NCBI GenBank assembly: GCA_021800275.1
Contig: JAJYZB010000001.1
Span: 186,001-250,000 of the forward strand
Origin: a bacterium
Lineage (GTDB): Bacteria; Vulcanimicrobiota; JABDET01
Direction: 5' to 3'
Length of the DNA stretch: 64,000 bases
This document shows positions 1 to 64,000 of this stretch, piece by piece. The position numbers and the translations under genes are program-made. The notes below the pieces were generated by a model. The model was not told the DNA's origin, did not search any database, and saw only the letters and a program-made list of their open reading frames with translations. How positions within the stretch are numbered: position 1 is the stretch's first letter; every line of letters begins with the position of its first letter.

Positions 1-182
1 ATCAAATCATTTTTTGAATCTCGCGCTGTCAGCCACAAGTAATCTTCAGATTGAACGGCTTCCGCCATTTTTTCAGGATCAGTCCCATAAACAATAGGAT
101 AATCTCTGCCGTAAACTAAAAAATAAAGTTTTAAAAGTTCATCAGTATCTTTCAAAACTGCGGCCTGAATGTCAATTTTCAT
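1..182 (-). CDS. N-terminal part of a GNAT-like acetyltransferase (cut by window edge)
   Basis: This is the first 60 codons of a minus-strand gene that runs off the left edge. It starts with ATG at 182, preceded by AAAAGGG, ten bases after the stop of the MFS gene, so the two are probably cotranscribed. The reading begins MKIDIQAAVLKDTDELLKLY and continues with an aromatic stretch and an acidic helix. This layout resembles the first strand and helices of the GNAT N-acetyltransferase fold. The acetyl-CoA-binding loop would lie beyond the edge and is not seen, so the family call is an inference from the N-terminus alone. The substrate is unknown. Confidence 0.5.
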   Translation of the reverse strand, partial: MKIDIQAAVLKDTDELLKLYFLVYGRDYPIVYGTDPEKMAEAVQSEDYLWLTARDSKNDL

Positions 183-192
183 AGAGCCCTTT

Positions 193-1509
193 TCATGCAG
201 CCCTTTTCAGATCAGCTCTCTTAAACCCTTGGGAAAAAGCCAGAGAAAAAGCCGCCAGAATCACCACTGAGCTGCAAGATACCGCCAAACTTTTCACAGG
301 AACATCTTCAATCAGGGCTCCTGTTAAAGCCATTGAAACCGGTAAAGAAGCCACAGTGATTAAATTCACCACAGCCATCACACCAGGCACATCCTGAGGT
401 TCTGGAACACTTTGAAAAAAGTTCAAAATCATCACATTGGCAAAAGAGAGAAAAAAGCCGAGAATCCCCATAAACAAAGACCCCCAAAAAAGCCCTTTTG
501 TAAAAGAAAAAGCTAGATAAGCTGCTCCAGTGAGAACGGCTGACAGAGTGATCTTTTTCCATGCAGCAGTCCCAGAAAATGAAAAAAATGAAAGAAGAAG
601 GGTTCCTGCTAAAGTCCCAACTCCTAGAAAAACTTCGAGCGCTGCTAATCCAGCAATCCCTTTCCCATAAACATTTTTAGTGTACCACGGCATAAAAACC
701 ATGATCGGAGCTAAAAAAAGATTAATCACAAGAAACCGTCCTAACATTCCTGAAATCACAGGCTCATTTTTCAATATCTGCAGAGTAGATTTAGGCGCAG
801 GAGAAAGAATCCCCTTTCCAGCGACTGGAAGGACGGCTTCATTCTCTGTAATGGGTTCGCCAGATGCTGCAAGGGCTGTCTCAGGTTCTGGAAGGGGTGT
901 TCCAATTTTCGTCTTGAGTTTAATCCCTGAAGCCAGAAGCGCTGAAAAAAGATAGCTGACTCCATTGGCGATAAGAAGACCCTCTAATCCAAGAGCTGAA
1001 TAAACAAGGGCAGAAGACAGGGGCCCAAGGACATTCCCAAAAGAAAAACAGGAATCCAGAAGAGCAGTCAGTTTATCCCTTTTTTCGCCCGGTGGAAGCA
1101 TCTCGACAGGCAGGCTCAAGATCGCGGGATTAAACAAAGCCCCTGCAGTGTTAGAGATAAAAATAGAAAGAAAAAGAAGCAGCAGAAGATCGACTGAAGT
1201 TTTGAGATAAAACACAGCCCCTCCTGCTGCCAGAAAAAGAAAACCCCGAAAAGCATCTGCCCCAATCACTGTCCGCAGCGCCCCTTTTTTCTCTATCCAT
1301 TTCCCAGAAGAAGTGGAAAGCAGCAAATGAGGCAGAGCGCTGATTCCAATAAACCAGGGGATCCATTTGGGGCTGAACTGAACAGTCAGCACCCAGATCA
1401 TCCCAATGGTCATCATTTTATCACAGGCTTGAGAGATCAGCTGCCCCCCAAAAACTTTCTGCGCATTGGAGTCATTGAGAATAAAGCTGTCTTTCTTAAA
1501 GCTGCCCAT
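193..1509 (-). CDS. MFS transporter, probable drug/metabolite exporter
   Basis: The 438-residue protein has about twelve hydrophobic segments, and a soluble loop near residues 200-245 separates the two halves. It looks like the EntS/macrolide-efflux branch of the major facilitator superfamily, which exports small molecules by proton antiport at the inner membrane. The short loop between segments 2 and 3 reads SGKWIEKKGALR, a variant of the family motif GxxxDxxGRR/K. The start is ATG at 1509, preceded by a G-rich stretch (GTGGGGG) as a possible ribosome site. The GNAT-like gene follows at ten bases. An acetyltransferase beside an exporter suits resistance or metabolite export, but nothing here shows the substrate. 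Confidence 0.8.
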   Translation of the reverse strand: MGSFKKDSFILNDSNAQKVFGGQLISQACDKMMTIGMIWVLTVQFSPKWIPWFIGISALPHLLLSTSSGKWIEKKGALRTVIGADAFRGFLFLAAGGAVFYLKTSVDLLLLLFLSIFISNTAGALFNPAILSLPVEMLPPGEKRDKLTALLDSCFSFGNVLGPLSSALVYSALGLEGLLIANGVSYLFSALLASGIKLKTKIGTPLPEPETALAASGEPITENEAVLPVAGKGILSPAPKSTLQILKNEPVISGMLGRFLVINLFLAPIMVFMPWYTKNVYGKGIAGLAALEVFLGVGTLAGTLLLSFFSFSGTAAWKKITLSAVLTGAAYLAFSFTKGLFWGSLFMGILGFFLSFANVMILNFFQSVPEPQDVPGVMAVVNLITVASLPVSMALTGALIEDVPVKSLAVSCSSVVILAAFSLAFSQGFKRADLKRAA

Positions 1510-1665
1510 CCCCCACTATTTCAGGGATTCAACTGGTTCTCCTGTAAAAAAATAAAAGCAGATACTTCACTTAGACTTTCGACGTTTTCTAATCTCTGAC
1601 AGGCTAATGGACAGGAACCCTGGCAGTAAAATAGATGAAATATAGTAATCCATTAAAATCATGAA

Positions 1666-1850
1666 ATAACCATGAGATAGCTCTCAATCTTACAACTCAT
1701 GGGGAAGGCATAGAAGGAGCCAGAAGCGCAGCCGTAGAGTTAATACGCCTTTGGATTCAAGAAAAAAAAGCGAATGGGGAAGTAATTCCAGAGGATGTTT
1801 GTGACTGGTTTTTGGGGATGGCTTTCCCTCATGATCGCGATCCTCTTTAA
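1666..1850 (+). pseudogene. Possible gene remnant with a frameshift
   Basis: From 1666 the frame stays open without a start codon and reads protein-like, with GEGIEGARSAAVELIRLW and then a lysine/glutamate-rich helix ending VIPEDV. At about 1800 that frame loses its protein character. The neighbouring frame carries on plausibly as CDWFLGMAFPHDRDPL and stops at 1848-1850. This is what a single-base loss in the 3' end of an old gene would leave. I do not recognise the family. It may also be a chance open frame. Confidence 0.22.
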
Positions 1851-1893
1851 ACATTGCTGCAGGTTTTATCGGACAGTACTGAGTCAGCCATAG

Positions 1894-1902
1894 TGGTATA
1901 AT
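1894..1902 (+). promoter_or_regulatory. Extended -10 sequence, possible antisense promoter
   Basis: TGGTATAAT is a perfect extended -10 (TG at 1894-1895, TATAAT 1897-1902). No -35 match stands 17 bases upstream. A transcript would start near 1909 and run into the 3' end of the ankyrin gene on the opposite strand. No gene lies downstream on the plus strand. Confidence 0.2.
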
Positions 1903-1974
1903 GAAAGAGATCGGCGATGCAAAACAAAATAGAAAAACAGGAAAAGGGGAAATCAGCTTTAAAACAGAGGATTA

Positions 1975-3447
1975 CTAGTGACCCCCATGAGCAGTCAAAA
2001 ATTTAACGATTCTTTCATGATGATATAGTTTAGCAATAGATAGAGGAGTATTTAGCTCACTTGCGCCGGGAAAGCCAGAAGGAGAATTGACCCATGCATG
2101 ATGAGCCACAAGGAATTTAACAACTCCAAGTCTGTTTACAGAATCCTGGAAAACATCAGAATGGTTAAACAGGGGACGACGTGATGAAAAGAAAACTTTG
2201 CGATTTTTCCAGGCAAAAGTTTCATGTTCAGGGATTAAAAATGGGGCGCTATCATCAAAAAAAAGATTGTCACATACTGCTGCTGCAAGCGGATATACAG
2301 GATAAAGACCGCTGAGTTTTATTGAAGTATTGATAAGGTGAGATATTTTTCCAAAATGCTGGGTTTTGTACGCTTGAACAAACTGTTTGACTACTTTAAG
2401 ATAACCTCTTCCCACTGCAGCCAGAAAAGGGGTAGAATGAGGAGGAAGATAGAGGGGAAGTGGAAAATTTTTAGAGACTGCTGACGAGATGGAAAAATTA
2501 AGAGGAGCGCCTTGCTGAATCAAAAATTTTGTGATCTTCCAGTATCCATGATCAGCGGCAATGTAAAGGGCGATCCCTAAATTTGTTTTTGTATGAAAGG
2601 ATTGGTGTTGGAGTAAGACTTTTATTGTGTTTAAATGACCATATTCACTAGCCAGATAAAGAGCTGCGGGTGAAGGATATGCACCATAGTTTAAAAGACC
2701 GCCTGCCATATAAGTATGTCCATATCTAGCCGCGTACTCAAGAGGAGTCCAAAGGTGGCCCATACCGTCTGCATTCAAGGTAACTTTTCTACTAATATTG
2801 TCAGCAAGGACAGATTTTGAAAGCGCGAAAAAAATATAGGGGCTGTTAAGACCTGCTATTGATGGTGATACAGTGTTTCCAGACGCAGCAGCAGAAGCTA
2901 ATACAAGAGCATAATAATCCCGAATCAGCATCACAGGACCACTGCTCCACTGCACAGCCGAACTGTCTGAGTCTCTGAGAACAGACCCATTTTCATCCAC
3001 ATAAAGACCTGTAGGCTGATAAACTCCGCTTCGTGGAATTTGATATAAGTTTAGATCCATTTCTGGATTTGTAACTTCACTAGGAAAAAGAGAATAAACT
3101 GGATGAACATACTGCTCGCAATTTCCATAAGGACAGTTTCTAAAAGCCAGCCAGAAAGTGACTCCTGGAACTGCTGCCATCTTCTCTCGAAAAGCCATTT
3201 CATTGTTCTGCTTGCAGCTGATTATTTCTTCTGGTCTGCACGCCTGATTTGCCACATTTCTGTCCTCCAGATACTCTGCTTCTTTGGTCTGGACATCAAG
3301 GGCTAGATTTTTGTCTTTGGGGAGTTCATAGCCAATATACAGTTTATATTTTATGGGCTGACCCTGAGCATAAACTTTTAAAGGACTAAAAATCAAAACT
3401 GCTGCACAGAAAAGAAAAAAGAAGAAGACAGATAATTTTCCTTTCAA
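1975..3447 (-). CDS. Secreted ankyrin-repeat protein
   Basis: The 490-residue protein has a clear Sec signal peptide, with a lysine followed by a long phenylalanine/alanine/isoleucine core ending near VYAQG at residues 26-29. The middle (about 225-345) and the C-terminus (about 445-490) carry degenerate ankyrin repeats such as TPLEYAARYGHTYMAGGLL and LYLASEYGHLNTIKVLL. Ankyrin repeats bind proteins. The N-terminal 200 residues are unassigned and cysteine-bearing, as expected outside the cytoplasm. The start codon is TTG at 3447; it overlaps the upstream stop by four bases (TTGA) and has GGAGAG upstream, so translation is coupled to the lipase-like gene. The ankyrin protein could inhibit or guide that hydrolase; this is inference from coupling. 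Confidence 0.75.
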   Translation of the reverse strand: MKGKLSVFFFFLFCAAVLIFSPLKVYAQGQPIKYKLYIGYELPKDKNLALDVQTKEAEYLEDRNVANQACRPEEIISCKQNNEMAFREKMAAVPGVTFWLAFRNCPYGNCEQYVHPVYSLFPSEVTNPEMDLNLYQIPRSGVYQPTGLYVDENGSVLRDSDSSAVQWSSGPVMLIRDYYALVLASAAASGNTVSPSIAGLNSPYIFFALSKSVLADNISRKVTLNADGMGHLWTPLEYAARYGHTYMAGGLLNYGAYPSPAALYLASEYGHLNTIKVLLQHQSFHTKTNLGIALYIAADHGYWKITKFLIQQGAPLNFSISSAVSKNFPLPLYLPPHSTPFLAAVGRGYLKVVKQFVQAYKTQHFGKISHLINTSIKLSGLYPVYPLAAAVCDNLFFDDSAPFLIPEHETFAWKNRKVFFSSRRPLFNHSDVFQDSVNRLGVVKFLVAHHAWVNSPSGFPGASELNTPLSIAKLYHHERIVKFLTAHGGH

Positions 3448-4751
3448 TGTCTGCTCTCCACAATTCTCTGCGCATTCAGTAATCCATAGTAAGTCGAATA
3501 AACGTGATTTCTAACAACATTGCTTGGATTCAGCGGGTTCCATGGAGTGGACAATAGGGTTACATGCAGATTAGATGACCAGGAAGGAGGCTCCAATCCA
3601 AGAACAGCATAAGTGAAATCATGAACATCAACATGTTCTTCTGCAAGATCAAAACTTTGAGGATTGGAAAGACTTTCCACAGCCCCACGGATGCTCCACC
3701 CTAGTGGAGCCATTGGCACCGGATCTCCAGCATTGGCATAAACATAAACTTGAGTGTAGTTTCTATCAGCAATATTATCTAAACTTTCTAAATTCATAAG
3801 TGATCCATCACCCCCTAAAATTCTTAAAGTCTGCACATTGATCATCCCATTTTCGATCATGGTTTCCGCTATGGCTGCTCCATTGGAGTGAACAACCAGT
3901 TCTCCAATAGTGGCTCCTTTAAGCTGAGCAAGGGTTCGTTCTAATTCGGATTCAGGAGTTGGCAGATTAAAACTGAGAAGGAAGTGATCCAGAAGCACCC
4001 TGCCAAAATCTACTGCTGTAGAAGGAAGGGCAAATCCATAAACTGCATTATATGCCAGACCATTAAATGGATCTTTAGCCTGCTGCTGCTGCATTTCCAG
4101 AGCTTCTTCTGGTGTTCCAGTCCATCCCAGAAAAAGGACTCTTGGAATATAGCGTCTTCCTTCCATAGGAGAAGGAACATGAATGTGATTCATCTCATGA
4201 GAGAGTTTTCTGAGCAGGTCATCATAATCATGTTTTTCGTAGATTAATAGATTATTAAACTTTGGGAGTTCATCCACTAATTCCCCTTTCAGCCTGAGAT
4301 CGTGATTTAAAGTTTTGTCCTGAGCTTTCTCAAGTTCCCGCAGTTTTTCCCGAATCCGAATGACTTTTTCAGCCTGCTGCACCTGGGCAAGTTCTTCCTC
4401 CAATTCTCTCATTTTAGCCAGACGTTCTTTTTCAGCTTCTTCTTGTTTAAGTCGAGCAGCTCTCTGCTCCTCCTGCTGCTGATAACGCGCCTGCTCATAC
4501 TGCACATAAGTCGAGGGTCTCCAGTGAGGATAAGCAGGAGCATTAGGGATTTGGATTGGAAAATCGGTTGGGGAATCAACACTGATCACTGATCCTGATC
4601 CTGTTCCATCAAAATCAGTGCTGAAATCTGATGAAAAAACGGGATAAGATAAGATAAAAAGAAAAACGAGTATAAAAAGGGCAGGCAAAAAAAATTGAAC
4701 GAAACCTATCTTGCCATTTAAACCAGATCGGTTGAGTTTTCTATGCTGCAT
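3444..4751 (-). CDS. Membrane-anchored or exported lipase-like alpha/beta hydrolase with coiled coil
   Basis: In this 435-residue protein a hydrophobic segment at about residues 18-40 acts as signal peptide or anchor. A strongly charged coiled coil rich in Q, E, R and K spans roughly 85-165. The C-terminal half looks like an alpha/beta hydrolase. VVHSNGAAIAE is a nucleophile elbow (G/H-S-x-G type, with Asn before Gly), NAGDPVP supplies the acid and NHVYSTYY a likely histidine. Similar VHSNGA..NPGDPVP arrangements occur in lipase-like domains of large secreted proteins. The substrate is unknown. The start is ATG at 4751 without a strong ribosome site. It is the first gene of a two-gene unit with the ankyrin protein, which overlaps its stop. 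Confidence 0.65.
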   Translation of the reverse strand: MQHRKLNRSGLNGKIGFVQFFLPALFILVFLFILSYPVFSSDFSTDFDGTGSGSVISVDSPTDFPIQIPNAPAYPHWRPSTYVQYEQARYQQQEEQRAARLKQEEAEKERLAKMRELEEELAQVQQAEKVIRIREKLRELEKAQDKTLNHDLRLKGELVDELPKFNNLLIYEKHDYDDLLRKLSHEMNHIHVPSPMEGRRYIPRVLFLGWTGTPEEALEMQQQQAKDPFNGLAYNAVYGFALPSTAVDFGRVLLDHFLLSFNLPTPESELERTLAQLKGATIGELVVHSNGAAIAETMIENGMINVQTLRILGGDGSLMNLESLDNIADRNYTQVYVYANAGDPVPMAPLGWSIRGAVESLSNPQSFDLAEEHVDVHDFTYAVLGLEPPSWSSNLHVTLLSTPWNPLNPSNVVRNHVYSTYYGLLNAQRIVESRH

Positions 4752-4849
4752 GCGACCAAACTTCTAGGCTTCCGCTGCTAACCCTTTTGGCAGCAAAATC
4801 TAAACCCTCGGAAAGTTATAAAAGCTAAATTTTCTTCAGGTGACAAACC

Positions 4850-5497
4850 CTAGCCTGACACTGCAGCAGGATGCAGCACAGCCTCAATAATCTTCTCCGA
4901 TTTCTCACAAATGAACATCTTCTTCATATTCTCTAAAGAACGTTCATGGGCTTCTTTATCCATAGAAGAAACGCAATCTGCAGCGATCACAGGATAAAAG
5001 CCCCTATTGGCTGCATCTCGAGCAGAGGATTCCACTCCTATCTCTGTCGCTATGCCCGTGAAAATAATGGTTTCGATTCCGCGATTTTTCATCATAAATT
5101 CAAAATAAGTGCCAATAAAAATGCTGGCTGTTGGTTTTTCAATCACAATGTCCTTTTCTTGTGGCTGCACATCTGGAATAACCTCTCGATCAGGATTCCC
5201 TTTTCCCATGAAATCAGGGAGTTTATTCGGATCATCAACTCCAAAACGCTTCATCATCGAATAATATGTCCAGGAGGATCGAACCTGTTTGTCAGGAGGA
5301 GTAATCAGGGTGTAAACAATCGGCACTTTTGATCGCAATTTTGTGACAAGACCTTTTAAATTTTTCGCTAATTCCTCTGGATTAAAAATTCTGGAAAAAA
5401 GTCCTTTCTGCACATCCCAAACCACTAAACAGGTATGGGATGGATCTAAAACCTCCTGAAGATTCCCATAAACTTTAATCCCCTGAATCATTTTCAT
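4850..5497 (-). CDS. Isochorismatase-fold hydrolase lacking the catalytic cysteine
   Basis: This 215-residue protein is the usual length for the isochorismatase-like family. Asp28 in VVWDVQ and Lys121 in EKPTASIF match the conserved Asp and Lys. In cysteine hydrolases of this fold (nicotinamidase, N-carbamoylsarcosine amidase) the next motif ends in a nucleophilic Cys; here it reads TGIATEIGVESSARDA with Gly154 in that place. From family knowledge, true isochorismatases such as EntB and PhzD also lack this Cys and hydrolyse a vinyl ether. Amidase chemistry is therefore unlikely. The start ATG at 5497 follows AGGAGGG at good spacing. No siderophore or phenazine genes are nearby. Confidence 0.82.
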   Translation of the reverse strand: MKMIQGIKVYGNLQEVLDPSHTCLVVWDVQKGLFSRIFNPEELAKNLKGLVTKLRSKVPIVYTLITPPDKQVRSSWTYYSMMKRFGVDDPNKLPDFMGKGNPDREVIPDVQPQEKDIVIEKPTASIFIGTYFEFMMKNRGIETIIFTGIATEIGVESSARDAANRGFYPVIAADCVSSMDKEAHERSLENMKKMFICEKSEKIIEAVLHPAAVSG

Positions 5498-5732
5498 AGT
5501 TCTTCCCTCCTGATGCTTCTAACAGCGCCTATTTTATTCCAAATAGTCCATTTCTCATGTCTGTTATGATCTCCTGTTTCCGATGGAGCAGCCTTTTTCA
5601 GCCTTCACATCTGGGGGGAAGTCAACTGAAAATCGTTCGCGGTCAGTCAGTCGGGGAAACAAGCCCCTCTGATATCCCCTTCCTTACCCCTAAAAATTTT
5701 GAAAAAGCTGTTTTATTTTTTCTATTTTTCGG

Positions 5733-5738
5733 TATAAT
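5733..5738 (+). promoter_or_regulatory. Candidate -10 box for the Hsp20 operon
   Basis: TATAAT sits 150 bases upstream of the first Hsp20 start. The -35 region is only T-rich and does not match consensus well. Transcription would begin near 5745, just before a palindrome, giving a leader of about 145 bases. Confidence 0.4.
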
Positions 5739-5754
5739 AATTTTGAGAGTTAAA

Positions 5755-5766
5755 GTGTCCGGACAC
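5755..5766. promoter_or_regulatory. Perfect palindrome, candidate operator of the Hsp20 operon
   Basis: GTGTCCGGACAC is a 12-base perfect palindrome placed about ten bases after the predicted transcription start. That is where a repressor would block the promoter. It is not the CIRCE element bound by HrcA. No regulator gene adjoins it, so the protein that would bind is unknown. Confidence 0.35.
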
Positions 5767-5888
5767 CAGTGAGAACAATAGGGGGTGGAAGCAGCAAAAC
5801 TCAGAGGTTACGCTGTAAAATCTCATCATGATTTAATTGCAGTACAGTAAAAATAAGTGACAAAAATCAAATAAAGGAGGAATTTATC

Positions 5889-6365
5889 ATGAGATATGAA
5901 TTAGCGCCGTGGAGAGAAACAGAAAATTGGATCGATCCATTCCAAACTGTAGAAAAAATGAGAGAAGGGATGAGCCGGATGTTTGATTTAGCTTTCCCAT
6001 CATTTTCAGGGAGAACAACTGGACTTTTGGAGGGCATGTGGAGCCCTGCTGTTGACCTGTATGACACCAAGGACCAGATCATTGTGAAAGCTGATCTTCC
6101 AGGAATGAAAAAAGAAGACATCGAGGTCAGCATTCATGAAAACACCCTTATTCTGAAAGGGGAAAAGAAAAATGAAATGGAAAAAAAGGAAGAAGATTAT
6201 GTGAGAACAGAGCGATTTTATGGAAGTTTTCACCGATCTTTTACCCTGCCTTCACCTGTTGATGTCTCCCAGGTAAAAGCCAGTTATAAAAATGGAGTTC
6301 TAGAAGTTCTGCTTCCGAAAAAAGAAGAAGCTAAACCTAAACAAATCAATGTGAATGTTGAGTAA
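5889..6365 (+). CDS. Hsp20-family small heat shock protein
   Basis: The 158-residue protein has a variable N-terminus (about 1-50) and then the alpha-crystallin domain. Typical landmarks are AVDLYDTKDQIIVKADLPGM, the KKEDIEVSIHENTLILKGEKK strand pair and the C-terminal GVLEVLLPKKE (A-x-x-x-n-GVL motif). Small heat shock proteins hold unfolding proteins in the cytoplasm for refolding by DnaK. The start ATG follows AAAGGAGG. A second Hsp20 gene follows after 24 bases with its own strong ribosome site, so the two form one operon, probably induced by heat or envelope stress. Confidence 0.95.
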   Translation: MRYELAPWRETENWIDPFQTVEKMREGMSRMFDLAFPSFSGRTTGLLEGMWSPAVDLYDTKDQIIVKADLPGMKKEDIEVSIHENTLILKGEKKNEMEKKEEDYVRTERFYGSFHRSFTLPSPVDVSQVKASYKNGVLEVLLPKKEEAKPKQINVNVE

Positions 6366-6389
6366 CTTTAAAAGGAGGGAAAAGACACT

Positions 6390-6770
6390 ATGCTGACACT
6401 AAAAGACCAGAACAAAGAAACCGAAAAAAAGGGTGAAATTCGATTTGTGACGCCTTACGTGAATATCAGAGAAACAAATAAAGAGGTGATCTTAGAAGCT
6501 GAAATGCCAGGGCTTGAAAAATCAGATTTAGAGCTGGAGCTCCGTGGTGATGAATTAACGATTACAGGAAAGAGACAGAACAGAACAGAGACTCCTAAAC
6601 ACTGGACCCCTCTTCTTCAGGAAATCCAGACCTGTGATTACAAAAGAACCTTTGTCCTGGGAGCTGATTTCCAGAAAGAAAAAATTAATGCGAAATACGA
6701 GAATGGAGTGCTGACTCTCATGATTCCTAAATCGGAAAAAACGCAGCCTAAAAAGATAACGATTCATTAA
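6390..6770 (+). CDS. Hsp20-family small heat shock protein, second gene of operon
   Basis: This is a shorter relative (126 residues) with an alpha-crystallin domain covering almost the entire protein: TPYVNIRETNKEVILEAEMP, SDLELELRGDELTITGKR and NGVLTLMIPKSEKTQPK. The N-terminal arm that drives large oligomers is nearly absent. The ribosome site is AAAGGAGGG. Its sequence differs clearly from the upstream copy, so the pair is not a recent duplication. Mixed oligomers of the two are possible but unproven. Confidence 0.93.
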   Translation: MLTLKDQNKETEKKGEIRFVTPYVNIRETNKEVILEAEMPGLEKSDLELELRGDELTITGKRQNRTETPKHWTPLLQEIQTCDYKRTFVLGADFQKEKINAKYENGVLTLMIPKSEKTQPKKITIH

Positions 6771-6795
6771 AACTCCTGCGGAATAACCGATTAAA

Positions 6796-6851
6796 ATTTG
6801 CCCCTCTCTTCGGAATACCCTTCCCCATCAAAACTGAGGAGAGGGGCAAAT
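6796..6851. terminator. Candidate bidirectional terminator
   Basis: ATTTGCCCCTCTC (6796-6808) pairs perfectly with GAGAGGGGCAAAT (6839-6851) around a 30-base loop. T-rich sequence follows on both sides. It lies between the Hsp20 operon and the convergent small ORF, whose last codons and stop fall inside the right arm and loop. The long loop makes it less than ideal. Confidence 0.5.
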
Positions 6852-7010
6852 GTTTTGAATCTCCTCAATCCAGCCAATTTGAGCATCCAGAAGTTCAAGT
6901 TCTCTTTCCATCAACTCTTGTTCAACCGGATTTTCGGATTTACGAACAGCAGAGAGCTTTTCAGATCGCTCCCGCTCTAAATGCAGTTTCAACAAATTAA
7001 AAGAATCCAA
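6828..7010 (-). CDS. Small helical protein, convergent to the Hsp20 operon
   Basis: A 60-residue frame starts at TTG 7010, with a G-rich sequence (AGGGGGGAC) upstream. The product is almost entirely charged amphipathic helix with leucines at heptad-like spacing, such as NLLKLHLERER and ELMERELELLDAQIGWIEE. That looks like a real short coiled coil and not a chance frame. I do not recognise a family. It ends within the hairpin shared with the Hsp20 operon. A gene this short with a TTG start could still be spurious. Confidence 0.45.
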   Translation of the reverse strand: MDSFNLLKLHLERERSEKLSAVRKSENPVEQELMERELELLDAQIGWIEEIQNICPSPQF

Positions 7011-7040
7011 CCCAGTCCCCCCTTTTTTCTCTCCTATTTC

Positions 7041-7061
7041 AGGCTCTTGCAGAGCCTTTTC
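7041..7061 (+). terminator. Short hairpin with T-run
   Basis: AGGCTCT (7041-7047) and AGAGCCT (7051-7057) form a seven-pair stem with a TGC loop, followed by TTTT. It would stop plus-strand transcripts before the glycosyltransferase gene. Confidence 0.5.
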
Positions 7062-7194
7062 TCATTTCCCATCTAACAATCTCTTGCCGCAACGATACGA
7101 CAAAAGGATTCTTTTTCCATGAAGGGGAAAACCCCAACATGAATTCCCATTTAATTTTTTTTAATTCTCTCTCTTAATTCCTTGTGGATAAAAG

Positions 7195-8346
7195 ATGAAA
7201 ATTGGCTTTTTTACAAATTCATATCATCCCATGGTCAGCGGAGTTATCAAAGCCGTTGATTTCATGACATTGGGATTAAGAGAATTAGGACATGAAGTTT
7301 ATGTCATTACTGCTGACTACCCTGGATTCCAAGAAAATGACCCTTTTGTCCTAAGATACCCTTCTATTGCCGCTGGACCCGCTTCAAAATTTCCTCTTGC
7401 TATTCCTTTTCAGCCAATCCTTAATAAGAAAATCGAAACTTTAAACCTCGATGTGATTCATTCTCAACATCCATTTTTGCTGGGAGAAACAGCTGCCAGA
7501 TTAGCCCGAAAGAAAAATATACCTCTTGTTTTCACGTTTCACACCCGGTATGACGATTATCTGCACTATACCCCTTTTGGAATCCCTAAATTCATCTCTA
7601 GAGCCTTCTTGCAGCGCAAAATTATTCGTTATCTGAGAAAATGCGATTCAATTATTGCCCCCACTCCTTCGATTAAAAAGCTTATCTTTGAGTACGGAAT
7701 TAAAGACAAGTGCCAGATTGTTCCCAATGCTATTGCCTTAGATTCTTTCCAAAAAACAGACGGAAAAGCTATCCAAAAAAAATACCAACTGGATGACAAG
7801 AAAGTTTCTCTTTTCATTGGAAGGCTGGCTCCTGAAAAAAATCTCTCTTTCCTTCTGGAAGCTTTTGTCTCAGTCATTCATGAAGTTCCCAATGCTCGTC
7901 TAATGTTGATTGGTGATGGGCCATCACGGGGCGATCTGGAAATAAAAACAAAAAAATTAGGATTATCCAATTTCGTTATTTTTCCTGGTATGATCCCCTA
8001 TCAACAAGTGCCAAACTACCTGTCCCTCTCGAAAATTTTTACAACTCCTTCTAAATCAGAGGTCAATCCATTATCTATCATGGAAGCAATGGCAGCCGGG
8101 GTCCCAGTGCTTGCGCTGCGCTCTCCATGGTCAGAAGAGATTATCTCTCATGGAAAGAATGGACTGCTTGCGGACGATAATAAAGATGCATTCGCAAAAA
8201 GTCTTATTCTACTCTTAAAAGATGACAGCACGAGCCGAAAGCTGAGCCAGGAAGCAAAAGAAAAAAGTAAAGAATTCCACTATCTGCCCATGGCTCAGAA
8301 GTTAGAAAAATTATACTTATCACTGCTGAGGAAACGGAAACAGTAA
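7195..8346 (+). CDS. Family 4 glycosyltransferase (GT-B fold)
   Basis: This 383-residue protein has the GT4 layout. The N-terminal acceptor domain begins MKIGFFTNSYHPMVSGV and contains IHSQHPFLLGE and FTFHTRYDDY. The C-terminal nucleotide-sugar domain has FIGRLAPEKN and the EX7E motif in SEVNPLSIMEAMAAG. The N-terminal motifs resemble processive glucosyl- or mannosyl-transferases that act on diacylglycerol or phosphatidylinositol, so a glycolipid acceptor is likely; the sugar is unknown. It would act on the cytoplasmic face of the inner membrane. It stands alone between two hairpins and an unrelated secreted-protein gene. Confidence 0.88.
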   Translation: MKIGFFTNSYHPMVSGVIKAVDFMTLGLRELGHEVYVITADYPGFQENDPFVLRYPSIAAGPASKFPLAIPFQPILNKKIETLNLDVIHSQHPFLLGETAARLARKKNIPLVFTFHTRYDDYLHYTPFGIPKFISRAFLQRKIIRYLRKCDSIIAPTPSIKKLIFEYGIKDKCQIVPNAIALDSFQKTDGKAIQKKYQLDDKKVSLFIGRLAPEKNLSFLLEAFVSVIHEVPNARLMLIGDGPSRGDLEIKTKKLGLSNFVIFPGMIPYQQVPNYLSLSKIFTTPSKSEVNPLSIMEAMAAGVPVLALRSPWSEEIISHGKNGLLADDNKDAFAKSLILLLKDDSTSRKLSQEAKEKSKEFHYLPMAQKLEKLYLSLLRKRKQ

Positions 8347-8454
8347 AGAAGTTTCGCTAATAAATCTGAGCGAAATATACATCAGAGCGCGCGGGTGAAT
8401 GAGAGGATCCAACTCCTTCATCGAGAAGATATATTTTACTCCGGAGGTGAAACC

Positions 8455-9750
8455 ATGAAAAAACTTCTCTTGCTTTTGTGGCTTCTTATTCTGTTTCCCG
8501 CTTTATCTGGTTTTGCAGGGGCTCGGTCCAATGTTTCCAACCCGTACATCGAATCCGTTGCCAATGACGCTCGGCAGCCGCTCCATGCAGGCGACTTTCT
8601 AGATGTAACCCTTGAGGGAGACGCACACTGCAAAGCTTATTTCGACATCCAGGGGGTGGCCAGAGGAATCGCAATGCAAGAGGTTTCTTCTGGAATCTAC
8701 GTGGGCCACTATCAGGTGAAACCTGGCGAAAATGCTGTTAATGCAGCGGTCATAGGTTATCTTGAAAAAGATGGCAAGACCAGTCTTATGTTTGCGCCCA
8801 GTCCCATTACTCTGGAGGGAGGTCCCCTGCCAACTCCACCTCCTGCTCCATCCCCCCAGGTCGTCACCCGGATCTCTCCGGGCAATAATGCTAGAGTGAC
8901 CTTAAAAAGGCCTAGCATTTACGCCATGTTTGACGCCGCGCAAAACGTGAACCCGCAAAGCATTCACTTTTATCTCGACGGACGTAACGTAACAGGAAAT
9001 GCTGCCACTGCCAGAACTTTTGCGGCTTACACTCCAGAGCTTTCGCTTGCTCCGGGCATTCACAGGGTAAGAGTTACCGGAGCAACCGAAAGCGGCCAAA
9101 ACTTTGAGGAAAATTGGAGCTTTTCCGTCATTTTGCCAAGTCCTCACCCAAACGTGAACCGCATCATTGTCGCCCACAACGCGGCCGGCCCTTTCTCTGT
9201 CGGGCAAACCATCCTTGTAGTAGTGGTCGGTCCTCCTCATGGAACAACAGTCTTTAGCATTGGAAAAACCAGAAACGGGATCCCGATGCGCGAAACTTCC
9301 ACCCCGGGCATTTACGTGGGACATTACATTTTCACAAACAACGATCACTTTCACAACGTGGCCATCACGGGAGCGATGGTCACAGCTCAAGGCAAGCATT
9401 TAACTGCCCAGGCTTTAACCCGCATCACCCTCATCCACCCTTTCACCGTCACTTTTCTTTCCCCGAGAAACGGGGAAATTGTTCCCGCTTCTTTTATCAT
9501 CAGCGGGAAAACCGCTCCTAACGTGGATGTCACCCTGACTATAAAGGCAGAAGCTCCTGTTATTCCAGGCTTTTACAGCGTGCATGAAAAACCAAAAATC
9601 GAAAATCTTCGTTCCGACGGCCAGGGAATTTTTAAAATGGAGCTTTCCACAATAGCATACTCAGGAACCCACTACCAGATTACGGCTGTGGCACGGAACG
9701 CCCGCGGGATCACCACTGCTCCCATCACGATAACCGTAACACAAAGATAG
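8455..9750 (+). CDS. Secreted protein with duplicated beta domains and Ig-like modules
   Basis: The 431-residue product starts at ATG 8455, not at an earlier in-frame GTG (8395). Only 8455 has GGAGGTG at correct spacing and is followed at once by a signal peptide (MKKLLLLLWLLILF to near FAGA). Two related domains flank an Ig-like one. Residues about 30-125 and 230-325 both carry the pattern V-N/E-D-x-R or H-N-A, then GIYVGHY and a V-A-x-x-G strand. A proline-rich linker follows the first copy. The C-terminal hundred residues form another Ig-like module (LSPRNGEIVPASFIISGKT). It is probably a periplasmic or surface structural protein. The gene is visibly richer in G+C than its neighbours. Confidence 0.72.
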   Translation: MKKLLLLLWLLILFPALSGFAGARSNVSNPYIESVANDARQPLHAGDFLDVTLEGDAHCKAYFDIQGVARGIAMQEVSSGIYVGHYQVKPGENAVNAAVIGYLEKDGKTSLMFAPSPITLEGGPLPTPPPAPSPQVVTRISPGNNARVTLKRPSIYAMFDAAQNVNPQSIHFYLDGRNVTGNAATARTFAAYTPELSLAPGIHRVRVTGATESGQNFEENWSFSVILPSPHPNVNRIIVAHNAAGPFSVGQTILVVVVGPPHGTTVFSIGKTRNGIPMRETSTPGIYVGHYIFTNNDHFHNVAITGAMVTAQGKHLTAQALTRITLIHPFTVTFLSPRNGEIVPASFIISGKTAPNVDVTLTIKAEAPVIPGFYSVHEKPKIENLRSDGQGIFKMELSTIAYSGTHYQITAVARNARGITTAPITITVTQR

Positions 9751-9798
9751 CATTCAGTTTAGGGATAGATAAAAGGGCTGCAGGAAGGAGCGAGACAA

Positions 9799-10290
9799 CT
9801 AATACCGGGTATAAAGAATATATTTTACGATGTTGTCTCCCCAATTTACAGGATGTCCTTTTTCAGGGGGACCTTTTGTAATATCAGCTTCAGGAGTGAG
9901 ATCAGGTCCGTAACACCACAAAACAACAACATGATATCCATGATAATAGAAATTTCTATACTGGTAAGCTCCCTGAGCTCCTGGCGCTGTCCATCCTGGA
10001 GGTCCGTGCGGCCAATGCTTTAAATAGGGTCCTTCCCAGTCAGGAATATTATCTATATTCTGAATCAAATCCGGATCGCTCCCAAGCTTACTTCCAGGAG
10101 GATAGGTTCCGGTGTCTTCATATAATCTTTGTATCGCCCTTTCAATCTTTTTCATCTGGCTCACCGCAACTTTCCTTCGCTGCGCATTGACATAGACCGT
10201 GTACATGGGAAACGCCATTAGACTTAACACTAAGAAAACTACGGTGACAGAAATTAACTCAGGTATCGTTATTCCTCTCTTAAAATTCAA
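9799..10290 (-). CDS. Type II secretion-type pseudopilin (GspG-like)
   Basis: This 163-residue protein has a prepilin N-terminus: NFKRG, then ITIPEL with Glu at position +5 of the mature form and an uninterrupted hydrophobic helix. The usual F/M after Gly is Ile here. A GspG-like region follows (QMKKIERAIQRLYEDTGTYP and GPYLKHWP) with a tyrosine-rich C-terminus. Pseudopilins build the periplasmic piston of type II secretion systems. The start is TTG at 10290; it overlaps the upstream stop (TTGA) and sits after GGTGGTGAAG. No other secretion genes are in the window, so it probably joins machinery encoded elsewhere. Confidence 0.82.
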   Translation of the reverse strand: MNFKRGITIPELISVTVVFLVLSLMAFPMYTVYVNAQRRKVAVSQMKKIERAIQRLYEDTGTYPPGSKLGSDPDLIQNIDNIPDWEGPYLKHWPHGPPGWTAPGAQGAYQYRNFYYHGYHVVVLWCYGPDLTPEADITKGPPEKGHPVNWGDNIVKYILYTRY

Positions 10291-12074
10291 GGCTTCACCA
10301 CCAAATCAACAGGATAAGAAGAACCCCCTTCTGGAATCGTTTCCACCTCTATTTTTTCCGTCTGAAGCGGTTTGAGGTTTAACGTGACCAGTGGATAATC
10401 ATTAAAGGGCTGCACTACAGGAGTTTCCATCATGATCTCGTGGTCAATAACAAATACGCCTCGAGCAGGTCCTCCCTGTGGAAAGAACATAATTTCAGAT
10501 CTTTCTCGATTCGAAGAAGGATTAATAATAGAAACATGAATCTTGTATAAAGCCCCATAATCTCCAAAATCAGGTTTTCCTGAATTCGGGTCTGACAAAC
10601 TTAATTTTTTTCCTATAGGAATAAACGCATAGTGCTTTCCAATGATATATTTTGCTTTCATATAAATAGTTGGATTGGGAAAAGTGCCATTGGATTTTTC
10701 AGCTTTAATTTCTGGAGGAAGAATGGTGTTGTGGAACGTTCCATCTTTTTTTTGAACCACTGTTTCGACCTGGTAATCTGCATTATGATTTAACGGAGTT
10801 ATTTGATAGATGCCGGAAACTGTTTGCTGAGGCGGAACTGCTTTTGCAAACAAAATCGCCGATTCTCCAGGTTCCAACTGCATAATCTCACCCAAATCAT
10901 CTCTATAACATGAAAAAAAACGATAGGCTGCCTTTTCCCCAACGTCGATTTCACTTAAGGCTGGTCCAGCTCCCCCTCCTGAAATCTGAATTCGCAGGAG
11001 CTTGTTCTTTTGATTTTTAACTAACACAATGAAACGGTATGAATTCTCTCCTTTATTTTTGTGATGAAAAAAGAAACGCGCTGTTCCTGTTTCAAAAGAT
11101 TTTTTAAAAAGAATGCCTGACCTATTAAATCCCTCGGGGTTGTTGCTCACCATTAAACTGTCTGCCTCATAAAGATGGAAAGGAAGATCTTTAATCTCAA
11201 AATCAAGCATCCCTTTTACAGGTAAATATCCTGAGCCATGAATAGAAACTTTTACGGGAAACACAGAAGTTTCTCCTGATCTCAACGATTCCGAAATCAG
11301 AGCCCTGGGAAGAATCGCGCTTATTCTTGTGTCAGGCTTTCTAGGAATAAAGCTGGCAATTTGCTGCAAAGCCCTTCTTTCCAAATATTCATGCGGAATC
11401 TTTTTCCCTGTGAGTAATAGCGAGATCTTTCCTGGGATGAAACCCGACCATTCTTTCACGTACAGATTTATTAAAACTGACAGATGGTCCGCTGTAATTC
11501 TGACCTGAGTTTTTCCTGGTTTCAAACCTTTTAAAATGAACGGAAATTGTTTGTTCTGGAGGCTGACAATTTTCGAGTCTTCAATCTTTATGGAAAGATT
11601 GCCAGAGTAATGTCCCATGACTTGAAACTGTTTTGTCTGTTGATAGGGAATCACAAGAGAGGAAGGAGTAATCAAATAAGTGCCGTGAATAAGAGCCAGC
11701 TTCAATCGTGATGCCCAAATTCGCGCTAACCAGAAAGGAGAAGTATGGTTCAAATGAGCCAGCTGCGGGGTTGCTGTAATCACAGGTATTGTTTTTGCAT
11801 AAAGAATATAATTTTTACCGAACCTGTCAATCCAAACCTGCCTGGCATTAATTCCATAAAGCAGCGCCTGTTTCAAGCGATTGACAACAAGATGCCCACT
11901 GTTCCTGGAATGAACTCTTAAAACCAGCTTATTTCCAAGCCAGATATCCCCGCTGCGTGAAAACACTGTGACTGCGCTCCAAGCAGGCTTCTCAAACGAA
12001 AGAAACAAAAACAAAACCAAAAAGATTTTAAAAACACTCTTCTGAATCTGGCTCCAGGGTCTATACATCCTCAT
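10287..12074 (-). CDS. Large exported protein with Big2-like domain, unknown function
   Basis: I place the start at ATG 12074, which overlaps the peptidase stop by four bases (ATGA); an upstream in-frame start at 12095 would overlap it by 25. The 595-residue product begins with a signal peptide (core FKIFLVLFLFLSF, cleavage near WSA). A segment at about 165-225 with LKGLKPGKTQVRITAD looks like a bacterial Ig-like group 2 domain. The remainder is predicted beta-rich and unassigned. It sits between a metallopeptidase and a pseudopilin in one overlapping unit, which suggests a role outside the cytoplasm with pseudopilus-type machinery. The function is unknown. Confidence 0.65.
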   Translation of the reverse strand: MRMYRPWSQIQKSVFKIFLVLFLFLSFEKPAWSAVTVFSRSGDIWLGNKLVLRVHSRNSGHLVVNRLKQALLYGINARQVWIDRFGKNYILYAKTIPVITATPQLAHLNHTSPFWLARIWASRLKLALIHGTYLITPSSLVIPYQQTKQFQVMGHYSGNLSIKIEDSKIVSLQNKQFPFILKGLKPGKTQVRITADHLSVLINLYVKEWSGFIPGKISLLLTGKKIPHEYLERRALQQIASFIPRKPDTRISAILPRALISESLRSGETSVFPVKVSIHGSGYLPVKGMLDFEIKDLPFHLYEADSLMVSNNPEGFNRSGILFKKSFETGTARFFFHHKNKGENSYRFIVLVKNQKNKLLRIQISGGGAGPALSEIDVGEKAAYRFFSCYRDDLGEIMQLEPGESAILFAKAVPPQQTVSGIYQITPLNHNADYQVETVVQKKDGTFHNTILPPEIKAEKSNGTFPNPTIYMKAKYIIGKHYAFIPIGKKLSLSDPNSGKPDFGDYGALYKIHVSIINPSSNRERSEIMFFPQGGPARGVFVIDHEIMMETPVVQPFNDYPLVTLNLKPLQTEKIEVETIPEGGSSYPVDLVVKP

Positions 12075-13729
12075 CCAGAACCCTGGAACAAACACTTTTC
12101 CGCCAGCTTTAATGGAATGACTCCTGTACGGAGAAAAGCATCATGAAAATTTTTCAATTTAAATTTTCCCTTTGTTTTTTTCTGATACAGATTTCTTAAT
12201 CGGAGTATTTCATGTTTTCCCATGAAATAAGACATGGGCTGGGATGGTTCCCGCATATATCTTTTAACTTCCCCCCAGGACATAGCTTCAGGAAATCCAA
12301 TTTTATCGCTCAAAAATGCAGCGGCTTTATCAGGTTTCATGTTATGAACATGAAGCCCAACATCAAGAATCACTCGAGCAATCCGCCACAGCTCATCCCT
12401 TTTTTGAGATAATTCAACCAGTGGAGATTCATAAAACCCCTGTTCTTTCATCATCTCTTCACAGTAAAATGCCCACCCTTCACATGAAACAGAAGAACTA
12501 AACCTCTTAACCAAGGGAGAAGCGCTTTCCCTGAGAAATGAAAATTGCAAATGATGCCCAGGATAGGTTTCATGAAGAGCAATCACTGGAATCTTATGGT
12601 AAGCGTGTTCTTTCAATCTAGCAGCTTCTTGTGTTTTAGGGAGGCCCGAAGGGACAGGTGTTACCCAGAACTCTCCATTTCCTTTTTTCTGAAAAGGAGG
12701 AATAGGAGAATATCCAGCAAAAGGGAGAAAAGAACGGTAAAAAGCAGGAGTCTCAATGACTTCAAGCAGATCTTTTTTAGGAAAAGTAACAAGCTGTTTA
12801 TTTAAAAGAAAAGAACGCACTTTATGAACAGAATCGCGATACGCTGAAACCAAATTTTCTTTAGAGGGGTGGTGTTCTGAACTTTCCATTAAAATAACTT
12901 TCCAATCTTTTCCGCGATCGATCTGACGGGCAAGCTTTTTCAATTCGAAACTGACTCTAGAAAAATTATCCACGCCAATTTTCTCTAAATCATCGGCATC
13001 ATAGGAGAAAAGGTGATATTTTTTCAATAACTGATCATAAACGTTTCGACCCACTGAAAAATCGCCTTTTGCCTTAGGAATGACAACTGTTTTCACCCAT
13101 TTCATATACTCGTGCAAATCCAATAGCAGAGAACTTTTGGCGCGAGTGAGCTCTTTGGCTAACCCTTGAGAAATTTTCCATTTTTGAGGATGAAATTGTT
13201 TAAAAAACTGAATCCCGCTTTCAGTCACTTCTAACGAGTCTTTCGAAAAAATAAGAACGGGATTCTTCAGATTAACTTTAGCTTCACGTAATAGTCCCCC
13301 AGCCAGTTTCATTCTCGACAAAAGCGATGCAGCTTTTTTTTCTGCTGAAAGATGCTCCCTGGCAGCCAGGTAATAAATACTTGATAAAACCAGCTCAGGA
13401 TAAAAAGACGGATCTTTTTCCCAGAGTCTCTTCTCTTCGTAGAAAATTTTCTCATGAATAAGTTCAACCTGAATTAAAGAAAAATCAATCAAATCATGAA
13501 AAGACAAGCTCTTCTTCGAAATTCGATCCAATTCTCGGGAAAACCCAGACAAAACGGTTTGAGCCTCTTTTCTGGCATCAGGAGAAAAACTTTCCAGAAG
13601 ATGGTCATATCCAGGAAATCCTAGAGCAGTGGCGCTGCTGGGATAGAGCTTGAAGGTTTCAGAGACGTAGCGAGCAGCAAAATCTGAAAAATCTCCTGGT
13701 AGAACCATTCTATTTTTTTCGTGTTCCAT
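12071..13729 (-). CDS. DUF885-family metallopeptidase
   Basis: The 552-residue product carries HETYPGHHLQ, the HExxxGHHxQ zinc motif of DUF885 proteins (related to M32 carboxypeptidases). CEGWAFYCEEMM, the downstream glutamate motif, is also present. The start is ATG 13729 with AAAGGATT upstream; a longer frame to 13858 would run through tRNA-Ser and is rejected. No signal peptide follows this start, so the enzyme is probably cytoplasmic. It is the first gene of a unit in which the next two genes overlap by four bases each. The substrate of DUF885 enzymes is not well defined; peptide trimming is the likely role. Confidence 0.88.
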   Translation of the reverse strand: MEHEKNRMVLPGDFSDFAARYVSETFKLYPSSATALGFPGYDHLLESFSPDARKEAQTVLSGFSRELDRISKKSLSFHDLIDFSLIQVELIHEKIFYEEKRLWEKDPSFYPELVLSSIYYLAAREHLSAEKKAASLLSRMKLAGGLLREAKVNLKNPVLIFSKDSLEVTESGIQFFKQFHPQKWKISQGLAKELTRAKSSLLLDLHEYMKWVKTVVIPKAKGDFSVGRNVYDQLLKKYHLFSYDADDLEKIGVDNFSRVSFELKKLARQIDRGKDWKVILMESSEHHPSKENLVSAYRDSVHKVRSFLLNKQLVTFPKKDLLEVIETPAFYRSFLPFAGYSPIPPFQKKGNGEFWVTPVPSGLPKTQEAARLKEHAYHKIPVIALHETYPGHHLQFSFLRESASPLVKRFSSSVSCEGWAFYCEEMMKEQGFYESPLVELSQKRDELWRIARVILDVGLHVHNMKPDKAAAFLSDKIGFPEAMSWGEVKRYMREPSQPMSYFMGKHEILRLRNLYQKKTKGKFKLKNFHDAFLRTGVIPLKLAEKCLFQGSG

Positions 13730-13797
13730 CGTTTTCAATCCTTTCTGAAATAAAAAAATCAAAGGACAAACCAGGAAAAAAGAGAACAGGCATTTTT

Positions 13798-13892
13798 GGA
13801 GAGGTGCCAGAGTGGTCGAATGGGCACGACTGGAAATCGTGTAGGCGGTGCAAAACACTGTCTCGAGGGTTCGAATCCCTCTCTCTCCGCCA
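13798..13892 (+). tRNA. tRNA-Ser (anticodon GGA)
   Basis: The cloverleaf is complete. The acceptor arm GGAGAGG pairs with TCTCTCC (one G-U), the anticodon loop is CTGGAAA (anticodon GGA, reading UCC/UCU), and a long variable arm is typical of class II serine tRNA. The T arm is GAGGG-TTCGAAT-CCCTC, and the CCA end is encoded at 13890-13892. I found no second copy of the 3' end, so there is no sign of an integrated element here. Confidence 0.97.
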
Positions 13893-14036
13893 GGATTCTC
13901 TGCCGGATATTCGCACTATCTGCAATCTTCTTCTCTTGTGAGATTTCACTTTTATCACAAGCAGAATCCACTATTCTAGCAAAAAATGATCCCAATCATG
14001 ATCTGGCGAATCTGTTTACGAAATGAAACTGCAAAA

Positions 14037-15890
14037 ATGCTGACAAAAAGCGCTGAGCGCCTCTCCTGTTTTTTTTTATTCCTACTCTTTTTAACCCTCC
14101 AGCAGGTTTCTGCCAAAACAACTCCTCAAGCAAACTCCCTCCTGGAACGAGCTGAAAAAGCGACTGTTTTTGGAATGATAGATACCCTTGATCATCACTA
14201 TCAATTCAACTGGGTTAAACAGTTCAAAATTCAGGTTCTGGTCAGAGGATGGATGCACTTTGCCAGAGCAGAAAGACACAAACGCAGTCTAAACTGGGTC
14301 ATTAAAGACTGCAGAAAAGATGGGATTCTGTTTTCAGGAGGGGGAGTCGTCAATCAGATAGGACTATCTCCTTCCCTGCTAAAATACGCCGAGAAAAAGG
14401 AAGCCGTTGGCTTAACCCCGTGGGGAAAGCCAGAACCCAGCGAAGGAAAAAATGTTTATTCTGGAAGCCTTTACAGCAAAGCTTTTTTGAATTACAAACT
14501 TCACATTCTTGAAAAACAGATTGACATGGGGGTTAATTTAATTCACCTGGATGTCATTGTCCAACTTTGGGATCTAAATGACAAATTTGACACTCCTACA
14601 ATTACGGCATTCCGAAACTTTCTAGAAAGAAAATATCCAAACTACACAGCAGAAGATTGGAAACAAAATTTTGACATTTCTTCATCAAAGCCCTGGGGAG
14701 GAATTCATCATTTCAATTACCGTACCTATCTCCAAAATCGCCGCTATTCTGATGGAAGCTTTTTTGCGGATCATCCCTACAACCCAGCAAACCCTCTTGC
14801 TGTCGAATGGGGAATCCCCAAAACAGGCCTCAAAAATAATTGGAGAATCTTTATCACTCAAGTATTTCCGAGGAACAGTTTTATGCATCAAACGGTTTTA
14901 CGAGTGTCCCGCTATTATGCCTCTTCATTAAAGGCTTACGCTAAAAAAGAAGGGAAACAGGTCTTAATCACTTTCAATGGAGCTAATCCGTATGCTGACT
15001 TCCAGGTGGACTCAGGGCTGACTGCCTATACCGTAAAAAAAATGACAGAATATGGCATTGGAGAAATGATTCTAAAAGCTCTAAATCATTACCCCAATTC
15101 AATTGAAGGTGAAAGGCTGAAACACGTACTCACCCCTTTCCTCCAAAATCCTCTGCAGCAGTCTTATGGGTTAAAAGAAAAATTCTTATCTCTTATAAAA
15201 CAAAAGCCAGGACTCTTAAACAAACTGAAAGGGTTCTTATACCAGATAAAAACCCGCAAGAAACAGGTTCATCTTAAAAATTTCCCCCTTCAATCTATTA
15301 TACCAGATGTCCAGTGGATCATCCAAAAATCAAGAAAGATGATCCATAATCAGAAAGCCCCTGTTGTTTTTTTTGTGGATTATCCCCCACCCTGGCAGAC
15401 CCTAAAACTTTGGAGTGGTCATTCTGTGCGTGGATTTCTCACAAAACTCTGCGCGGAGATCTATTCAGCAGGAGGAAGATTTGCTTTTATGCCTGATTTC
15501 CTTCAATCTTTCCCTGCTGCAGAAAAAAGTCTTCAGCAAATGGCAGTTTTTATCCGAAAACATTCTTCTTTTTATCATGGAATGAAGCTCATAACTGAAA
15601 GCCCTCTGATACAAGGAACCAATTCCAACCTTTTTACGACCACTTTGTGGAAATCCAGGGAGACTATAAAAGGAAAATGGATCTGGATTCTGCATATTGT
15701 CAATTTAAATTCTACACCTGCTGACTCTCTATGGGTTAGGATTCCTTTACAAATCCATCCGATCAAAAATATCCGTTTTTATTCTCCCTCACGTCCATTT
15801 CAAGGAATTCCGATCGTACGACAAGGGAACAAAAGGGTCATTCAACTCCCAGAATTTCAAAATTATGGCGTCGTCCGATTTCAATCCTGA
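14037..15890 (+). CDS. Large exported protein, possible glycoside-hydrolase-like fold
   Basis: I chose ATG 14037 because a signal peptide follows directly (SCFFLFLLFLTLQQVSA). An earlier in-frame ATG at 13986 would give an unusually long N-region. Neither has a good ribosome site. The product is 617 residues. Segments such as DMGVNLIHLDVIVQLWD and QVLITFNGANPYADFQ, plus many Trp and Tyr, resemble beta-strand ends of a TIM-barrel glycosidase. The order of an N-terminal barrel and a late beta-rich part fits too. I cannot match it to a defined family. It follows tRNA-Ser and precedes a toxin-antitoxin pair. Confidence 0.6.
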   Translation: MLTKSAERLSCFFLFLLFLTLQQVSAKTTPQANSLLERAEKATVFGMIDTLDHHYQFNWVKQFKIQVLVRGWMHFARAERHKRSLNWVIKDCRKDGILFSGGGVVNQIGLSPSLLKYAEKKEAVGLTPWGKPEPSEGKNVYSGSLYSKAFLNYKLHILEKQIDMGVNLIHLDVIVQLWDLNDKFDTPTITAFRNFLERKYPNYTAEDWKQNFDISSSKPWGGIHHFNYRTYLQNRRYSDGSFFADHPYNPANPLAVEWGIPKTGLKNNWRIFITQVFPRNSFMHQTVLRVSRYYASSLKAYAKKEGKQVLITFNGANPYADFQVDSGLTAYTVKKMTEYGIGEMILKALNHYPNSIEGERLKHVLTPFLQNPLQQSYGLKEKFLSLIKQKPGLLNKLKGFLYQIKTRKKQVHLKNFPLQSIIPDVQWIIQKSRKMIHNQKAPVVFFVDYPPPWQTLKLWSGHSVRGFLTKLCAEIYSAGGRFAFMPDFLQSFPAAEKSLQQMAVFIRKHSSFYHGMKLITESPLIQGTNSNLFTTTLWKSRETIKGKWIWILHIVNLNSTPADSLWVRIPLQIHPIKNIRFYSPSRPFQGIPIVRQGNKRVIQLPEFQNYGVVRFQS

Positions 15891-15945
15891 ACTGTCACTA
15901 TAACCGCTCATAATATTAGAAATCAAGCCCTTAGGGAATGTCTGG

Positions 15946-15977
15946 CTGCCAATACGGTTACAGTCATCTCTTGGCAG
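15946..15977. repeat. Inverted repeat upstream of the toxin-antitoxin pair
   Basis: CTGCCAA (15946-15952) and TTGGCAG (15971-15977) are perfect inverted copies 18 bases apart. They lie about 30 bases upstream of the candidate -35 box. They could be an operator half-site pair or part of a weak terminator for the preceding gene. Confidence 0.3.
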
Positions 15978-16005
15978 TGTCAAAACTTTTTTCTCACTTT
16001 CCTAC

Positions 16006-16034
16006 TTTACAAAAATTAAAATTTATGATAGGAT
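16006..16034 (+). promoter_or_regulatory. Promoter of the toxin-antitoxin pair
   Basis: TTTACA (16006-16011) and TAGGAT (16029-16034) stand 17 bases apart, a good sigma-70-type arrangement. The antitoxin start follows at 16051 after TGAGGTGAAGA. Confidence 0.5.
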
Positions 16035-16050
16035 TATCCTGAGGTGAAGA

Positions 16051-16335
16051 ATGCCAAGAATTAAAGAAGAAAAAATTACAGTTACGCTTCGAGGCAAAAA
16101 CCAACTGACTCTTCCCGCCAACCTTGTTCAGGAAGGGGTTAGGCGGTTTTACGCTGCAGTTGATCGAAAAGGCCGGGTTATTCTTGATCCCATTTTAGAA
16201 ATTCCAGCTAGTCAGGCTTATTTCTGGACAAAACGATGGCAGGAAGGGGAACGGCAGAGCGACCAGGACGCAGCTGCTGGTCGAATCAAAGGATTCAAAG
16301 ATGTGGAAGCTCTCATCACTGACCTGAAACATTAA
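16051..16335 (+). CDS. AbrB/SpoVT-type antitoxin
   Basis: In this 94-residue protein, ITVTLRGKNQLTLPANLV is the swapped-hairpin AbrB/MazE DNA-binding domain. It is followed by a C-terminal arm (YFWTKRWQEGERQSDQDAA, then GRIKGFKDVEAL) typical of AbrB-family antitoxins that wrap a partner toxin. It should bind the toxin and repress its own promoter. The toxin-like gene starts two bases after this stop, so the genes are translated together. Confidence 0.85.
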   Translation: MPRIKEEKITVTLRGKNQLTLPANLVQEGVRRFYAAVDRKGRVILDPILEIPASQAYFWTKRWQEGERQSDQDAAAGRIKGFKDVEALITDLKH

Positions 16336-16337
16336 TT

Positions 16338-16628
16338 GTGAGCAAAAATAATCTTCTTGCCAGAAGCGAATTCTTTAAGCAGCAGTACAAAAAACTGCCA
16401 AAGGAGATTCAAGAAAAAGTGGATCGAGCTCTGCGAAAGCTAGCAGTGGATACGCGGTACGCTTCTTTAGAAACACACGAAGTCCATGGAGCATCAGGTT
16501 ATTACAGTAGAAAAATATATGAAGCAAAAGTGGATAACAAGTATCGCCTAACATGGGAGTACTGGGAAGACAATAAAATTTTCCTTCGAAATGTGGATAA
16601 TCACGATGAGTGCTTTAGAAATCCCTAA
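16338..16628 (+). CDS. RelE/ParE-superfamily toxin
   Basis: This 96-residue protein starts with GTG two bases after the antitoxin stop. The first half is helical (FKQQYKKLPKEIQEKVDRALRKL) and the second a beta sheet (YEAKVDNKYRLTWEYW, then IFLRNVDNHDECF). That is the RelE/YafQ/HigB-like fold of small ribosome-dependent or free mRNA nucleases. The conserved basic positions and the terminal NVDNHDE suggest an active enzyme, though the exact subfamily is not settled. Pairing with an AbrB-type antitoxin is a known exchange of partners. Confidence 0.78.
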   Translation: MSKNNLLARSEFFKQQYKKLPKEIQEKVDRALRKLAVDTRYASLETHEVHGASGYYSRKIYEAKVDNKYRLTWEYWEDNKIFLRNVDNHDECFRNP

Positions 16629-16697
16629 ACTGCAGAGGAATCTAAGAAATCTTTAAAATTTAACATTTTTTTAATCGATCTCTTTCTTCGCTCGCGT

Positions 16698-16703
16698 TAT
16701 AAT
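16698..16703 (+). promoter_or_regulatory. -10 box of the kinase-like gene
   Basis: TATAAT lies 26 bases upstream of the likely start. No good -35 match is seen at 16-18 bases, so it may need an activator or be weak. Confidence 0.4.
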
Positions 16704-16728
16704 TAAAACAAAGAAAATAAGGATGAAA

Positions 16729-17730
16729 ATGCTAGAAACAACTGTCACTAATAACGAAAATATTTCAGCCTTAGCAAGAAAGGCTTATGACCAGGCAAAA
16801 AAAGCGAAAACCTGGGAAGGGGCTAGATCCCAATTAAGAGAAGGCTTTGATGCGATTCGGGACAGCTCAGAATCATCTGACAGAGAAAAAGCTCTGGCTA
16901 ATTTAGGAATTGTTTGTGGACATAAAGCCAGCGGCAGCGAGACAGCGGCAAATATCCGATACCGCTTCATGAAAACCATTATCAGCCCTCCTCCCTCTTT
17001 TTCAGATGCCGAACACCAATCTTCTTATTCAAATTCTGACTTAACCATTGCCCACAAAGAAAAAATCGGGAACGGGGTTTGCCATACCTATAAAGTAACT
17101 CTGAAAAGCGGAGAAACAGCAGTTTGGAAACCTGTAAAAGGAGAGCCAGCAGACCGAAAAAGAAAATACATTCCACCAAAAACAGGAGCGCAGAGAGAAG
17201 AAGCTGCTTCTTATCTTGCGGAATGGATCGGAGTGTGGGCTCCAAAAGCCGTCTATGTGACAACAAAAGAAAAAAACTCTCTCATCCCCTGGAAAGAAAC
17301 GCAGCAGAAAGGCGCTTTAATTCAATGGATTGAAGGGAAAACAGCTTCCTCACTGTCAGTCAAACCCTCAGACATTCGCGAGTACTATCCTCAAAAATAT
17401 GAAGAACTCTCACTTTTTGACAATATCATTGGGAACACGGACCGCCATGACGGCAACTGGATGATTGGAAATGGAGATGTGATCCCTATTGATCACGGAT
17501 ACGCGTTTCCCGAACAAAATCTAAAACAGAGCAAAAACTATGATTTTGCGGATCAAGCCTTCACTTTATCCGAACAATCGAAAACTAAACTTGAAAATCT
17601 AATGAAACACAAAGCTGAAATCGAACAAAAATTAATTCCTCTTATTGGGGGAGCGGCTGTAAGCGCCATGTGGGAAAGAGTGAACAAAATGATCGAAACA
17701 GGAGCAGCATCCCCCTGGTGGCATACCTGA
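16729..17730 (+). CDS. Atypical kinase resembling PI3/4 kinases
   Basis: The 333-residue product starts at ATG 16729, since AAGGA (16719-16723) overlaps the alternative ATG at 16723. Residues about 110-255 show kinase landmarks: a glycine loop-like KIGNG, a lysine in AVWKPV (Lys134), a catalytic loop NTDRHDGNW (Asp238, Asn243) and a metal-binding IDHG (Asp255). The DRHxGN...ID(H/N)G order is that of phosphatidylinositol 3/4-kinase-like enzymes and not of Hanks kinases. The first 105 residues are helical and unassigned, and there is no signal peptide. The substrate could be a lipid or a protein. It has its own -10 box and stands next to a toxin-antitoxin pair. Confidence 0.7.
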   Translation: MLETTVTNNENISALARKAYDQAKKAKTWEGARSQLREGFDAIRDSSESSDREKALANLGIVCGHKASGSETAANIRYRFMKTIISPPPSFSDAEHQSSYSNSDLTIAHKEKIGNGVCHTYKVTLKSGETAVWKPVKGEPADRKRKYIPPKTGAQREEAASYLAEWIGVWAPKAVYVTTKEKNSLIPWKETQQKGALIQWIEGKTASSLSVKPSDIREYYPQKYEELSLFDNIIGNTDRHDGNWMIGNGDVIPIDHGYAFPEQNLKQSKNYDFADQAFTLSEQSKTKLENLMKHKAEIEQKLIPLIGGAAVSAMWERVNKMIETGAASPWWHT

Positions 17731-17759
17731 ACCCCACTCTAAAATGCAGATCCCAGATC

Positions 17760-19286
17760 TCACCTCATTCCCCAATAATTAGGAGCTTCTTCCACTTCAG
17801 TCAGGGAATGAGGATGAGACTCTCGAATTCCCGCCTGAGTGATTCGAATAAACTTCTTCTCTTTTAAATTTTCAATTTTTGGACAGCCTAAATAGCCCAT
17901 TCCAGATTTCAATCCCCCGATCAACTGCTGAATAATCCGATGTACTCCACCTTTATAGGGAACTTTACCTTCAATTCCTTCAGGCACAAGTTTGGATTCA
18001 GCAGTCATGTCCTGAGCATATCGATCACGAGAATACATCTTCATAGCCCCGAGACTTCCCATCCCGCGGTAAGTTTTATATCTTTCCCCGTGTTCAATAA
18101 TCACATCTCCAGGAGCCTCATCAGTTCCTGCGAACAAACTCCCAACCATCACAGAAGAAGCCCCTCCAACAAGAGCTTTTGAAATATCTCCCGAGTGATT
18201 AATTCCGCCATCACCAATAATAGGAATACGGTACTGCTTTGCGATCTGAAAGCAGTCATAAATCGCAGTAAATTGGGGAACCCCAACTCCTGCTACAATT
18301 CTGGTTGTGCAGATTGCTCCTGGACCAATCCCAACCTTTACCGCATCAGCCCCTGCTTTAATTAAATCCTCTGCTGCTGAGGCTGTCGCAACATTCCCTG
18401 CAATCACTTGAATATCAAACTGCTTTTTAATCTTTTTAACCATTCCAATAACCCCTTCAGAATGTCCGTGGGCTGTATCCACAACAATGACATCCACTTC
18501 TTTAGAAATAAGGGCTTGAACTCGATCCCAGGCATCTCCTCTAACCCCAACAGCAGCCCCTACTAAAAGTCTCCCATGGGCATCTTTAGCAGCATAAGGG
18601 TACATCGCTTTTTTTTGAATATCCTTAACTGTAATTAATCCCCTTAACCGGCCTTCTTTATCTACAATAGGAAGTTTCTCAATTTTATGCCGATGAAGAA
18701 TTTCTCGAGCTTCTTCCAGACCGGTCCCTTCTTTAGCAGTGATAAGAGGAAGAGGAGTCATTAAATTTCGAATGGGCTGATTGAAGTTTTTTTCAAACCT
18801 TAAATCGCGATTGGTGAGCATTCCTACCAGAATCCCCTGATCATCTGTCACTGGAATTCCCGAGATATGATAGAGTTCCATGTACTGCAGGGCTCGTTCA
18901 ATTGGGTCTTCAGGAGAAAGCCGAATCGGATTCCGAATCATTCCGCTCTCTGCTCGCTTCACCCTATCCACTTCTTCTACCTGCTTCTCAATGGGACTAT
19001 TGCGGTGAATAATGCCAATTCCCCCTTCACGGGCAAGAGCAATTGCCATACGGGCTTCTGTGACAGTGTCCATGGCAGATGAAATCAAAGGAATATTTAA
19101 TCTAATCTTTTGGGTCAACCAGGTTTTTGTATCTACTTCATGAGGCAGAATATCAGAATACTCCGGAATTAAAAGAATATCATCAAATGTCAGTCCCTCT
19201 TTGATCAGTCTGTCCATTCTGGCATGGCCATTTTCGAAAACTTTTGTTTTTTCAGATTCAACGATTCCGCGGCTCTTTTTTTCCAT
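17760..19286 (-). CDS. guaB: IMP dehydrogenase
   Basis: This enzyme oxidises IMP to XMP with NAD, the first committed step to GTP. The 508-residue product starts at ATG 19286 with GGAAAGG upstream; an earlier TTG (19310) is less likely. The TIM barrel opens with [15 protein letters not shown] and is interrupted by two CBS domains at about 110-225 ([15 protein letters not shown] and [11 protein letters not shown]). The catalytic cysteine lies in [11 protein letters not shown], and the flap carries [14 protein letters not shown]. The length is standard. The gene diverges from hpnA. Confidence 0.97.
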
Positions 19287-19423
19287 GATAGATTCCTTTC
19301 CAACCAACAAATTCCAAGAAACTTTTTCTTGATCCTTCTCTTCGTTTTAAAGGAAGATTTACCTTTCCCTATCGAATTAAAACAAAAAATTAAAATGTCT
19401 GGGGGTTTTGCAATAATAATGAA

Positions 19424-19432
19424 TGGTATTAA
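19424..19432 (+). promoter_or_regulatory. Possible promoter of the hpn operon
   Basis: TGGTATTAA is an extended -10-like sequence about 40 bases upstream of hpnA. No convincing -35 box accompanies it. Confidence 0.28.
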
Positions 19433-19472
19433 TAAACCAAACATTTATTACTCCAATGAGAAAGATTAAGTG

Positions 19473-20465
19473 ATGAAAGTTTTAGTGACAGGAGCAAGCG
19501 GATTTTTAGGAAGTCATGTTGTGCGGAAAGCGATTCAGCACGGCTTTGAAGTGCGCGCATTTGTGAGAAAATCCAGTTCTCTAAAAAACCTGGAAGGACT
19601 GCCCATTGAAATCTTCACAGGAGAGCTGAAGTCTCAAGATGATTTAACGAAAGCTCTTGCGGGATGTGAATGGCTTTTCCATCTGGCGGCCGATTACCGC
19701 TTCACCAGCATCCAGGGAAATCAACTGCTTCAAACCAATATTGAAGGGACGAAAGCTGTTTTAGCAGCAGCTAAAAATTCTAACACGAGCCGGATTGTTT
19801 ATACAAGCTCCATAGCCACCATTGGCATCCCAAAAGATGGAACTCCTGGAAATGAAAATACGACTCTAACCCGACAAGATCTTGTCGGACCCTACAAACT
19901 GAGCAAATATCTTGCAGAACAGGAAGCTTTGAAAGCGGCTGCTGCAGGCTGCCCTGTGGTCATTGTCAATCCGAGCGCTCCTGTTGGAAGTCATGACATA
20001 AAACCCACTCCCACAGGGAAATTTATCGTTGATTTTCTAAATGGAAAATTATTCGCTTACACGAATACAGGCTTAAATCTTGTGGATGCAGAAGATGTGG
20101 CTGAAGGACATATTTTAGCAGCCCAAAAGGGTAAAGTCGGAGAACGCTACATCCTTGGAAATAAAAATCTCGATTTTAAAACAATCCTGGAAATTCTGTC
20201 TTCTATCACAGGCCTCCCAGCCCCAAAATTTTGTCTGCCGCATGGCGCCATTTTATTCATGGCTTACGCCAATCATATTTTCTCAAAAAACCTATTGAAA
20301 AAAGAACCTGGAATCCCTCTGGAAGGGGTTAAACTTTCACGCAAAAAAATGTTTTTCAACCCTGAAAAAGCCCAAAAAGAACTTGGAATTCCACAGACTC
20401 CAGTGGAAGAAGCCTTGAAAAAAGCTGTGCAGTGGTATCAAGAAAATGGCTATGTCCGAAAATGA
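19473..20465 (+). CDS. hpnA: Hopanoid-associated sugar epimerase HpnA
   Basis: The 330-residue protein belongs to the extended short-chain dehydrogenase family. It has VTGASGFLGSHV (NAD-binding GxxGxxG) near the start, YTSSIATIG, and GPYKLSKYLAE with the catalytic YxxxK. The stretches NPSAPVGSHDIKPTPTG and FVRKSSSLKNLEGLPIE are typical of HpnA. The enzyme probably prepares a sugar or modifies the side chain of hopanoids; its exact reaction is not established. The start is ATG 19473 (a GTG lies directly before it). The gene overlaps hpnG by about 20 bases and heads the unit hpnA-hpnG-hpnI. Confidence 0.9.
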   Translation: MKVLVTGASGFLGSHVVRKAIQHGFEVRAFVRKSSSLKNLEGLPIEIFTGELKSQDDLTKALAGCEWLFHLAADYRFTSIQGNQLLQTNIEGTKAVLAAAKNSNTSRIVYTSSIATIGIPKDGTPGNENTTLTRQDLVGPYKLSKYLAEQEALKAAAAGCPVVIVNPSAPVGSHDIKPTPTGKFIVDFLNGKLFAYTNTGLNLVDAEDVAEGHILAAQKGKVGERYILGNKNLDFKTILEILSSITGLPAPKFCLPHGAILFMAYANHIFSKNLLKKEPGIPLEGVKLSRKKMFFNPEKAQKELGIPQTPVEEALKKAVQWYQENGYVRK

Positions 20466-21177
20466 ACCCTCTCCCATTATTGTATGCTGCGCTTCAGAGA
20501 TTGAAATAAAACCTCTTTTAAAGAACCACAAATTCGCTTTCCAATCCCATGGCGCGCCTTTCCCTCTTGCTGTTCACACGGGAAGCTGCGAGTCTGAGAA
20601 AATTTTACTTTTAATCACAGGAATAGGAAAAGCCGCCTCACTTCAATCTGGCTGGTGGATTATCCAGCAGAACCCAAAACTGATTTTAAACCTGGGCTAT
20701 GCTGGAGGACTTAAATCTTCCCTCAAGTTTGGAGACTTTATTTTTCCTTCAGAAATCAAAATCCGATCAGGGGAAAAAATGATCTGCAATAATGGGGCTG
20801 ACTTTCCCGCTCTTAAATCTTCGGGAACTTTACTGACCAGTGAAACGATCATCCAAACAAAAGAAGAAAAAACCTCTTTATCCTCTTCCGCAGATGCCGT
20901 TGACATGGAGGCCTATTATTTAGGTTTAGCGGCGCAGTCACTGCATATCCCCTTTTACTGCGTAAAAATTATCAGCGATGATGCCGCGGAAAACTTTCCC
21001 ATCGATCTTTCAAAAACTATTGTTAATGGAAGGGTCGATCCAATGAAAGTGATGGCGGCAGCAGTCAAAAAAATCTCAGGGATACTCTTTCTTATTAAAT
21101 TTAATCTTCGTTCTTCCAACCTTTCTAAAAACCTGTGCGGCTTTGTTTTTTCTGATGGAGCTGTTTTTAAGTGTTAA
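20446..21177 (+). CDS. hpnG: Hopanoid-associated nucleosidase HpnG
   Basis: This 243-residue protein has the nucleoside phosphorylase fold: ITGIGKAASLQSG, LNLGYAGGL, AVDMEAYYLG and VKIISDDA are its standard motifs. HpnG removes adenine from adenosylhopane to give the ribosyl intermediate on the way to bacteriohopanetetrol. The start may be ATG 20446 or 20452; both lie inside the end of hpnA, so translation is coupled. The last 35 residues extend past the family core. The stop overlaps the GTG start of hpnI by seven bases. Confidence 0.88.
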   Translation: MAMSENEPSPIIVCCASEIEIKPLLKNHKFAFQSHGAPFPLAVHTGSCESEKILLLITGIGKAASLQSGWWIIQQNPKLILNLGYAGGLKSSLKFGDFIFPSEIKIRSGEKMICNNGADFPALKSSGTLLTSETIIQTKEEKTSLSSSADAVDMEAYYLGLAAQSLHIPFYCVKIISDDAAENFPIDLSKTIVNGRVDPMKVMAAAVKKISGILFLIKFNLRSSNLSKNLCGFVFSDGAVFKC

Positions 21178-22340
21178 CATCGGCGCAAAACTTGTTTTTA
21201 GTCCTGTTATGCTGCTCCATTTTTTTCAACCTCTTCGGATTTTACGCGGTCCTGAGTTTTAAAAAAAATCATCCTGTTCTAAAAACACCAGACACAAAAT
21301 TTCCTCAAGCCAATCATCTCAATTCAATAGCGATTTTAATCCCATTCCACGGAAGAGAAGAAACAACCCGCAGGAATTTAGAAGCTTTTTGCAAGCAAAC
21401 TCTCCCTCCCTCTGAAATTCGATGCGGGGTAGATAATCCCAATGATTCAGCAGTCCCAGTAATAAAACAGATCCAAAAAGATTTTCCATCGGTCAACATA
21501 ACTCTGAACATCTGCTCAAGCTCAGAATACCCCAACAAAAAGATCCAAAACCTGAGCAGTTTAGCCAAAGGCGCTGAGCAAGATCTGGTCATTGCCGTGG
21601 ATCAAGATGTTTTTGTCCCCCCTGATTACCTGGAAGATATGGCAGCCCATCTTTGCAACCCTAAAACAGGGATGGTAACCTGTTTATATCGTGTCTCTGA
21701 TTCAGGGCACATAGGAGGAATTTTAGAACGCCTAGCCGTGCATTCGGATTTTTTCCCCTCTGTCTTGATCTCAGAAAAATTAGAAAAAGGATTGGGTTTT
21801 GCGTTTGGGGCGACCCTGGGTTTTAAAAAAGAAAGTTTAAAAAAAATAGGAGGATTTGAGTCTGCTGGAAATTACCTTGCAGATGATCACGAACTGGGCA
21901 GAAAAATTAAAGAGCTGAAATATAATGTGGCTCTATCAGGTGTCATTGTTGAGCACAATCCAGGAACCGAAACATTTAAAGAGTATTGGAAAAGAGGAAT
22001 AAGAGCTGCTCGCACCCACCGCATCTGCCGTCCTGGGGGGTATTTTTTAAGCCTTTTTTCACAGGGCCTTCCCTGGGGGATCATGGGTCTATGCTTCTCT
22101 TTTTCCTGGCTTTTTATCGCGGTATTCACCCTGTGGGGAATCACCAGGTTGATGACATCTGCGGCGGGCAGTCATATCCTGAGAGGAAAAAAAAGAGACA
22201 CCGCCTATTTTCTAATGCTCCCTTTTCACGAATGTCTTAAATTTGTTTTCTGGATCCTGGCTTTTACGGGAAACAAGGTGATCTGGAGCGGAAAAAGTTA
22301 CCGCGTGTTCACAAATGGAACATTCAAAGAAATATTTTAA
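21171..22340 (+). CDS. hpnI: Hopanoid glycosyltransferase HpnI
   Basis: The 389-residue protein starts with GTG inside the end of hpnG. It has an N-terminal membrane segment (about 5-30), a GT-A domain of the ceramide glucosyltransferase type (IAILIPFHGREETT, VAVDQDVF, FGATLGF, YLADDHELG) and C-terminal membrane segments. The usual QxxRW motif appears as YWKRGIRAART. HpnI adds N-acetylglucosamine to bacteriohopanetetrol, and HpnK then deacetylates it. HpnH, HpnJ and HpnK are not in the window, so the pathway must be completed elsewhere. Confidence 0.87.
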   Translation: MLTSAQNLFLVLLCCSIFFNLFGFYAVLSFKKNHPVLKTPDTKFPQANHLNSIAILIPFHGREETTRRNLEAFCKQTLPPSEIRCGVDNPNDSAVPVIKQIQKDFPSVNITLNICSSSEYPNKKIQNLSSLAKGAEQDLVIAVDQDVFVPPDYLEDMAAHLCNPKTGMVTCLYRVSDSGHIGGILERLAVHSDFFPSVLISEKLEKGLGFAFGATLGFKKESLKKIGGFESAGNYLADDHELGRKIKELKYNVALSGVIVEHNPGTETFKEYWKRGIRAARTHRICRPGGYFLSLFSQGLPWGIMGLCFSFSWLFIAVFTLWGITRLMTSAAGSHILRGKKRDTAYFLMLPFHECLKFVFWILAFTGNKVIWSGKSYRVFTNGTFKEIF

Positions 22341-22437
22341 AGAGTTTAACGAGAGGAAAATTTGCTTAAACTTGCGCATCATATACACGCCTGTCATTGG
22401 AAAAAGGTTTGATAAAAAGACTGCAGAACAATAAGTC

Positions 22438-24063
22438 ATGTTTTCTATTGGTTCGAAAGTTAGAGAAAAAAAAACACTCGTAGAATTCGAAAGAATCAGA
22501 AAGGAAAAAGTTGGAACAGCTGCTCTGGCAGCTTTTTTAGTCTACGCCCTCATTTTCTCGCTGCGAATTTTTTTAATGGAAAAAGTTTCTCTGACAGGAG
22601 ATGAAGCTTACTACTGGCTTTGGGGAAAGCATCTGGCTCTAGGCTATCATGACGATCCTCCAATGCTGGGATGGCTGCAGGCAGTTTTTACTTTTTTCTC
22701 AAACAAGGTGTTCTGGCTGAGATTCCCTTCTCTCCTCTGTTCAACCCTGGCTGGTTTTTTTTTATATCTATTCGCGCGTGATTTTTGGGGAGACACTAAA
22801 AAAGCAAGAATCACTGCTTTATTCTACTTCTTTATGCCGATTTTGGCGATTTCTTCAGTTGCCTCATTTCCAGATAATCCGCTTTTCTGCTTTTGGGCGC
22901 TGACCCTGTGGTCTGTTTGGAGATCTCTAAAAGATGATCGCTATTGGCTTCTGACAGGAGCAGCGATTGGACTTGCCGTTTTATGCAAAGCCACTTCTGC
23001 TTTTCTCGCGGTATCTTTAGCCATGTTTTTCATTTTAAATCCAAAATCAAGATTCTGGCTGACCCAAAAAAGCTTCTGGAAAGGTGTTATAATGGGCTTT
23101 CTGGTTTCCATGCCTTTCTGGATCTGGAATTTCCAACATAAATTTGAAAACATTTTTTTCCAGGCGCATGATCATCTTGGAAAAACTCCGCTCAATCCAC
23201 TTCACACTTTTTTCAACTATGCTGTTCTACAGTCCTTAAGCGTTTCTCCATTTTTGTTTGTTTTATTTTTACTCACCTTTGCAGCGCTGGTCAAAAAATC
23301 CTTATCAGGAGATTTTTCTTCGCAATTTCTGCTGTCTTTTACCCTTCCGATTCAAGGTTTTTTCCTGATCAGCTCTTTTCTAACCCATGCAGGAATTCAC
23401 TGGGCTCTTCCAGGTTATTTCCCCTTAATGGTAGCGGCTGCAGGAATGACCCAGTATAAAAAACTGCAGAAATGGGGCTTGTGGTCCTGTGTTTTCTTCA
23501 CCTTATTCTTTTCTTCCGCCATTGCTTTCCCTCAAACAACAGCCCGAACCATTCTCCCTTTTCGAACTGTCTTTCAGGGAATTGGGATCAAACGATTTCT
23601 GCACGGAAAAGACTATGAAGAACTTCTGGGATACAAAGGGTTCGCTAAAAAAGTTGGATTAATATACCAAGTAAAACAGAAAGTCTCACCGCTTTTCATA
23701 CTGACAGACTCTTATGATCTTTCCAGTATTATCCGATACTATACCGGACACTCAGCCCTCACTTTTCTCATGAATGGGAAAGGGGGACAATTTGCTCGAT
23801 GGGATAATTTCCAGGAACACAAAGGAGAGAATGCTCTCTGGTTTTCCTTGCACCCGCTTTCGCAAAATCTAATGGCTGATAAAACTCTTAAGAAAGCGTT
23901 TCGAAAAATTGGAAAAAAACAAAAATTTACCACGCACGAATCCCCTGTTACTCGCACTTTTTACTACTACTTCCTCACGCATTTGAAAAATCCAAAACCC
24001 CTTGAAAGACATCCCTCTGTCGTCCTTTTAACAAGCAGGAACTCAATTTCAAAGATGGAATAA
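22438..24063 (+). CDS. Membrane glycosyltransferase of the PMT/ArnT type (GT39/GT83)
   Basis: The 541-residue protein has about ten to twelve membrane segments and a soluble C-terminal part. The first periplasmic loop carries GDEAYYWLWGKHLALGYHDDPP, with the catalytic Asp-Glu pair typical of the family. These enzymes transfer a sugar from a polyprenyl-phosphate donor to lipid or protein outside the inner membrane. The acceptor is unknown. It follows hpnI after about 100 bases on the same strand and could modify lipid A or a hopanoid, but it has its own start region. Confidence 0.85.
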   Translation: MFSIGSKVREKKTLVEFERIRKEKVGTAALAAFLVYALIFSLRIFLMEKVSLTGDEAYYWLWGKHLALGYHDDPPMLGWLQAVFTFFSNKVFWLRFPSLLCSTLAGFFLYLFARDFWGDTKKARITALFYFFMPILAISSVASFPDNPLFCFWALTLWSVWRSLKDDRYWLLTGAAIGLAVLCKATSAFLAVSLAMFFILNPKSRFWLTQKSFWKGVIMGFLVSMPFWIWNFQHKFENIFFQAHDHLGKTPLNPLHTFFNYAVLQSLSVSPFLFVLFLLTFAALVKKSLSGDFSSQFLLSFTLPIQGFFLISSFLTHAGIHWALPGYFPLMVAAAGMTQYKKLQKWGLWSCVFFTLFFSSAIAFPQTTARTILPFRTVFQGIGIKRFLHGKDYEELLGYKGFAKKVGLIYQVKQKVSPLFILTDSYDLSSIIRYYTGHSALTFLMNGKGGQFARWDNFQEHKGENALWFSLHPLSQNLMADKTLKKAFRKIGKKQKFTTHESPVTRTFYYYFLTHLKNPKPLERHPSVVLLTSRNSISKME

Positions 24064-24146
24064 TTCGGAATAATCATGAGCTTACACTGCAGCTGATGAT
24101 GGTAAACAAAAGATACTTAAATATCCAATTGCATATGGAGGAGAAA

Positions 24147-24770
24147 ATGAAAACTAATTTCTTGCCCACAAAAATTAAATTTTTCACCCCTCTGCTGATT
24201 GCTGGCACAGGGATTTTCATTCTGGCGTCCTGCCATCCTAAAATCAATGCTCCTCCACTAAAACCTCAACTCACTCCAAAACAGATTCTTCAGGCAGACA
24301 TTATGAAAGGGAAACAATTGGTAGCTGTCAGCGGCTGCGAGGACTGCCACACCCCCTGGAAAATGGGGAAAAAGGGGATTCCTTTCCCTGAGATGAATAA
24401 AAACTTATCCGGCGCCCCTGCAGGATCAAAATCCCCAAACTTCAAGATTCCTCGCGGTTATATGGTAGGAAACCTTCTGACCCATGCTTATACAGGACCC
24501 TGGGGCACCTCATTTCCTTCTAATTTAACCCCTGACAAAACAACAGGGATTGGAAACTGGAGTTTCAAAGAATTTGAAACCGTGATACGAACGGGGAAAT
24601 ATCAAGCCCAGGGAAGTAAAAAAGGAACAGGAAGACCTTTAATGCCTCCCATGCCGTGGCAAGATTATGCTCAATTTTCCACTCGCCAGCTGCATGATAT
24701 TTACGATTATTTGATGAGCTTAAAACCTGTCAGCAATAACGTTCCACAATATGTTCCTCCTCATCATTAA
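24147..24770 (+). CDS. Cytochrome c family lipoprotein
   Basis: The 207-residue product starts at ATG 24147 behind GGAGGAGAAA; in-frame starts further upstream are ignored. The signal peptide ends in a lipobox (ILASC, Cys29), so the protein is lipid-anchored in the periplasm. One haem-binding site is seen, GCEDCHTP (Cys64, Cys67, His68). Likely axial methionines lie in the C-terminal PLMPPMPW. This matches the subunits that pass electrons from membrane alcohol or other dehydrogenases. Its stop TAA shares a base with the purL start (TAATG), so it is cotranslated with a purine gene that has no obvious link. Confidence 0.85.
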   Translation: MKTNFLPTKIKFFTPLLIAGTGIFILASCHPKINAPPLKPQLTPKQILQADIMKGKQLVAVSGCEDCHTPWKMGKKGIPFPEMNKNLSGAPAGSKSPNFKIPRGYMVGNLLTHAYTGPWGTSFPSNLTPDKTTGIGNWSFKEFETVIRTGKYQAQGSKKGTGRPLMPPMPWQDYAQFSTRQLHDIYDYLMSLKPVSNNVPQYVPPHH

Positions 24771-26938
24771 TGAACCTTCAAGAAATCTCTCTTTTTGAAA
24801 CGGCTGAACAGCTAGGGTTAAATCGCCGTGAAACTGAGAACATTCTTGAAAGATTAGGTAGAAATCCATCCAAAACTGAACTGGCAATGGTTTCAGTGGA
24901 GTGGAGTGAGCACTGCTCTTACCGCAGGTCTAGAAAATTTTTTAAAAACTTCCCTCGTTCTGGATCTGTTCCCACTCTTGTGGGAGAAGATGCAGGTGGA
25001 ATTATCATTGACGATTTAGCCATTGTGTTTAAGATTGAAAGTCACAATCATCCCTCTCAAATTGAACCTAAGCACGGAGCAGCAACAGGAGTCGGTGGAA
25101 TCATTAGAGATATTCTTTCCTGCGGAGCAAGACCAATCGCAGTTTTAGACAGCCTGAGATTTGGAAGTCTAAGTGGGTTAAATCATAAAAAACTGTTTCA
25201 AGGTGTGGTTGATGGGATCTCCTGGTATGGGAACTCCATCGGGGTCCCAACCATTGGTGGAGAAACCGATTTCCACCCCTCTTATTCAGAGAACTGTCTC
25301 GTCAATGTGATGTGTATTGGGACCGCCAGCAAAAATGAAATCTTAACCTCAAAAGCCAAACCCGGATGCGCTGTCATGATTTTGGGAGCAAGAACTGGGA
25401 GAGACGGAATTGGCGGCTGCAGCATTTTAGCTTCTCAAGAGATGAGAGCAGAATTGGAGAAAAGACCTACGGTTCAAATTGGAGACCCGTATTTTGGAAA
25501 ATGTCTAATCGAAGCCACTCTGGAGTCAGCTTCAAAAGGTCTTTTTGTGGCTGTAAAAGATATGGGTGCAGCGGGCTTAACTTGCACTACCAGTGAAATG
25601 AGCGCAGCTGGGAGCTGCGGCATGGAAATTGAACTTGCAAAAATACCGGCTCGAGAAAAAAACATGGAATCTTATGAATTTATGATGAGTGAATCTCAAG
25701 AAAGAATGCTGGCAGTTGTGGAATTTGAAAAAACTTCAGAAGTAAAAAATATTTTTCATAAATGGGGACTTGAAGCAGAAGTGATCGGAAAAACCATTCC
25801 TGAAGAAAAAGTGAAAATTTTTTACCACCATTCACCTGCTGCTGAAATCCCAACACAACTTCTAATCGAGCCTCTCCCCGTGCACCCTGAAATAAAAAGC
25901 CGCCCGAAATCCCCTGGTTCCCAATATTCAATCCCCAAAATTGAAAATTTAAAAAATTTATTTTTGAAATTTTTAGAGCTGCCATCTCTTATCAGTAAAC
26001 AATGGATCTGGAATCAATATGATTACATGGTTCAAACCAATACCGTTGTTCCGCCAGGCCAAGACGCTGCCGTTCTCAGAATTAAAGGGAAACCCTGGGG
26101 GATTGCTGTGGCCCTGGAAGGAAATGGGAGATACTGCAGCAAGGATCCATTTTTAGGATCTCAATATCTTTTAGCAGAAGCCGTCAGAAATTTAGCCTGT
26201 GTTGGAGTAATGCCTCTCGCCGCCACTGATGGGCTGAACTTTGGAAATCCTGACAAACCAGAATCTTATGCGGAATTTATTTCCTGTCTAGAAGGATTGA
26301 CTCAGGGTTGCAAGATATTGAATATTCCGATAGTCTCTGGAAACGTATCGTTCTATAACGAAAGCCCAAATGGAAAAATTCTCCCAACTCCCATCATCGG
26401 AATGATCGGCAAATGCGAAAATTTAGCTCATATCGTACCCTCAGGATTCCAAAACCAGGGAGATAAAATTTATTTAATTGGTCCCCAAGGTACTGATCTG
26501 TCCGGATCTTTATTTCTCGAATTTATGGAGATTCAGAACAACAGTCTTCCCGAATTAAATTGGGAGATAGAAAGAAAAATCGCTCAAATTACTATTGAAC
26601 TTCTGGAGGCAAAGTTTTTGAACTCCTGCCATGATTTGGGACAGGGAGGACTCATCACCTGTTTGTGTGAATGTGTGGTTGAAAAAGGCTGCGGCGCAAA
26701 ATTAGAAAAAAAATTGTCCATTGAAGAACTATTCAATGAATCGCCATCACGAATTCTAGTCAGCGTTTCTAAAGAAAAAAAAGAAAGCTTTGAAACAAAA
26801 CTAATAGCTGAAAAAATTCCCTTTCTTTATCTGGGTGAAACGGGTGGAGATAAGCTTTCTTTCAACCAGCTTGAATTTCAAACAAACGAACTGTCAAAAA
26901 TTTATTTCCAAACTCTGGAACAAATCATGTCTTTTTAA
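24770..26938 (+). CDS. purL: Phosphoribosylformylglycinamidine synthase subunit PurL
   Basis: PurL converts FGAR to FGAM with ATP and ammonia in purine biosynthesis. The 722 residues fit the small PurL type that works with separate PurQ and PurS. Motifs include VSVEWSEHCSYRRSRKF, FKIESHNHPSQIEP (metal and substrate site), GATGVGGIIRDI-like sequence and the second half with LACVGVMPLAATDGLNFG. Its ATG shares one base with the stop of the cytochrome gene. PurQ and PurS are not in the window. Confidence 0.96.
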   Translation: MNLQEISLFETAEQLGLNRRETENILERLGRNPSKTELAMVSVEWSEHCSYRRSRKFFKNFPRSGSVPTLVGEDAGGIIIDDLAIVFKIESHNHPSQIEPKHGAATGVGGIIRDILSCGARPIAVLDSLRFGSLSGLNHKKLFQGVVDGISWYGNSIGVPTIGGETDFHPSYSENCLVNVMCIGTASKNEILTSKAKPGCAVMILGARTGRDGIGGCSILASQEMRAELEKRPTVQIGDPYFGKCLIEATLESASKGLFVAVKDMGAAGLTCTTSEMSAAGSCGMEIELAKIPAREKNMESYEFMMSESQERMLAVVEFEKTSEVKNIFHKWGLEAEVIGKTIPEEKVKIFYHHSPAAEIPTQLLIEPLPVHPEIKSRPKSPGSQYSIPKIENLKNLFLKFLELPSLISKQWIWNQYDYMVQTNTVVPPGQDAAVLRIKGKPWGIAVALEGNGRYCSKDPFLGSQYLLAEAVRNLACVGVMPLAATDGLNFGNPDKPESYAEFISCLEGLTQGCKILNIPIVSGNVSFYNESPNGKILPTPIIGMIGKCENLAHIVPSGFQNQGDKIYLIGPQGTDLSGSLFLEFMEIQNNSLPELNWEIERKIAQITIELLEAKFLNSCHDLGQGGLITCLCECVVEKGCGAKLEKKLSIEELFNESPSRILVSVSKEKKESFETKLIAEKIPFLYLGETGGDKLSFNQLEFQTNELSKIYFQTLEQIMSF

Positions 26939-27001
26939 AACAAACTTAAAAAGTTAAACTTCTAGCAGCAAAATACAAACAAAATGGCAGCAATTATTGT
27001 T

Positions 27002-27007
27002 TATAAT
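27002..27007 (+). promoter_or_regulatory. -10 box of the toxin-immunity unit
   Basis: TATAAT lies 67 bases upstream of the toxin start, with no clear -35 box. Confidence 0.35.
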
Positions 27008-27028
27008 TATATCCAAATAAACGGAAAA

Positions 27029-27043
27029 TCGCAGATTCTGCGA
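27029..27043. promoter_or_regulatory. Palindrome in the toxin leader
   Basis: TCGCAGA-T-TCTGCGA is a seven-base perfect palindrome around one central base. It sits between the -10 box and the ribosome site AGGAGG of the toxin gene. It could be an operator or a small hairpin that limits translation. Confidence 0.35.
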
Positions 27044-27068
27044 GTAACGCTCATAGGAGGAAGTGCAT

Positions 27069-28211
27069 TTGGGTGGAGTTATTCACGCTGTAAGCAAAGC
27101 TGCGGGTGATGTTGGAGGAGCTCTGCACAAAGCCGCGGACGCAGTGGGAAATGCTGTTGACTCAGCAGGAAAAGCAGTTTCAAGCGCTGGCAAAGACATT
27201 CAAAATGGAGTAGATTCAGCAGGAAACTGGGTGGACAACCATGTGGATGGAGCTGTAGATTCATTTGAACATTCTGCGATTGGAAACAATGTGGTCGGGC
27301 GCTTTCTTGGAAGCGCTGTAAAAGACACAACTCATTTCTCAACAGGGGTAGTCTCAGGAGCCACAAGTCTTGTTTCAGGGACTACAGAACTTGCTGGTGG
27401 AGCGATGCAGTACGCTTCAAACAGCAAATTCAGAACCACAGCCAACAAAGAAATAGGCTATGTTGTCAGCCACCCCGGTCAGGTTGCTAGCGCTGTATGG
27501 AAAAGTGGAGTGCAATCCTTTGAGAAAGATCCTGCTCATGCAGCAGGGGAACTGGCAGGTGTTATTGGCTCAACAATTTTAACGGGTGGATTAGGAGCTG
27601 CAGGGGATGCAGGAGAAGGTGGAGGTCTTGCAGGGGATGCAGTTGACACAGCCAATGCAGCCTCAAAAGCAGCAGACACAGCCAATGCAGCAGGAACTGG
27701 AACCCGCGATATTTCCGCACTTACAAAAGAATTTGCGGCAAAAGTAGGGGCTTTCGGAAAAAGTGATGCCACAGACCAGGAAATTTTAGATGAGCTGAAA
27801 GGGTTTGGCCATGGGGTCAGTGAGCACTTCCCTGGAGGTGAAAAAGCATCTGACGCATTTCTGCAGCAAAGCGTCGAAAAAGGAGCTGAATCAGCAACAC
27901 GATTTACTTCTGAACAGGCGGCTGTGGATACTGCAAAACAGTCTTTAAACGCTTTTACAGAACGGGCGGCTCAAGATCCAGAATTTGCATCTAAACTCCA
28001 GGATTTTTTAGATGGAAAACAGCCTGCAGTAGGAACTATTTTTGATACAGGGAAGCCTATAGGGGAAGGTTTTATAAAAGGCACTGATGGAACTGCTCAA
28101 AAACTGGAAGGTATTACTAAAGCATACGCCAGGCTCAAATGGAGCGGTGGGAAGCCTGGAACAGGGATCATCAAAATTCTTACTCTTTACCCCAAATATG
28201 TTCATCCATAA
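27069..28211 (+). CDS. Polymorphic toxin with C-terminal RNase A-like domain
   Basis: The start is probably TTG 27069, eight bases after AGGAGG; GTG 27063 is only two bases from it. The product is 380 residues. Residues 1-65 repeat small amphipathic A/G/D-rich units, and 85-190 hold an Ala/Gly-rich pre-toxin region with hydrophobic stretches. The last 140 residues match the bacterial RNase A-like domain of CdiA C-termini (Bact_RNase_A): candidate histidines at 248 and 253, Arg278 in ATRFTS, a helix AVDTAKQSL, and a terminal ILTLYP with Thr372-x-Tyr374, which in the characterised relative act in RNA cleavage. There is no signal peptide and no LXG or RHS part, so the export route is unclear. 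The immunity gene follows directly. Confidence 0.78.
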   Translation: MGGVIHAVSKAAGDVGGALHKAADAVGNAVDSAGKAVSSAGKDIQNGVDSAGNWVDNHVDGAVDSFEHSAIGNNVVGRFLGSAVKDTTHFSTGVVSGATSLVSGTTELAGGAMQYASNSKFRTTANKEIGYVVSHPGQVASAVWKSGVQSFEKDPAHAAGELAGVIGSTILTGGLGAAGDAGEGGGLAGDAVDTANAASKAADTANAAGTGTRDISALTKEFAAKVGAFGKSDATDQEILDELKGFGHGVSEHFPGGEKASDAFLQQSVEKGAESATRFTSEQAAVDTAKQSLNAFTERAAQDPEFASKLQDFLDGKQPAVGTIFDTGKPIGEGFIKGTDGTAQKLEGITKAYARLKWSGGKPGTGIIKILTLYPKYVHP

Positions 28212-28226
28212 AAGGAGCAGCCGCAG

Positions 28227-29771
<1,545 letters not shown>

Positions 29772-29788
29772 TTAGGAGGGATAGCAAA

Positions 29789-30313
29789 ATGGTCCTTACA
29801 GAAGGAAAAGTTTCTGTTCCAACAATGCGGGAAGGCGGCTACACAACACTTCCCACAAATTTATTCAGCAACTGGTTCAACATGAACCCAGTTCGCGAAC
29901 TCTCTCAAATCAAAGAATCAATGGTTGAGCTTTTCACCGAGCTTTTCCAGGGAAATCAAAATGGTTTTGGCGTGACTCTTCAACCTGCCACCAATGTTTA
30001 TCTTGAAGAAGATCAACTGATTGTTGAAGCTCTTGTTCCTGGCTGCAGCAAAACAGATCTCCATATCAATGCCATGCCGCATTCTTTAGTCATCTCCGGC
30101 GAAATCTGCCGAGGAGAAAGAGAAATGAAGAATGACCAGAGATATTTCTGGAACGAATTCGGTGTTGGGCGGCGATATTATCGGCACATTCAACTTCCCG
30201 TTGAAATCAAACCAGAAGGGATTGATGCCCAGTACAAGAATGGCATTCTGCGGCTTCGCCTGCCCGTTCTTGAAACCTCCTACACAAAGAGTGTATCTGT
30301 CAGCATTAAGTAA
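29789..30313 (+). CDS. Hsp20-family small heat shock protein (third copy)
   Basis: The product is 174 residues and starts at ATG 29789, placed by AGGAGGG at 29774-29780; an earlier in-frame ATG (29741) has none. The alpha-crystallin domain spans about residues 60-174 (TNVYLEEDQLIVEALVPGC, LHINAMPHSLVISGE, NGILRLRLPVLE). It is diverged from the pair at 5.9-6.8 kb and has its own promoter region and a strong terminator. A monocistronic copy suggests different induction from the operon pair. Confidence 0.93.
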   Translation: MVLTEGKVSVPTMREGGYTTLPTNLFSNWFNMNPVRELSQIKESMVELFTELFQGNQNGFGVTLQPATNVYLEEDQLIVEALVPGCSKTDLHINAMPHSLVISGEICRGEREMKNDQRYFWNEFGVGRRYYRHIQLPVEIKPEGIDAQYKNGILRLRLPVLETSYTKSVSVSIK

Positions 30314-30335
30314 AAAAGAAAGAGTTTAATCTTCC

Positions 30336-30368
30336 AATAAAAAAGGGATTCCACTCCCTTTTTTTATT
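30336..30368. terminator. Strong bidirectional terminator
   Basis: AATAAAAAAGGGA (30336-30348) pairs with TCCCTTTTTTTATT (30355-30368) around TTCCAC, giving runs of A and T on either side. It lies between the third Hsp20 gene and the convergent hydrolase-Nudix gene and can serve both. Confidence 0.88.
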
Positions 30369-30416
30369 GAAATCCAGTCCTTCACTTTAAACAAAAACTG
30401 CTGGAATATCAGCTTG

Positions 30417-31736
30417 TTACGGCTTCAAATACTCCTTAATCATAGGCAAGACTCTTTGATTAGCAGAAGGAAATTCAAGCTGTTCAAGTTCCTGATGATT
30501 CACCCAGCGAACCTCTCCCCATCGGATGGGTTTAAGTTCCCCCTGTAAAACGCGGCATTTAAAAAAATAAATTCTAACCTTGCGATCAGGATATTGATAC
30601 TCGATTGTATCAATCAAATGTTCCACTATAACTTCAAGATTAACCTCTTCTCTCATCTCTCGAATCACTGCCATTTGTGGAGACTCATTTGTTTCAAGCT
30701 TGCCGCCTGGAAACTCCCACATCCCTTCCAGGTGTTTCCCTTTTATTCTTCGGGCCACTAGAACCTTCCCATCGGAGACAACTGCTCCTGCTGCCACGTC
30801 CACAGCGCCATCCTGCAGCTGCCCTTCCCTACTTCTTTTTTCAGCCTCCTTTCCTAAAAACGCAAGCAGTTTCTCTTGATACAAAACGGGCTGCTTTTCG
30901 TAAGCCTCTGCATGATCTGTCTCAGGAACAATCCATAAAAATTTCTTTTGAGACGAAAATTTCTTGAACAAGGCTTTTGTATGTGAAACAGGAATCGTCT
31001 TATCTTGCTCTCCATGAATAAAAAATACAGGAGAATGTTTCAACTTTTTTACCGCATCCAATGGAGAATCAGGATTTTCAGGATACTTCCCAACTTTTTT
31101 CAACATACCCCAGCAAATGCTCCAAAAATATTTTCTAGGCAGTCCGTGAAAAAAAAGAGGAAAATTTTTCTTCAATAAACTCATTCCATCTGCATAAGAG
31201 CTGTCGCTTACCAGCAGTTGTATCCGATCTGTTTCAGCAGCTGTCAAAAGAGAAACTGCTGCTCCCATGCTGATGCCGATCACAATGACTTTCCCGTCAA
31301 GAGTCAAATGCTCTGTTTCAACAAATCGAATGGCGCCCAGGAGATCTTCTTTTTCTCGATAGCCCAAATTAGAAAAGAAACCGCTGGATTCTCCATGGGC
31401 CCTGAAATCAAAGAGAAAACAATCAAATCCATTTCGAAACAGAAAAGCTGCTAATGGGAGGTCCTCTGATTTGCTCGAATGAAGACCATGACAAATGATC
31501 ACTAAATTCTCTGCTACCTGCTCATGGCGGATCACCCATCCTGTCAATTTTATCTGCCCCTCTGAACTGTAAAACTGAACCCTTTTAAAGGGAAGATTAT
31601 AAGCTTTTGGAGAGCATCCTGAACGAAAACGAAAGGGATGAACCAGTAAAAAAGTCGCAGCTGCTGCAGCAAATAGATAAATGAGCGAAAGAACAAGAAA
31701 AAGTCCCAGACCAGCAGTCAAAATATTCAGGATCAT
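30417..31736 (-). CDS. Alpha/beta hydrolase fused to a Nudix (MutT-type) hydrolase
   Basis: This 439-residue protein has two enzymes. Residues 1-30 form a membrane anchor. About 45-300 is an alpha/beta hydrolase with a GISMGA nucleophile (Ser near 155), HGEQDKTIP and ETDHAEAY as acid and histidine, close to BAAT/DUF acyl-hydrolases. Residues about 305-439 are a Nudix domain with GGKLETNESPQMAVIREMRE (Nudix box near 340-363) and EFPSANQRVLP, as in MutT 8-oxo-dGTP hydrolases. The anchor topology would place both domains in the cytoplasm. The frame is continuous with no stop between the parts. The start ATG 31736 is divergent from the methyltransferase gene. Confidence 0.83.
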   Translation of the reverse strand: MILNILTAGLGLFLVLSLIYLFAAAAATFLLVHPFRFRSGCSPKAYNLPFKRVQFYSSEGQIKLTGWVIRHEQVAENLVIICHGLHSSKSEDLPLAAFLFRNGFDCFLFDFRAHGESSGFFSNLGYREKEDLLGAIRFVETEHLTLDGKVIVIGISMGAAVSLLTAAETDRIQLLVSDSSYADGMSLLKKNFPLFFHGLPRKYFWSICWGMLKKVGKYPENPDSPLDAVKKLKHSPVFFIHGEQDKTIPVSHTKALFKKFSSQKKFLWIVPETDHAEAYEKQPVLYQEKLLAFLGKEAEKRSREGQLQDGAVDVAAGAVVSDGKVLVARRIKGKHLEGMWEFPGGKLETNESPQMAVIREMREEVNLEVIVEHLIDTIEYQYPDRKVRIYFFKCRVLQGELKPIRWGEVRWVNHQELEQLEFPSANQRVLPMIKEYLKP

Positions 31737-31814
31737 TCTCTTTTTAAAATTTCTTGTTTTTTAGCAAGACCCCTTTCCAGGAACTCCTTTCAAAAAACAA
31801 GAATAATCACTGCA

Positions 31815-33686
31815 ATGAAAGGTCAATACTTGTTCGAGGCGCTTAAAGAAAAAATTATCATTGGGGATGGAGCAATGGGTACGATGCTGCATGAAAAAGG
31901 GATCCCCTGGGAAATGAACTTTGATACCATGAATTTGCTGCAGCCGGAGCTGGTCAAATCTATTCATCTAGAATACATCGCTGCTGGCGCTCAACTGATC
32001 GAAACTAACACATTTGGCGCTAATGCCAATAAACTGGCTGCCACCGAGTTTTCAAAAAAAATAAGAGAAATAAACCTCGCAGGAGGAAAAATTGCGCAAG
32101 AATCAGCCAATCCAAACATCTGGATTGCTGGTTCTGTGGGTCCACTAGGAAAACCCAGACTGAAAAATGGAGAGAGTCAGGGAGAAGATGAGAAGGCAGC
32201 CATTTTCCAGGAACAGATTCAAGCCTTGTGCGACAGCGGAGTTGACCTATTAATTCTTGAATCTTTTCCTACCTCAGATGAGCTTCTTCTGGCTTTAAGA
32301 GCAGCCCGCACTGTAACTGATATTCCAATTATCTGCCAACTGGCAGTTTTAGACAGGCTAGATCCGTCACAAGAAATCTGGGCGGCAAAGCAGCTCCTTG
32401 AATTAATCACTTATGGAGCAAACTGTATTGGAGGGAACTGTGGCTCAGGACCAGCTTATCTTATAAAAATAATTCAACGTTTAAGTCAAATGACAGACTC
32501 TCCTATCTCTGCTTTTCCTAATTTGAGCTTTCCGCAGTATATCGGTGGACGATACGTCTATATTTCAGATCCAAATTATTTTGCTGACAGCGCTCTAAAA
32601 CTGGCTGACTCAGGAGCCAATCTTATTGGAGGCTGCTGTGGAACAACGCCTCAGCATATTCGTTTAATCAGCCAAAAACTAAAAGATCGAAAACCTTCTC
32701 CTAGAGTGATCATTGAATTTCCTGAAAAAAAAGCTGAACTTACTCCCCGAAGCCCCTCTCCAGTTTTCCCAAGCCTGCTTGAAAAAATGGGAAAGAAAAA
32801 AATTATTGTGGTAGAACTGGATCCTCCTAGAGGGCTGGGTTACGAAAAAGTTTTAGAAGGGGCAAAAGCCCTGGCAAAAGAAGGAATTGATGCTGTCAGC
32901 ATTGCAGAAAATCCCCTTGCCAGCATTCGGATGAGCGCCTTTGCTCTGGGCTACCTGGTTCAAAAAGAAGCTGGTGTCCTGGCTGTTCCTCACTGCACTT
33001 GCCGAGATCGGAATTTGCTCGGACAGCAGTCTGAACTCATGGGAGCATGGGCGCTTGGATTAAATCATATCCTTTTAATTACAGGAGATCCAACCAGTAT
33101 TGGAGGAGCGCTTGGGTGCAGTTCAGTTTTCGACACAAATTCTTATGGATTGATTGAGATGGCTGTTAAACTAAACCAGGGAATCAATATTGCAGGCAGT
33201 CCTACCGCTCATCCCACGAATTTCATCATTGGGTGTGCCTTTAACCCAAATAAAGCGAACATGGAAGCAGAAATTAAACGATTGAAGAAAAAAATGGCAG
33301 CAGGAGCTAAATTTGCGCAGTCTCAAATTGTTTACGAAAGCGCAAAAATTAAAGAAATGTACCACAAAACAAAAGACCTTGAAATTCCAATCTTCTGCGG
33401 AATCATGCCTTTAATCAGCTCCCGGAATGCTGAATTCCTTCACAACGAAGTTCCTGGTTTTTCTATCCCTGAAACAGTTCGAAACCGCATGAAAAGCGTG
33501 GAGGGCAGCAAAGAAAAAGGAATTCAAGAAGGAGTTAAAATTTCTCTTGAACTCATTGACTCCGCCCTTGAAGCAGGAGCGCCGGGAATTTACATGGTAA
33601 CCCCATTTAACAAATGGGAAATCATGGCTGAACTTTGCAGACATATTAGAGCATCCACGAGCAGTGTTTCCATCACCTATGAATGA
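31815..33686 (+). CDS. Homocysteine S-methyltransferase-methylenetetrahydrofolate reductase fusion
   Basis: This 623-residue protein joins two steps of methionine synthesis. Residues 1-290 are a homocysteine methyltransferase: IGDGAMGTMLHEKG, ETNTFGANANKL, and zinc cysteines in NCIGGNCG and GGCCGTTP. Residues about 315-623 are a MTHFR barrel: VVELDPPRGLGYEK, LLITGDPTSIGG and GCAFNPNKANMEAE. The Bacillus protein YitJ has the same order. The reductase makes 5-methyl-THF; the N-terminal part moves a methyl group to homocysteine. There is no cobalamin-binding domain. Its end overlaps the convergent DUF4139 gene by ten bases. Confidence 0.92.
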   Translation: MKGQYLFEALKEKIIIGDGAMGTMLHEKGIPWEMNFDTMNLLQPELVKSIHLEYIAAGAQLIETNTFGANANKLAATEFSKKIREINLAGGKIAQESANPNIWIAGSVGPLGKPRLKNGESQGEDEKAAIFQEQIQALCDSGVDLLILESFPTSDELLLALRAARTVTDIPIICQLAVLDRLDPSQEIWAAKQLLELITYGANCIGGNCGSGPAYLIKIIQRLSQMTDSPISAFPNLSFPQYIGGRYVYISDPNYFADSALKLADSGANLIGGCCGTTPQHIRLISQKLKDRKPSPRVIIEFPEKKAELTPRSPSPVFPSLLEKMGKKKIIVVELDPPRGLGYEKVLEGAKALAKEGIDAVSIAENPLASIRMSAFALGYLVQKEAGVLAVPHCTCRDRNLLGQQSELMGAWALGLNHILLITGDPTSIGGALGCSSVFDTNSYGLIEMAVKLNQGINIAGSPTAHPTNFIIGCAFNPNKANMEAEIKRLKKKMAAGAKFAQSQIVYESAKIKEMYHKTKDLEIPIFCGIMPLISSRNAEFLHNEVPGFSIPETVRNRMKSVEGSKEKGIQEGVKISLELIDSALEAGAPGIYMVTPFNKWEIMAELCRHIRASTSSVSITYE

Positions 33687-35086
33687 TATCGGATGGTGTA
33701 AATAATTTTTGCTTTCCCGCCTGCCTGAACCTCAGGAGAAAAATCAAAAGAGCTGCTGCTGATTTTGTGATACGAATCCGAAGATTGAACGATTTTCCAG
33801 GATATATTGGGAGGCAAATCCTGGACAACTCGAATCCGCACAGGAATTTTTTTTCGATTTTTCAAGATAACCTCTATTTTCTTTTCATAAACTCCACCCG
33901 GTTCTGGCACCACAATTTTATAAGAAAGCTGTTTTTCTGCTGCTGAAAGTTCAAAAGCATTTCCAACTTTAACCTTTACTTTTTTCCCGACAGGAGTGTC
34001 AGAAACTGCATCCTCTCCAATCAGGAGTTCTCCCCTTCCAGAAGGGTGAAAATCTTTATACAGCAAAATCTTTCCAGCCGGGAGTGGAACCCCTATTCCG
34101 TCTTTTCTGCTGTTATTAAATTTCAGCAGAACCGTTACTCGATGATTCTGGCTGCTCACATAATAAGAGATGATGCTGCTGTTTTCATAAGTGTAAATTT
34201 TCGTATATGGAATTCTGAAAGCCGAGACAAACTGAATCTGGCTGGTTCTATTGTTCAAAAGGGATGTCTGATGTTTCAAATGATACAGATGATACTCAAA
34301 AAACTTGGACTGCTGCAAAAGGGTAGGATTACCTGTATAAAGCGGCTTTGCCATCATGCTGTACATCGGTGGACGAATCACCTGATGGCTAACCAGATGG
34401 ATCTCCCCTGACATAAGATTCAAAGCAGCATGATGAAAATCAGCCCCGCTGCGATTGCTTATCTCTGCCCATCCAGCCAAATCAAGATGATGGTGATTGA
34501 TAACAGCCACATAATTTCCTTTCCAACTCATTCCTTTTGTGAGATAAGAAAGTAAAATTTTTTCTTTTCCTGTTCTTGCGCTTTTAACCAGCCAGGACAA
34601 TTTGGGTCTAATCAAAAATCTCTTTTTTCTGGAAACAGGAAAGAGCAGTTTTCCTGGAGGAGTCAAATAGACTTTATGATTAATTTCTAAAATAATATTC
34701 GGGTTTATGCTTAATAACTTTGCTGTTTCAAGACTGGATTTGCCGGATTTCGCATGCGTGATCTCAACCTCAATTTTTCTCCCCAGATACTCCGTCAAAA
34801 GCCTGTCACGGCTGACAAGATTGTCATTAAATATCTGGGTCAAAATTTGAATCTGTCCCGGATGGGAAAGTTCCTGGACAAAAACAGAAGAAGGTTCAAT
34901 GGAAGAAGGAACATTTTTAATGGAAATGCGCTGGATTCCTTTTTTTACAAAAATGGTTTCAACTTTTTGAACCAGAGCAATGCCCTGATTGTAAACCGTG
35001 ATTCGGGTTGAGAGAGTTTTCGCAAAAACAATTCCAGTCAATAGAGAAAGAAAATTTAAGATGAAAAAAAAACGAGCCCACTTCAT
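33677..35086 (-). CDS. Exported DUF4139-family protein
   Basis: The 469 residues begin with a signal peptide (FFFILNFLSLLTGIVFAK). RITVYNQGIALVQKVETI opens the N-terminal beta domain, and the later LSYLTKGMSWKGNYVAVI and LAGWAEISNRSGADF are hallmark strands of DUF4139. The C-terminus is beta-rich and ends in IIYTIRYHS. DUF4139 proteins are periplasmic or surface proteins of unclear role. ATG 35086 follows AAGGAAG. It lies 93 bases downstream of lptD on the same strand and may be the last gene of that envelope unit. Confidence 0.82.
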   Translation of the reverse strand: MKWARFFFILNFLSLLTGIVFAKTLSTRITVYNQGIALVQKVETIFVKKGIQRISIKNVPSSIEPSSVFVQELSHPGQIQILTQIFNDNLVSRDRLLTEYLGRKIEVEITHAKSGKSSLETAKLLSINPNIILEINHKVYLTPPGKLLFPVSRKKRFLIRPKLSWLVKSARTGKEKILLSYLTKGMSWKGNYVAVINHHHLDLAGWAEISNRSGADFHHAALNLMSGEIHLVSHQVIRPPMYSMMAKPLYTGNPTLLQQSKFFEYHLYHLKHQTSLLNNRTSQIQFVSAFRIPYTKIYTYENSSIISYYVSSQNHRVTVLLKFNNSRKDGIGVPLPAGKILLYKDFHPSGRGELLIGEDAVSDTPVGKKVKVKVGNAFELSAAEKQLSYKIVVPEPGGVYEKKIEVILKNRKKIPVRIRVVQDLPPNISWKIVQSSDSYHKISSSSFDFSPEVQAGGKAKIIYTIRYHS

Positions 35087-35179
35087 TATTCTGCACTTCC
35101 TTTCACAGATCTTTAAACAAAAACATTCTTTGTTCTGAGGAACGACTCCTTTTCTCTTTGGAACCTATGACTCAGCAGC

Positions 35180-37396
35180 CTAAGGAAATGTACTGGGAAG
35201 CATCATGGGATTGGATTCGATAATAGGATTGAATCCCATTTGGACAGCCTGCTGAGGAAAAGCCTTTAAGCTGAAAGAAAATAAAATCTCCCTCATGTGC
35301 CAGCGATAAATTATCTGTCCGACGAAGTCATGCCAGTTCTTCGTTATCGCGATATCCTGATATCCAACCTGTCCTGTTGGAATATTATAATCAACCCAGT
35401 ACTGCAGCCTTATCCCATTCAATAGGGTTTTAGGAATGGGCCAGAAATCAGCCATGGCGATAAAATTATCCCATCTTTTTAAATTCGGATCATAATATCC
35501 ATCAAAATGAAAATACCAGTTCTTCTCTGGATGAAGCTGAAGTCGAGTAACAAGCTCCTGATAAAACTTGTTTTTATAGTCATAGGCTGATCCGACATCA
35601 ATTCTCCAGAGATTATCGTCATGAATGGAAAATTCTGCGCTGAGAGTTTTGTAGGGCTGCACAATGTCAAAAATAAGAGGATCGAAACCTATATCGCTCT
35701 GAGAACGATAATCTAATAAAGCATCAAAATGATTCCAGAGGCGAGCTGACAACTGGGCTTCACCTCCAAGAATATAGCGAGCAGAATACTGCTGGGTTGG
35801 ATAGAAATTTCCTGTATTATAAAAATCCTGCTGATACAATCCTGCGGTCATCAATTTGAATGATTTCCCTAAAGGATAGATTTTCTGCGGTATGTTCAAT
35901 AGAAAATCAAGGCGATCGGCTGACAGGCTGTTAAAAGATTCAAAATATCTCCCATAGGTCAAAGTCATTTGATACGGTAGATTCAGAGGCTTAAAATTCA
36001 AGGAATTGGTTTGGATGGTAAGAGATGGAAGCTGGTTTAAAAAACCGCTGTCAAAAAGGCTGGAATTGGTTTTTTCATAAATCAAGCTGACCGAAAAATC
36101 TTTAAATTGCTTGCTGATCTGTGTCAAATTATGCAAAGTGCTGTCCGTTACTCCCGACTGGACAGCAGTGAAATAATTTTCCGTTAAATTAAGAGTTAAC
36201 TGATTTCCAAAATTCTGAAAACGCTGATAGGAGATCGTTTGACTGTTCGTAATACCAGCAGTGCTGTTAATATTATCGCTCAAACTCCAGGAATAATTTT
36301 TGCTCTGACGATTGAGGCTTCCTGAAAAATTAATATTTTCAGGAGAGACAATTGGAGGAACATTAAATCGGAAAAGGCTGAAACTTCCCTGTGCCTGAAG
36401 GCTCCCAAAATTATAATGGAATGATCCTGAATCCTGCTCTCTTGTAAAATGCTGAAAATTGGTGCCATTCTGCTGAAGAATATCTAAAGAAACATTTCCT
36501 TTAGTTCCTAAATGGAAATTTTGATCGGTCCCTAAAGCCAGTCCGGTTTTTTGATAATAGTCAAAAAGAAAATCTCCACTATCATGATCAAAAAGTGTAT
36601 AATTCGTTACAGTTTTAATGAAAAAACCATCTATTTGATCATACCCAAAAGTGGGAAAATAAGACTGTTTTCGGGGATGATGTTTTAAACTGACCACTAT
36701 TCTTTTCAGCTTCAGAAGCGGGAAATTTCCTATCCATAACCTTCCATTATGAATAACCATTTTATCCCCTGGGACCACTTTGATTCTTTCACCCGAAAAA
36801 CGATAATGTTTTTTACCCCAGGGGAAATTGCAGGTCGTTGCCTGACCCTGCTCCAGAGATATAATTCCTTTTTTAATGAGGATTTTTTTAGCTTTATAAA
36901 ACAAAAAACCTCGAATTTTTTCCCCTTGAAACCAGATATTGCTGGTTTTCCCTTCCACAGAAAAAATTTCCCCGCTGCGAGTTTTAATATTATAAATCAA
37001 CCTTCTGCCGCGAGTTATTTCTCCAGGCTCCTGAAAAATAACACCCTGTTCTGTACGGACATTTCCAGTGATAAAATTATAAATTAGGACAGGAGTTCTA
37101 ATGATTAATCCCTGATAATCAAAGACAACATTTCCGCTGGCAACAATGTAGGGCTTTCGATACCAGATTCTTTGAGCAGAGACCTGAGCCATCCCTTTCC
37201 CTAAAACAATTTTTTTCTTTGAAGTAGGCGCAGCTGTAACTGCTGGCTTACTTTTTATTTTGATATTTTCTACGCTCTTATTTGCTGGCGAAGTGAATGG
37301 AACAGCCGGAAGAGCGAAGCCGCAGGTTAAAAAGAATGAAACAACAAAAGCCAAAATCCATTTCGACAGTCCAGGGTATCTCAGAGAACAGGACAT
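35180..37396 (-). CDS. lptD: LPS-assembly protein LptD
   Basis: LptD is the outer-membrane barrel that inserts lipopolysaccharide. The 738-residue product starts at ATG 37396 (a TTG at 37408 is less likely), with a signal peptide to about residue 35. Residues 60-190 form an OstA/LptA-like beta-jellyroll (VSAQRIWYRKPYIVASGNVVF). From about 230 on, alternating amphipathic strands rich in Y, F, N and Q form the barrel. The length is average for the family. The permease gene of the same transport path lies 31 bases upstream. Confidence 0.88.
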   Translation of the reverse strand: MSCSLRYPGLSKWILAFVVSFFLTCGFALPAVPFTSPANKSVENIKIKSKPAVTAAPTSKKKIVLGKGMAQVSAQRIWYRKPYIVASGNVVFDYQGLIIRTPVLIYNFITGNVRTEQGVIFQEPGEITRGRRLIYNIKTRSGEIFSVEGKTSNIWFQGEKIRGFLFYKAKKILIKKGIISLEQGQATTCNFPWGKKHYRFSGERIKVVPGDKMVIHNGRLWIGNFPLLKLKRIVVSLKHHPRKQSYFPTFGYDQIDGFFIKTVTNYTLFDHDSGDFLFDYYQKTGLALGTDQNFHLGTKGNVSLDILQQNGTNFQHFTREQDSGSFHYNFGSLQAQGSFSLFRFNVPPIVSPENINFSGSLNRQSKNYSWSLSDNINSTAGITNSQTISYQRFQNFGNQLTLNLTENYFTAVQSGVTDSTLHNLTQISKQFKDFSVSLIYEKTNSSLFDSGFLNQLPSLTIQTNSLNFKPLNLPYQMTLTYGRYFESFNSLSADRLDFLLNIPQKIYPLGKSFKLMTAGLYQQDFYNTGNFYPTQQYSARYILGGEAQLSARLWNHFDALLDYRSQSDIGFDPLIFDIVQPYKTLSAEFSIHDDNLWRIDVGSAYDYKNKFYQELVTRLQLHPEKNWYFHFDGYYDPNLKRWDNFIAMADFWPIPKTLLNGIRLQYWVDYNIPTGQVGYQDIAITKNWHDFVGQIIYRWHMREILFSFSLKAFPQQAVQMGFNPIIESNPMMLPSTFP

Positions 37397-37427
37397 AAAC
37401 TTTCTCAAAAAAAAGACCCTGCAGACA

Positions 37428-38519
37428 TCAAAAAACCGGGACTTCTTCCAAAATTAAAAAACCTATTCCAACCCCACCGAGCAGAAAATTCGGGAGCCAA
37501 GCTGCCACTATTGGAGAGAGAATCCCTGCAATTCCCAGAGCTCGACATAGAGAAAACAAACAGTAATAGATGAACAAAAGAAAAATAGCAAGAGCAATGC
37601 TGATGAATTTCCCTCCTTTAGGAAACTTCACTCCCAGTGGAACTCCGATTAAGCTGGCGATCAGGCACCCAAAAGGTATACTGTATTTCAAGTAGTAATC
37701 AGTTGTCATTTGGGCAGTGGAAATTCCGCCTTTTTTAAAAATTTTAATTTGTTTTTTGAGCTGCGAAGCAGTCATTTCAAAAGGAGTTTTTTCTCCTTGC
37801 AAAAATAAACGTGGATCTATCGTTACAGGGATAATCATTTCTTTAAAACTGGCTTCATAACGAGTTAATCCTTTCTTATTAAAATCATGAATGGAACCAT
37901 CATAAAGATAAAAATTCCTTCCATTATACCGAGCCCTGGACGCTGTCACTAATTTAGGATAAGAAACGCTCGATGGCTCATAAATCATGACATGATACAT
38001 AAAATGATTTAATCTGTTGACTTCCCCAATATAAAAAACCATCTGATTGGGTCCATGAATAAAAACATTAGGTTGAACAGGTGGGATGGTCTCTCTCATC
38101 AAGATTCTTCTCACAATATCCTCGGATTTATGCGTGGTCCATGGAGCAATGTCATTGTTCGTCACAAAAGCGGCAATGACCAAGAAAAAAGAAAAAAGAA
38201 AAATAGGGAGCGCTAAACGAATAAAACTGATGCCGCTGGTTCTCATTGCCATGATCTCATGATCGGCTGCCAGCTTGCCAACTCCCAGCAGACAGGCAAA
38301 AAGCATAGCTACAGGAAAAGTTAAAACAAGAATCGCTGGAATTCTGAGCACCAATAGCTCAATAACAGCCGAAAAAGGAATCTGCTTGCTGACAATCTGG
38401 TTTACCAGAAGAAAAATAATGTTAGCAACCATAAATAACAAAAACCCCCCAGATGCTAAAAATAGAGGGCCAAAAAGTTCAGAAAGCAAATATCGATCAG
38501 CCAGTTTCACGAGAGACAA
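37428..38519 (-). CDS. LptF/LptG-family (YjgP/YjgQ) permease
   Basis: The 363-residue protein has six membrane segments, three at each end, with a periplasmic beta-jellyroll between about residues 120 and 270. This is the YjgP/YjgQ architecture of the LptB2FG exporter, which lifts LPS out of the inner membrane. MAMRTSGISFIRLALP and IPFGCLIASLIGVPLGV match conserved coupling and membrane regions. The start is TTG 38519 or GTG 38510, both inside the end of the HD-GYP gene. I cannot tell LptF from LptG. LptB and the partner permease are not in the window. Confidence 0.9.
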   Translation of the reverse strand: MSLVKLADRYLLSELFGPLFLASGGFLLFMVANIIFLLVNQIVSKQIPFSAVIELLVLRIPAILVLTFPVAMLFACLLGVGKLAADHEIMAMRTSGISFIRLALPIFLFSFFLVIAAFVTNNDIAPWTTHKSEDIVRRILMRETIPPVQPNVFIHGPNQMVFYIGEVNRLNHFMYHVMIYEPSSVSYPKLVTASRARYNGRNFYLYDGSIHDFNKKGLTRYEASFKEMIIPVTIDPRLFLQGEKTPFEMTASQLKKQIKIFKKGGISTAQMTTDYYLKYSIPFGCLIASLIGVPLGVKFPKGGKFISIALAIFLLFIYYCLFSLCRALGIAGILSPIVAAWLPNFLLGGVGIGFLILEEVPVF

Positions 38520-39651
38520 TCTTTAAAAAAACCTGAACAAGAATAGGATCGAACTGTTTCCCTGCGCCATTTTTTATTTCAGTTTTAGCCACCTCTTCAG
38601 GAAGAGCTTTTCTGTATGCCCTATCGCTGGTCATAGCATCCCAGGTATCAGCCACTGCGATTACTCTTGCGATTAACGGAATTTCCTCACCTATTAATTT
38701 ATCTGGATAGCCTGAACCATCAAATCTTTCCTGGTGATGCAAAATTCCAAGTCTTACATTTTCCGAAAGCTCAAGAGGTTCTAAAATTTCAAATCCCATG
38801 CCTGGATGTTTTTCAATCTGATCTCTTTCCTCTTCAGACAGATTGCCTGGCTTACGAAGGACAGACTCCTCGATTCCGATCTTTCCAACATCGTGAAGAA
38901 GAGCGGAAATTTCTATTTCTCGAATCAATTCTTCATCCAATCTCAAATCCTGAGCAATCTTTTTTGAATATTCAGATACCCTCTGACAGTGTTCAAGAGT
39001 GTAACTATCTTTATATCCAATGGTTCGCGCCAGACACTTAACTGCTCCCATATAACTGTTTTCCAGTTTGTGATAAAGCCATGCATTATGCATGGCAACA
39101 GAACCCTGATCCGCAAGCGCTGACAACAACTGCAAATCGTTCTCATCAAAAACTCTAGACGAAGCTTTTGAGTCTAAATAAATAACACCCACAGTTTCAC
39201 CTGCAGATTGGAAAAGAGGAACACAGAGGATAGAGCGAACTGCGCTCAACCGCACGGATTGACTGGCATTAAAATCTTTTGGCGCATTGTCGCTCAAAAC
39301 TGCTTTTCTGGTTTCAAGAACCTGATTAATCACAGTCATCGAAGCCTGAAAATCTCTGTTTTTAAGAGTATCTGCATGGATCTCTCTGCCGATCTGAAAC
39401 TCGGGCGGTTCTGAACCAGGACTTTCTTTAAACAAAATACCCCCCCGTTCAGCGCGAGTTGCGCGAATGGCCATATCCAGAAGCGCTTCCATAATTTCAC
39501 CTATATCAAGGGTTGAATTAATGGTTTTACTTGCCTCGCAAACTGATGCAAAAAGATTTTTTTCCTCGGGAAGAAGAAGTTTCTGACCCGCTTCTTTCAT
39601 AATTTTTTGTTTTCCCATCCAGGCACAAAATCCCTCCATAAAAGGACACAA
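38497..39651 (-). CDS. GAF-HD-GYP domain protein, probable cyclic-di-GMP phosphodiesterase
   Basis: The 384-residue frame has a GAF domain (about 30-185; LCVPLFQSAGETVGVIYLDS) and an HD-GYP domain (about 200-384) with ALLHDVGKIGI and HHQERFDGSGYP, complete metal-site and GYP motifs. HD-GYP enzymes degrade cyclic-di-GMP; the GAF part should sense a small ligand. The start is uncertain: TTG 39651 is the longest, while ATG 39639, 39618 or 39600 are possible and none has a strong ribosome site. It overlaps the LPS permease gene by 23 bases, so its expression is tied to LPS transport. Confidence 0.9.
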   Translation of the reverse strand: MCPFMEGFCAWMGKQKIMKEAGQKLLLPEEKNLFASVCEASKTINSTLDIGEIMEALLDMAIRATRAERGGILFKESPGSEPPEFQIGREIHADTLKNRDFQASMTVINQVLETRKAVLSDNAPKDFNASQSVRLSAVRSILCVPLFQSAGETVGVIYLDSKASSRVFDENDLQLLSALADQGSVAMHNAWLYHKLENSYMGAVKCLARTIGYKDSYTLEHCQRVSEYSKKIAQDLRLDEELIREIEISALLHDVGKIGIEESVLRKPGNLSEEERDQIEKHPGMGFEILEPLELSENVRLGILHHQERFDGSGYPDKLIGEEIPLIARVIAVADTWDAMTSDRAYRKALPEEVAKTEIKNGAGKQFDPILVQVFLKIVSRETG

Positions 39652-39723
39652 AATGTTTACAATTTAAGAAAAAATTTGACTGATTTTTAACCTTAAAATG
39701 AGAACTTTCTGAGAATATGAGGT

Positions 39724-39729
39724 TATAAT
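39724..39729 (+). promoter_or_regulatory. -10 box upstream of the 167-residue orphan gene
   Basis: TATAAT stands 46 bases before the start at 39775; the -35 is not clear. Confidence 0.4.
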
Positions 39730-39774
39730 AAAAGTGGAGAAGCTGGTATTCCTCTTAAAAGGAGTATGAAAAAG

Positions 39775-40278
39775 ATGGCTGTTCAAATTAAAGAAAACTC
39801 AGAATCTGAAACCTTGATACTGCCGGTTTTGCCAACCAGCATGGAAAAATTTATCTACAACATTTATTTGTGCCGCATTCGAGGAGCCATACAGAAGGCA
39901 TTCAGCGAAAATTGCAAGGTTGAAACCTATCGAGACAATCGAGGCGAAAAACATACAATTTACTGGAAAAACAAAAAAATGTATGATGTTGTTCTTCATT
40001 CTGATGGACGCCGAAATGTTACCATAAACTACTTTCTCTGGACAGGAACTCATTCTAGCTTAATACAAATCGAATTGACTTTAAACCCGAATGGAAATAT
40101 CAGGATTGTTCAAAATCTCCCATCCGGGAAAGAAATCACAGTTCTGGAGAGAGAACAGAGAACGCACTTCTGGCTTTCACTCCAAAGAATTTTTGATTCC
40201 ATTAGTAAAAAATGCTCCTTCTTTCCTTATTTGGAAGAAAACCTCAATCCTACCTCTGCCAGCAGACTGACTGCTTGA
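39775..40278 (+). CDS. Uncharacterised cytoplasmic protein
   Basis: The start is ATG 39775, ten bases after AAAGGAG; the ATG at 39766 is too close to it. The 167-residue product has no signal or membrane segment. It starts with a helical part (FIYNIYLCRIRGAIQKAF) and then five or six beta strands with alternating charged and aromatic residues (HTIYWKNKKMYDVVLHSDGR). I do not recognise a family. It precedes a cyclophilin lipoprotein gene by 35 bases and may be cotranscribed with it. Confidence 0.65.
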   Translation: MAVQIKENSESETLILPVLPTSMEKFIYNIYLCRIRGAIQKAFSENCKVETYRDNRGEKHTIYWKNKKMYDVVLHSDGRRNVTINYFLWTGTHSSLIQIELTLNPNGNIRIVQNLPSGKEITVLEREQRTHFWLSLQRIFDSISKKCSFFPYLEENLNPTSASRLTA

Positions 40279-40313
40279 AGGGTTTTTCTGCCTGACAAAG
40301 AAAAATTAAATCT

Positions 40314-41033
40314 ATGCGTTTTTTCGAAAACAATTTAACCCGTATTGTCCCTCTTGTCCTCATTTCTTCTCTTCTACTCTTTCTTTCATCGTGTTCCAAT
40401 GCTGCACAAAAAACACAAGCTGCTCTGCATGATGAGACGGAAAATAAAACCACATCAGCTCCTGTCAGCACACAAAACAAAAATATAATGAAAGGACTAT
40501 CTCAAGCTAATATGACTAATGACAAACAGAACCCAGTAGTTGACATGAAGACTTCTGTTGGAATAATTAAAATAGAGCTTTACCCTGAAAAAGCTCCCAT
40601 TACAGTCCAAAACTTTCTGCACTATGCTGCTGAGCATTTCTATGATGGAACGATTTTTCACCGCGTAATACCAGGCTTCATGATTCAAGGAGGAGGGTTT
40701 ACTCCTGACATGCAGCAGAAACCGACTAACCCTCCCATTAAAAATGAAGCTGACAATGGCTTAAAAAATCTGGAAGGAACCATTGCTATGGCTAGAACCA
40801 ACGAAATCAACAGCGCAACATCCCAATTTTTCATTAACACTGTAAATAACTATTTTCTGGATCACAAAAACGATACTCCTGAAGGGTATGGATATGCTGT
40901 TTTTGGGAAAGTAATCAGCGGCATGGAAGTAGTCCATAAAATTGAACATGTTCCAACAAAGACTATTGGACCTTTCCAAGATGTCCCTGTTCAGCCTGTT
41001 GTGATTGAATCTGTGAAAATAGAGAAAGAATAA
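40314..41033 (+). CDS. Cyclophilin-type peptidyl-prolyl isomerase lipoprotein
   Basis: The 239-residue protein has a lipobox signal ([11 protein letters not shown], Cys near 29), so it is anchored in the envelope. After a linker to about residue 65, the cyclophilin domain carries [13 protein letters not shown] with the catalytic Arg, [17 protein letters not shown] with the substrate-binding Gln/Phe, and [14 protein letters not shown]. It isomerises proline bonds during folding of exported proteins. Confidence 0.93.
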
Positions 41034-41075
41034 AGGCAGGTTCTCGGTCAATCAGGAGAATAAATTCGGCTGTGA

Positions 41076-42314
41076 TTACCCGATCTGATCAATAGATCCA
41101 GGTCTTGCCCATGCCATACCATGATCAAAATGCGAATTTCCATGTTCCTGACTATCAGAACCTGGATTCTGCCACTGACTATAGATAAAAGATGAATTGC
41201 CATAATTGTCAGAAGTATAAAATGGATTCGTGAACATCTGCGGAGAAATAGTAGTGCCGATCTGGCCAGTGGATGTATTATAAGTCTCCCAACTGGATGA
41301 ATTATCTTGGGCAGGAAGATTATTGATCGCATTAATCATATTCTGAAATCCCTGCTGCCCGCTCTGACCTGTCAAACTTTGATATTTATCACCTAAAGTG
41401 CTGCCTTTCGCATTAACAATCTGATTCCAACCATATCCGAGACCATTATGCATATAATTGAGAAACATCATGTTTGCTCCTACGGCTTCAGGATTCTGGT
41501 CACTTGCCTGGTTTTGAGTTTGAATTCCTCCATATTGGTCTTGCTGTTCAAGTTGTCCATTTGGACCAATAGTTGTTGGAGTATTAGAATTCCAATTTGG
41601 ATTTCCATTAATAAAATCCTGATGTCCATTCTGCCACCACTGAGTAATAGGATTTGCAGAAAACTCAGTATCTCCATTAAATCCAGGGTTCTGCTGCATT
41701 GCCAGATCTCGGCTTAAAGCCTCCCCAGCTGCAGTGCCAGAATTCCAACCTGTGGTCTGATTGGTTCCATTTTCATAAGATTCAACTGCCTCCATATCTG
41801 CAAGCGGGAGAGCTTCATTAGAAGCATAAGGAGAAATATTGACCATAATATTATTAGGATTCCCCCCTTCTCCGATAGTTTCATGGTATGCTCCTGGAAC
41901 AAACGTCCCATTGACAACATTAGGAGAACTTTCAACGTCAAAATTAAAATTGGAAATCGGATTCTGCCCGAACCAATTTGCAAGCTGGGAATTCTGACTG
42001 CCAAAGCCCGTAAAAATTTGCGAGGCAGCTCCTAAATTCGCTTGATTCTCAAACATTTGAAAACCATTTCCATAACTCCACATCCCATACCCTCCAAAAG
42101 TAGGATAGACTCCAAAATTGCCATAACCACCAGCAGAAGCGCTCTGGGATGAGGATATAAAAACGTCTGGCTGCGATGTTTCAGTTGAAGTGGTGGAAGC
42201 CACCTGGGTAAAAGAGGAAGAAGTTCCTGTTGGCAGGGTTTGATTAAATTGACTTGTGGCTGATACAATATTGCCGGTAGTAACAGCAGTATTATTAACT
42301 GGCACAGTACCCAT
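41076..42314 (-). CDS. Low-complexity Asn/Gln/Gly/Ser-rich protein
   Basis: The 412-residue product has very many N, Q, G, S, Y and W, and few charged residues. The N-terminus is Ser/Thr-rich, residues about 60-130 are Gly/Tyr/Phe-rich, and the rest is N/Q-rich with short segments such as NPNWNSN. There is no signal peptide or membrane segment, and I recognise no domain. The start ATG 42314 follows AGGGGTG, and a good promoter lies upstream. Such composition occurs in secreted scaffold, filament or phase-separating proteins; the role here is unknown. Confidence 0.65.
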   Translation of the reverse strand: MGTVPVNNTAVTTGNIVSATSQFNQTLPTGTSSSFTQVASTTSTETSQPDVFISSSQSASAGGYGNFGVYPTFGGYGMWSYGNGFQMFENQANLGAASQIFTGFGSQNSQLANWFGQNPISNFNFDVESSPNVVNGTFVPGAYHETIGEGGNPNNIMVNISPYASNEALPLADMEAVESYENGTNQTTGWNSGTAAGEALSRDLAMQQNPGFNGDTEFSANPITQWWQNGHQDFINGNPNWNSNTPTTIGPNGQLEQQDQYGGIQTQNQASDQNPEAVGANMMFLNYMHNGLGYGWNQIVNAKGSTLGDKYQSLTGQSGQQGFQNMINAINNLPAQDNSSSWETYNTSTGQIGTTISPQMFTNPFYTSDNYGNSSFIYSQWQNPGSDSQEHGNSHFDHGMAWARPGSIDQIG

Positions 42315-42343
42315 GACGCTTTCACCCCTCTTATGCTTTTCTT

Positions 42344-42349
42344 ATTATA
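42344..42349 (-). promoter_or_regulatory. -10 box of the low-complexity protein gene
   Basis: On the minus strand TTGTGTATAAT gives a TATAAT 30 bases before the ATG, with TG upstream at near-extended spacing. The -35 is poor. Confidence 0.4.
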
Positions 42350-42404
42350 CACAACTCATTTTAACAAATCATTTCTAAATCCTTAAATTTTTGAAACAGG
42401 AGGC

Positions 42405-42437
42405 ATGACAAATTTGTTGAAAAAAGAAAAAAGCTGA
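42405..42437 (+). CDS. Possible ten-codon leader ORF
   Basis: ATG follows AGGAGG with only one base between, and reads MTNLLKKEKS before TGA. The stop lies two bases before the start of the glycosidase gene, which has little ribosome site of its own. It could couple translation into the main gene, or be chance. Confidence 0.22.
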   Translation: MTNLLKKEKS

Positions 42438-42439
42438 AA

Positions 42440-44524
42440 ATGTTTATCCAACCTTCCATTCATTCCGCTCGCCAACAATTTAAACAAAAACCTGCCCTGC
42501 AGTTTTCCATCAGAGATGGAAATATGAGAAACTGGTTTTTCAAAAATTCAAAAGTGGCTGTCCAACTGGTCATTACTTCAGGAAAACCAAGAATCATTGC
42601 CGCTTTCCCTGCAGGGAACAGCGGAATTGGGCTGTGGTTTAAGGGGAAAACCAGACTAAAACTTTTAAGCCCAGAAGCAGGCTCAAATTCATCCGGTGAA
42701 ACTGTAAATTTTTCAATTGAAACCCATTCGAAATACCTTATTTTAAAAAAAATTATTCTCAATAATATCAGAATTTTAAGAAATGCCCCTCCCCTTAAAG
42801 ATCTGCTTCCCGCTATAAAAGAATATGCGTTAAAACACCATATATCTGAAATGGGAACAATATATCCAACAACAAAACTGGCACAAACATCTTCGGGAAT
42901 AAACTTAATCTTCACCCGAAAAGATTTTAATCAAAAAAATCCTTATCGAGCGATTCTGAATTTTCCGAAGGGGACAGAAATTAAAAAAGCAAAAACAGGA
43001 TGGAGGTTCTCCAACTCCTATCACTTTGTTTCATTTCATGCTTATTTTTCAATTCCACATAAACCCTTAACCCCAGTTCCTTTAAATCAGTTAATCCTTC
43101 CCGGTGTCTTATCTAAAATCAAAAGAAGCGGAAATCCATATTTAAAGGAATCTTTAAGAAATCTGGCTTTCTTATCATTCAAACAAAAATTTCTTGCGGG
43201 TGGATGGAGATTCTTTACTTATTTTGGAAGAGACACAGAAATGACGCTGCTCATGCTTCAAAATTGTCTAACACCTGAGGCTTACCAAATTGGCCTGCAG
43301 TCCATTTTAAACCGCGTTTCTCCAGAGGGGGAAGTTGCTCATGAGGAGGACGTGGGAAGTTTAAAAGAACTGGATAAAATTTCAAAGCTCCCTTCTTTAC
43401 ACTACCAGATGCTGGATGAGAATCTTCTCCTGCCTATTCTTTTCTCGCGCTACCTGGATCATGTAAGCCTAAAACAGGCAGAACAATTCTTAAAAAAAAC
43501 AACTCCTTCACATGAAACCAATACAGAAGTTCTCCTGAAAAACTTTAATCTTGTTATTTCACAAACCCGCTTATTTGCAAAATCAAGAAAACCGGTCAAC
43601 CTGATTCATTTAAAGCATGGCCAGGGCGCCGGCAACTGGAGAGATTCCAGGCAGGGGCTAGCTTATGGACAGTATCCTGGAGACGTTAACTGCTGGCTGG
43701 CTCCCCTTGCCCTCAATGCCATAGAAAAAGCTTCGAAAAAATTCCCTGATATTTTCCCTTTTTCAAAAACAGCCGAAAGATTAGCCAAAAAATGGAATCA
43801 ATCTAGAAAATTTTTCATGGTTCATTATTCTCCAGAACAAATACGGACCATCATTAAAACCTATCTAAACAGTCCCATTTTTACAAAGCAGGAAAAAGCT
43901 TATTTTCTATCTGAAAAAATACAAAATAAAATCACACTCTCTGAATTTCTAAACGGAAAAATACCAGCTATTTTAAAACACGGAGTCTCATTCCCTGTTT
44001 TATCCCTGAATGACCACGAAAAGCCAATTCCAGTGATGAATTCCGATCCAGTTTTTGAGCTTTTTTTAGGCAGCCCAAGCCGTCAAAAAATTCAAAAGCT
44101 CCTTCCTATTTTTTCTCTTCCTTACCCTATTGGATTGAAAACACCAGTTGGACTGCTGGTTTCTAATCCTGCCTATACTTTAAATCCAAAAGACTGGAGA
44201 GCTCTAGATTCAACTGCTTATCAAGGAACAGTTGTCTGGGTTTGGGCTGAATCCATGCTCAGATTAGGCCTCCTCAAACAAGAAAAAAAGAAAACTTTAC
44301 CCTCAAATCTACGATTGAAGATGAAGAAACTGAATCGCTTTTACGCTCAGTCAGAAAAAGAAATAGGACCCCTTGCATTCAGTGAACTTTACACCTGGCA
44401 GATAAAAAATAAAAAAATTAAAGCTGTCCCTTATGGGATGCTGACAGGAAGCCAGACTGAAGCAGATGCCATTCAGCTCTGGAGCTGCACCCTGCCAGCG
44501 CTCTATGTGGCAGAGCAGCATTAA
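42440..44524 (+). CDS. Six-hairpin glycosidase, amylo-alpha-1,6-glucosidase-like
   Basis: This 694-residue protein has an N-terminal beta region (about 1-210) and a C-terminal (alpha/alpha)6 barrel. FTYFGRDTEMTLLML, NWRDSRQGLAYGQYPGDVN and NPKDWRALDSTAYQGTVVW carry acidic residues placed as in glycogen-debranching and GH63-like enzymes. There is no signal peptide, so it would act on cytoplasmic alpha-glucans. This fits a TreS-maltokinase gene at the right end of the window, which belongs to glycogen/trehalose interconversion. The substrate is unproven. Confidence 0.7.
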   Translation: MFIQPSIHSARQQFKQKPALQFSIRDGNMRNWFFKNSKVAVQLVITSGKPRIIAAFPAGNSGIGLWFKGKTRLKLLSPEAGSNSSGETVNFSIETHSKYLILKKIILNNIRILRNAPPLKDLLPAIKEYALKHHISEMGTIYPTTKLAQTSSGINLIFTRKDFNQKNPYRAILNFPKGTEIKKAKTGWRFSNSYHFVSFHAYFSIPHKPLTPVPLNQLILPGVLSKIKRSGNPYLKESLRNLAFLSFKQKFLAGGWRFFTYFGRDTEMTLLMLQNCLTPEAYQIGLQSILNRVSPEGEVAHEEDVGSLKELDKISKLPSLHYQMLDENLLLPILFSRYLDHVSLKQAEQFLKKTTPSHETNTEVLLKNFNLVISQTRLFAKSRKPVNLIHLKHGQGAGNWRDSRQGLAYGQYPGDVNCWLAPLALNAIEKASKKFPDIFPFSKTAERLAKKWNQSRKFFMVHYSPEQIRTIIKTYLNSPIFTKQEKAYFLSEKIQNKITLSEFLNGKIPAILKHGVSFPVLSLNDHEKPIPVMNSDPVFELFLGSPSRQKIQKLLPIFSLPYPIGLKTPVGLLVSNPAYTLNPKDWRALDSTAYQGTVVWVWAESMLRLGLLKQEKKKTLPSNLRLKMKKLNRFYAQSEKEIGPLAFSELYTWQIKNKKIKAVPYGMLTGSQTEADAIQLWSCTLPALYVAEQH

Positions 44525-44554
44525 GTCGTGGACTCTGACAGTCAGGAAAATATT

Positions 44555-45250
44555 TCATGGAGCTGATTTCATTTTTTTAATTTGAATTAAAGCAGGCTCA
44601 AATCCTGGATAAATCTTCAATACTTTTCCCCAAGTTTGCAGCGCCTTCGCCTTGCTGCCGACCCTTTCATAACATTGGCCCAAAATCTGCAAATCGTCAA
44701 GTTGAATTAAGTGGTATCTCTGCCCCAAAGAAAGCTTCATCCCCGCGTACTTCACAGCTTTTTCCAGATAAGGAATCGCTTTAGGGCAGCTGCGGGCATA
44801 AAAAAAGTACATTGATCCAATATTATCATACACACGAGCGCTTTCTGGATTATTGGCAGCCCCTTGTTTTAAAAAACGAAAACCCTGTTTAAATTTACCT
44901 AAACCGCCGATCAGTTCAAAACCACCAACATCATAAGCAGCAATGAAGTGAGGATCCAGACTCGTTACCAAGCGACACAGTCCTAACAGTTCTCCGAGTT
45001 TTTTCGGATTTCCAGTGCCAACTCTGGATGAGACTGATACTCCGCCCAGTTCATGAAAATAAATTTCAACATTCAACCAGAGATAAGAAGCCATGGTATA
45101 TCGAATCTGTCCTAAAAATCTAAAAACAAAATTGGACATGGTCATTTTCCTGCTTTGTTCCAAATGCAAACGAATTCTTTCTCTCCCTATAAATGGCTCT
45201 ATAAAAATAATTCCCAAAAGAACAACGAAAATAATCGCAATTCTTTTCAT
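44555..45250 (-). CDS. Membrane-anchored TPR protein of the ABC operon
   Basis: The 231-residue protein starts with a signal anchor (IAIIFVVLLGIIFI). Residues about 85-225 hold tetratricopeptide-like helices (ARVYDNIGSMYFFYARS, AKALQTWGKVLKIYPG). The start ATG 45250 overlaps the upstream stop (ATGA). As the last gene of an ABC exporter operon it probably acts as an accessory or docking subunit in the periplasm. Confidence 0.75.
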   Translation of the reverse strand: MKRIAIIFVVLLGIIFIEPFIGRERIRLHLEQSRKMTMSNFVFRFLGQIRYTMASYLWLNVEIYFHELGGVSVSSRVGTGNPKKLGELLGLCRLVTSLDPHFIAAYDVGGFELIGGLGKFKQGFRFLKQGAANNPESARVYDNIGSMYFFYARSCPKAIPYLEKAVKYAGMKLSLGQRYHLIQLDDLQILGQCYERVGSKAKALQTWGKVLKIYPGFEPALIQIKKMKSAP

Positions 45251-45492
45251 GAACGACTCTTTCGAAATCGATTATAAAACCAGAGAACACAGCATGCAAG
45301 AAATAAATAGCCTGACAGTTCCATCAAATGAATGGGAGCTGCTGAAAGCCTCCAGGGCTGATGCCAATAAGCTTGATAATAAAACTGACCAGGTCCAGCA
45401 TTTTCATCAGAAAGTTTTTTAAGAGACTCAGCTCCAGCGCGCAAAATAGTGGGAAAAATGGCCATGAAAAAAATAAAAACCTTTTTCATCAC
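45247..45492 (-). CDS. Small membrane protein of the ABC operon
   Basis: The 81-residue protein has a hydrophobic N-terminus (VFIFFMAIFPTIL), a short charged periplasmic part with an HQPW motif and one membrane segment near 57-73. It starts with GTG (45492) overlapping the permease stop (GTGA), or with the following ATG. No family is recognised. Both neighbours overlap it by four bases, so it is surely expressed with the exporter. Confidence 0.7.
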   Translation of the reverse strand: MMKKVFIFFMAIFPTILRAGAESLKKLSDENAGPGQFYYQAYWHQPWRLSAAPIHLMELSGYLFLACCVLWFYNRFRKSRS

Positions 45493-46244
45493 AAATCCTT
45501 TTTCAAAAAAACGCTTTCTGCAAAAAGCATGGCTAGAACAATATAAAGCGCTCCATATAAAGCCGCAGCTCCAATATAAGAAAAAGAAACCGAATAATTG
45601 TGGGTTACTGCTGCCCTGATAGAAAAATAATCAAAATAAGGGAGCAAGCTTTTAACTTTTAAGAGCAGGAAATTCACAATCGGGTTTCCACTGGTAAATG
45701 CCTCCACATAAAAATGAGATATGTCGCCTAAAATATACAAAAGAACCATACTGGCAAAAGAAACAGGCGCAGTCATAAAAGTGGAGAAAAAGATCGAAAA
45801 TCCGACAATAACCATATCCTGCACCCAGAAAAGAAAGCAAGCCCCTAAAATGAGAGGGTGAGCTGCTCCAATGCTGATCTTGACGACAAGCATTAATTCC
45901 AACCCGAGAATTAAATTAAAAAATGCCAAAATTGAAGAGATCCCTAAAAATTTCCCCCATAAATATTTTCCTCGTGAAATTCCTCGCGATAAAAAAGGAT
46001 AGAGCACTTTTCTTTCGATTTCATTGGGAAGAAAAGTGGACGCCAGAGCCAGAGAAAAGAAAACACCAAACCATTCAATAAAAAGCAGGGATAAATCTCT
46101 CATCAACTGCCCTTGAATCCCCATTGTAAAGGGATTCGATAAAAGTCCTGATCCCGCCACAACCAGCATCATCAAAAAGAGTACGATTAAAACTTTCCTG
46201 CGGTAGTATTCCTTGATGGTTAATCCGCTTAAAGTGAAAATCAT
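45489..46244 (-). CDS. ABC-2 type transporter permease
   Basis: The 251 residues contain six membrane segments. The start is MIFTLSGLTIKEYYRRKVLI, an amphipathic N-terminal helix usual for ABC-2 permeases, and NEIERKVLYPFLSRGISRGKYLWGKF is the conserved coupling region. It pairs with the ATPase gene upstream (four-base overlap). The exporter probably moves a lipid, glycan or protein; the cargo is unknown. Confidence 0.88.
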   Translation of the reverse strand: MIFTLSGLTIKEYYRRKVLIVLFLMMLVVAGSGLLSNPFTMGIQGQLMRDLSLLFIEWFGVFFSLALASTFLPNEIERKVLYPFLSRGISRGKYLWGKFLGISSILAFFNLILGLELMLVVKISIGAAHPLILGACFLFWVQDMVIVGFSIFFSTFMTAPVSFASMVLLYILGDISHFYVEAFTSGNPIVNFLLLKVKSLLPYFDYFSIRAAVTHNYSVSFSYIGAAALYGALYIVLAMLFAESVFLKKDL

Positions 46245-47206
46245 GCAGAGTTAGTCCTCCCATGTTTTGAGATCATTTTCACAAAAATCTCTTCCAGAGG
46301 AAATTTCTGAGGGAAAACTGCCACGACCTCCCCCCCTGAAGAATGAATTCCATTCAAAGTCTTGTCCAATAGAGTCCGTTCAACTCCGATTTCTTCAACG
46401 TGATTATCTAAATTTCTTTGAAACAAAAGCGGAAAATCGAAAACGATTTTTCGGTTATCAGAGGGTTTAAATCGAATTAAAAACGGAGATTCTGTTTCCT
46501 GGGCTTCCAGCTCTGCCAGAGTTCCTCTAAATATCAAATCCCCTAAATCAATGATGCCAACATAATCGCAGAGTCCTTCGACTTCAATGAGCTGGTGAGA
46601 ACTAAAAAAAAGAGTCAATCCAGTCTTTTTTAAATCATGCAGAACTTGCAGCACTTCCTGCCTCCCAATAGGATCCAGTCCTGAAGTTGGCTCATCTAAA
46701 ATTAAAATAGATGGATCGTGCAGAAGGGCTTGAGCGATTCCAAATCTCTGCAGCATTCCTTTAGAAAATTCGCCCAATCTGCTTTTTTTTCTTTCGTAAA
46801 GACCCACTGATTTTAAAAGTTTCTCTGATTTTTCCTGAGCTTCAACAAAAGAAAGCCCCTGCAGTTTCCCAAAAGCCAACAATAACTCATCAGCGACAAA
46901 ATAAGGAGAATAAGAAGCCACCTCGGAAAGATAACCGATCGATTTCCTGGCTTCAGGAAGGAAAGAGGGTTTTCCCATAAGCACTGCCTGTCCCCCTGTT
47001 TGAAACCCAAGGCCGCATAAAATCTTTATTGTCGTTGTTTTACCTGCGCCATTGGGACCAACAAATCCAAATGTGGTTCCCTGATCAACCTTCAGATTAA
47101 GAGACTTTAATGCCTGAATTGTTTTTTTCTTTTTTCCTTTATAGATTTTTGTCAAATCGAAAGTTTGAATTGCGGAAACCACTGGAGGACTTGCTAAACT
47201 CGCCAT
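46241..47206 (-). CDS. ABC transporter ATP-binding protein
   Basis: This 321-residue protein is the nucleotide-binding subunit of an ABC-2 exporter: Walker A GPNGAGKTTT, signature GEFSKGMLQRFG, Walker B ILILDEPTSGLD and the switch histidine in FFSSHQLIEVE. A C-terminal domain of about 80 residues follows the core, as in CcmA/NatA-type exporters. It is the first gene of four overlapping genes. Its start lies 25 bases from the divergent glycosyltransferase gene. Confidence 0.95.
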   Translation of the reverse strand: MASLASPPVVSAIQTFDLTKIYKGKKKKTIQALKSLNLKVDQGTTFGFVGPNGAGKTTTIKILCGLGFQTGGQAVLMGKPSFLPEARKSIGYLSEVASYSPYFVADELLLAFGKLQGLSFVEAQEKSEKLLKSVGLYERKKSRLGEFSKGMLQRFGIAQALLHDPSILILDEPTSGLDPIGRQEVLQVLHDLKKTGLTLFFSSHQLIEVEGLCDYVGIIDLGDLIFRGTLAELEAQETESPFLIRFKPSDNRKIVFDFPLLFQRNLDNHVEEIGVERTLLDKTLNGIHSSGGEVVAVFPQKFPLEEIFVKMISKHGRTNSA

Positions 47207-47231
47207 ATAATATCACTCAGGGTGTCATGAT

Positions 47232-48791
47232 ATGAAATCACTTTACTATTTTTTTATTTTCGTCATTTTTGCCACGATTACCTTTTTTATTGGAAGTCAT
47301 TTTTTCGGGAATCAATTCATTAAACCTGATGAGACCCTCTACACCCACATCTCCCTTGAAATGTATAAAACCCACCACTGGCTTGTCCCATTTCATTATG
47401 GAAAACCAGATTTTGTCAAACCACCTTTTGTTTACTGGATGGAGCTGCTGGGTTTTCATCTCTTTGGAAAAACCATTTTTGCGGCCAAATTCATGATCTG
47501 GTTCATTGGAATTTTAACGGTTCTATGCACTTACGGGATTGGACTGCTGATTTTAAACCATGAAAAAGCCCTGCTGGCTTCAGCTTTCCTTCTGATCAAT
47601 TTTTTCTTTTTTCCTTACAGTCAATCCGATATGATGGATGTCCCCCTGGTTTTTTTTCTTGTCCTGTCAATCTATACATTTATTCTAGGAATCAAAAAAA
47701 ACCGCTGGTGGTTTTTACTCTCAGGAATCAGCCTCGGACTGAATACTCTAACCAAAGGACCGGTTGGAATTTTACTGACTCTTATAGCAATCCTGTTTTA
47801 CATCATCGCTTTTAAAGAATGGAAAATTGTAAAAACACGCGAGTTTGCCGCTGCTTTTTTTCTGGCTCTTATTTTCAGTTGGATCTGGCCCTTTCTTCTT
47901 TTTTTAAAAGGGGACTGGGGGCTCTGGTTCCATCAGTTTATTCTGGTAGAAAATTTTGGAAAGTTTTCGGAAAGATCAATTCCATTTTATATTTTGCTGA
48001 CAGGCCTTTTCAGCGGAATGGCTCCCTGGAGCTTTCTCCTTTTAGAGGGTCTTATTGATGGAATTCGCTCAATGTTGAAAAAATGCAGCGCATCATTATT
48101 TCTTTTAGGATGGACTGCAGGAGTCTTTTTCATCTACTCTCTACCGGCTCGAAAACTGCCTCACTACGTCCTGCCTGCCCTTCCAGCGTGCTGTTTGCTG
48201 ATGGCCGCAGTCGAAGAATTCAGTTCCTTCTCTATCTGGGCAACCCGATTCATTTTACTTGTTTTAGCCATTTTTTCACTCCTGGGAACGCGATTAACAC
48301 ACACTGCATTCATCCAGATTTTACTGGCAGCTGGAGCAGCAGCAGTCCTGGCAGCAGCCTTTGTGTTTAAAGGCAGAAAAACAGCTTTACAGTCAGTATT
48401 CCTTCTGGGGATCTTCTTATCTTTTACTCCCATTATTATTCCTGCAGTCTATTTTCCTCATCAAAAAACAATCATTCGAGATTTCTCGCAAAAAAAAGTT
48501 GGAGTTTTTTCCCCTCTTGACACGGATCCAAGGGGATTCGAATTCTCCGCTTCTTTTTCTACCTGCAAAACAGTCCCCTGTTCCATCACAATCCTGAGAA
48601 AAAATGGGGTTTTAATTTTCCCTGAACACGATCAAAAACGGTTAAAAGGGATCCCCTTAAAAATCATCAAAAAATGGAAAAGATGGAGAGCAGGTCTTGG
48701 GTTAGGAGAAATTCTCCATGCCATCTGGACTGGACATGCAGCTTCATTAATGGAAACCCTATATGCAGGGACTCGGGTAAAAATGAAATGA
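47232..48791 (+). CDS. Membrane glycosyltransferase of the PMT/ArnT type
   Basis: This is a 519-residue protein with about eleven membrane segments. The first periplasmic loop has KPDETLYTHISLEM with the catalytic Asp-Glu, followed by KPPFVYWMELLG and SDMMDVPLVFF. NTLTKGPVGILL is typical of the ArnT branch. It should transfer a sugar from polyprenyl phosphate to an envelope acceptor such as lipid A. It is distinct from the enzyme at 22.4 kb. The end overlaps a convergent gene by 33 bases. Confidence 0.88.
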   Translation: MKSLYYFFIFVIFATITFFIGSHFFGNQFIKPDETLYTHISLEMYKTHHWLVPFHYGKPDFVKPPFVYWMELLGFHLFGKTIFAAKFMIWFIGILTVLCTYGIGLLILNHEKALLASAFLLINFFFFPYSQSDMMDVPLVFFLVLSIYTFILGIKKNRWWFLLSGISLGLNTLTKGPVGILLTLIAILFYIIAFKEWKIVKTREFAAAFFLALIFSWIWPFLLFLKGDWGLWFHQFILVENFGKFSERSIPFYILLTGLFSGMAPWSFLLLEGLIDGIRSMLKKCSASLFLLGWTAGVFFIYSLPARKLPHYVLPALPACCLLMAAVEEFSSFSIWATRFILLVLAIFSLLGTRLTHTAFIQILLAAGAAAVLAAAFVFKGRKTALQSVFLLGIFLSFTPIIIPAVYFPHQKTIIRDFSQKKVGVFSPLDTDPRGFEFSASFSTCKTVPCSITILRKNGVLIFPEHDQKRLKGIPLKIIKKWKRWRAGLGLGEILHAIWTGHAASLMETLYAGTRVKMK

Positions 48792-49622
48792 CTGCCAGCT
48801 CCCGATCCCTTGAATCATGTTCTGCAGAAAAGTCATTCCTGTTTTGATATTCCTATACATCTCAGCAGTCATGGGATCCGACAGCAGGGGAGTTAAATAA
48901 TAATCTTCTAATTGCAGCGCGCTCTGCTGATTTAGCGAGTTTTGAAAAGAATGATAAAAAAAAGACTGACGTGGAAATGGTTTCGACGCATTAAGAACAA
49001 GGGGATAGACAAAAGGATTCACTCCACTCTGAAGGAGCCTTTCATATTGAAGGTAAATTTCACAACTTTTTTTCATTTTCTCTTCCTGCGGAGTCGCGTT
49101 TTTCACTACATCTTCCGCAAAAGCTTTCCAGGGGTCCGAAAGTGCACTATAAAACTCATTCCATCGAGACTGATAGTAATGCTGCCATCCGGGAGGTGAA
49201 CTTTTCCAGACCTGAGAGATGTCTTCCCAGGCATCTCTCAGGTAGGCATTCCGAAGAGCCTCCTCTTTTTGCAAGTAATTCTGCGCAGCAGCTGGCAGAG
49301 ATGGAGTTTGAATGCCATCAGAGAGAGCTAACTGGAGAATCTGCTGACAATATAATGGGGGCAGAAAAAGTTTCAATGGCGCACAATCCTTAGGCTGTCC
49401 CGTTATTTGAGCAGCATAAGCTTCCACTTCTTTTTTAATTTTATAGATTGCCCTCTGTTGTTCAGGAGAAAGTTTTTCCTGAACCTGGAGTAGATCCTGA
49501 GCCGCTTGTATGAGTTCTTCCTGCGCCTGTGCCGCCCATTTTTTAGCGGCAGTCTGTTCATACGCTTGGGGTGAGCTTTTTCCTAGTTGTTCAGGAAAAT
49601 TTGATCCAGAAAAAATTTTCAT
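48759..49622 (-). CDS. Uncharacterised helical protein
   Basis: The 287-residue protein has no signal peptide. It is largely helical with many Gln, Ala, Tyr and Trp, such as KKWAAQAQEELIQAAQDLLQ and WQHYYQSRWNEFYSAL. I recognise no domain. The start ATG 49622 lies divergent from the RNase J-like gene promoter. The helical and Gln-rich layout is seen in secreted effectors and scaffold proteins, but nothing here proves that. Confidence 0.65.
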   Translation of the reverse strand: MKIFSGSNFPEQLGKSSPQAYEQTAAKKWAAQAQEELIQAAQDLLQVQEKLSPEQQRAIYKIKKEVEAYAAQITGQPKDCAPLKLFLPPLYCQQILQLALSDGIQTPSLPAAAQNYLQKEEALRNAYLRDAWEDISQVWKSSPPGWQHYYQSRWNEFYSALSDPWKAFAEDVVKNATPQEEKMKKSCEIYLQYERLLQSGVNPFVYPLVLNASKPFPRQSFFYHSFQNSLNQQSALQLEDYYLTPLLSDPMTAEMYRNIKTGMTFLQNMIQGIGSWQSFHFYPSPCI

Positions 49623-49687
49623 GACTTTACGCCTTTTTCATAGTGTAACACAGGGGTGTCAAAAATCTGTCAAAAAAACAAGAAATG

Positions 49688-49716
49688 TTGACAAGATTCA
49701 TATTTTTTGATACATT
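49688..49716 (+). promoter_or_regulatory. Promoter of the RNase J-like gene
   Basis: TTGACA (49688-49693) is a perfect -35, and TACATT (49711-49716) lies 17 bases downstream with four of six consensus bases. A transcript would start near 49723. This rules out in-frame start codons upstream of 49723 for the following gene. Confidence 0.65.
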
Positions 49717-49771
49717 GGATCAGCGGTTAGAAATTCGAAAATCGCATCAGTGTGATGAATATAGAAATAAA

Positions 49772-51460
49772 ATGTCAAAGATAACCCTTTATGGCGGAGT
49801 TGGAGAAATTGGAGGAAATAAGGTTCTTCTGGAGGATAATTCTTCTCGAATCCTGCTAGACTTTGGGATGAGTTTTAAAAAGGTTGGCTATTTTTTGGAT
49901 GAGTTTCTTCAATTTAGAACCAATACCGCTCTTTCCGATCTTCTGAAGCTCTCAATCCTTCCTGAGATCCATGGAATTTACCGAAAAGATTTTATTAAGC
50001 CTGTTGGTATTGAAGAGGCGCTGCAACAGCTTCCCCCTGATTTTGCTGAGCGGTATATTCCATCTGTTCAGTCCTATCAAGAATATCAGGAAAAAAATTC
50101 GAAACCCTACGTTCAGGGGATCTTTGTCAGTCACTGCCATGGAGATCATGTCAGTCATCTGGCTTTTTTAGATCCTGAGATTCCAATTTTCTGCTCTTCG
50201 GTGACTCAGGTCATGCTGGAAGCCATTCAAACCGTCAGCAAATCCGGAGTCCAGCAGGAAGTGCATGACTATAAGGAAAGAATGGTGTCCAAAAATAAAA
50301 GCGGCGCTTTTCCTGGCTCCTTTAGGATTATCTCTGCTGCTCCATCTCCACGAAAGTTTCAAATTTTAGAGCCTTATGCAGCGGTTGCAGTTGGAAATTT
50401 CAGAGTCACTGGCATCCCTGTAGATCACAGTGTTCCTGGAGCCATGGCTTTTTATGTGGAAACATCAGATGGGAAAAGGCTTCTTTACACGGGAGATTTT
50501 CGATTTCATGGACGATTTGCTGAGCATTCAGCAAATCTCCGAGAGTTTGTTTCAAAAAATCAAATTGATTTTTTAATGAGTGAAGGAACTCGAATTGAGC
50601 AGTCGCGCCAGGAGCAGGATGATGAAGCAAGAGTAGGAAAAGAGATTGCGGAAGTTGTTCAAGACACAGAAAAACTCGTTCTAGTGGATTTCGGGTGGAA
50701 AGATACCACCCGATATGACACGTTAAGAGAAGTGGCTCGGAAAACGAGAAGAACTCTTGTGATCTCTCCTAAACTCGCTTATCTTCTCGAAAAATTAAAG
50801 AGGTACAATTCCGACCTTTTCCCAGGAATTCCTGAGGATGGAAGTGTCCGGATTTATTTAGAACGTTCAGGCTCTCTGTTCTATTCTCCCGCAGATTACA
50901 CACTGCAAAAATTTAAGCTGGGATATGACCTGGATTCTGAGGAAACAGAGGAACAGGGTGGAACCCAAACAGGTGGGTCAAAGTCAAGCAGGCAAAAATC
51001 TAAAATGACAGAGGCTTACCTGTCTGGAAATCAAGAATACCTTAAACAAATGCTTCCTCATTATTATGGAGGGGTCAGGGCTTATGATATTGCTAAACGT
51101 CAGTCCTCTTATATTCTTCATGCTGGTTTTTTTGACATCAATGAACTGCTGGATATTACGCCTGATCCAGGGAGTGTTTTTATCAAAGCAGCGGTGATGC
51201 CTTTTAATGATGAAATGAAAATTGATCAAGAAAAATTAGAACATTGGCTGGACTATTTCCATTTTGTAAAAGCGGAAGAAAAAGGCTATCTGTATTATAA
51301 GCACACGTCAGGACATGCTTGTGGAGAAGACCTCTTCGATTTTATTAAACTCGCTGATCCTGGAGCTCTTATTCCTATCCATACCCAGGAGCCAAGGCGA
51401 TTTGAAGATTCAGGAAAAGAGACGATTTTGTGTCAGGAAGGGGAAGCTGTTCCCCTCTAG
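49772..51460 (+). CDS. RNase J-like metallo-beta-lactamase nuclease
   Basis: The 562-residue product starts at ATG 49772, downstream of a sigma-70 promoter, with a weak ribosome site. It opens with ITLYGGVGEIGGNK, and zinc ligands follow in SHCHGDHVSH (H121, H123, D125, H126), IPVDHSVPG, YTGDFRFHGR and the C-terminal IPIHT. It has the beta-CASP layout of RNase J, which processes and degrades RNA. An N-terminal insert (about residues 30-95) and a charged loop rich in E, G, Q and S (about 390-412) set it apart from typical RNase J. The final residues converge with a sugar porter gene, overlapping by four bases. Confidence 0.82.
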   Translation: MSKITLYGGVGEIGGNKVLLEDNSSRILLDFGMSFKKVGYFLDEFLQFRTNTALSDLLKLSILPEIHGIYRKDFIKPVGIEEALQQLPPDFAERYIPSVQSYQEYQEKNSKPYVQGIFVSHCHGDHVSHLAFLDPEIPIFCSSVTQVMLEAIQTVSKSGVQQEVHDYKERMVSKNKSGAFPGSFRIISAAPSPRKFQILEPYAAVAVGNFRVTGIPVDHSVPGAMAFYVETSDGKRLLYTGDFRFHGRFAEHSANLREFVSKNQIDFLMSEGTRIEQSRQEQDDEARVGKEIAEVVQDTEKLVLVDFGWKDTTRYDTLREVARKTRRTLVISPKLAYLLEKLKRYNSDLFPGIPEDGSVRIYLERSGSLFYSPADYTLQKFKLGYDLDSEETEEQGGTQTGGSKSSRQKSKMTEAYLSGNQEYLKQMLPHYYGGVRAYDIAKRQSSYILHAGFFDINELLDITPDPGSVFIKAAVMPFNDEMKIDQEKLEHWLDYFHFVKAEEKGYLYYKHTSGHACGEDLFDFIKLADPGALIPIHTQEPRRFEDSGKETILCQEGEAVPL

Positions 51461-52896
51461 CTGGAATAACGCTCTGTCTGATTTGCTGACAGAGCGCCTA
51501 AATCTCTTAGGGGTTTCCCACCTTTCAGGTTAAATTCGAGCTCTTCTAAAGTAATGCCTTTTGTTTCGGGAACGAACATCGCCACAAAGATAATCGCCAG
51601 AACACAGAATCCAGCAAACAGGTAGAAAATTGAGGAATTGCCAAATTTCTTCATAAACGTGAGGGCATCTGCCATGACAAGCCCAGCGAACGTCCAGTTG
51701 ACCATGGTTGTTATCGTCATCCCGACTTCTCGCCCCTCGAGCGGAAAAATTTCTGAACACACGAGCCATACAACAGGTCCCCATGAAATCGCAAATCCAA
51801 AAATGTAAATAATCGCCGCAGTAAGCAGAATTGTTTTCGGCGCGCCGCCTATCATTGAGGGATCGGTAATACCTGATATTGATTTAAAAGTCAATCCTGC
51901 CGCAAGCATGGTGACAAACATGGCTGCAGCGCCCACGTACAGCAGTTTTTTACGACCCCATTTTTCAACCAGAGGTATCGCTGGAAAAGTGAAAAGCACA
52001 TTAACGGTCGGCACAGTCATCATTCCAATGATGCCTGTTATCCCGGCGTATTTGAATATAGTGGGCGCGTAGTAAATCATCATGTTAATGCCCACTAACT
52101 GCTGGAACATTTGCAAAAGAACCCCCACCACAAGGACTTTAAAAAAGTATCCCTTAAATATGATTTCTATGCCGGCGCCTTTGGGTCCATGAAGAGCTTC
52201 CTCTATTTCTTTTATCTCTAAATCAATTTCTTCCTGAGAATTGAGCGTTTTATTTAACACTTTTAAAGTCTCTTCTCTACGTTCCTGCAGCATAAGCCAG
52301 CGAGGACTTTCGGGCAGCATAAACGAGCCGATAAACATAAATGCCGCAAAAAATGAAATAGTTAAGAACATAAAAGGAAGGGAATGGATAGGATTAATAA
52401 AAATTTTAACGAACAGCACGTTCGTAACAGAAATTAAAAAAATACCGATAGTTATCATGAGTTGAAAGAGAGTGCCCATGGAGCCGCGGATTTTTGCGGG
52501 CGCTGTTTCAGACAAATAAAGAGGCACGATGAATGACGCTGTGCCCACTGCAAATCCTAAAGAAAATCGGCAAGCGGATAATATCGCAAGCGGCGGGAGC
52601 AGCGCCGAATAAGCCGAGGCTGCTGTAAAAATAAATCCGGCAAAAATTAAACTTTTCTTGCGTCCCAGAAATCTCGCAAAAAGCCCGGATAAAAGCGCGC
52701 CTATGATGCCGCCGGTTGCAAGTATAGCGGAATACATTTCGCCGCCGCTAACACCAAGTTTATACACTTTCTCTATGGTCCCAAGGGCATTGGCGATAAA
52801 GCCCTGATCAAGACCAAATAACAATCCGCCTAATGCCGCGACAGCGCAAATAAAATAGACAATGGTCTTGTATTTTACTTGTGTAGGATTGTTCAT
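51457..52896 (-). CDS. Sugar porter (MFS, XylE/GalP type)
   Basis: The 479 residues form twelve membrane segments with family signatures GRKKSL after segment 2, PESPRWLM before the middle loop, EKWGRKKLL after segment 8 and VPETKGITLEELE at the end. QMFQQLVGINMMIYYAP in segment 7 holds the sugar-binding QQLxGIN. It imports a hexose or pentose with a proton. It is visibly richer in G+C than its neighbours. No sugar kinase is adjacent. Confidence 0.93.
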   Translation of the reverse strand: MNNPTQVKYKTIVYFICAVAALGGLLFGLDQGFIANALGTIEKVYKLGVSGGEMYSAILATGGIIGALLSGLFARFLGRKKSLIFAGFIFTAASAYSALLPPLAILSACRFSLGFAVGTASFIVPLYLSETAPAKIRGSMGTLFQLMITIGIFLISVTNVLFVKIFINPIHSLPFMFLTISFFAAFMFIGSFMLPESPRWLMLQERREETLKVLNKTLNSQEEIDLEIKEIEEALHGPKGAGIEIIFKGYFFKVLVVGVLLQMFQQLVGINMMIYYAPTIFKYAGITGIIGMMTVPTVNVLFTFPAIPLVEKWGRKKLLYVGAAAMFVTMLAAGLTFKSISGITDPSMIGGAPKTILLTAAIIYIFGFAISWGPVVWLVCSEIFPLEGREVGMTITTMVNWTFAGLVMADALTFMKKFGNSSIFYLFAGFCVLAIIFVAMFVPETKGITLEELEFNLKGGKPLRDLGALSANQTERYSS

Positions 52897-52956
52897 TTTA
52901 CTTTCTATGAAATCTCCTTATAGTGAATCATGCTCTGGCGCTTGCTGCAATTGGAT

Positions 52957-54045
52957 TCATGCTTTAACGATTTCCTGTAAAGCTTCAATACACTTTATGT
53001 TCTCTTCTTTTTTCCCAACGCTTATTCTTAACCCTTCTTCCATTCCAAAATTTTTAAGGGGGCGGACAATAATCCCCTTTTTTAGAAGAAATTCGTAGAT
53101 TTGCATCGCTTCTTCTTCACTGTTAAATACAAGGGTCACAAAATTCGCTTCCGAAGGAAGAACCCGCAGCCCAATGTCCTTAAAAGAGTTGACAAAAAAA
53201 TCTCTTCCTTCTCTTACAACTCTAAGGGTCTCTTCAACGAATGCTTGATCTTCCAGAGCCGCAGCCGCAGCTGCCTGAGCAAGAACTGAAGGTTCAAACG
53301 GAAGCTTCACTTTTAAAATATACTGGATCAGATTTTCATGGGCAAAACCATATCCAATTCTCATCCCTGCCAATCCATAAACTTTTGAAAAAGTTCGCAG
53401 GGTGATACAGTTGTCCAGACGGTAGCTCATGGAATCAGGAAAATCTGGGTTATCTAGAGCAAATTCAGCGTAAGCCTCATCTAAAATCACCAGGGTGCCC
53501 TCCGGAACCTTGGTCATAAATCGTTCAAACTCTTTACGGGTAAAAATCGTTCCTGTTGGGTTATTGGGATTGCACAAAAAAATAATTTTTGTATTGGGGG
53601 TAATAGCTGCTGCCATAGCGTCTAAATCAAAGCAGAACCCTTTTAGAGGCACAGTGTTTAATTTAAGTCCCCGAGCTCGAGTTAACACAAAAAAACCAGT
53701 AAAAGTGCAGGATGCTGTTAAAACCTCATCTTTATCGTGCAGAAAAGTCCCGATGATCGCAGACATGATCCCCTCTGATCCATTGCCAACAACGCAGTTC
53801 TCAATTTTTACTTTGAAACGCTTGGCAAGAGCCTCTCTGAGCCGAGAAGCTTTTGTGTCTGGGTACCGAAAAATTTGATGAATCGTTTTTTGAATGGCTT
53901 CTGCAACTTTAGGAGAGGGACCAAGGGGATTCTCATTAGAACCCAGTTTATAGATTTCGGTTAGCCCTGATTCTGCCTGGAGAGACTCTATGCTTTTCCC
54001 CGCCTCATAAGGGCGAAGATTTTCAATGTGGTGTGGAACTAGCAT
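52957..54045 (-). CDS. hisC: Histidinol-phosphate aminotransferase
   Basis: The 362-residue product starts at ATG 54045 after GGAGAAAG; an earlier in-frame start is rejected. NLRPYEAGKSIE opens it, LGSNENPLGPSP is the substrate loop, NPNNPTGTIF and DEAYAEF bind PLP, and TFSKVYGLAGMRIGY contains the Schiff-base lysine. It transaminates imidazole acetol phosphate in histidine synthesis; relatives also act on aromatic amino acids. It overlaps the DnaQ-like gene by 23 bases. Confidence 0.92.
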   Translation of the reverse strand: MLVPHHIENLRPYEAGKSIESLQAESGLTEIYKLGSNENPLGPSPKVAEAIQKTIHQIFRYPDTKASRLREALAKRFKVKIENCVVGNGSEGIMSAIIGTFLHDKDEVLTASCTFTGFFVLTRARGLKLNTVPLKGFCFDLDAMAAAITPNTKIIFLCNPNNPTGTIFTRKEFERFMTKVPEGTLVILDEAYAEFALDNPDFPDSMSYRLDNCITLRTFSKVYGLAGMRIGYGFAHENLIQYILKVKLPFEPSVLAQAAAAAALEDQAFVEETLRVVREGRDFFVNSFKDIGLRVLPSEANFVTLVFNSEEEAMQIYEFLLKKGIIVRPLKNFGMEEGLRISVGKKEENIKCIEALQEIVKA

Positions 54046-54616
54046 TCGCTTTCTCCATAAAAAAGTAAAGCTGTGATAGAGTTTCAACTCCTTTTTCTTT
54101 CAATAATTTGAGATAGGTCAAAAAGATCTCCGCTGTTGCCATGGCATCTCCTAAGGCTCTGTGGCGATCTTTTAAATCAATATTAAAATGTTTGGCGAGA
54201 GTTTCGAGTTTTCGATTTTCAGCTTCTGGAGCCAGGAGATGTCCCAGCTTAACTGTGCACAGGACACTGTTCGTAAAACGAGCCATTCCCAGTTTCTTCA
54301 TGTGAACATTTAAAATTTGAATATCAAAAGGACTGTTGTGAACAATGAGAATATCAGAATTGATGAATTGGGCAATCGTGTCAGCAAGCGAAGAAAAAGG
54401 AGGAGAGTCCTTTATGGTTTCAGCGCTGATCCCCGTCATTTTCTGCACAATATGTTGAATCGGATATTCAGAATAAACCAGGCTGGAAAATGAATCAGTG
54501 ATTCTTTCATTTTGTATTTTAACCATGCCGATTTCTAGAATTCCGCAGGAATCCAGCTTTCCTCCTGAAACTTCCAGATCTAAAACCGTAAAATCACACT
54601 CAGACAATTTTTGCAT
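54023..54616 (-). CDS. DnaQ-like 3'-5' exonuclease (DEDDh)
   Basis: The 197-residue protein has all exonuclease motifs: VLDLEVSG (first Asp and Glu), VHNSPFDIQIL (second Asp) and HRALGDAMATAE (His and last Asp). It resembles the epsilon subunit of DNA polymerase III but lacks extra domains, so it may act in proofreading, repair or RNA trimming. The start is ATG 54616. Its end overlaps hisC, which is the next gene. Confidence 0.88.
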   Translation of the reverse strand: MQKLSECDFTVLDLEVSGGKLDSCGILEIGMVKIQNERITDSFSSLVYSEYPIQHIVQKMTGISAETIKDSPPFSSLADTIAQFINSDILIVHNSPFDIQILNVHMKKLGMARFTNSVLCTVKLGHLLAPEAENRKLETLAKHFNIDLKDRHRALGDAMATAEIFLTYLKLLKEKGVETLSQLYFFMEKANASSTPH

Positions 54617-54782
54617 TTTTAAAAAATTCCACGTCTTTCCCCATTTTCCTTACTGCACTTTTAAAAATGGTTTTTAATGGTAATCTGAATGACCTATGTC
54701 ACCTGTCAGACAAAAAACTGTGAGGTTAACCTTTTTGATTCAACGTATGAACATAAGTTAATCTATTCGGAGTGAATTCCTC

Positions 54783-57700
54783 TCAAAATTTATCTAAAAC
54801 AGGATGACCTGAAAAAAGAATGGGAGTCCCTGTTTTTAGAGCCTCTTTATTATAAGGGGAAATTTCTCGTTTTATCAAAAGATTAAATTTCACAATATCA
54901 TTTTTAAGTTCATCCATTTTCTGATTGGCATAGGCCTGAACAGCCGGTGTGACAGGTTTGTCAAAATAAGAGTTAACTAGATACATTCCCCATCCCAACT
55001 GGGCATTCAGACGAGTCAAATGGTGGAGTCCTTCTTCAGCAGCCAATCTCTGAATTTTAGGATCATAGAGGTGATTGGAGAATGAAGTTAAATGTGAGGA
55101 GATTCTTTTTAACTTTTCTAAAAGAATCTGGTGTTGACTTAAATTCTGCTGACTGCTTGAATTCTGCCTCACTATGATATTGCCAGCTTGATGAGTTTTG
55201 AGCAGCCCTTGAATCACCTGAATCTGTGTTTTCAGACTGTATATCTTATTTAAAACTTCATTTAAAGCAGAATAAGCATTCCTCATTTTTAAAGCTTCAC
55301 GGGTTTTTGATTGAAAAGCTTGAAGATTGAAGTGAAAAGCAGGATCCAATTTTATCACAGCGGTTCTGGTTTCACTCGCAGCTCGTGCAGCACCCATGAT
55401 TTTCGTTTTCCTCATGGTTTTCCGCTCACTTTTATGAGATAGTTTTCCATGATTTTTTGGAGAAATTGCGATCGTAATTTTGTATTTTCCTGGAACCACA
55501 AGAGGACCCCTGGGGAAAAACCTCTGCTGAAAGCTTGGAGGTAGAATTTTTATGATTTTTCCAAGAGGCTTCAATTTAACAGGAGCCTGATATCGAAAAT
55601 TCCAAATCATCCGATTCAGTCCATTTTTCGCTTTTTTATGGAGCTTTGCCACCATTTCCCCTTTTTCATCTCGAATTAAAATTGTCACAGGGACTGTTTT
55701 CTTTTGTGTTCTTACATAATAATCTAGGATCACACCATCCGGAGGGTTAGGCGCCATAAACCCTCCTGGTTTTTGTGGATGTCCAACACTCACAACACTG
55801 GAAGGGGGATAAAGATAGGCCGGAAGCGGCTTGAAAAAATACAAAGATGAATTTTTAATTCTTGAATCCCAGTCCTCGATTGGAGTTATGTCATCCAAAA
55901 TAAAAATCCCTCTTCCATGAGTTCCTACGACCAGATCATGATCCAATTTTTGAAATTTAATGTCATACACTGGAACAGTCGGAAAATTCTTAAATTTCTT
56001 CCAGGTTTTTCCATCATTTAAAGAATAATACAGACTGGTTTCTGTCCCTAAAACTAAAAGTCCACGTTGATTCGGGTCTTCTCGAACCACATGAACTGCA
56101 TTGTCTTCAGGAAGTCCGCGGGAAATTTTTGTCCAGGTTCTCCCCAAATTTTTCGTTTTATAAACATAAGGTTTATCATTGTTCATTTTATGAAAATCAA
56201 CAGTTATATAGCAGCTCGAAGCAGAAAAAGAGGAAGCCTCAACTTGAATCTTTCCCCACTGAGGGAGATGAGGAATATTCGAGGTTACATTGATCCATTT
56301 TTTTCCCCCGTCTTGTGTCACATGAATCAGCCCATCATCAGATCCAACCCAGATCACTTTCGAATCCAGAGGAGAAACTGAAATGGAAGTGATCGTATCG
56401 TAATTTTCAGCGCCGCTCATGTCATATTCAACTTTTCCGCCGCTTTTAATTTGCTTTTTCTTATCATTCCGAGTTAAATCAGGACTGATCGCTTTCCAGG
56501 TAAACCCTTTATTTTGGCTCTTAAACAGCGCATTAGCTCCTAAATACAAAGTCGCTGGATCCGTTGGGGCAATAGCCAATGGACTTGTCCAATTGAAGCG
56601 ATATTTCAATAAAGAAGGGAGCATATCTCCATTGGTCGGGATGTACGGCTGAAGGACAGTTTCAACTTTTGTTTTCAGATTTACCCGTTTAATATATCCA
56701 TTTTGATCTTCAGCATAAACAATATCAGGGTGGTTCGGGCTTGGAAGAACATACTGTCCATCCCCTCCTGAAACAGTCACCCAATTTGAATTTTGAACTC
56801 CTGAAACAACCAGGTTTCTGGAGGGACCGCACCAGGATCCATTATCCTGGATCCCCCCGCAGATCATAAAGGGATGCTGCTCTGTCACAGAGATTTGATA
56901 AAACTCTTCCACAGGGAGATGATCCAAAAATTTCCAGGAACTCCCATTATTATCCGTCATATAAACTCCACCATCATTCCCAATGATGATCCTTTGTGGA
57001 TCCTTTGGATCGATCCAGATCGCATGCTGATCCGGATGAAGCTGCCAGAACTTAAACTTTGGACCATAGTAAACAGTTTTTCCGCCATTGTTTGATTTCA
57101 ACAGAAAAACCGAAAGAAAATAAAGCTCATTTTGATTCTGAGGAGAGACTTCAAATCGCGAAAAATAGAAAGGTCTTTCATCCAGAGCATGATCACTGCT
57201 GATTAAATGCCAGTGCCCCCCTAAATCAGTAGAATCCCAGAGCATCCCTTTTTTCGCTTCAATCAGAGCATAAACATGTTCAGGATTGGATGGAGCATCC
57301 GCTAAAGCGATCCTTCCTAAGGGTCCCTTAGGAAGCCCTTTGGTCAACTTCTTCCAGGTTTTTCCCCCATCAATAGAACGATAGATTCCGCTCCACTTCC
57401 CGCCATCTTCTAAAGCCCAGGGATGGCGAACCACTTCCCACATCGCGGCAAAAAGAATCTTGGGATTTTTGGGATCCATCACTAAATCCGCGCAGCCAGT
57501 CTTATTGTTTAAAAACAAAACTTTTTTCCAGGTTTTTCCACCATTAGTGGTTCTAAAAACCCCTCTTTCAGAATTAGGTCCCCAAGCATCCCCAACAGCT
57601 CCAACAAAAACCTCTTTAGGATTAAAAGGATTCACAAGGATGGAAGCGATCTGTCCTGCTTGTCGAAGTCCTTTAAATTTCCAGTGCTTTCCTCCATCAG

Positions 57701-58061
57701 GAGAAAAATAAACCCCTTTCCCTGGAGAAATATCATTGCGGAGATTGGCTTCTCCAGTCCCAACCCAAATCTGAGTAGGGGTAGTTGGAAGCACAGCCAT
57801 AGCGCCAATCGAACCTGTTGATTCTTTTTTAAAGATCGCTTTCCAGGTTTCACCCCCATTGACCGATTTAAAAATTCCTCCTGCTGCAGATCCGACGTAA
57901 ATGATATTCTGATTTCCTGAGATCCCCACAACCGCAGTAATTCTTCCTCCTGCTGCAGCAGGTCCCAGGTTCCTGAAATGAAGGGGTTTAAAAAGATAAT
58001 GGGCAGAAACAGAAATCGAGGCAGTAAAAAGCATTAAAAAAACAAAAATTTTTTTTCTCAT
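54783..58061 (-). CDS. Large exported Asp-box beta-propeller protein (VPS10/sortilin-like)
   Basis: I place the start at ATG 58061, where a signal peptide begins (FVFLMLFTASISVSA). The product is 1092 residues. At least ten Asp-box (BNR) repeats are visible, such as VNGGETWKAIF, TNGGKTWKKV and DGGKTWKKL, which build a VPS10-type propeller up to about residue 720. An Ig-like region with DGVILDYYVRTQ and RMIWNFRYQAP follows, and the last 200 residues are helical. Related proteins are glycosyl hydrolase-like or sorting proteins; no catalytic residues can be assigned here. It acts outside the inner membrane. Confidence 0.82.
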   Translation of the reverse strand: MRKKIFVFLMLFTASISVSAHYLFKPLHFRNLGPAAAGGRITAVVGISGNQNIIYVGSAAGGIFKSVNGGETWKAIFKKESTGSIGAMAVLPTTPTQIWVGTGEANLRNDISPGKGVYFSPDGGKHWKFKGLRQAGQIASILVNPFNPKEVFVGAVGDAWGPNSERGVFRTTNGGKTWKKVLFLNNKTGCADLVMDPKNPKILFAAMWEVVRHPWALEDGGKWSGIYRSIDGGKTWKKLTKGLPKGPLGRIALADAPSNPEHVYALIEAKKGMLWDSTDLGGHWHLISSDHALDERPFYFSRFEVSPQNQNELYFLSVFLLKSNNGGKTVYYGPKFKFWQLHPDQHAIWIDPKDPQRIIIGNDGGVYMTDNNGSSWKFLDHLPVEEFYQISVTEQHPFMICGGIQDNGSWCGPSRNLVVSGVQNSNWVTVSGGDGQYVLPSPNHPDIVYAEDQNGYIKRVNLKTKVETVLQPYIPTNGDMLPSLLKYRFNWTSPLAIAPTDPATLYLGANALFKSQNKGFTWKAISPDLTRNDKKKQIKSGGKVEYDMSGAENYDTITSISVSPLDSKVIWVGSDDGLIHVTQDGGKKWINVTSNIPHLPQWGKIQVEASSFSASSCYITVDFHKMNNDKPYVYKTKNLGRTWTKISRGLPEDNAVHVVREDPNQRGLLVLGTETSLYYSLNDGKTWKKFKNFPTVPVYDIKFQKLDHDLVVGTHGRGIFILDDITPIEDWDSRIKNSSLYFFKPLPAYLYPPSSVVSVGHPQKPGGFMAPNPPDGVILDYYVRTQKKTVPVTILIRDEKGEMVAKLHKKAKNGLNRMIWNFRYQAPVKLKPLGKIIKILPPSFQQRFFPRGPLVVPGKYKITIAISPKNHGKLSHKSERKTMRKTKIMGAARAASETRTAVIKLDPAFHFNLQAFQSKTREALKMRNAYSALNEVLNKIYSLKTQIQVIQGLLKTHQAGNIIVRQNSSSQQNLSQHQILLEKLKRISSHLTSFSNHLYDPKIQRLAAEEGLHHLTRLNAQLGWGMYLVNSYFDKPVTPAVQAYANQKMDELKNDIVKFNLLIKREISPYNKEALKTGTPILFSGHPVLDKF

Positions 58062-58307
58062 AGAAAGAGAGTTTTCGAAAACTGAAAAAAGATCCCTCTC
58101 TTGTTCCAGTTTTCGCAAAAATCTGTCAACTCTGCTGAAATAGATTAGTAAGGATCATCAGCTGCGGCAAATTTTTAAGTGGATTGGTGTAATTCCTCCT
58201 CGCAGCAGGACAATCCCTCTGAAGCAGCAAAACCAATTTATTGAAGAAGCAGGCAATCTTAAATGATTCCACAAATAGAAAAAAACACATCTCAAGGGGG
58301 AATAATC

Positions 58308-58865
58308 ATGGAGAAAAACATCAAAAGTTCAGTTGAAAAAACCCTTGAAAGCGAAATGGTTTTCAAGGGGAAGTTTTTCGGTATCAGAAGACATCAGGTC
58401 ATTCTCCCTGATGGGAAAAAAGCTGTCCGCGAAATTGCGGAACATCCTGGAGCAGCAGGGTGTGTGGTCTTGAACGAGAAAAACGAAATCCTGCTGGTTA
58501 AACAGTATCGAAAAGCAGCGGAGCAGGTACTCGCTGAAATTCCTGCGGGAAAAATTGACAAAAATGAATCCCCTGAATCTTGTGTAGTCCGAGAAGTGGA
58601 AGAAGAAACAGGAATTATCATTACCGAACCTCTAAAACTGTCCGAATTTTATCCAAGTCCAGGTTTCACAACTGAAAAAATGTTCATTTATCTGGCAAAA
58701 GCAAAAGACAGGGGGGAAACTCACCAGATGGATGATGAGTGCATCTGGTCTGGATTTGTTCCGTTTCATCAGGCTTTTGACATGATTAAAACAGGGGAAG
58801 TTCAAGACGCTAAAACCATTATCGGCATTCTGTGTGCAAAAGAAAAATTAAAAATTACCTGCTGA
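58308..58865 (+). CDS. Nudix hydrolase, ADP-ribose pyrophosphatase type
   Basis: The 185-residue product starts at ATG 58308 after AAGGGGG. The Nudix box is GKIDKNESPESCVVREVEEETG, preceded by LLVKQYRKAAEQVLAEIPAG, as in ADP-ribose and nucleoside diphosphate-sugar pyrophosphatases; SPGFTTEKMFIYLA is typical of that group. It removes ADP-ribose or related compounds. It lies 15 bases before the endonuclease Q gene. Confidence 0.93.
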   Translation: MEKNIKSSVEKTLESEMVFKGKFFGIRRHQVILPDGKKAVREIAEHPGAAGCVVLNEKNEILLVKQYRKAAEQVLAEIPAGKIDKNESPESCVVREVEEETGIIITEPLKLSEFYPSPGFTTEKMFIYLAKAKDRGETHQMDDECIWSGFVPFHQAFDMIKTGEVQDAKTIIGILCAKEKLKITC

Positions 58866-58880
58866 ACAAGGAGCTGAGGT

Positions 58881-60101
58881 ATGTCATTAAAACCGTATTA
58901 TGTTGACCTTCATGTTCATTTAGGACGCTCCGGAGATGGAAGCCCTATTAAAATCACAGCTTCTTCGCAGTTGACGTTTGCAAACTGCATTAAAGAAGCG
59001 GTGGATAGAAAAGGACTGGACATCCTTGGAATTGTGGACTGCGGTTCCAGAAAAGTCTTAAAAGATATTCGCGACTTAATGAAAAAAGGACAGCTTATGG
59101 AACTGGAAGATGGAGGTTTAAGGCATCGAGATAAAGTGACCATTCTTCTAGGTTCTGAAGTAGAGACCTCAGAAGATGAAGGAAAAAAAATCGCCCATCA
59201 TCTTGTTTATTTCCCTTTTTTAAAACAGATGGAAGAATTTTCCAAAACGATGGGAAAATATATTTCTAACATGGATCTCTCTACTCAGAGAGCGAGACTG
59301 AGCAGCAGAGAACTTCTGACAGTGGCAGATTCTCTCGGTGGAGTTTTTATGATTGCCCATGCTTTCACCCCTCATAAATCTGTATATGGAAACTGCACCA
59401 GAAGAATCTCTGATCTGTTTGATTCGAGAGCCGAACAGATCAGCGCTCTTGAATTAGGACTCTCTTCAGACACCTATCTGGCAGACCGAATTGATGAACT
59501 GAAGCCGATCACGTTTATCTCGAATTCAGACGCGCATTCTCTTGCAAAACTGGGGAGAGAATACAATGTCATGGAACTGGAAAAACCGACTTTTAAAGAA
59601 GTGATTCTGGCTTTAAAGAGGCAGAAAGGGAGAAAAATTTCAGCCAATTATGGACTGGATCCAAAATTGGGAAAATATCATCGAAGCTTCTGCGAAACCT
59701 GTGAAAAAATTATCTCGGAAGAACCACCGCCAGTTTTGGAATGCCCTCTGGGGAAAGATCATGATCTGGTCACAGGAGTCCTGGATCGAATTACCTTAAT
59801 CCAGGATCATGGGGAGCCAGTCCATCCACAGCACCGCCCCAGATATCATTATCAAGTCCCTCTAGAATTTGTGCCAGGGCTTGGTCCAGCGACCTTAAAC
59901 CGTTTACTTGCCGAATTCGAAACCGAAATGGCGGTTCTTCATCAAGCCGTAAAAGAAGATATAACCAAGATAGTGGGCTGGAAAATCGCCAATCAGATCA
60001 TTCTGGCTAGAGAAGGGCTGCTGCCTCTGCAGGCAGGAGGAGGAGGTCACTACGGGAAAGTGGCTGAATCCCCGGCTGTGGAGCAGCTTCGGATCGTATA
60101 A
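58881..60101 (+). CDS. Endonuclease Q-family protein (PHP domain)
   Basis: This 406-residue protein has YYVDLHVHLGRSGDG (metal-binding DxHxH), AHAFTPHKSVYG, ISNSDAHSLAKLGREYN and a zinc-finger-like CETCEKIISEEP...CPLG region, the order seen in EndoQ. The C-terminal part has a helix-hairpin-helix-like VPGLGPATLNRLL. EndoQ cuts DNA 5' of deaminated bases such as uracil and hypoxanthine. The ribosome site is AGGAGCTGAGG. The preceding Nudix gene suggests a nucleotide-damage unit. Confidence 0.9.
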   Translation: MSLKPYYVDLHVHLGRSGDGSPIKITASSQLTFANCIKEAVDRKGLDILGIVDCGSRKVLKDIRDLMKKGQLMELEDGGLRHRDKVTILLGSEVETSEDEGKKIAHHLVYFPFLKQMEEFSKTMGKYISNMDLSTQRARLSSRELLTVADSLGGVFMIAHAFTPHKSVYGNCTRRISDLFDSRAEQISALELGLSSDTYLADRIDELKPITFISNSDAHSLAKLGREYNVMELEKPTFKEVILALKRQKGRKISANYGLDPKLGKYHRSFCETCEKIISEEPPPVLECPLGKDHDLVTGVLDRITLIQDHGEPVHPQHRPRYHYQVPLEFVPGLGPATLNRLLAEFETEMAVLHQAVKEDITKIVGWKIANQIILAREGLLPLQAGGGGHYGKVAESPAVEQLRIV

Positions 60102-60170
60102 AGAAATTTCTCCATTAATAGGAGATGTCCAGAAATTTACATTTTGTTCATCGCTTCCCAGGAGTCTCCG

Positions 60171-60179
60171 TGATACAAT
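60171..60179 (+). promoter_or_regulatory. Extended -10 upstream of the 80-residue gene
   Basis: TGATACAAT is an extended -10 element 15 bases before the gene start; no -35 is seen. It would give a very short leader. Confidence 0.35.
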
Positions 60180-60194
60180 AATCTTGAGGTGAAA

Positions 60195-60437
60195 ATGATG
60201 GATATTCTCTCAAGTCTGATCCAAAGAGATACACTAACCCTGGAAGAAGAACTTAATTTAAAACGCTCAAAGCATCTTTTTGTCCAATGGCTTGTCGGAG
60301 GAAATCGCCGATCTGTTCCAAAAGAGGCAAAACCCTTTTTAGAAGCCCATCCTGAAGAAGCAAAAGCCCTTTTTGACCACTACCGCCAGAGAGCAAGGAA
60401 AAAACAAAAGGTAAAAATGAATCTTTTTCTAATTTAA
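60195..60437 (+). CDS. Small uncharacterised protein
   Basis: ATG 60195 lies five bases after GAGG. The 80-residue product is charged and helical, with LTLEEELNLKRSKHLFVQWL, and a basic tail (RQRARKKQKVK). I recognise no family. It is followed six bases later by phosphopentomutase, probably in the same message. The good ribosome site and promoter support a real gene. Confidence 0.65.
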   Translation: MMDILSSLIQRDTLTLEEELNLKRSKHLFVQWLVGGNRRSVPKEAKPFLEAHPEEAKALFDHYRQRARKKQKVKMNLFLI

Positions 60438-60442
60438 GATTC

Positions 60443-61633
60443 ATGGGCATTCAACGAATCTTTATTTTAGTCTGTGACAGTCTTGGCATTGGAGAACTTC
60501 CTGATGCCTCAAATTATGGAGATAAAGGAAGCCATACTCTAAAACATACGGCTCAAGCAGTGAATGGACTCCATCTCCCAACCCTAGAAAAACTGGGCTT
60601 GGGGCGGATTGACGAGATTCCTGGCATCAGCAGCCAGAACCCATGCATTGGGACTTATGGGAAAATGGCGGAGCAGTCAAAAGGGAAAGACACCACAACT
60701 GGGCACTGGGAAATGATGGGATTGATCAGTGAAAAACCGTTCCCTCTTTATCCGAATGGATTTCCTCCCGAAATCATGCAGCCTTTTGAAAAAGCAATCC
60801 AGAGGAAAGCCCTGGGGAACAAACCGGCATCCGGAACCGAGATTATTAAAGAACTGGGGGAAGAACACGTTAAAACAGGATGCCCGATTGTCTATACTTC
60901 AGGGGACAGTGTTTTCCAAATTGCCTGCCATGAAGAGATTGTGCCTTTAGAAACCCTTTATGATTGGTCGCTCACCGCTCGAAAGCTTTTAATCGGCGAC
61001 CATGCTGTTGGTCGGGTCATTGCCCGACCTTTTGCAGGAAGCCCAGGTCAATTTAAACGAACTGAACATCGGCGAGATTTTGCCGTTAAACCCAGAGGAA
61101 AAACGGTATTGAATGCAGCTGTGGAAAAAGGGATTAAAGTGATCGGAATCGGTAAAATTGAAGATATCTTTTCTGGTGAAGGAATCACTGAAGGATTCCA
61201 TACAGGGAACAATCATGACAGCATGATGAAGACCATAAAACTGGCAGAAAAAGAATCGGATGGGATTATTTTCACTAATTTAGTGGATTTTGATATGCTT
61301 TACGGACATCGGAATGATCCCATTGGATATGCCAAAGCCCTCCAAGCCTTTGATCAGCAGCTTGAAATTTTATTAAACAAGCTCAAATCTTCTGACCTTC
61401 TCTGCATCACAGGTGATCACGGCTGCGATCCAACTGATGTCAGCACAGATCACACGAGAGAATATGTTCCCATTTTGGCATACTCTCCTTCAGGATCTCA
61501 AAACATTCCTCTCGGCACAAGAGAAACTTTTGCTGATCTAGGTGCAACTTGTGCAGAAGCATTAAGACTTCCTTATCAGCTTCCAGGGAGAAGTTTTTAC
61601 AGCAAAATTTTTGTTGGTGCAGAGGTGGCTTAA
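60443..61633 (+). CDS. deoB: Phosphopentomutase
   Basis: DeoB converts ribose-1-phosphate and deoxyribose-1-phosphate to their 5-phosphates. The 396-residue protein has all metal motifs of the alkaline phosphatase superfamily: VCDSLGIGELPDA, DTTTGHWEMMG, NNHDSMMKT, LVDFDMLYGHRNDP and ITGDHGCDPT with STDHTREYVP. It is the standard length. It helps reuse of nucleosides and follows the 80-residue gene. Confidence 0.95.
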   Translation: MGIQRIFILVCDSLGIGELPDASNYGDKGSHTLKHTAQAVNGLHLPTLEKLGLGRIDEIPGISSQNPCIGTYGKMAEQSKGKDTTTGHWEMMGLISEKPFPLYPNGFPPEIMQPFEKAIQRKALGNKPASGTEIIKELGEEHVKTGCPIVYTSGDSVFQIACHEEIVPLETLYDWSLTARKLLIGDHAVGRVIARPFAGSPGQFKRTEHRRDFAVKPRGKTVLNAAVEKGIKVIGIGKIEDIFSGEGITEGFHTGNNHDSMMKTIKLAEKESDGIIFTNLVDFDMLYGHRNDPIGYAKALQAFDQQLEILLNKLKSSDLLCITGDHGCDPTDVSTDHTREYVPILAYSPSGSQNIPLGTRETFADLGATCAEALRLPYQLPGRSFYSKIFVGAEVA

Positions 61634-61647
61634 AAGGTTCAAGCAGC

Positions 61648-64000
61648 GTGCCACTTAAAAGCAAAATATCTGAACACGCGAAAAAAATTCAGGACAAAAA
61701 GTTCGTTCTGAACCCTGACCCCTTGTGGTATAAAGATGCTGTTTTTTATGAACTTCGTCTTCGTTCCTTCTATGACAGCAGCGAAGACGGAATCGGGGAT
61801 ATTCAAGGATTAATTCAAAAACTTGATTATCTTCAAAATCTTGGAATTACTGCTCTGTGGCTCCTCCCCTTTTACCCTTCTCCTCTAAAAGATGATGGAT
61901 ACGATATTTCAGATTATACCTCGATTCATTCAGATCTGGGGACTTTATCTGATTTCAAACAACTTCTGCGCGAAGCTCATAAACGAGGAATGAAAATTAT
62001 CACAGAACTGGTTCTCAATCATACATCGGATCAGCATCCCTGGTTTCAGAGAGCAAGACGCTCGAAACCAAACAGCTCTAAAAGAAATTATTATCTCTGG
62101 AGTGATACCCCTGAAAAGTATAAAGATGCACGTATTATTTTTAAAGATTTTGAAATATCAAACTGGACCTGGGATCCTATTGCAAAAGCCTATTACTGGC
62201 ACCGCTTTTACTCCCATCAACCGGATCTGAATTACGACAACCCCGCAGTCAAAAAAGAAATTTTAGATGTGGTGGATTTCTGGCTGGAAATGGGTGTTGA
62301 TGGGCTCAGGTTGGATGCTGTTCCTTATCTCTTTAAAAGAGAAAATACAAACTGTGAAAACCTCCCTGAAACCCACCATTTTTTAAAAGAGCTGAGAAGC
62401 CATATTGACCAAAAATTTCAAAATCGAATGCTGCTGGCAGAAGCTAATCAGTGGCCGGAAGATGCCCGAACCTATTTTGGTTCAGGGGATGAATGTCAGA
62501 TGGCTTTCCATTTTCCTATTATGCCGCGTATGTTTATGGGGATTTATATGGAAGATCGAAATCCTTTGACCAGTATTCTCGCAGAAACTCCTGAAATTCC
62601 AGACAATGCTCAGTGGTCTCTTTTTCTCCGAAACCATGATGAACTGACCTTAGAAATGGTCACAGATGAAGAACGTGATTACATGTACAAAACTTATGCT
62701 CAAGACCCCCAGGCAAGACTCAACCTGGGGATTCGAAGACGTCTTGCCCCCCTTCTCGGAAACAATCGAAAAAAAATAGAACTGATCAACAGTCTTCTTT
62801 TTTCACTGCCTGGAACTCCTGTGATTTATTATGGGGATGAAATTGGAATGGGGGATAATATTTACCTGGGGGATCGAAATGGGGTTCGCACTCCGATGCA
62901 GTGGAACTCCGATAGAAATGCTGGATTTTCACAAGCTCATCCTCACAAGCTCATCCTGCCTGTGATCATTGATTCCGAATATCATTATGAAACAGTCAAC
63001 GTTGAGGCTCAGCAGCACAATCCCAGCTCTCTCCTGTGGTGGATGAAAAGAATGATAGCTCTTGTGAAGAGGTATAAAGCTTTTGGGAGAGGTTCTCTTG
63101 AGCTGCTTTTTCCGAAAAACAGAAAAATATTTGCATTTTTACGCCAGCATGAAAACGAAACCATTTTAATCACTGCCAATCTCTCACGATTCGTCCAGTA
63201 CACCGAGTTAAATCTCTCGAAATTTAAAGGATTAACTCCCATAGAACTTTTTGGAAGAACAAAATTTCCTCAGATCACCGATTCTCCTTATTTTTTAACC
63301 CTGGGTCCGCACACTTTTTACTGGTTTTCATTAGAGCCGTCAAACACTAACTCAGATCTGGATTCTGCTGAACCCAAATTTCGAAAAGAAAAACCCTTCC
63401 TTGAAACAAATGAAGATTGGGAGGTTCTGCTGAAAGATGAGAAATATAAACTAGAACCTCTACTCCCTGATTTTCTGCGCAAGAGAAAATGGTTTGAAGG
63501 GAAAGACAGAGAGATTAAAGAGGTAACCCTCCAAGATTATTTTCCTGTTCAAGATGAAGAAAACCGTTATTTTATTCTCTTGCTTCAAGTCGAGTACAGC
63601 GAAGGATCCAGCCAAATATACACGCTTCCACTGGGTTTTACGGGAGGTGAAAAAGGTGAAAAACTGAAATCTGAGGCTCCCCAGAGAATCTTAACAAATT
63701 TAATCATGACTCACGACGGGAAAGTTGAGCACGGAATTTTATACGACTGTCTGACAGACAAACGATTTTGTCGGATTTTTTTAGAATGGACAGCCAGAAA
63801 GAAGCAGGTTAAGGGAGCATCGGGAAAGGCTTCTTTTTTCAGTTTTAAAATATCCCAGCAGAGAAAAGAACAAGGACAGGACTCAGAACCTGTAATTTTG
63901 GCCTCAGAACAGAGCGCCAGCTCTGTGAAAGTCGGGAATGAGTGGGTCTTGAAATTGTTTCGCCGCGTTGAACAAGGAAACAATCCCGAGCTTGGGACAA
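61648..64000 (+). CDS. treS: Trehalose synthase-maltokinase fusion (cut by window edge)
   Basis: This frame runs from GTG 61648 (AAAGG upstream) to the edge, 784 codons without a stop. The TreS part (about 1-560) has the GH13 motifs: VLNHTSDQHPWF, GVDGLRLDAVPYL (nucleophile Asp), LLAEANQWPEDA (acid Glu) and FLRNHDELT. From about 595, RKRKWFEGKDREIKE starts the maltokinase domain with its usual N-terminal cap, cut before the catalytic loop. TreS interconverts trehalose and maltose, and the kinase makes maltose-1-phosphate for alpha-glucan synthesis by GlgE. The preceding gene, deoB, ends 14 bases upstream. Confidence 0.93.
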   Translation, partial: MPLKSKISEHAKKIQDKKFVLNPDPLWYKDAVFYELRLRSFYDSSEDGIGDIQGLIQKLDYLQNLGITALWLLPFYPSPLKDDGYDISDYTSIHSDLGTLSDFKQLLREAHKRGMKIITELVLNHTSDQHPWFQRARRSKPNSSKRNYYLWSDTPEKYKDARIIFKDFEISNWTWDPIAKAYYWHRFYSHQPDLNYDNPAVKKEILDVVDFWLEMGVDGLRLDAVPYLFKRENTNCENLPETHHFLKELRSHIDQKFQNRMLLAEANQWPEDARTYFGSGDECQMAFHFPIMPRMFMGIYMEDRNPLTSILAETPEIPDNAQWSLFLRNHDELTLEMVTDEERDYMYKTYAQDPQARLNLGIRRRLAPLLGNNRKKIELINSLLFSLPGTPVIYYGDEIGMGDNIYLGDRNGVRTPMQWNSDRNAGFSQAHPHKLILPVIIDSEYHYETVNVEAQQHNPSSLLWWMKRMIALVKRYKAFGRGSLELLFPKNRKIFAFLRQHENETILITANLSRFVQYTELNLSKFKGLTPIELFGRTKFPQITDSPYFLTLGPHTFYWFSLEPSNTNSDLDSAEPKFRKEKPFLETNEDWEVLLKDEKYKLEPLLPDFLRKRKWFEGKDREIKEVTLQDYFPVQDEENRYFILLLQVEYSEGSSQIYTLPLGFTGGEKGEKLKSEAPQRILTNLIMTHDGKVEHGILYDCLTDKRFCRIFLEWTARKKQVKGASGKASFFSFKISQQRKEQGQDSEPVILASEQSASSVKVGNEWVLKLFRRVEQGNNPELGT

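What the first reader, a model, noticed from the sequence alone, without database searches (positions are those of the whole stretch)
16729..17730. PI3/4-kinase-like enzyme next to a toxin-antitoxin pair
A bacterial protein carries the DRHxGNW and IDHG motifs of phosphatidylinositol-kinase-type folds and a candidate ATP lysine, together with an unknown N-terminal helical domain. It lies beside an AbrB/RelE-like module in an accessory stretch near tRNA-Ser. Such kinases occur as effectors, as toxins or as modifiers of host or self proteins. The substrate is open.
Basis: partly seen in the sequence, partly recalled or inferred. Interest (0 to 1): 0.7.

Follow-up and report, generated by a model that had tools for sequence, protein, structure and literature searches.

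The report
Orphan PI4K-like kinase, probable secreted effector
A little-known bacterium carries a genuine kinase whose fold is closest to the enzymes that phosphorylate membrane lipids in animals; its relatives sit at the ends of toxins made by bacteria and phages, usually with a small companion gene that this copy lacks, so it is probably a weapon or effector rather than part of the toxin-antitoxin pair beside it.

Summary
Window 16723-17730 encodes a real kinase: Pfam PI3_PI4_kinase 47.4 bits (cut-off 27.1), lysine, glutamate, DRHxGN and DHG all conserved, purifying selection, and a predicted fold closest to type II PI4-kinases (Z 19.7, against 15.0 for CtkA and 12.9 for HipA). The link to the RelE-like pair is not supported: the same-genus orthologue keeps the guaB/hpnA neighbourhood and has no such pair. 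The kinase domain is a mobile warhead. A paralogue in the same genome carries it behind an N-terminal module shared with RNase A-type toxins (one in this window). Elsewhere it is fused to phage MuF or follows T7SS EspC-like domains. In 17 of 47 relatives a ~90-residue protein with no Pfam or PDB match follows directly; it also occurs without a kinase, like an immunity gene. The window copy and its orthologue lack it. They share an exactly conserved upstream block resembling a palindrome found upstream of RNase toxins and of leader-bearing proteins in another genome of the phylum. Best reading: an orphan, partner-less member of a PI4KII-like kinase effector/toxin family, probably secreted. Substrate, secretion and toxicity are untested.

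The parts
16723..17730 (+). PI4KII-like kinase gene, 335 aa (333 aa if translation starts at 16729)
16765..16986 (+). N-terminal helical module (residues about 15-88), found as four repeats in a protein of genome G005
17029..17727 (+). kinase domain (residues 103-335)
17128..17130 (+). K136, candidate ATP lysine (32 of 33 rows)
17197..17199 (+). E159, candidate ion-pair glutamate (33 of 33)
17440..17457 (+). catalytic loop D240-RHDG-N245
17491..17499 (+). metal-binding motif D257-H-G (PI4KII has DNG at this place)
16659..16679 (+). 21-bp block TTTAACATTTTTTTAATCGAT identical upstream of the same-genus orthologue; contains TTAACA-N3-TGTTAA with one mismatch
16698..16703 (+). TATAAT, possible -10 box, also kept in the orthologue
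   Evidence: read by eye; not reported by the consensus scan
27063..28211 (+). related system: the N-terminal module of the kinase paralogue joined to an RNase A-like (CdiA-CT) C-terminal domain
28227..28508 (+). putative immunity protein of the RNase A-like toxin (homologues follow the two other RNase A-like toxins)

Best explanation
The gene encodes an active kinase with the type II PI4-kinase (PI4KII-like) fold. Its catalytic domain belongs to a prokaryotic family that is moved around as the C-terminal warhead of secreted toxins, effectors and phage-head proteins, often encoded with a ~90-residue partner that most likely neutralises it. The window copy is an orphan, partner-less effector: the kinase domain behind a ~75-residue helical module, with its own conserved promoter region. 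Proposed mechanism: it is exported, perhaps by the flagellin-less flagellar-type type III apparatus of this genome, enters another cell, binds ATP-Mg and phosphorylates a protein or an inositol lipid there. Shown: kinase family, fold, conserved catalytic set, selection, family-wide warhead contexts, partner linkage, absence of the partner here. Inferred: catalytic activity, secretion, target cell, substrate, toxicity, partner as inhibitor.
For: Kinase: PF00454 47.4 bits; profile of 33 rows hits PI4KII-alpha at 2.4e-26 with aligned NTDRxxxNW and AIDNGLAFP; structure Z 19.7 to PI4KII-beta, 231 residues, 3.2 A. Warhead: the paralogue in the same genome shares its N-terminal module with two RNase A-like toxins of that genome; kinase fused to Phage_Mu_F in L045 (5.6e-18) and following an EspC-like domain in L046 (1e-4, just under cut-off); four kinases of the phylum have unlike N-termini. 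Partner: in 17 of 47 kinase ORFs; leave-one-group-out models recover all six groups, partly; 3 of 3 hits in 9 phylum genomes follow a kinase; of 14 hits in 298 actinobacterial genomes 9 lie beside a kinase and 5 are orphans. Regulation: a palindrome lies upstream of the window kinase, its orthologue, two RNase A-like toxins and leader-bearing G005 proteins including the one made of this N-terminal domain. Secretion machinery: export genes without flagellin in G000.
Against: The window gene and its orthologue have no partner gene, and are syntenic with housekeeping genes in the genus, which also fits an internal enzyme. No secretion signal was tested. The window's N-terminal module differs from the toxin-linked module of the paralogue. 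The palindrome at this gene has one mismatch and the motif was noticed partly from this very region; in G000 as a whole it is hardly enriched (25 against 18 control). 27 of 47 relatives lack the partner, including every Chlamydiota kinase that could be judged.
Confidence: 0.55

Rival explanations
1. A resident regulatory or metabolic kinase acting inside its own cell, of the kind suggested by the actinobacterial SCO1664 family, with the helical module as a docking or sensor domain.
For: Genus-level synteny with guaB and purifying selection; no partner gene; TIGR03843 SCO1664 family hit of 48.5 bits; the shorter SCO1664-like kinase matches in the actinobacterial genomes also lack the partner.
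Against: TIGR03843 cut-off is 172.4 bits; no match in G002 (same family, 67% complete) and only 6 of 58 genomes have any match; the tree puts it beside the partner-bearing toxin-like paralogue (98/95).
Confidence: 0.25
2. An effector aimed at eukaryotic cells, mimicking PI4KII and making PI4P on host membranes (a special case of the best explanation).
For: Closest solved fold and sequence profile is PI4KII; no immunity-like gene, as in toxins used on hosts (argument in PMC3482391, passages); Chlamydiota relatives lack the partner too.
Against: No host is known; no Cys-rich CCPCC lipidation motif (recalled from PI4KII; the protein has two single cysteines); fold similarity does not fix lipid specificity.
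Confidence: 0.2
3. A HipA-like toxin of a type II toxin-antitoxin system, with the neighbouring AbrB/RelE-like genes as its antitoxin module.
For: Adjacent, 94 bp apart, same strand; HipA is a structural relative, Z 12.9; HipA_2 19.9 bits.
Against: Orthologue lacks the pair; HipA_2 is under its cut-off of 27; the pair is itself a toxin plus a putative antitoxin; the kinase has its own conserved upstream block.
Confidence: 0.03
4. A domesticated phage gene: a virion-associated kinase left by a prophage.
For: Relatives in MuF fusions and in head-tail clusters of haloviruses; viral contigs with kinase plus partner.
Against: No phage genes were recognised among the neighbours read; flanks are hopanoid, menaquinone and purine genes syntenic in the genus; nearest kin are cellular.
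Confidence: 0.08

Closest known systems
Type II phosphatidylinositol 4-kinases (PI4KII-alpha/beta)
   Same: Best structural match (Z 19.7, 231 residues, 3.2 A) and best sequence-profile match in the PDB (2.4e-26); shared NTDRxxxNW and ID(N/H)G-type motifs.
   Different: About 20% identity; no CCPCC motif; extra N-terminal helical module; substrate unknown.
Polymorphic toxin systems (CdiA, T7SS, MuF types)
   Same: One catalytic domain behind different N-terminal modules, small conserved downstream gene, MuF and EspC-like fusions, RNase A-like sister toxins.
   Different: The only kinase toxin seen in the passages of PMC3482391 is LanM-like; the window gene itself has no downstream immunity-like gene.
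HipA / HipBST kinases
   Same: Kinase of the same superfamily (Z 12.9 HipA, 12.7 HipT); a small protein neutralises HipT (abstracts).
   Different: HipA models below cut-off; partner lies downstream, has no Pfam match and no significant fold match.
SCO1664 family (TIGR03843)
   Same: Shared kinase region over 217 residues.
   Different: Far under the cut-off (48.5 against 172.4); the shorter kinase matches taken as this type lack the partner.
Haloviral gp16 'phosphatidylinositol kinase'
   Same: Kinase encoded in the head-tail completion cluster and overlapped by a small gene; kinase profile hit 1e-12.
   Different: Its small downstream gene gp17 is not recognisably the same family (1.1 bits).

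Membership tests
PI3/PI4-kinase superfamily (PF00454) | Score over the Pfam gathering threshold | tested here: met
   47.4 bits against 27.1
PI3/PI4-kinase superfamily (PF00454) | ATP lysine, DRxxxN catalytic loop, DxG metal motif | tested here: met
   K136 32/33, D240 33/33, N245 33/33, D257 33/33, G259 32/33
Type II PI4-kinases | Fold closer to PI4KII than to other kinases | tested here: met
   Z 18.2-19.7 for nine PI4KII entries, next CtkA 15.0; model of pLDDT 82
Type II PI4-kinases | CCPCC palmitoylation motif (recalled) | tested here: not met
   Two isolated cysteines only
Type II PI4-kinases | Phosphorylates PI at the 4-position | not testable with these tools
   Needs an assay
Polymorphic toxin systems | Same C-terminal domain behind different delivery modules | tested here: met
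   MuF, EspC-like, RNase-toxin module, other N-termini
Polymorphic toxin systems | Adjacent small immunity gene | tested here: not met
   None at the window gene or its orthologue; present at the paralogue and 17 of 47 relatives
Polymorphic toxin systems | Secretion and toxicity to other cells | not testable with these tools
   Needs an experiment
HipA / HipBST | HipA profile over its cut-off | tested here: not met
   HipA_2 19.9 bits against 27
HipA / HipBST | Adjacent DNA-binding antitoxin conserved with the kinase | tested here: not met
   AbrB/RelE-like pair absent beside the orthologue
SCO1664 family (TIGR03843) | Score over the curated cut-off | tested here: not met
   48.5 against 172.4 bits
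CdiA-CT RNase A (PF18431), for window 27063-28211 | Score over the gathering threshold | tested here: inconclusive
   18.8 bits for the window protein, 23.8 for its homologue L119, cut-off 27, both over profile positions 1-113 of 113

The most novel reading that the evidence does not exclude
A PI4KII-type kinase toxin family with its own immunity protein, of a fold not matched in the PDB, has spread through phage MuF toxins, actinobacterial T7SS-type toxins and Armatimonadota/Eremiobacterota effectors. In the last group part of it has become an orphan effector under a shared promoter element and is exported by flagellar-type type III machinery that no longer makes a flagellum.
Probability: 0.35. 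Interest if true: 0.8.

Novelty: new variant of a known kind. Interest (0 to 1): 0.6.

Why it matters
If true, lipid-kinase-type enzymes become a warhead class in conflicts between bacteria and of phages with bacteria, with a ready-made inhibitor family. It would bear on where PI4KII-like enzymes came from, and gives a directly testable kinase-inhibitor pair in laboratory E. coli. It would also point to candidate secreted proteins in a poorly cultured phylum.

Tried and rejected
TA partnership: rejected because the orthologue lacks the pair. A regulon box of 21 bp: only the two kinase genes carry it exactly in G000 and G001, so it is not a regulon in that form; the shorter palindrome is enriched in G005 (95 against 24 control) but hardly in G000 (25 against 18), and it is not at the G000 export genes by the listed positions. 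Partner as HipS-like: a HipA N-terminal region appears at Z 2.5, which is noise. Partner in Pfam or PHROGs: no significant match for 10 and 8 proteins. Halovirus gp17 as partner: 1.1 bits. The first genome-contig scan with the single protein found no relative; the alignment-based scan found 37 loci. Partner protein against phages by tblastn: no match. PADLOC hits (PDC-M03A, M66A) are mostly short matches around the DRH motif. Paper searches for a PI4K-type polymorphic or MuF toxin: searches returned none; others listed no paper whose title or shown abstract start describes one; passages of PMC3482391, PMC5512222, PMC8262856 and PMC9758233 were read, not the whole texts; absence from print is not shown. 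When Actinobacteria were left out of the partner profile, L038, L039, L042, L048 and L064 were not recovered at E of 1 or less. The partner count uses a profile built from 11 partner proteins of the same loci.

Full report
Observation. The ORF 16723-17730 is real and encodes a kinase. ATG 16729 has the better distance from AGGA. Across 33 aligned rows K136 is kept in 32 and E159, D240, R241, N245 and D257 in all 33. Between the window and its same-genus orthologue the kinase part has dN 0.116 and dS 1.35, the N-terminal part dN 0.288 and dS 2.0: both look under purifying selection, though dS is near saturation.

Organism. The window lies in genome G000 (2.46 Mb, 98% complete). Genomes of the same phylum include records titled Armatimonadetes and Candidatus Eremiobacterota.

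Fold. The AlphaFold2 model (33 sequences, mean pLDDT 82, kinase part mostly 85-98) gives PI4KII-alpha and -beta as the best PDB matches: Foldseek 3.1e-8; VIA-align Z 19.7, 231 residues, 3.2 A. CtkA follows at 15.0, Fam20 at 14.3 and below, HipA at 12.9. The sequence profile agrees: PI4KII-alpha 2.4e-26, Fam20 proteins at 4e-14 to 1.4e-9, other PI3/PI4 kinases weaker than 1e-3. It is therefore a PI4KII-like kinase by fold and sequence. That does not make it a lipid kinase.

The TA pair. The RelE-like gene is weakly supported and the AbrB-like gene is unrecognised by Pfam. In G001 the orthologue (76% identical overall) sits beside guaB, the futalosine-hydrolase-like gene and the epimerase gene as in the window, but has no TA pair. 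The pair is a variable neighbour.

Warhead behaviour. A paralogue in the same genome (L024:9317-10849; 35% identical in the kinase part) has a long Ala/Gly-rich N-terminal module. That module, searched in 148 genomes, occurs 4 times in G000 (one a short fragment), 3 times in G001 and once each in G016 and G038. Two of the G000 copies end in RNase A-like CdiA-CT domains: window 27063-28211 (PF18431 at 0.0029) and L119 (8.6e-5), both full-profile but below cut-off. A further copy in G001 has the same C-terminal sequence by eye. Each is followed by a small ORF of one family (29-30% identical), the layout of toxin and immunity. So the module carries toxins, and the kinase is one of its C-terminal domains. 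Elsewhere the kinase is joined to Phage_Mu_F (L045, 5.6e-18), follows an EspC-like T7SS domain (L046, 23.1 bits against cut-off 23.5; L041 weaker), or lies in haloviral head-tail clusters.

The partner. Directly downstream of many kinases is an 80-130 residue ORF, often overlapping the kinase stop. Of 47 kinase ORFs (four duplicate loci removed) 17 have it, 27 do not and 3 end too near a contig end. Of 20 partner hits 17 are directly downstream; the other 3 are a tandem second copy (L046), one between two kinase domains in a long open frame (L040), and a weak one beside L064. Leave-one-group-out profiles recover at least part of every group in place: Armatimonadota/Eremiobacterota 7.5e-7 to 4.7e-4, the Thorarchaeota record 3.4e-8, L008 1.3e-9, other viruses 6.2e-7 to 0.055, Kiritimatiellae 0.0041, Actinobacteria 1.2e-4 to 0.055 with five of the loci missed. 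In 9 genomes of the phylum the partner occurs 3 times, each next to a kinase. In 298 genomes of an actinobacterial order it occurs 14 times in 10 genomes: 8 directly downstream or in tandem, 1 lying 291 bp upstream, and 5 away from any detected kinase. The shorter kinase matches in those genomes, taken here as SCO1664-like, have none. Orphan copies fit immunity better than an obligate cofactor. Its predicted fold (pLDDT 88) has no significant PDB match (best Z 2.8), and Pfam and PHROGs hold no significant match.

The window copy. Neither it nor its orthologue has the partner; the only partner gene found in G000 is at the paralogue. In the tree the two are sister to the partner-bearing paralogue from G001 (98/95), which fits loss of the partner. 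Their N-terminal domain recurs as four repeats in a G005 protein.

Regulation. Upstream of both copies a 21-bp block is identical amid diverged DNA. It contains TTAACA-N3-TGTTAA with one mismatch. Exact copies lie upstream of two RNase A-like toxins and of the G005 repeat protein. In G005 the palindrome is enriched (95 against 24 for the reversed pattern); 14 of the 16 exact sites read there have an ORF starting 73-126 bp away, and at 8 of the 16 that ORF starts MKI, with a disordered-looking leader. In the window shuffles give 0.12 matches per 64 kb, observed 1. The motif was partly defined from these same sites, so this is a lead, not a test.

Secretion. G000 has export and basal-body genes of flagellar type (two contigs) and no flagellin match, while G001 has flagellins and a second set. 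G050, G016 and G005 also lack flagellin matches but have export-gate matches. This is a possible route, untested.

Conclusion. An orphan PI4KII-like kinase effector is the best reading (0.55). A resident kinase (0.25) is the main rival. Lipid or protein substrate is open.

Noticed in passing
window 27063-28211 and 28227-28508: RNase A-like (CdiA-CT) toxin with the paralogue's N-terminal module and a putative immunity gene; homologous pairs in G000:C19 (L119) and G001:C34 (L025).
   Followed up: partly
L091, L092 (G000:C8, C10); G001:C26: Flagellar-type export and basal-body genes in a 98% complete genome without any flagellin match; three other genomes of the phylum (G005, G016, G050) show the same.
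   Followed up: partly
G005 loci L139, L143-L157: Palindrome TTAACA-N3-TGTTAA enriched four-fold over control; 14 of 16 exact sites have an ORF starting 73-126 bp away, half of all with MKI starts: candidate secretion regulon.
   Followed up: partly
genomes G005, G016, G026, G050 and others: Many proteins matching only the C-terminal half (about positions 320-655) of the FHIPEP export-gate family; 19 matches of all kinds in G016 alone.
   Followed up: no
L024 7629-8897 and L033 9634-10902: Gene near the kinase paralogue with a weak Peptidase_Mx match (0.00097) and a DHEAGHS motif, kept in both species of the genus.
   Followed up: no
L003, L005, L051: Viral contigs and a Thorarchaeota record carrying two kinase genes in tandem, with the partner after each kinase in L003 and L005 and after the first in L051.
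   Followed up: partly
L055-L059, L061, L062, L066, L067: A family of Chlamydiota PI4K-like proteins with N-termini of their own and no partner gene found.
   Followed up: no
window 13986-15890: 634-residue ORF beside tRNA-Ser with no Pfam match at E of 1 or less.
   Followed up: no
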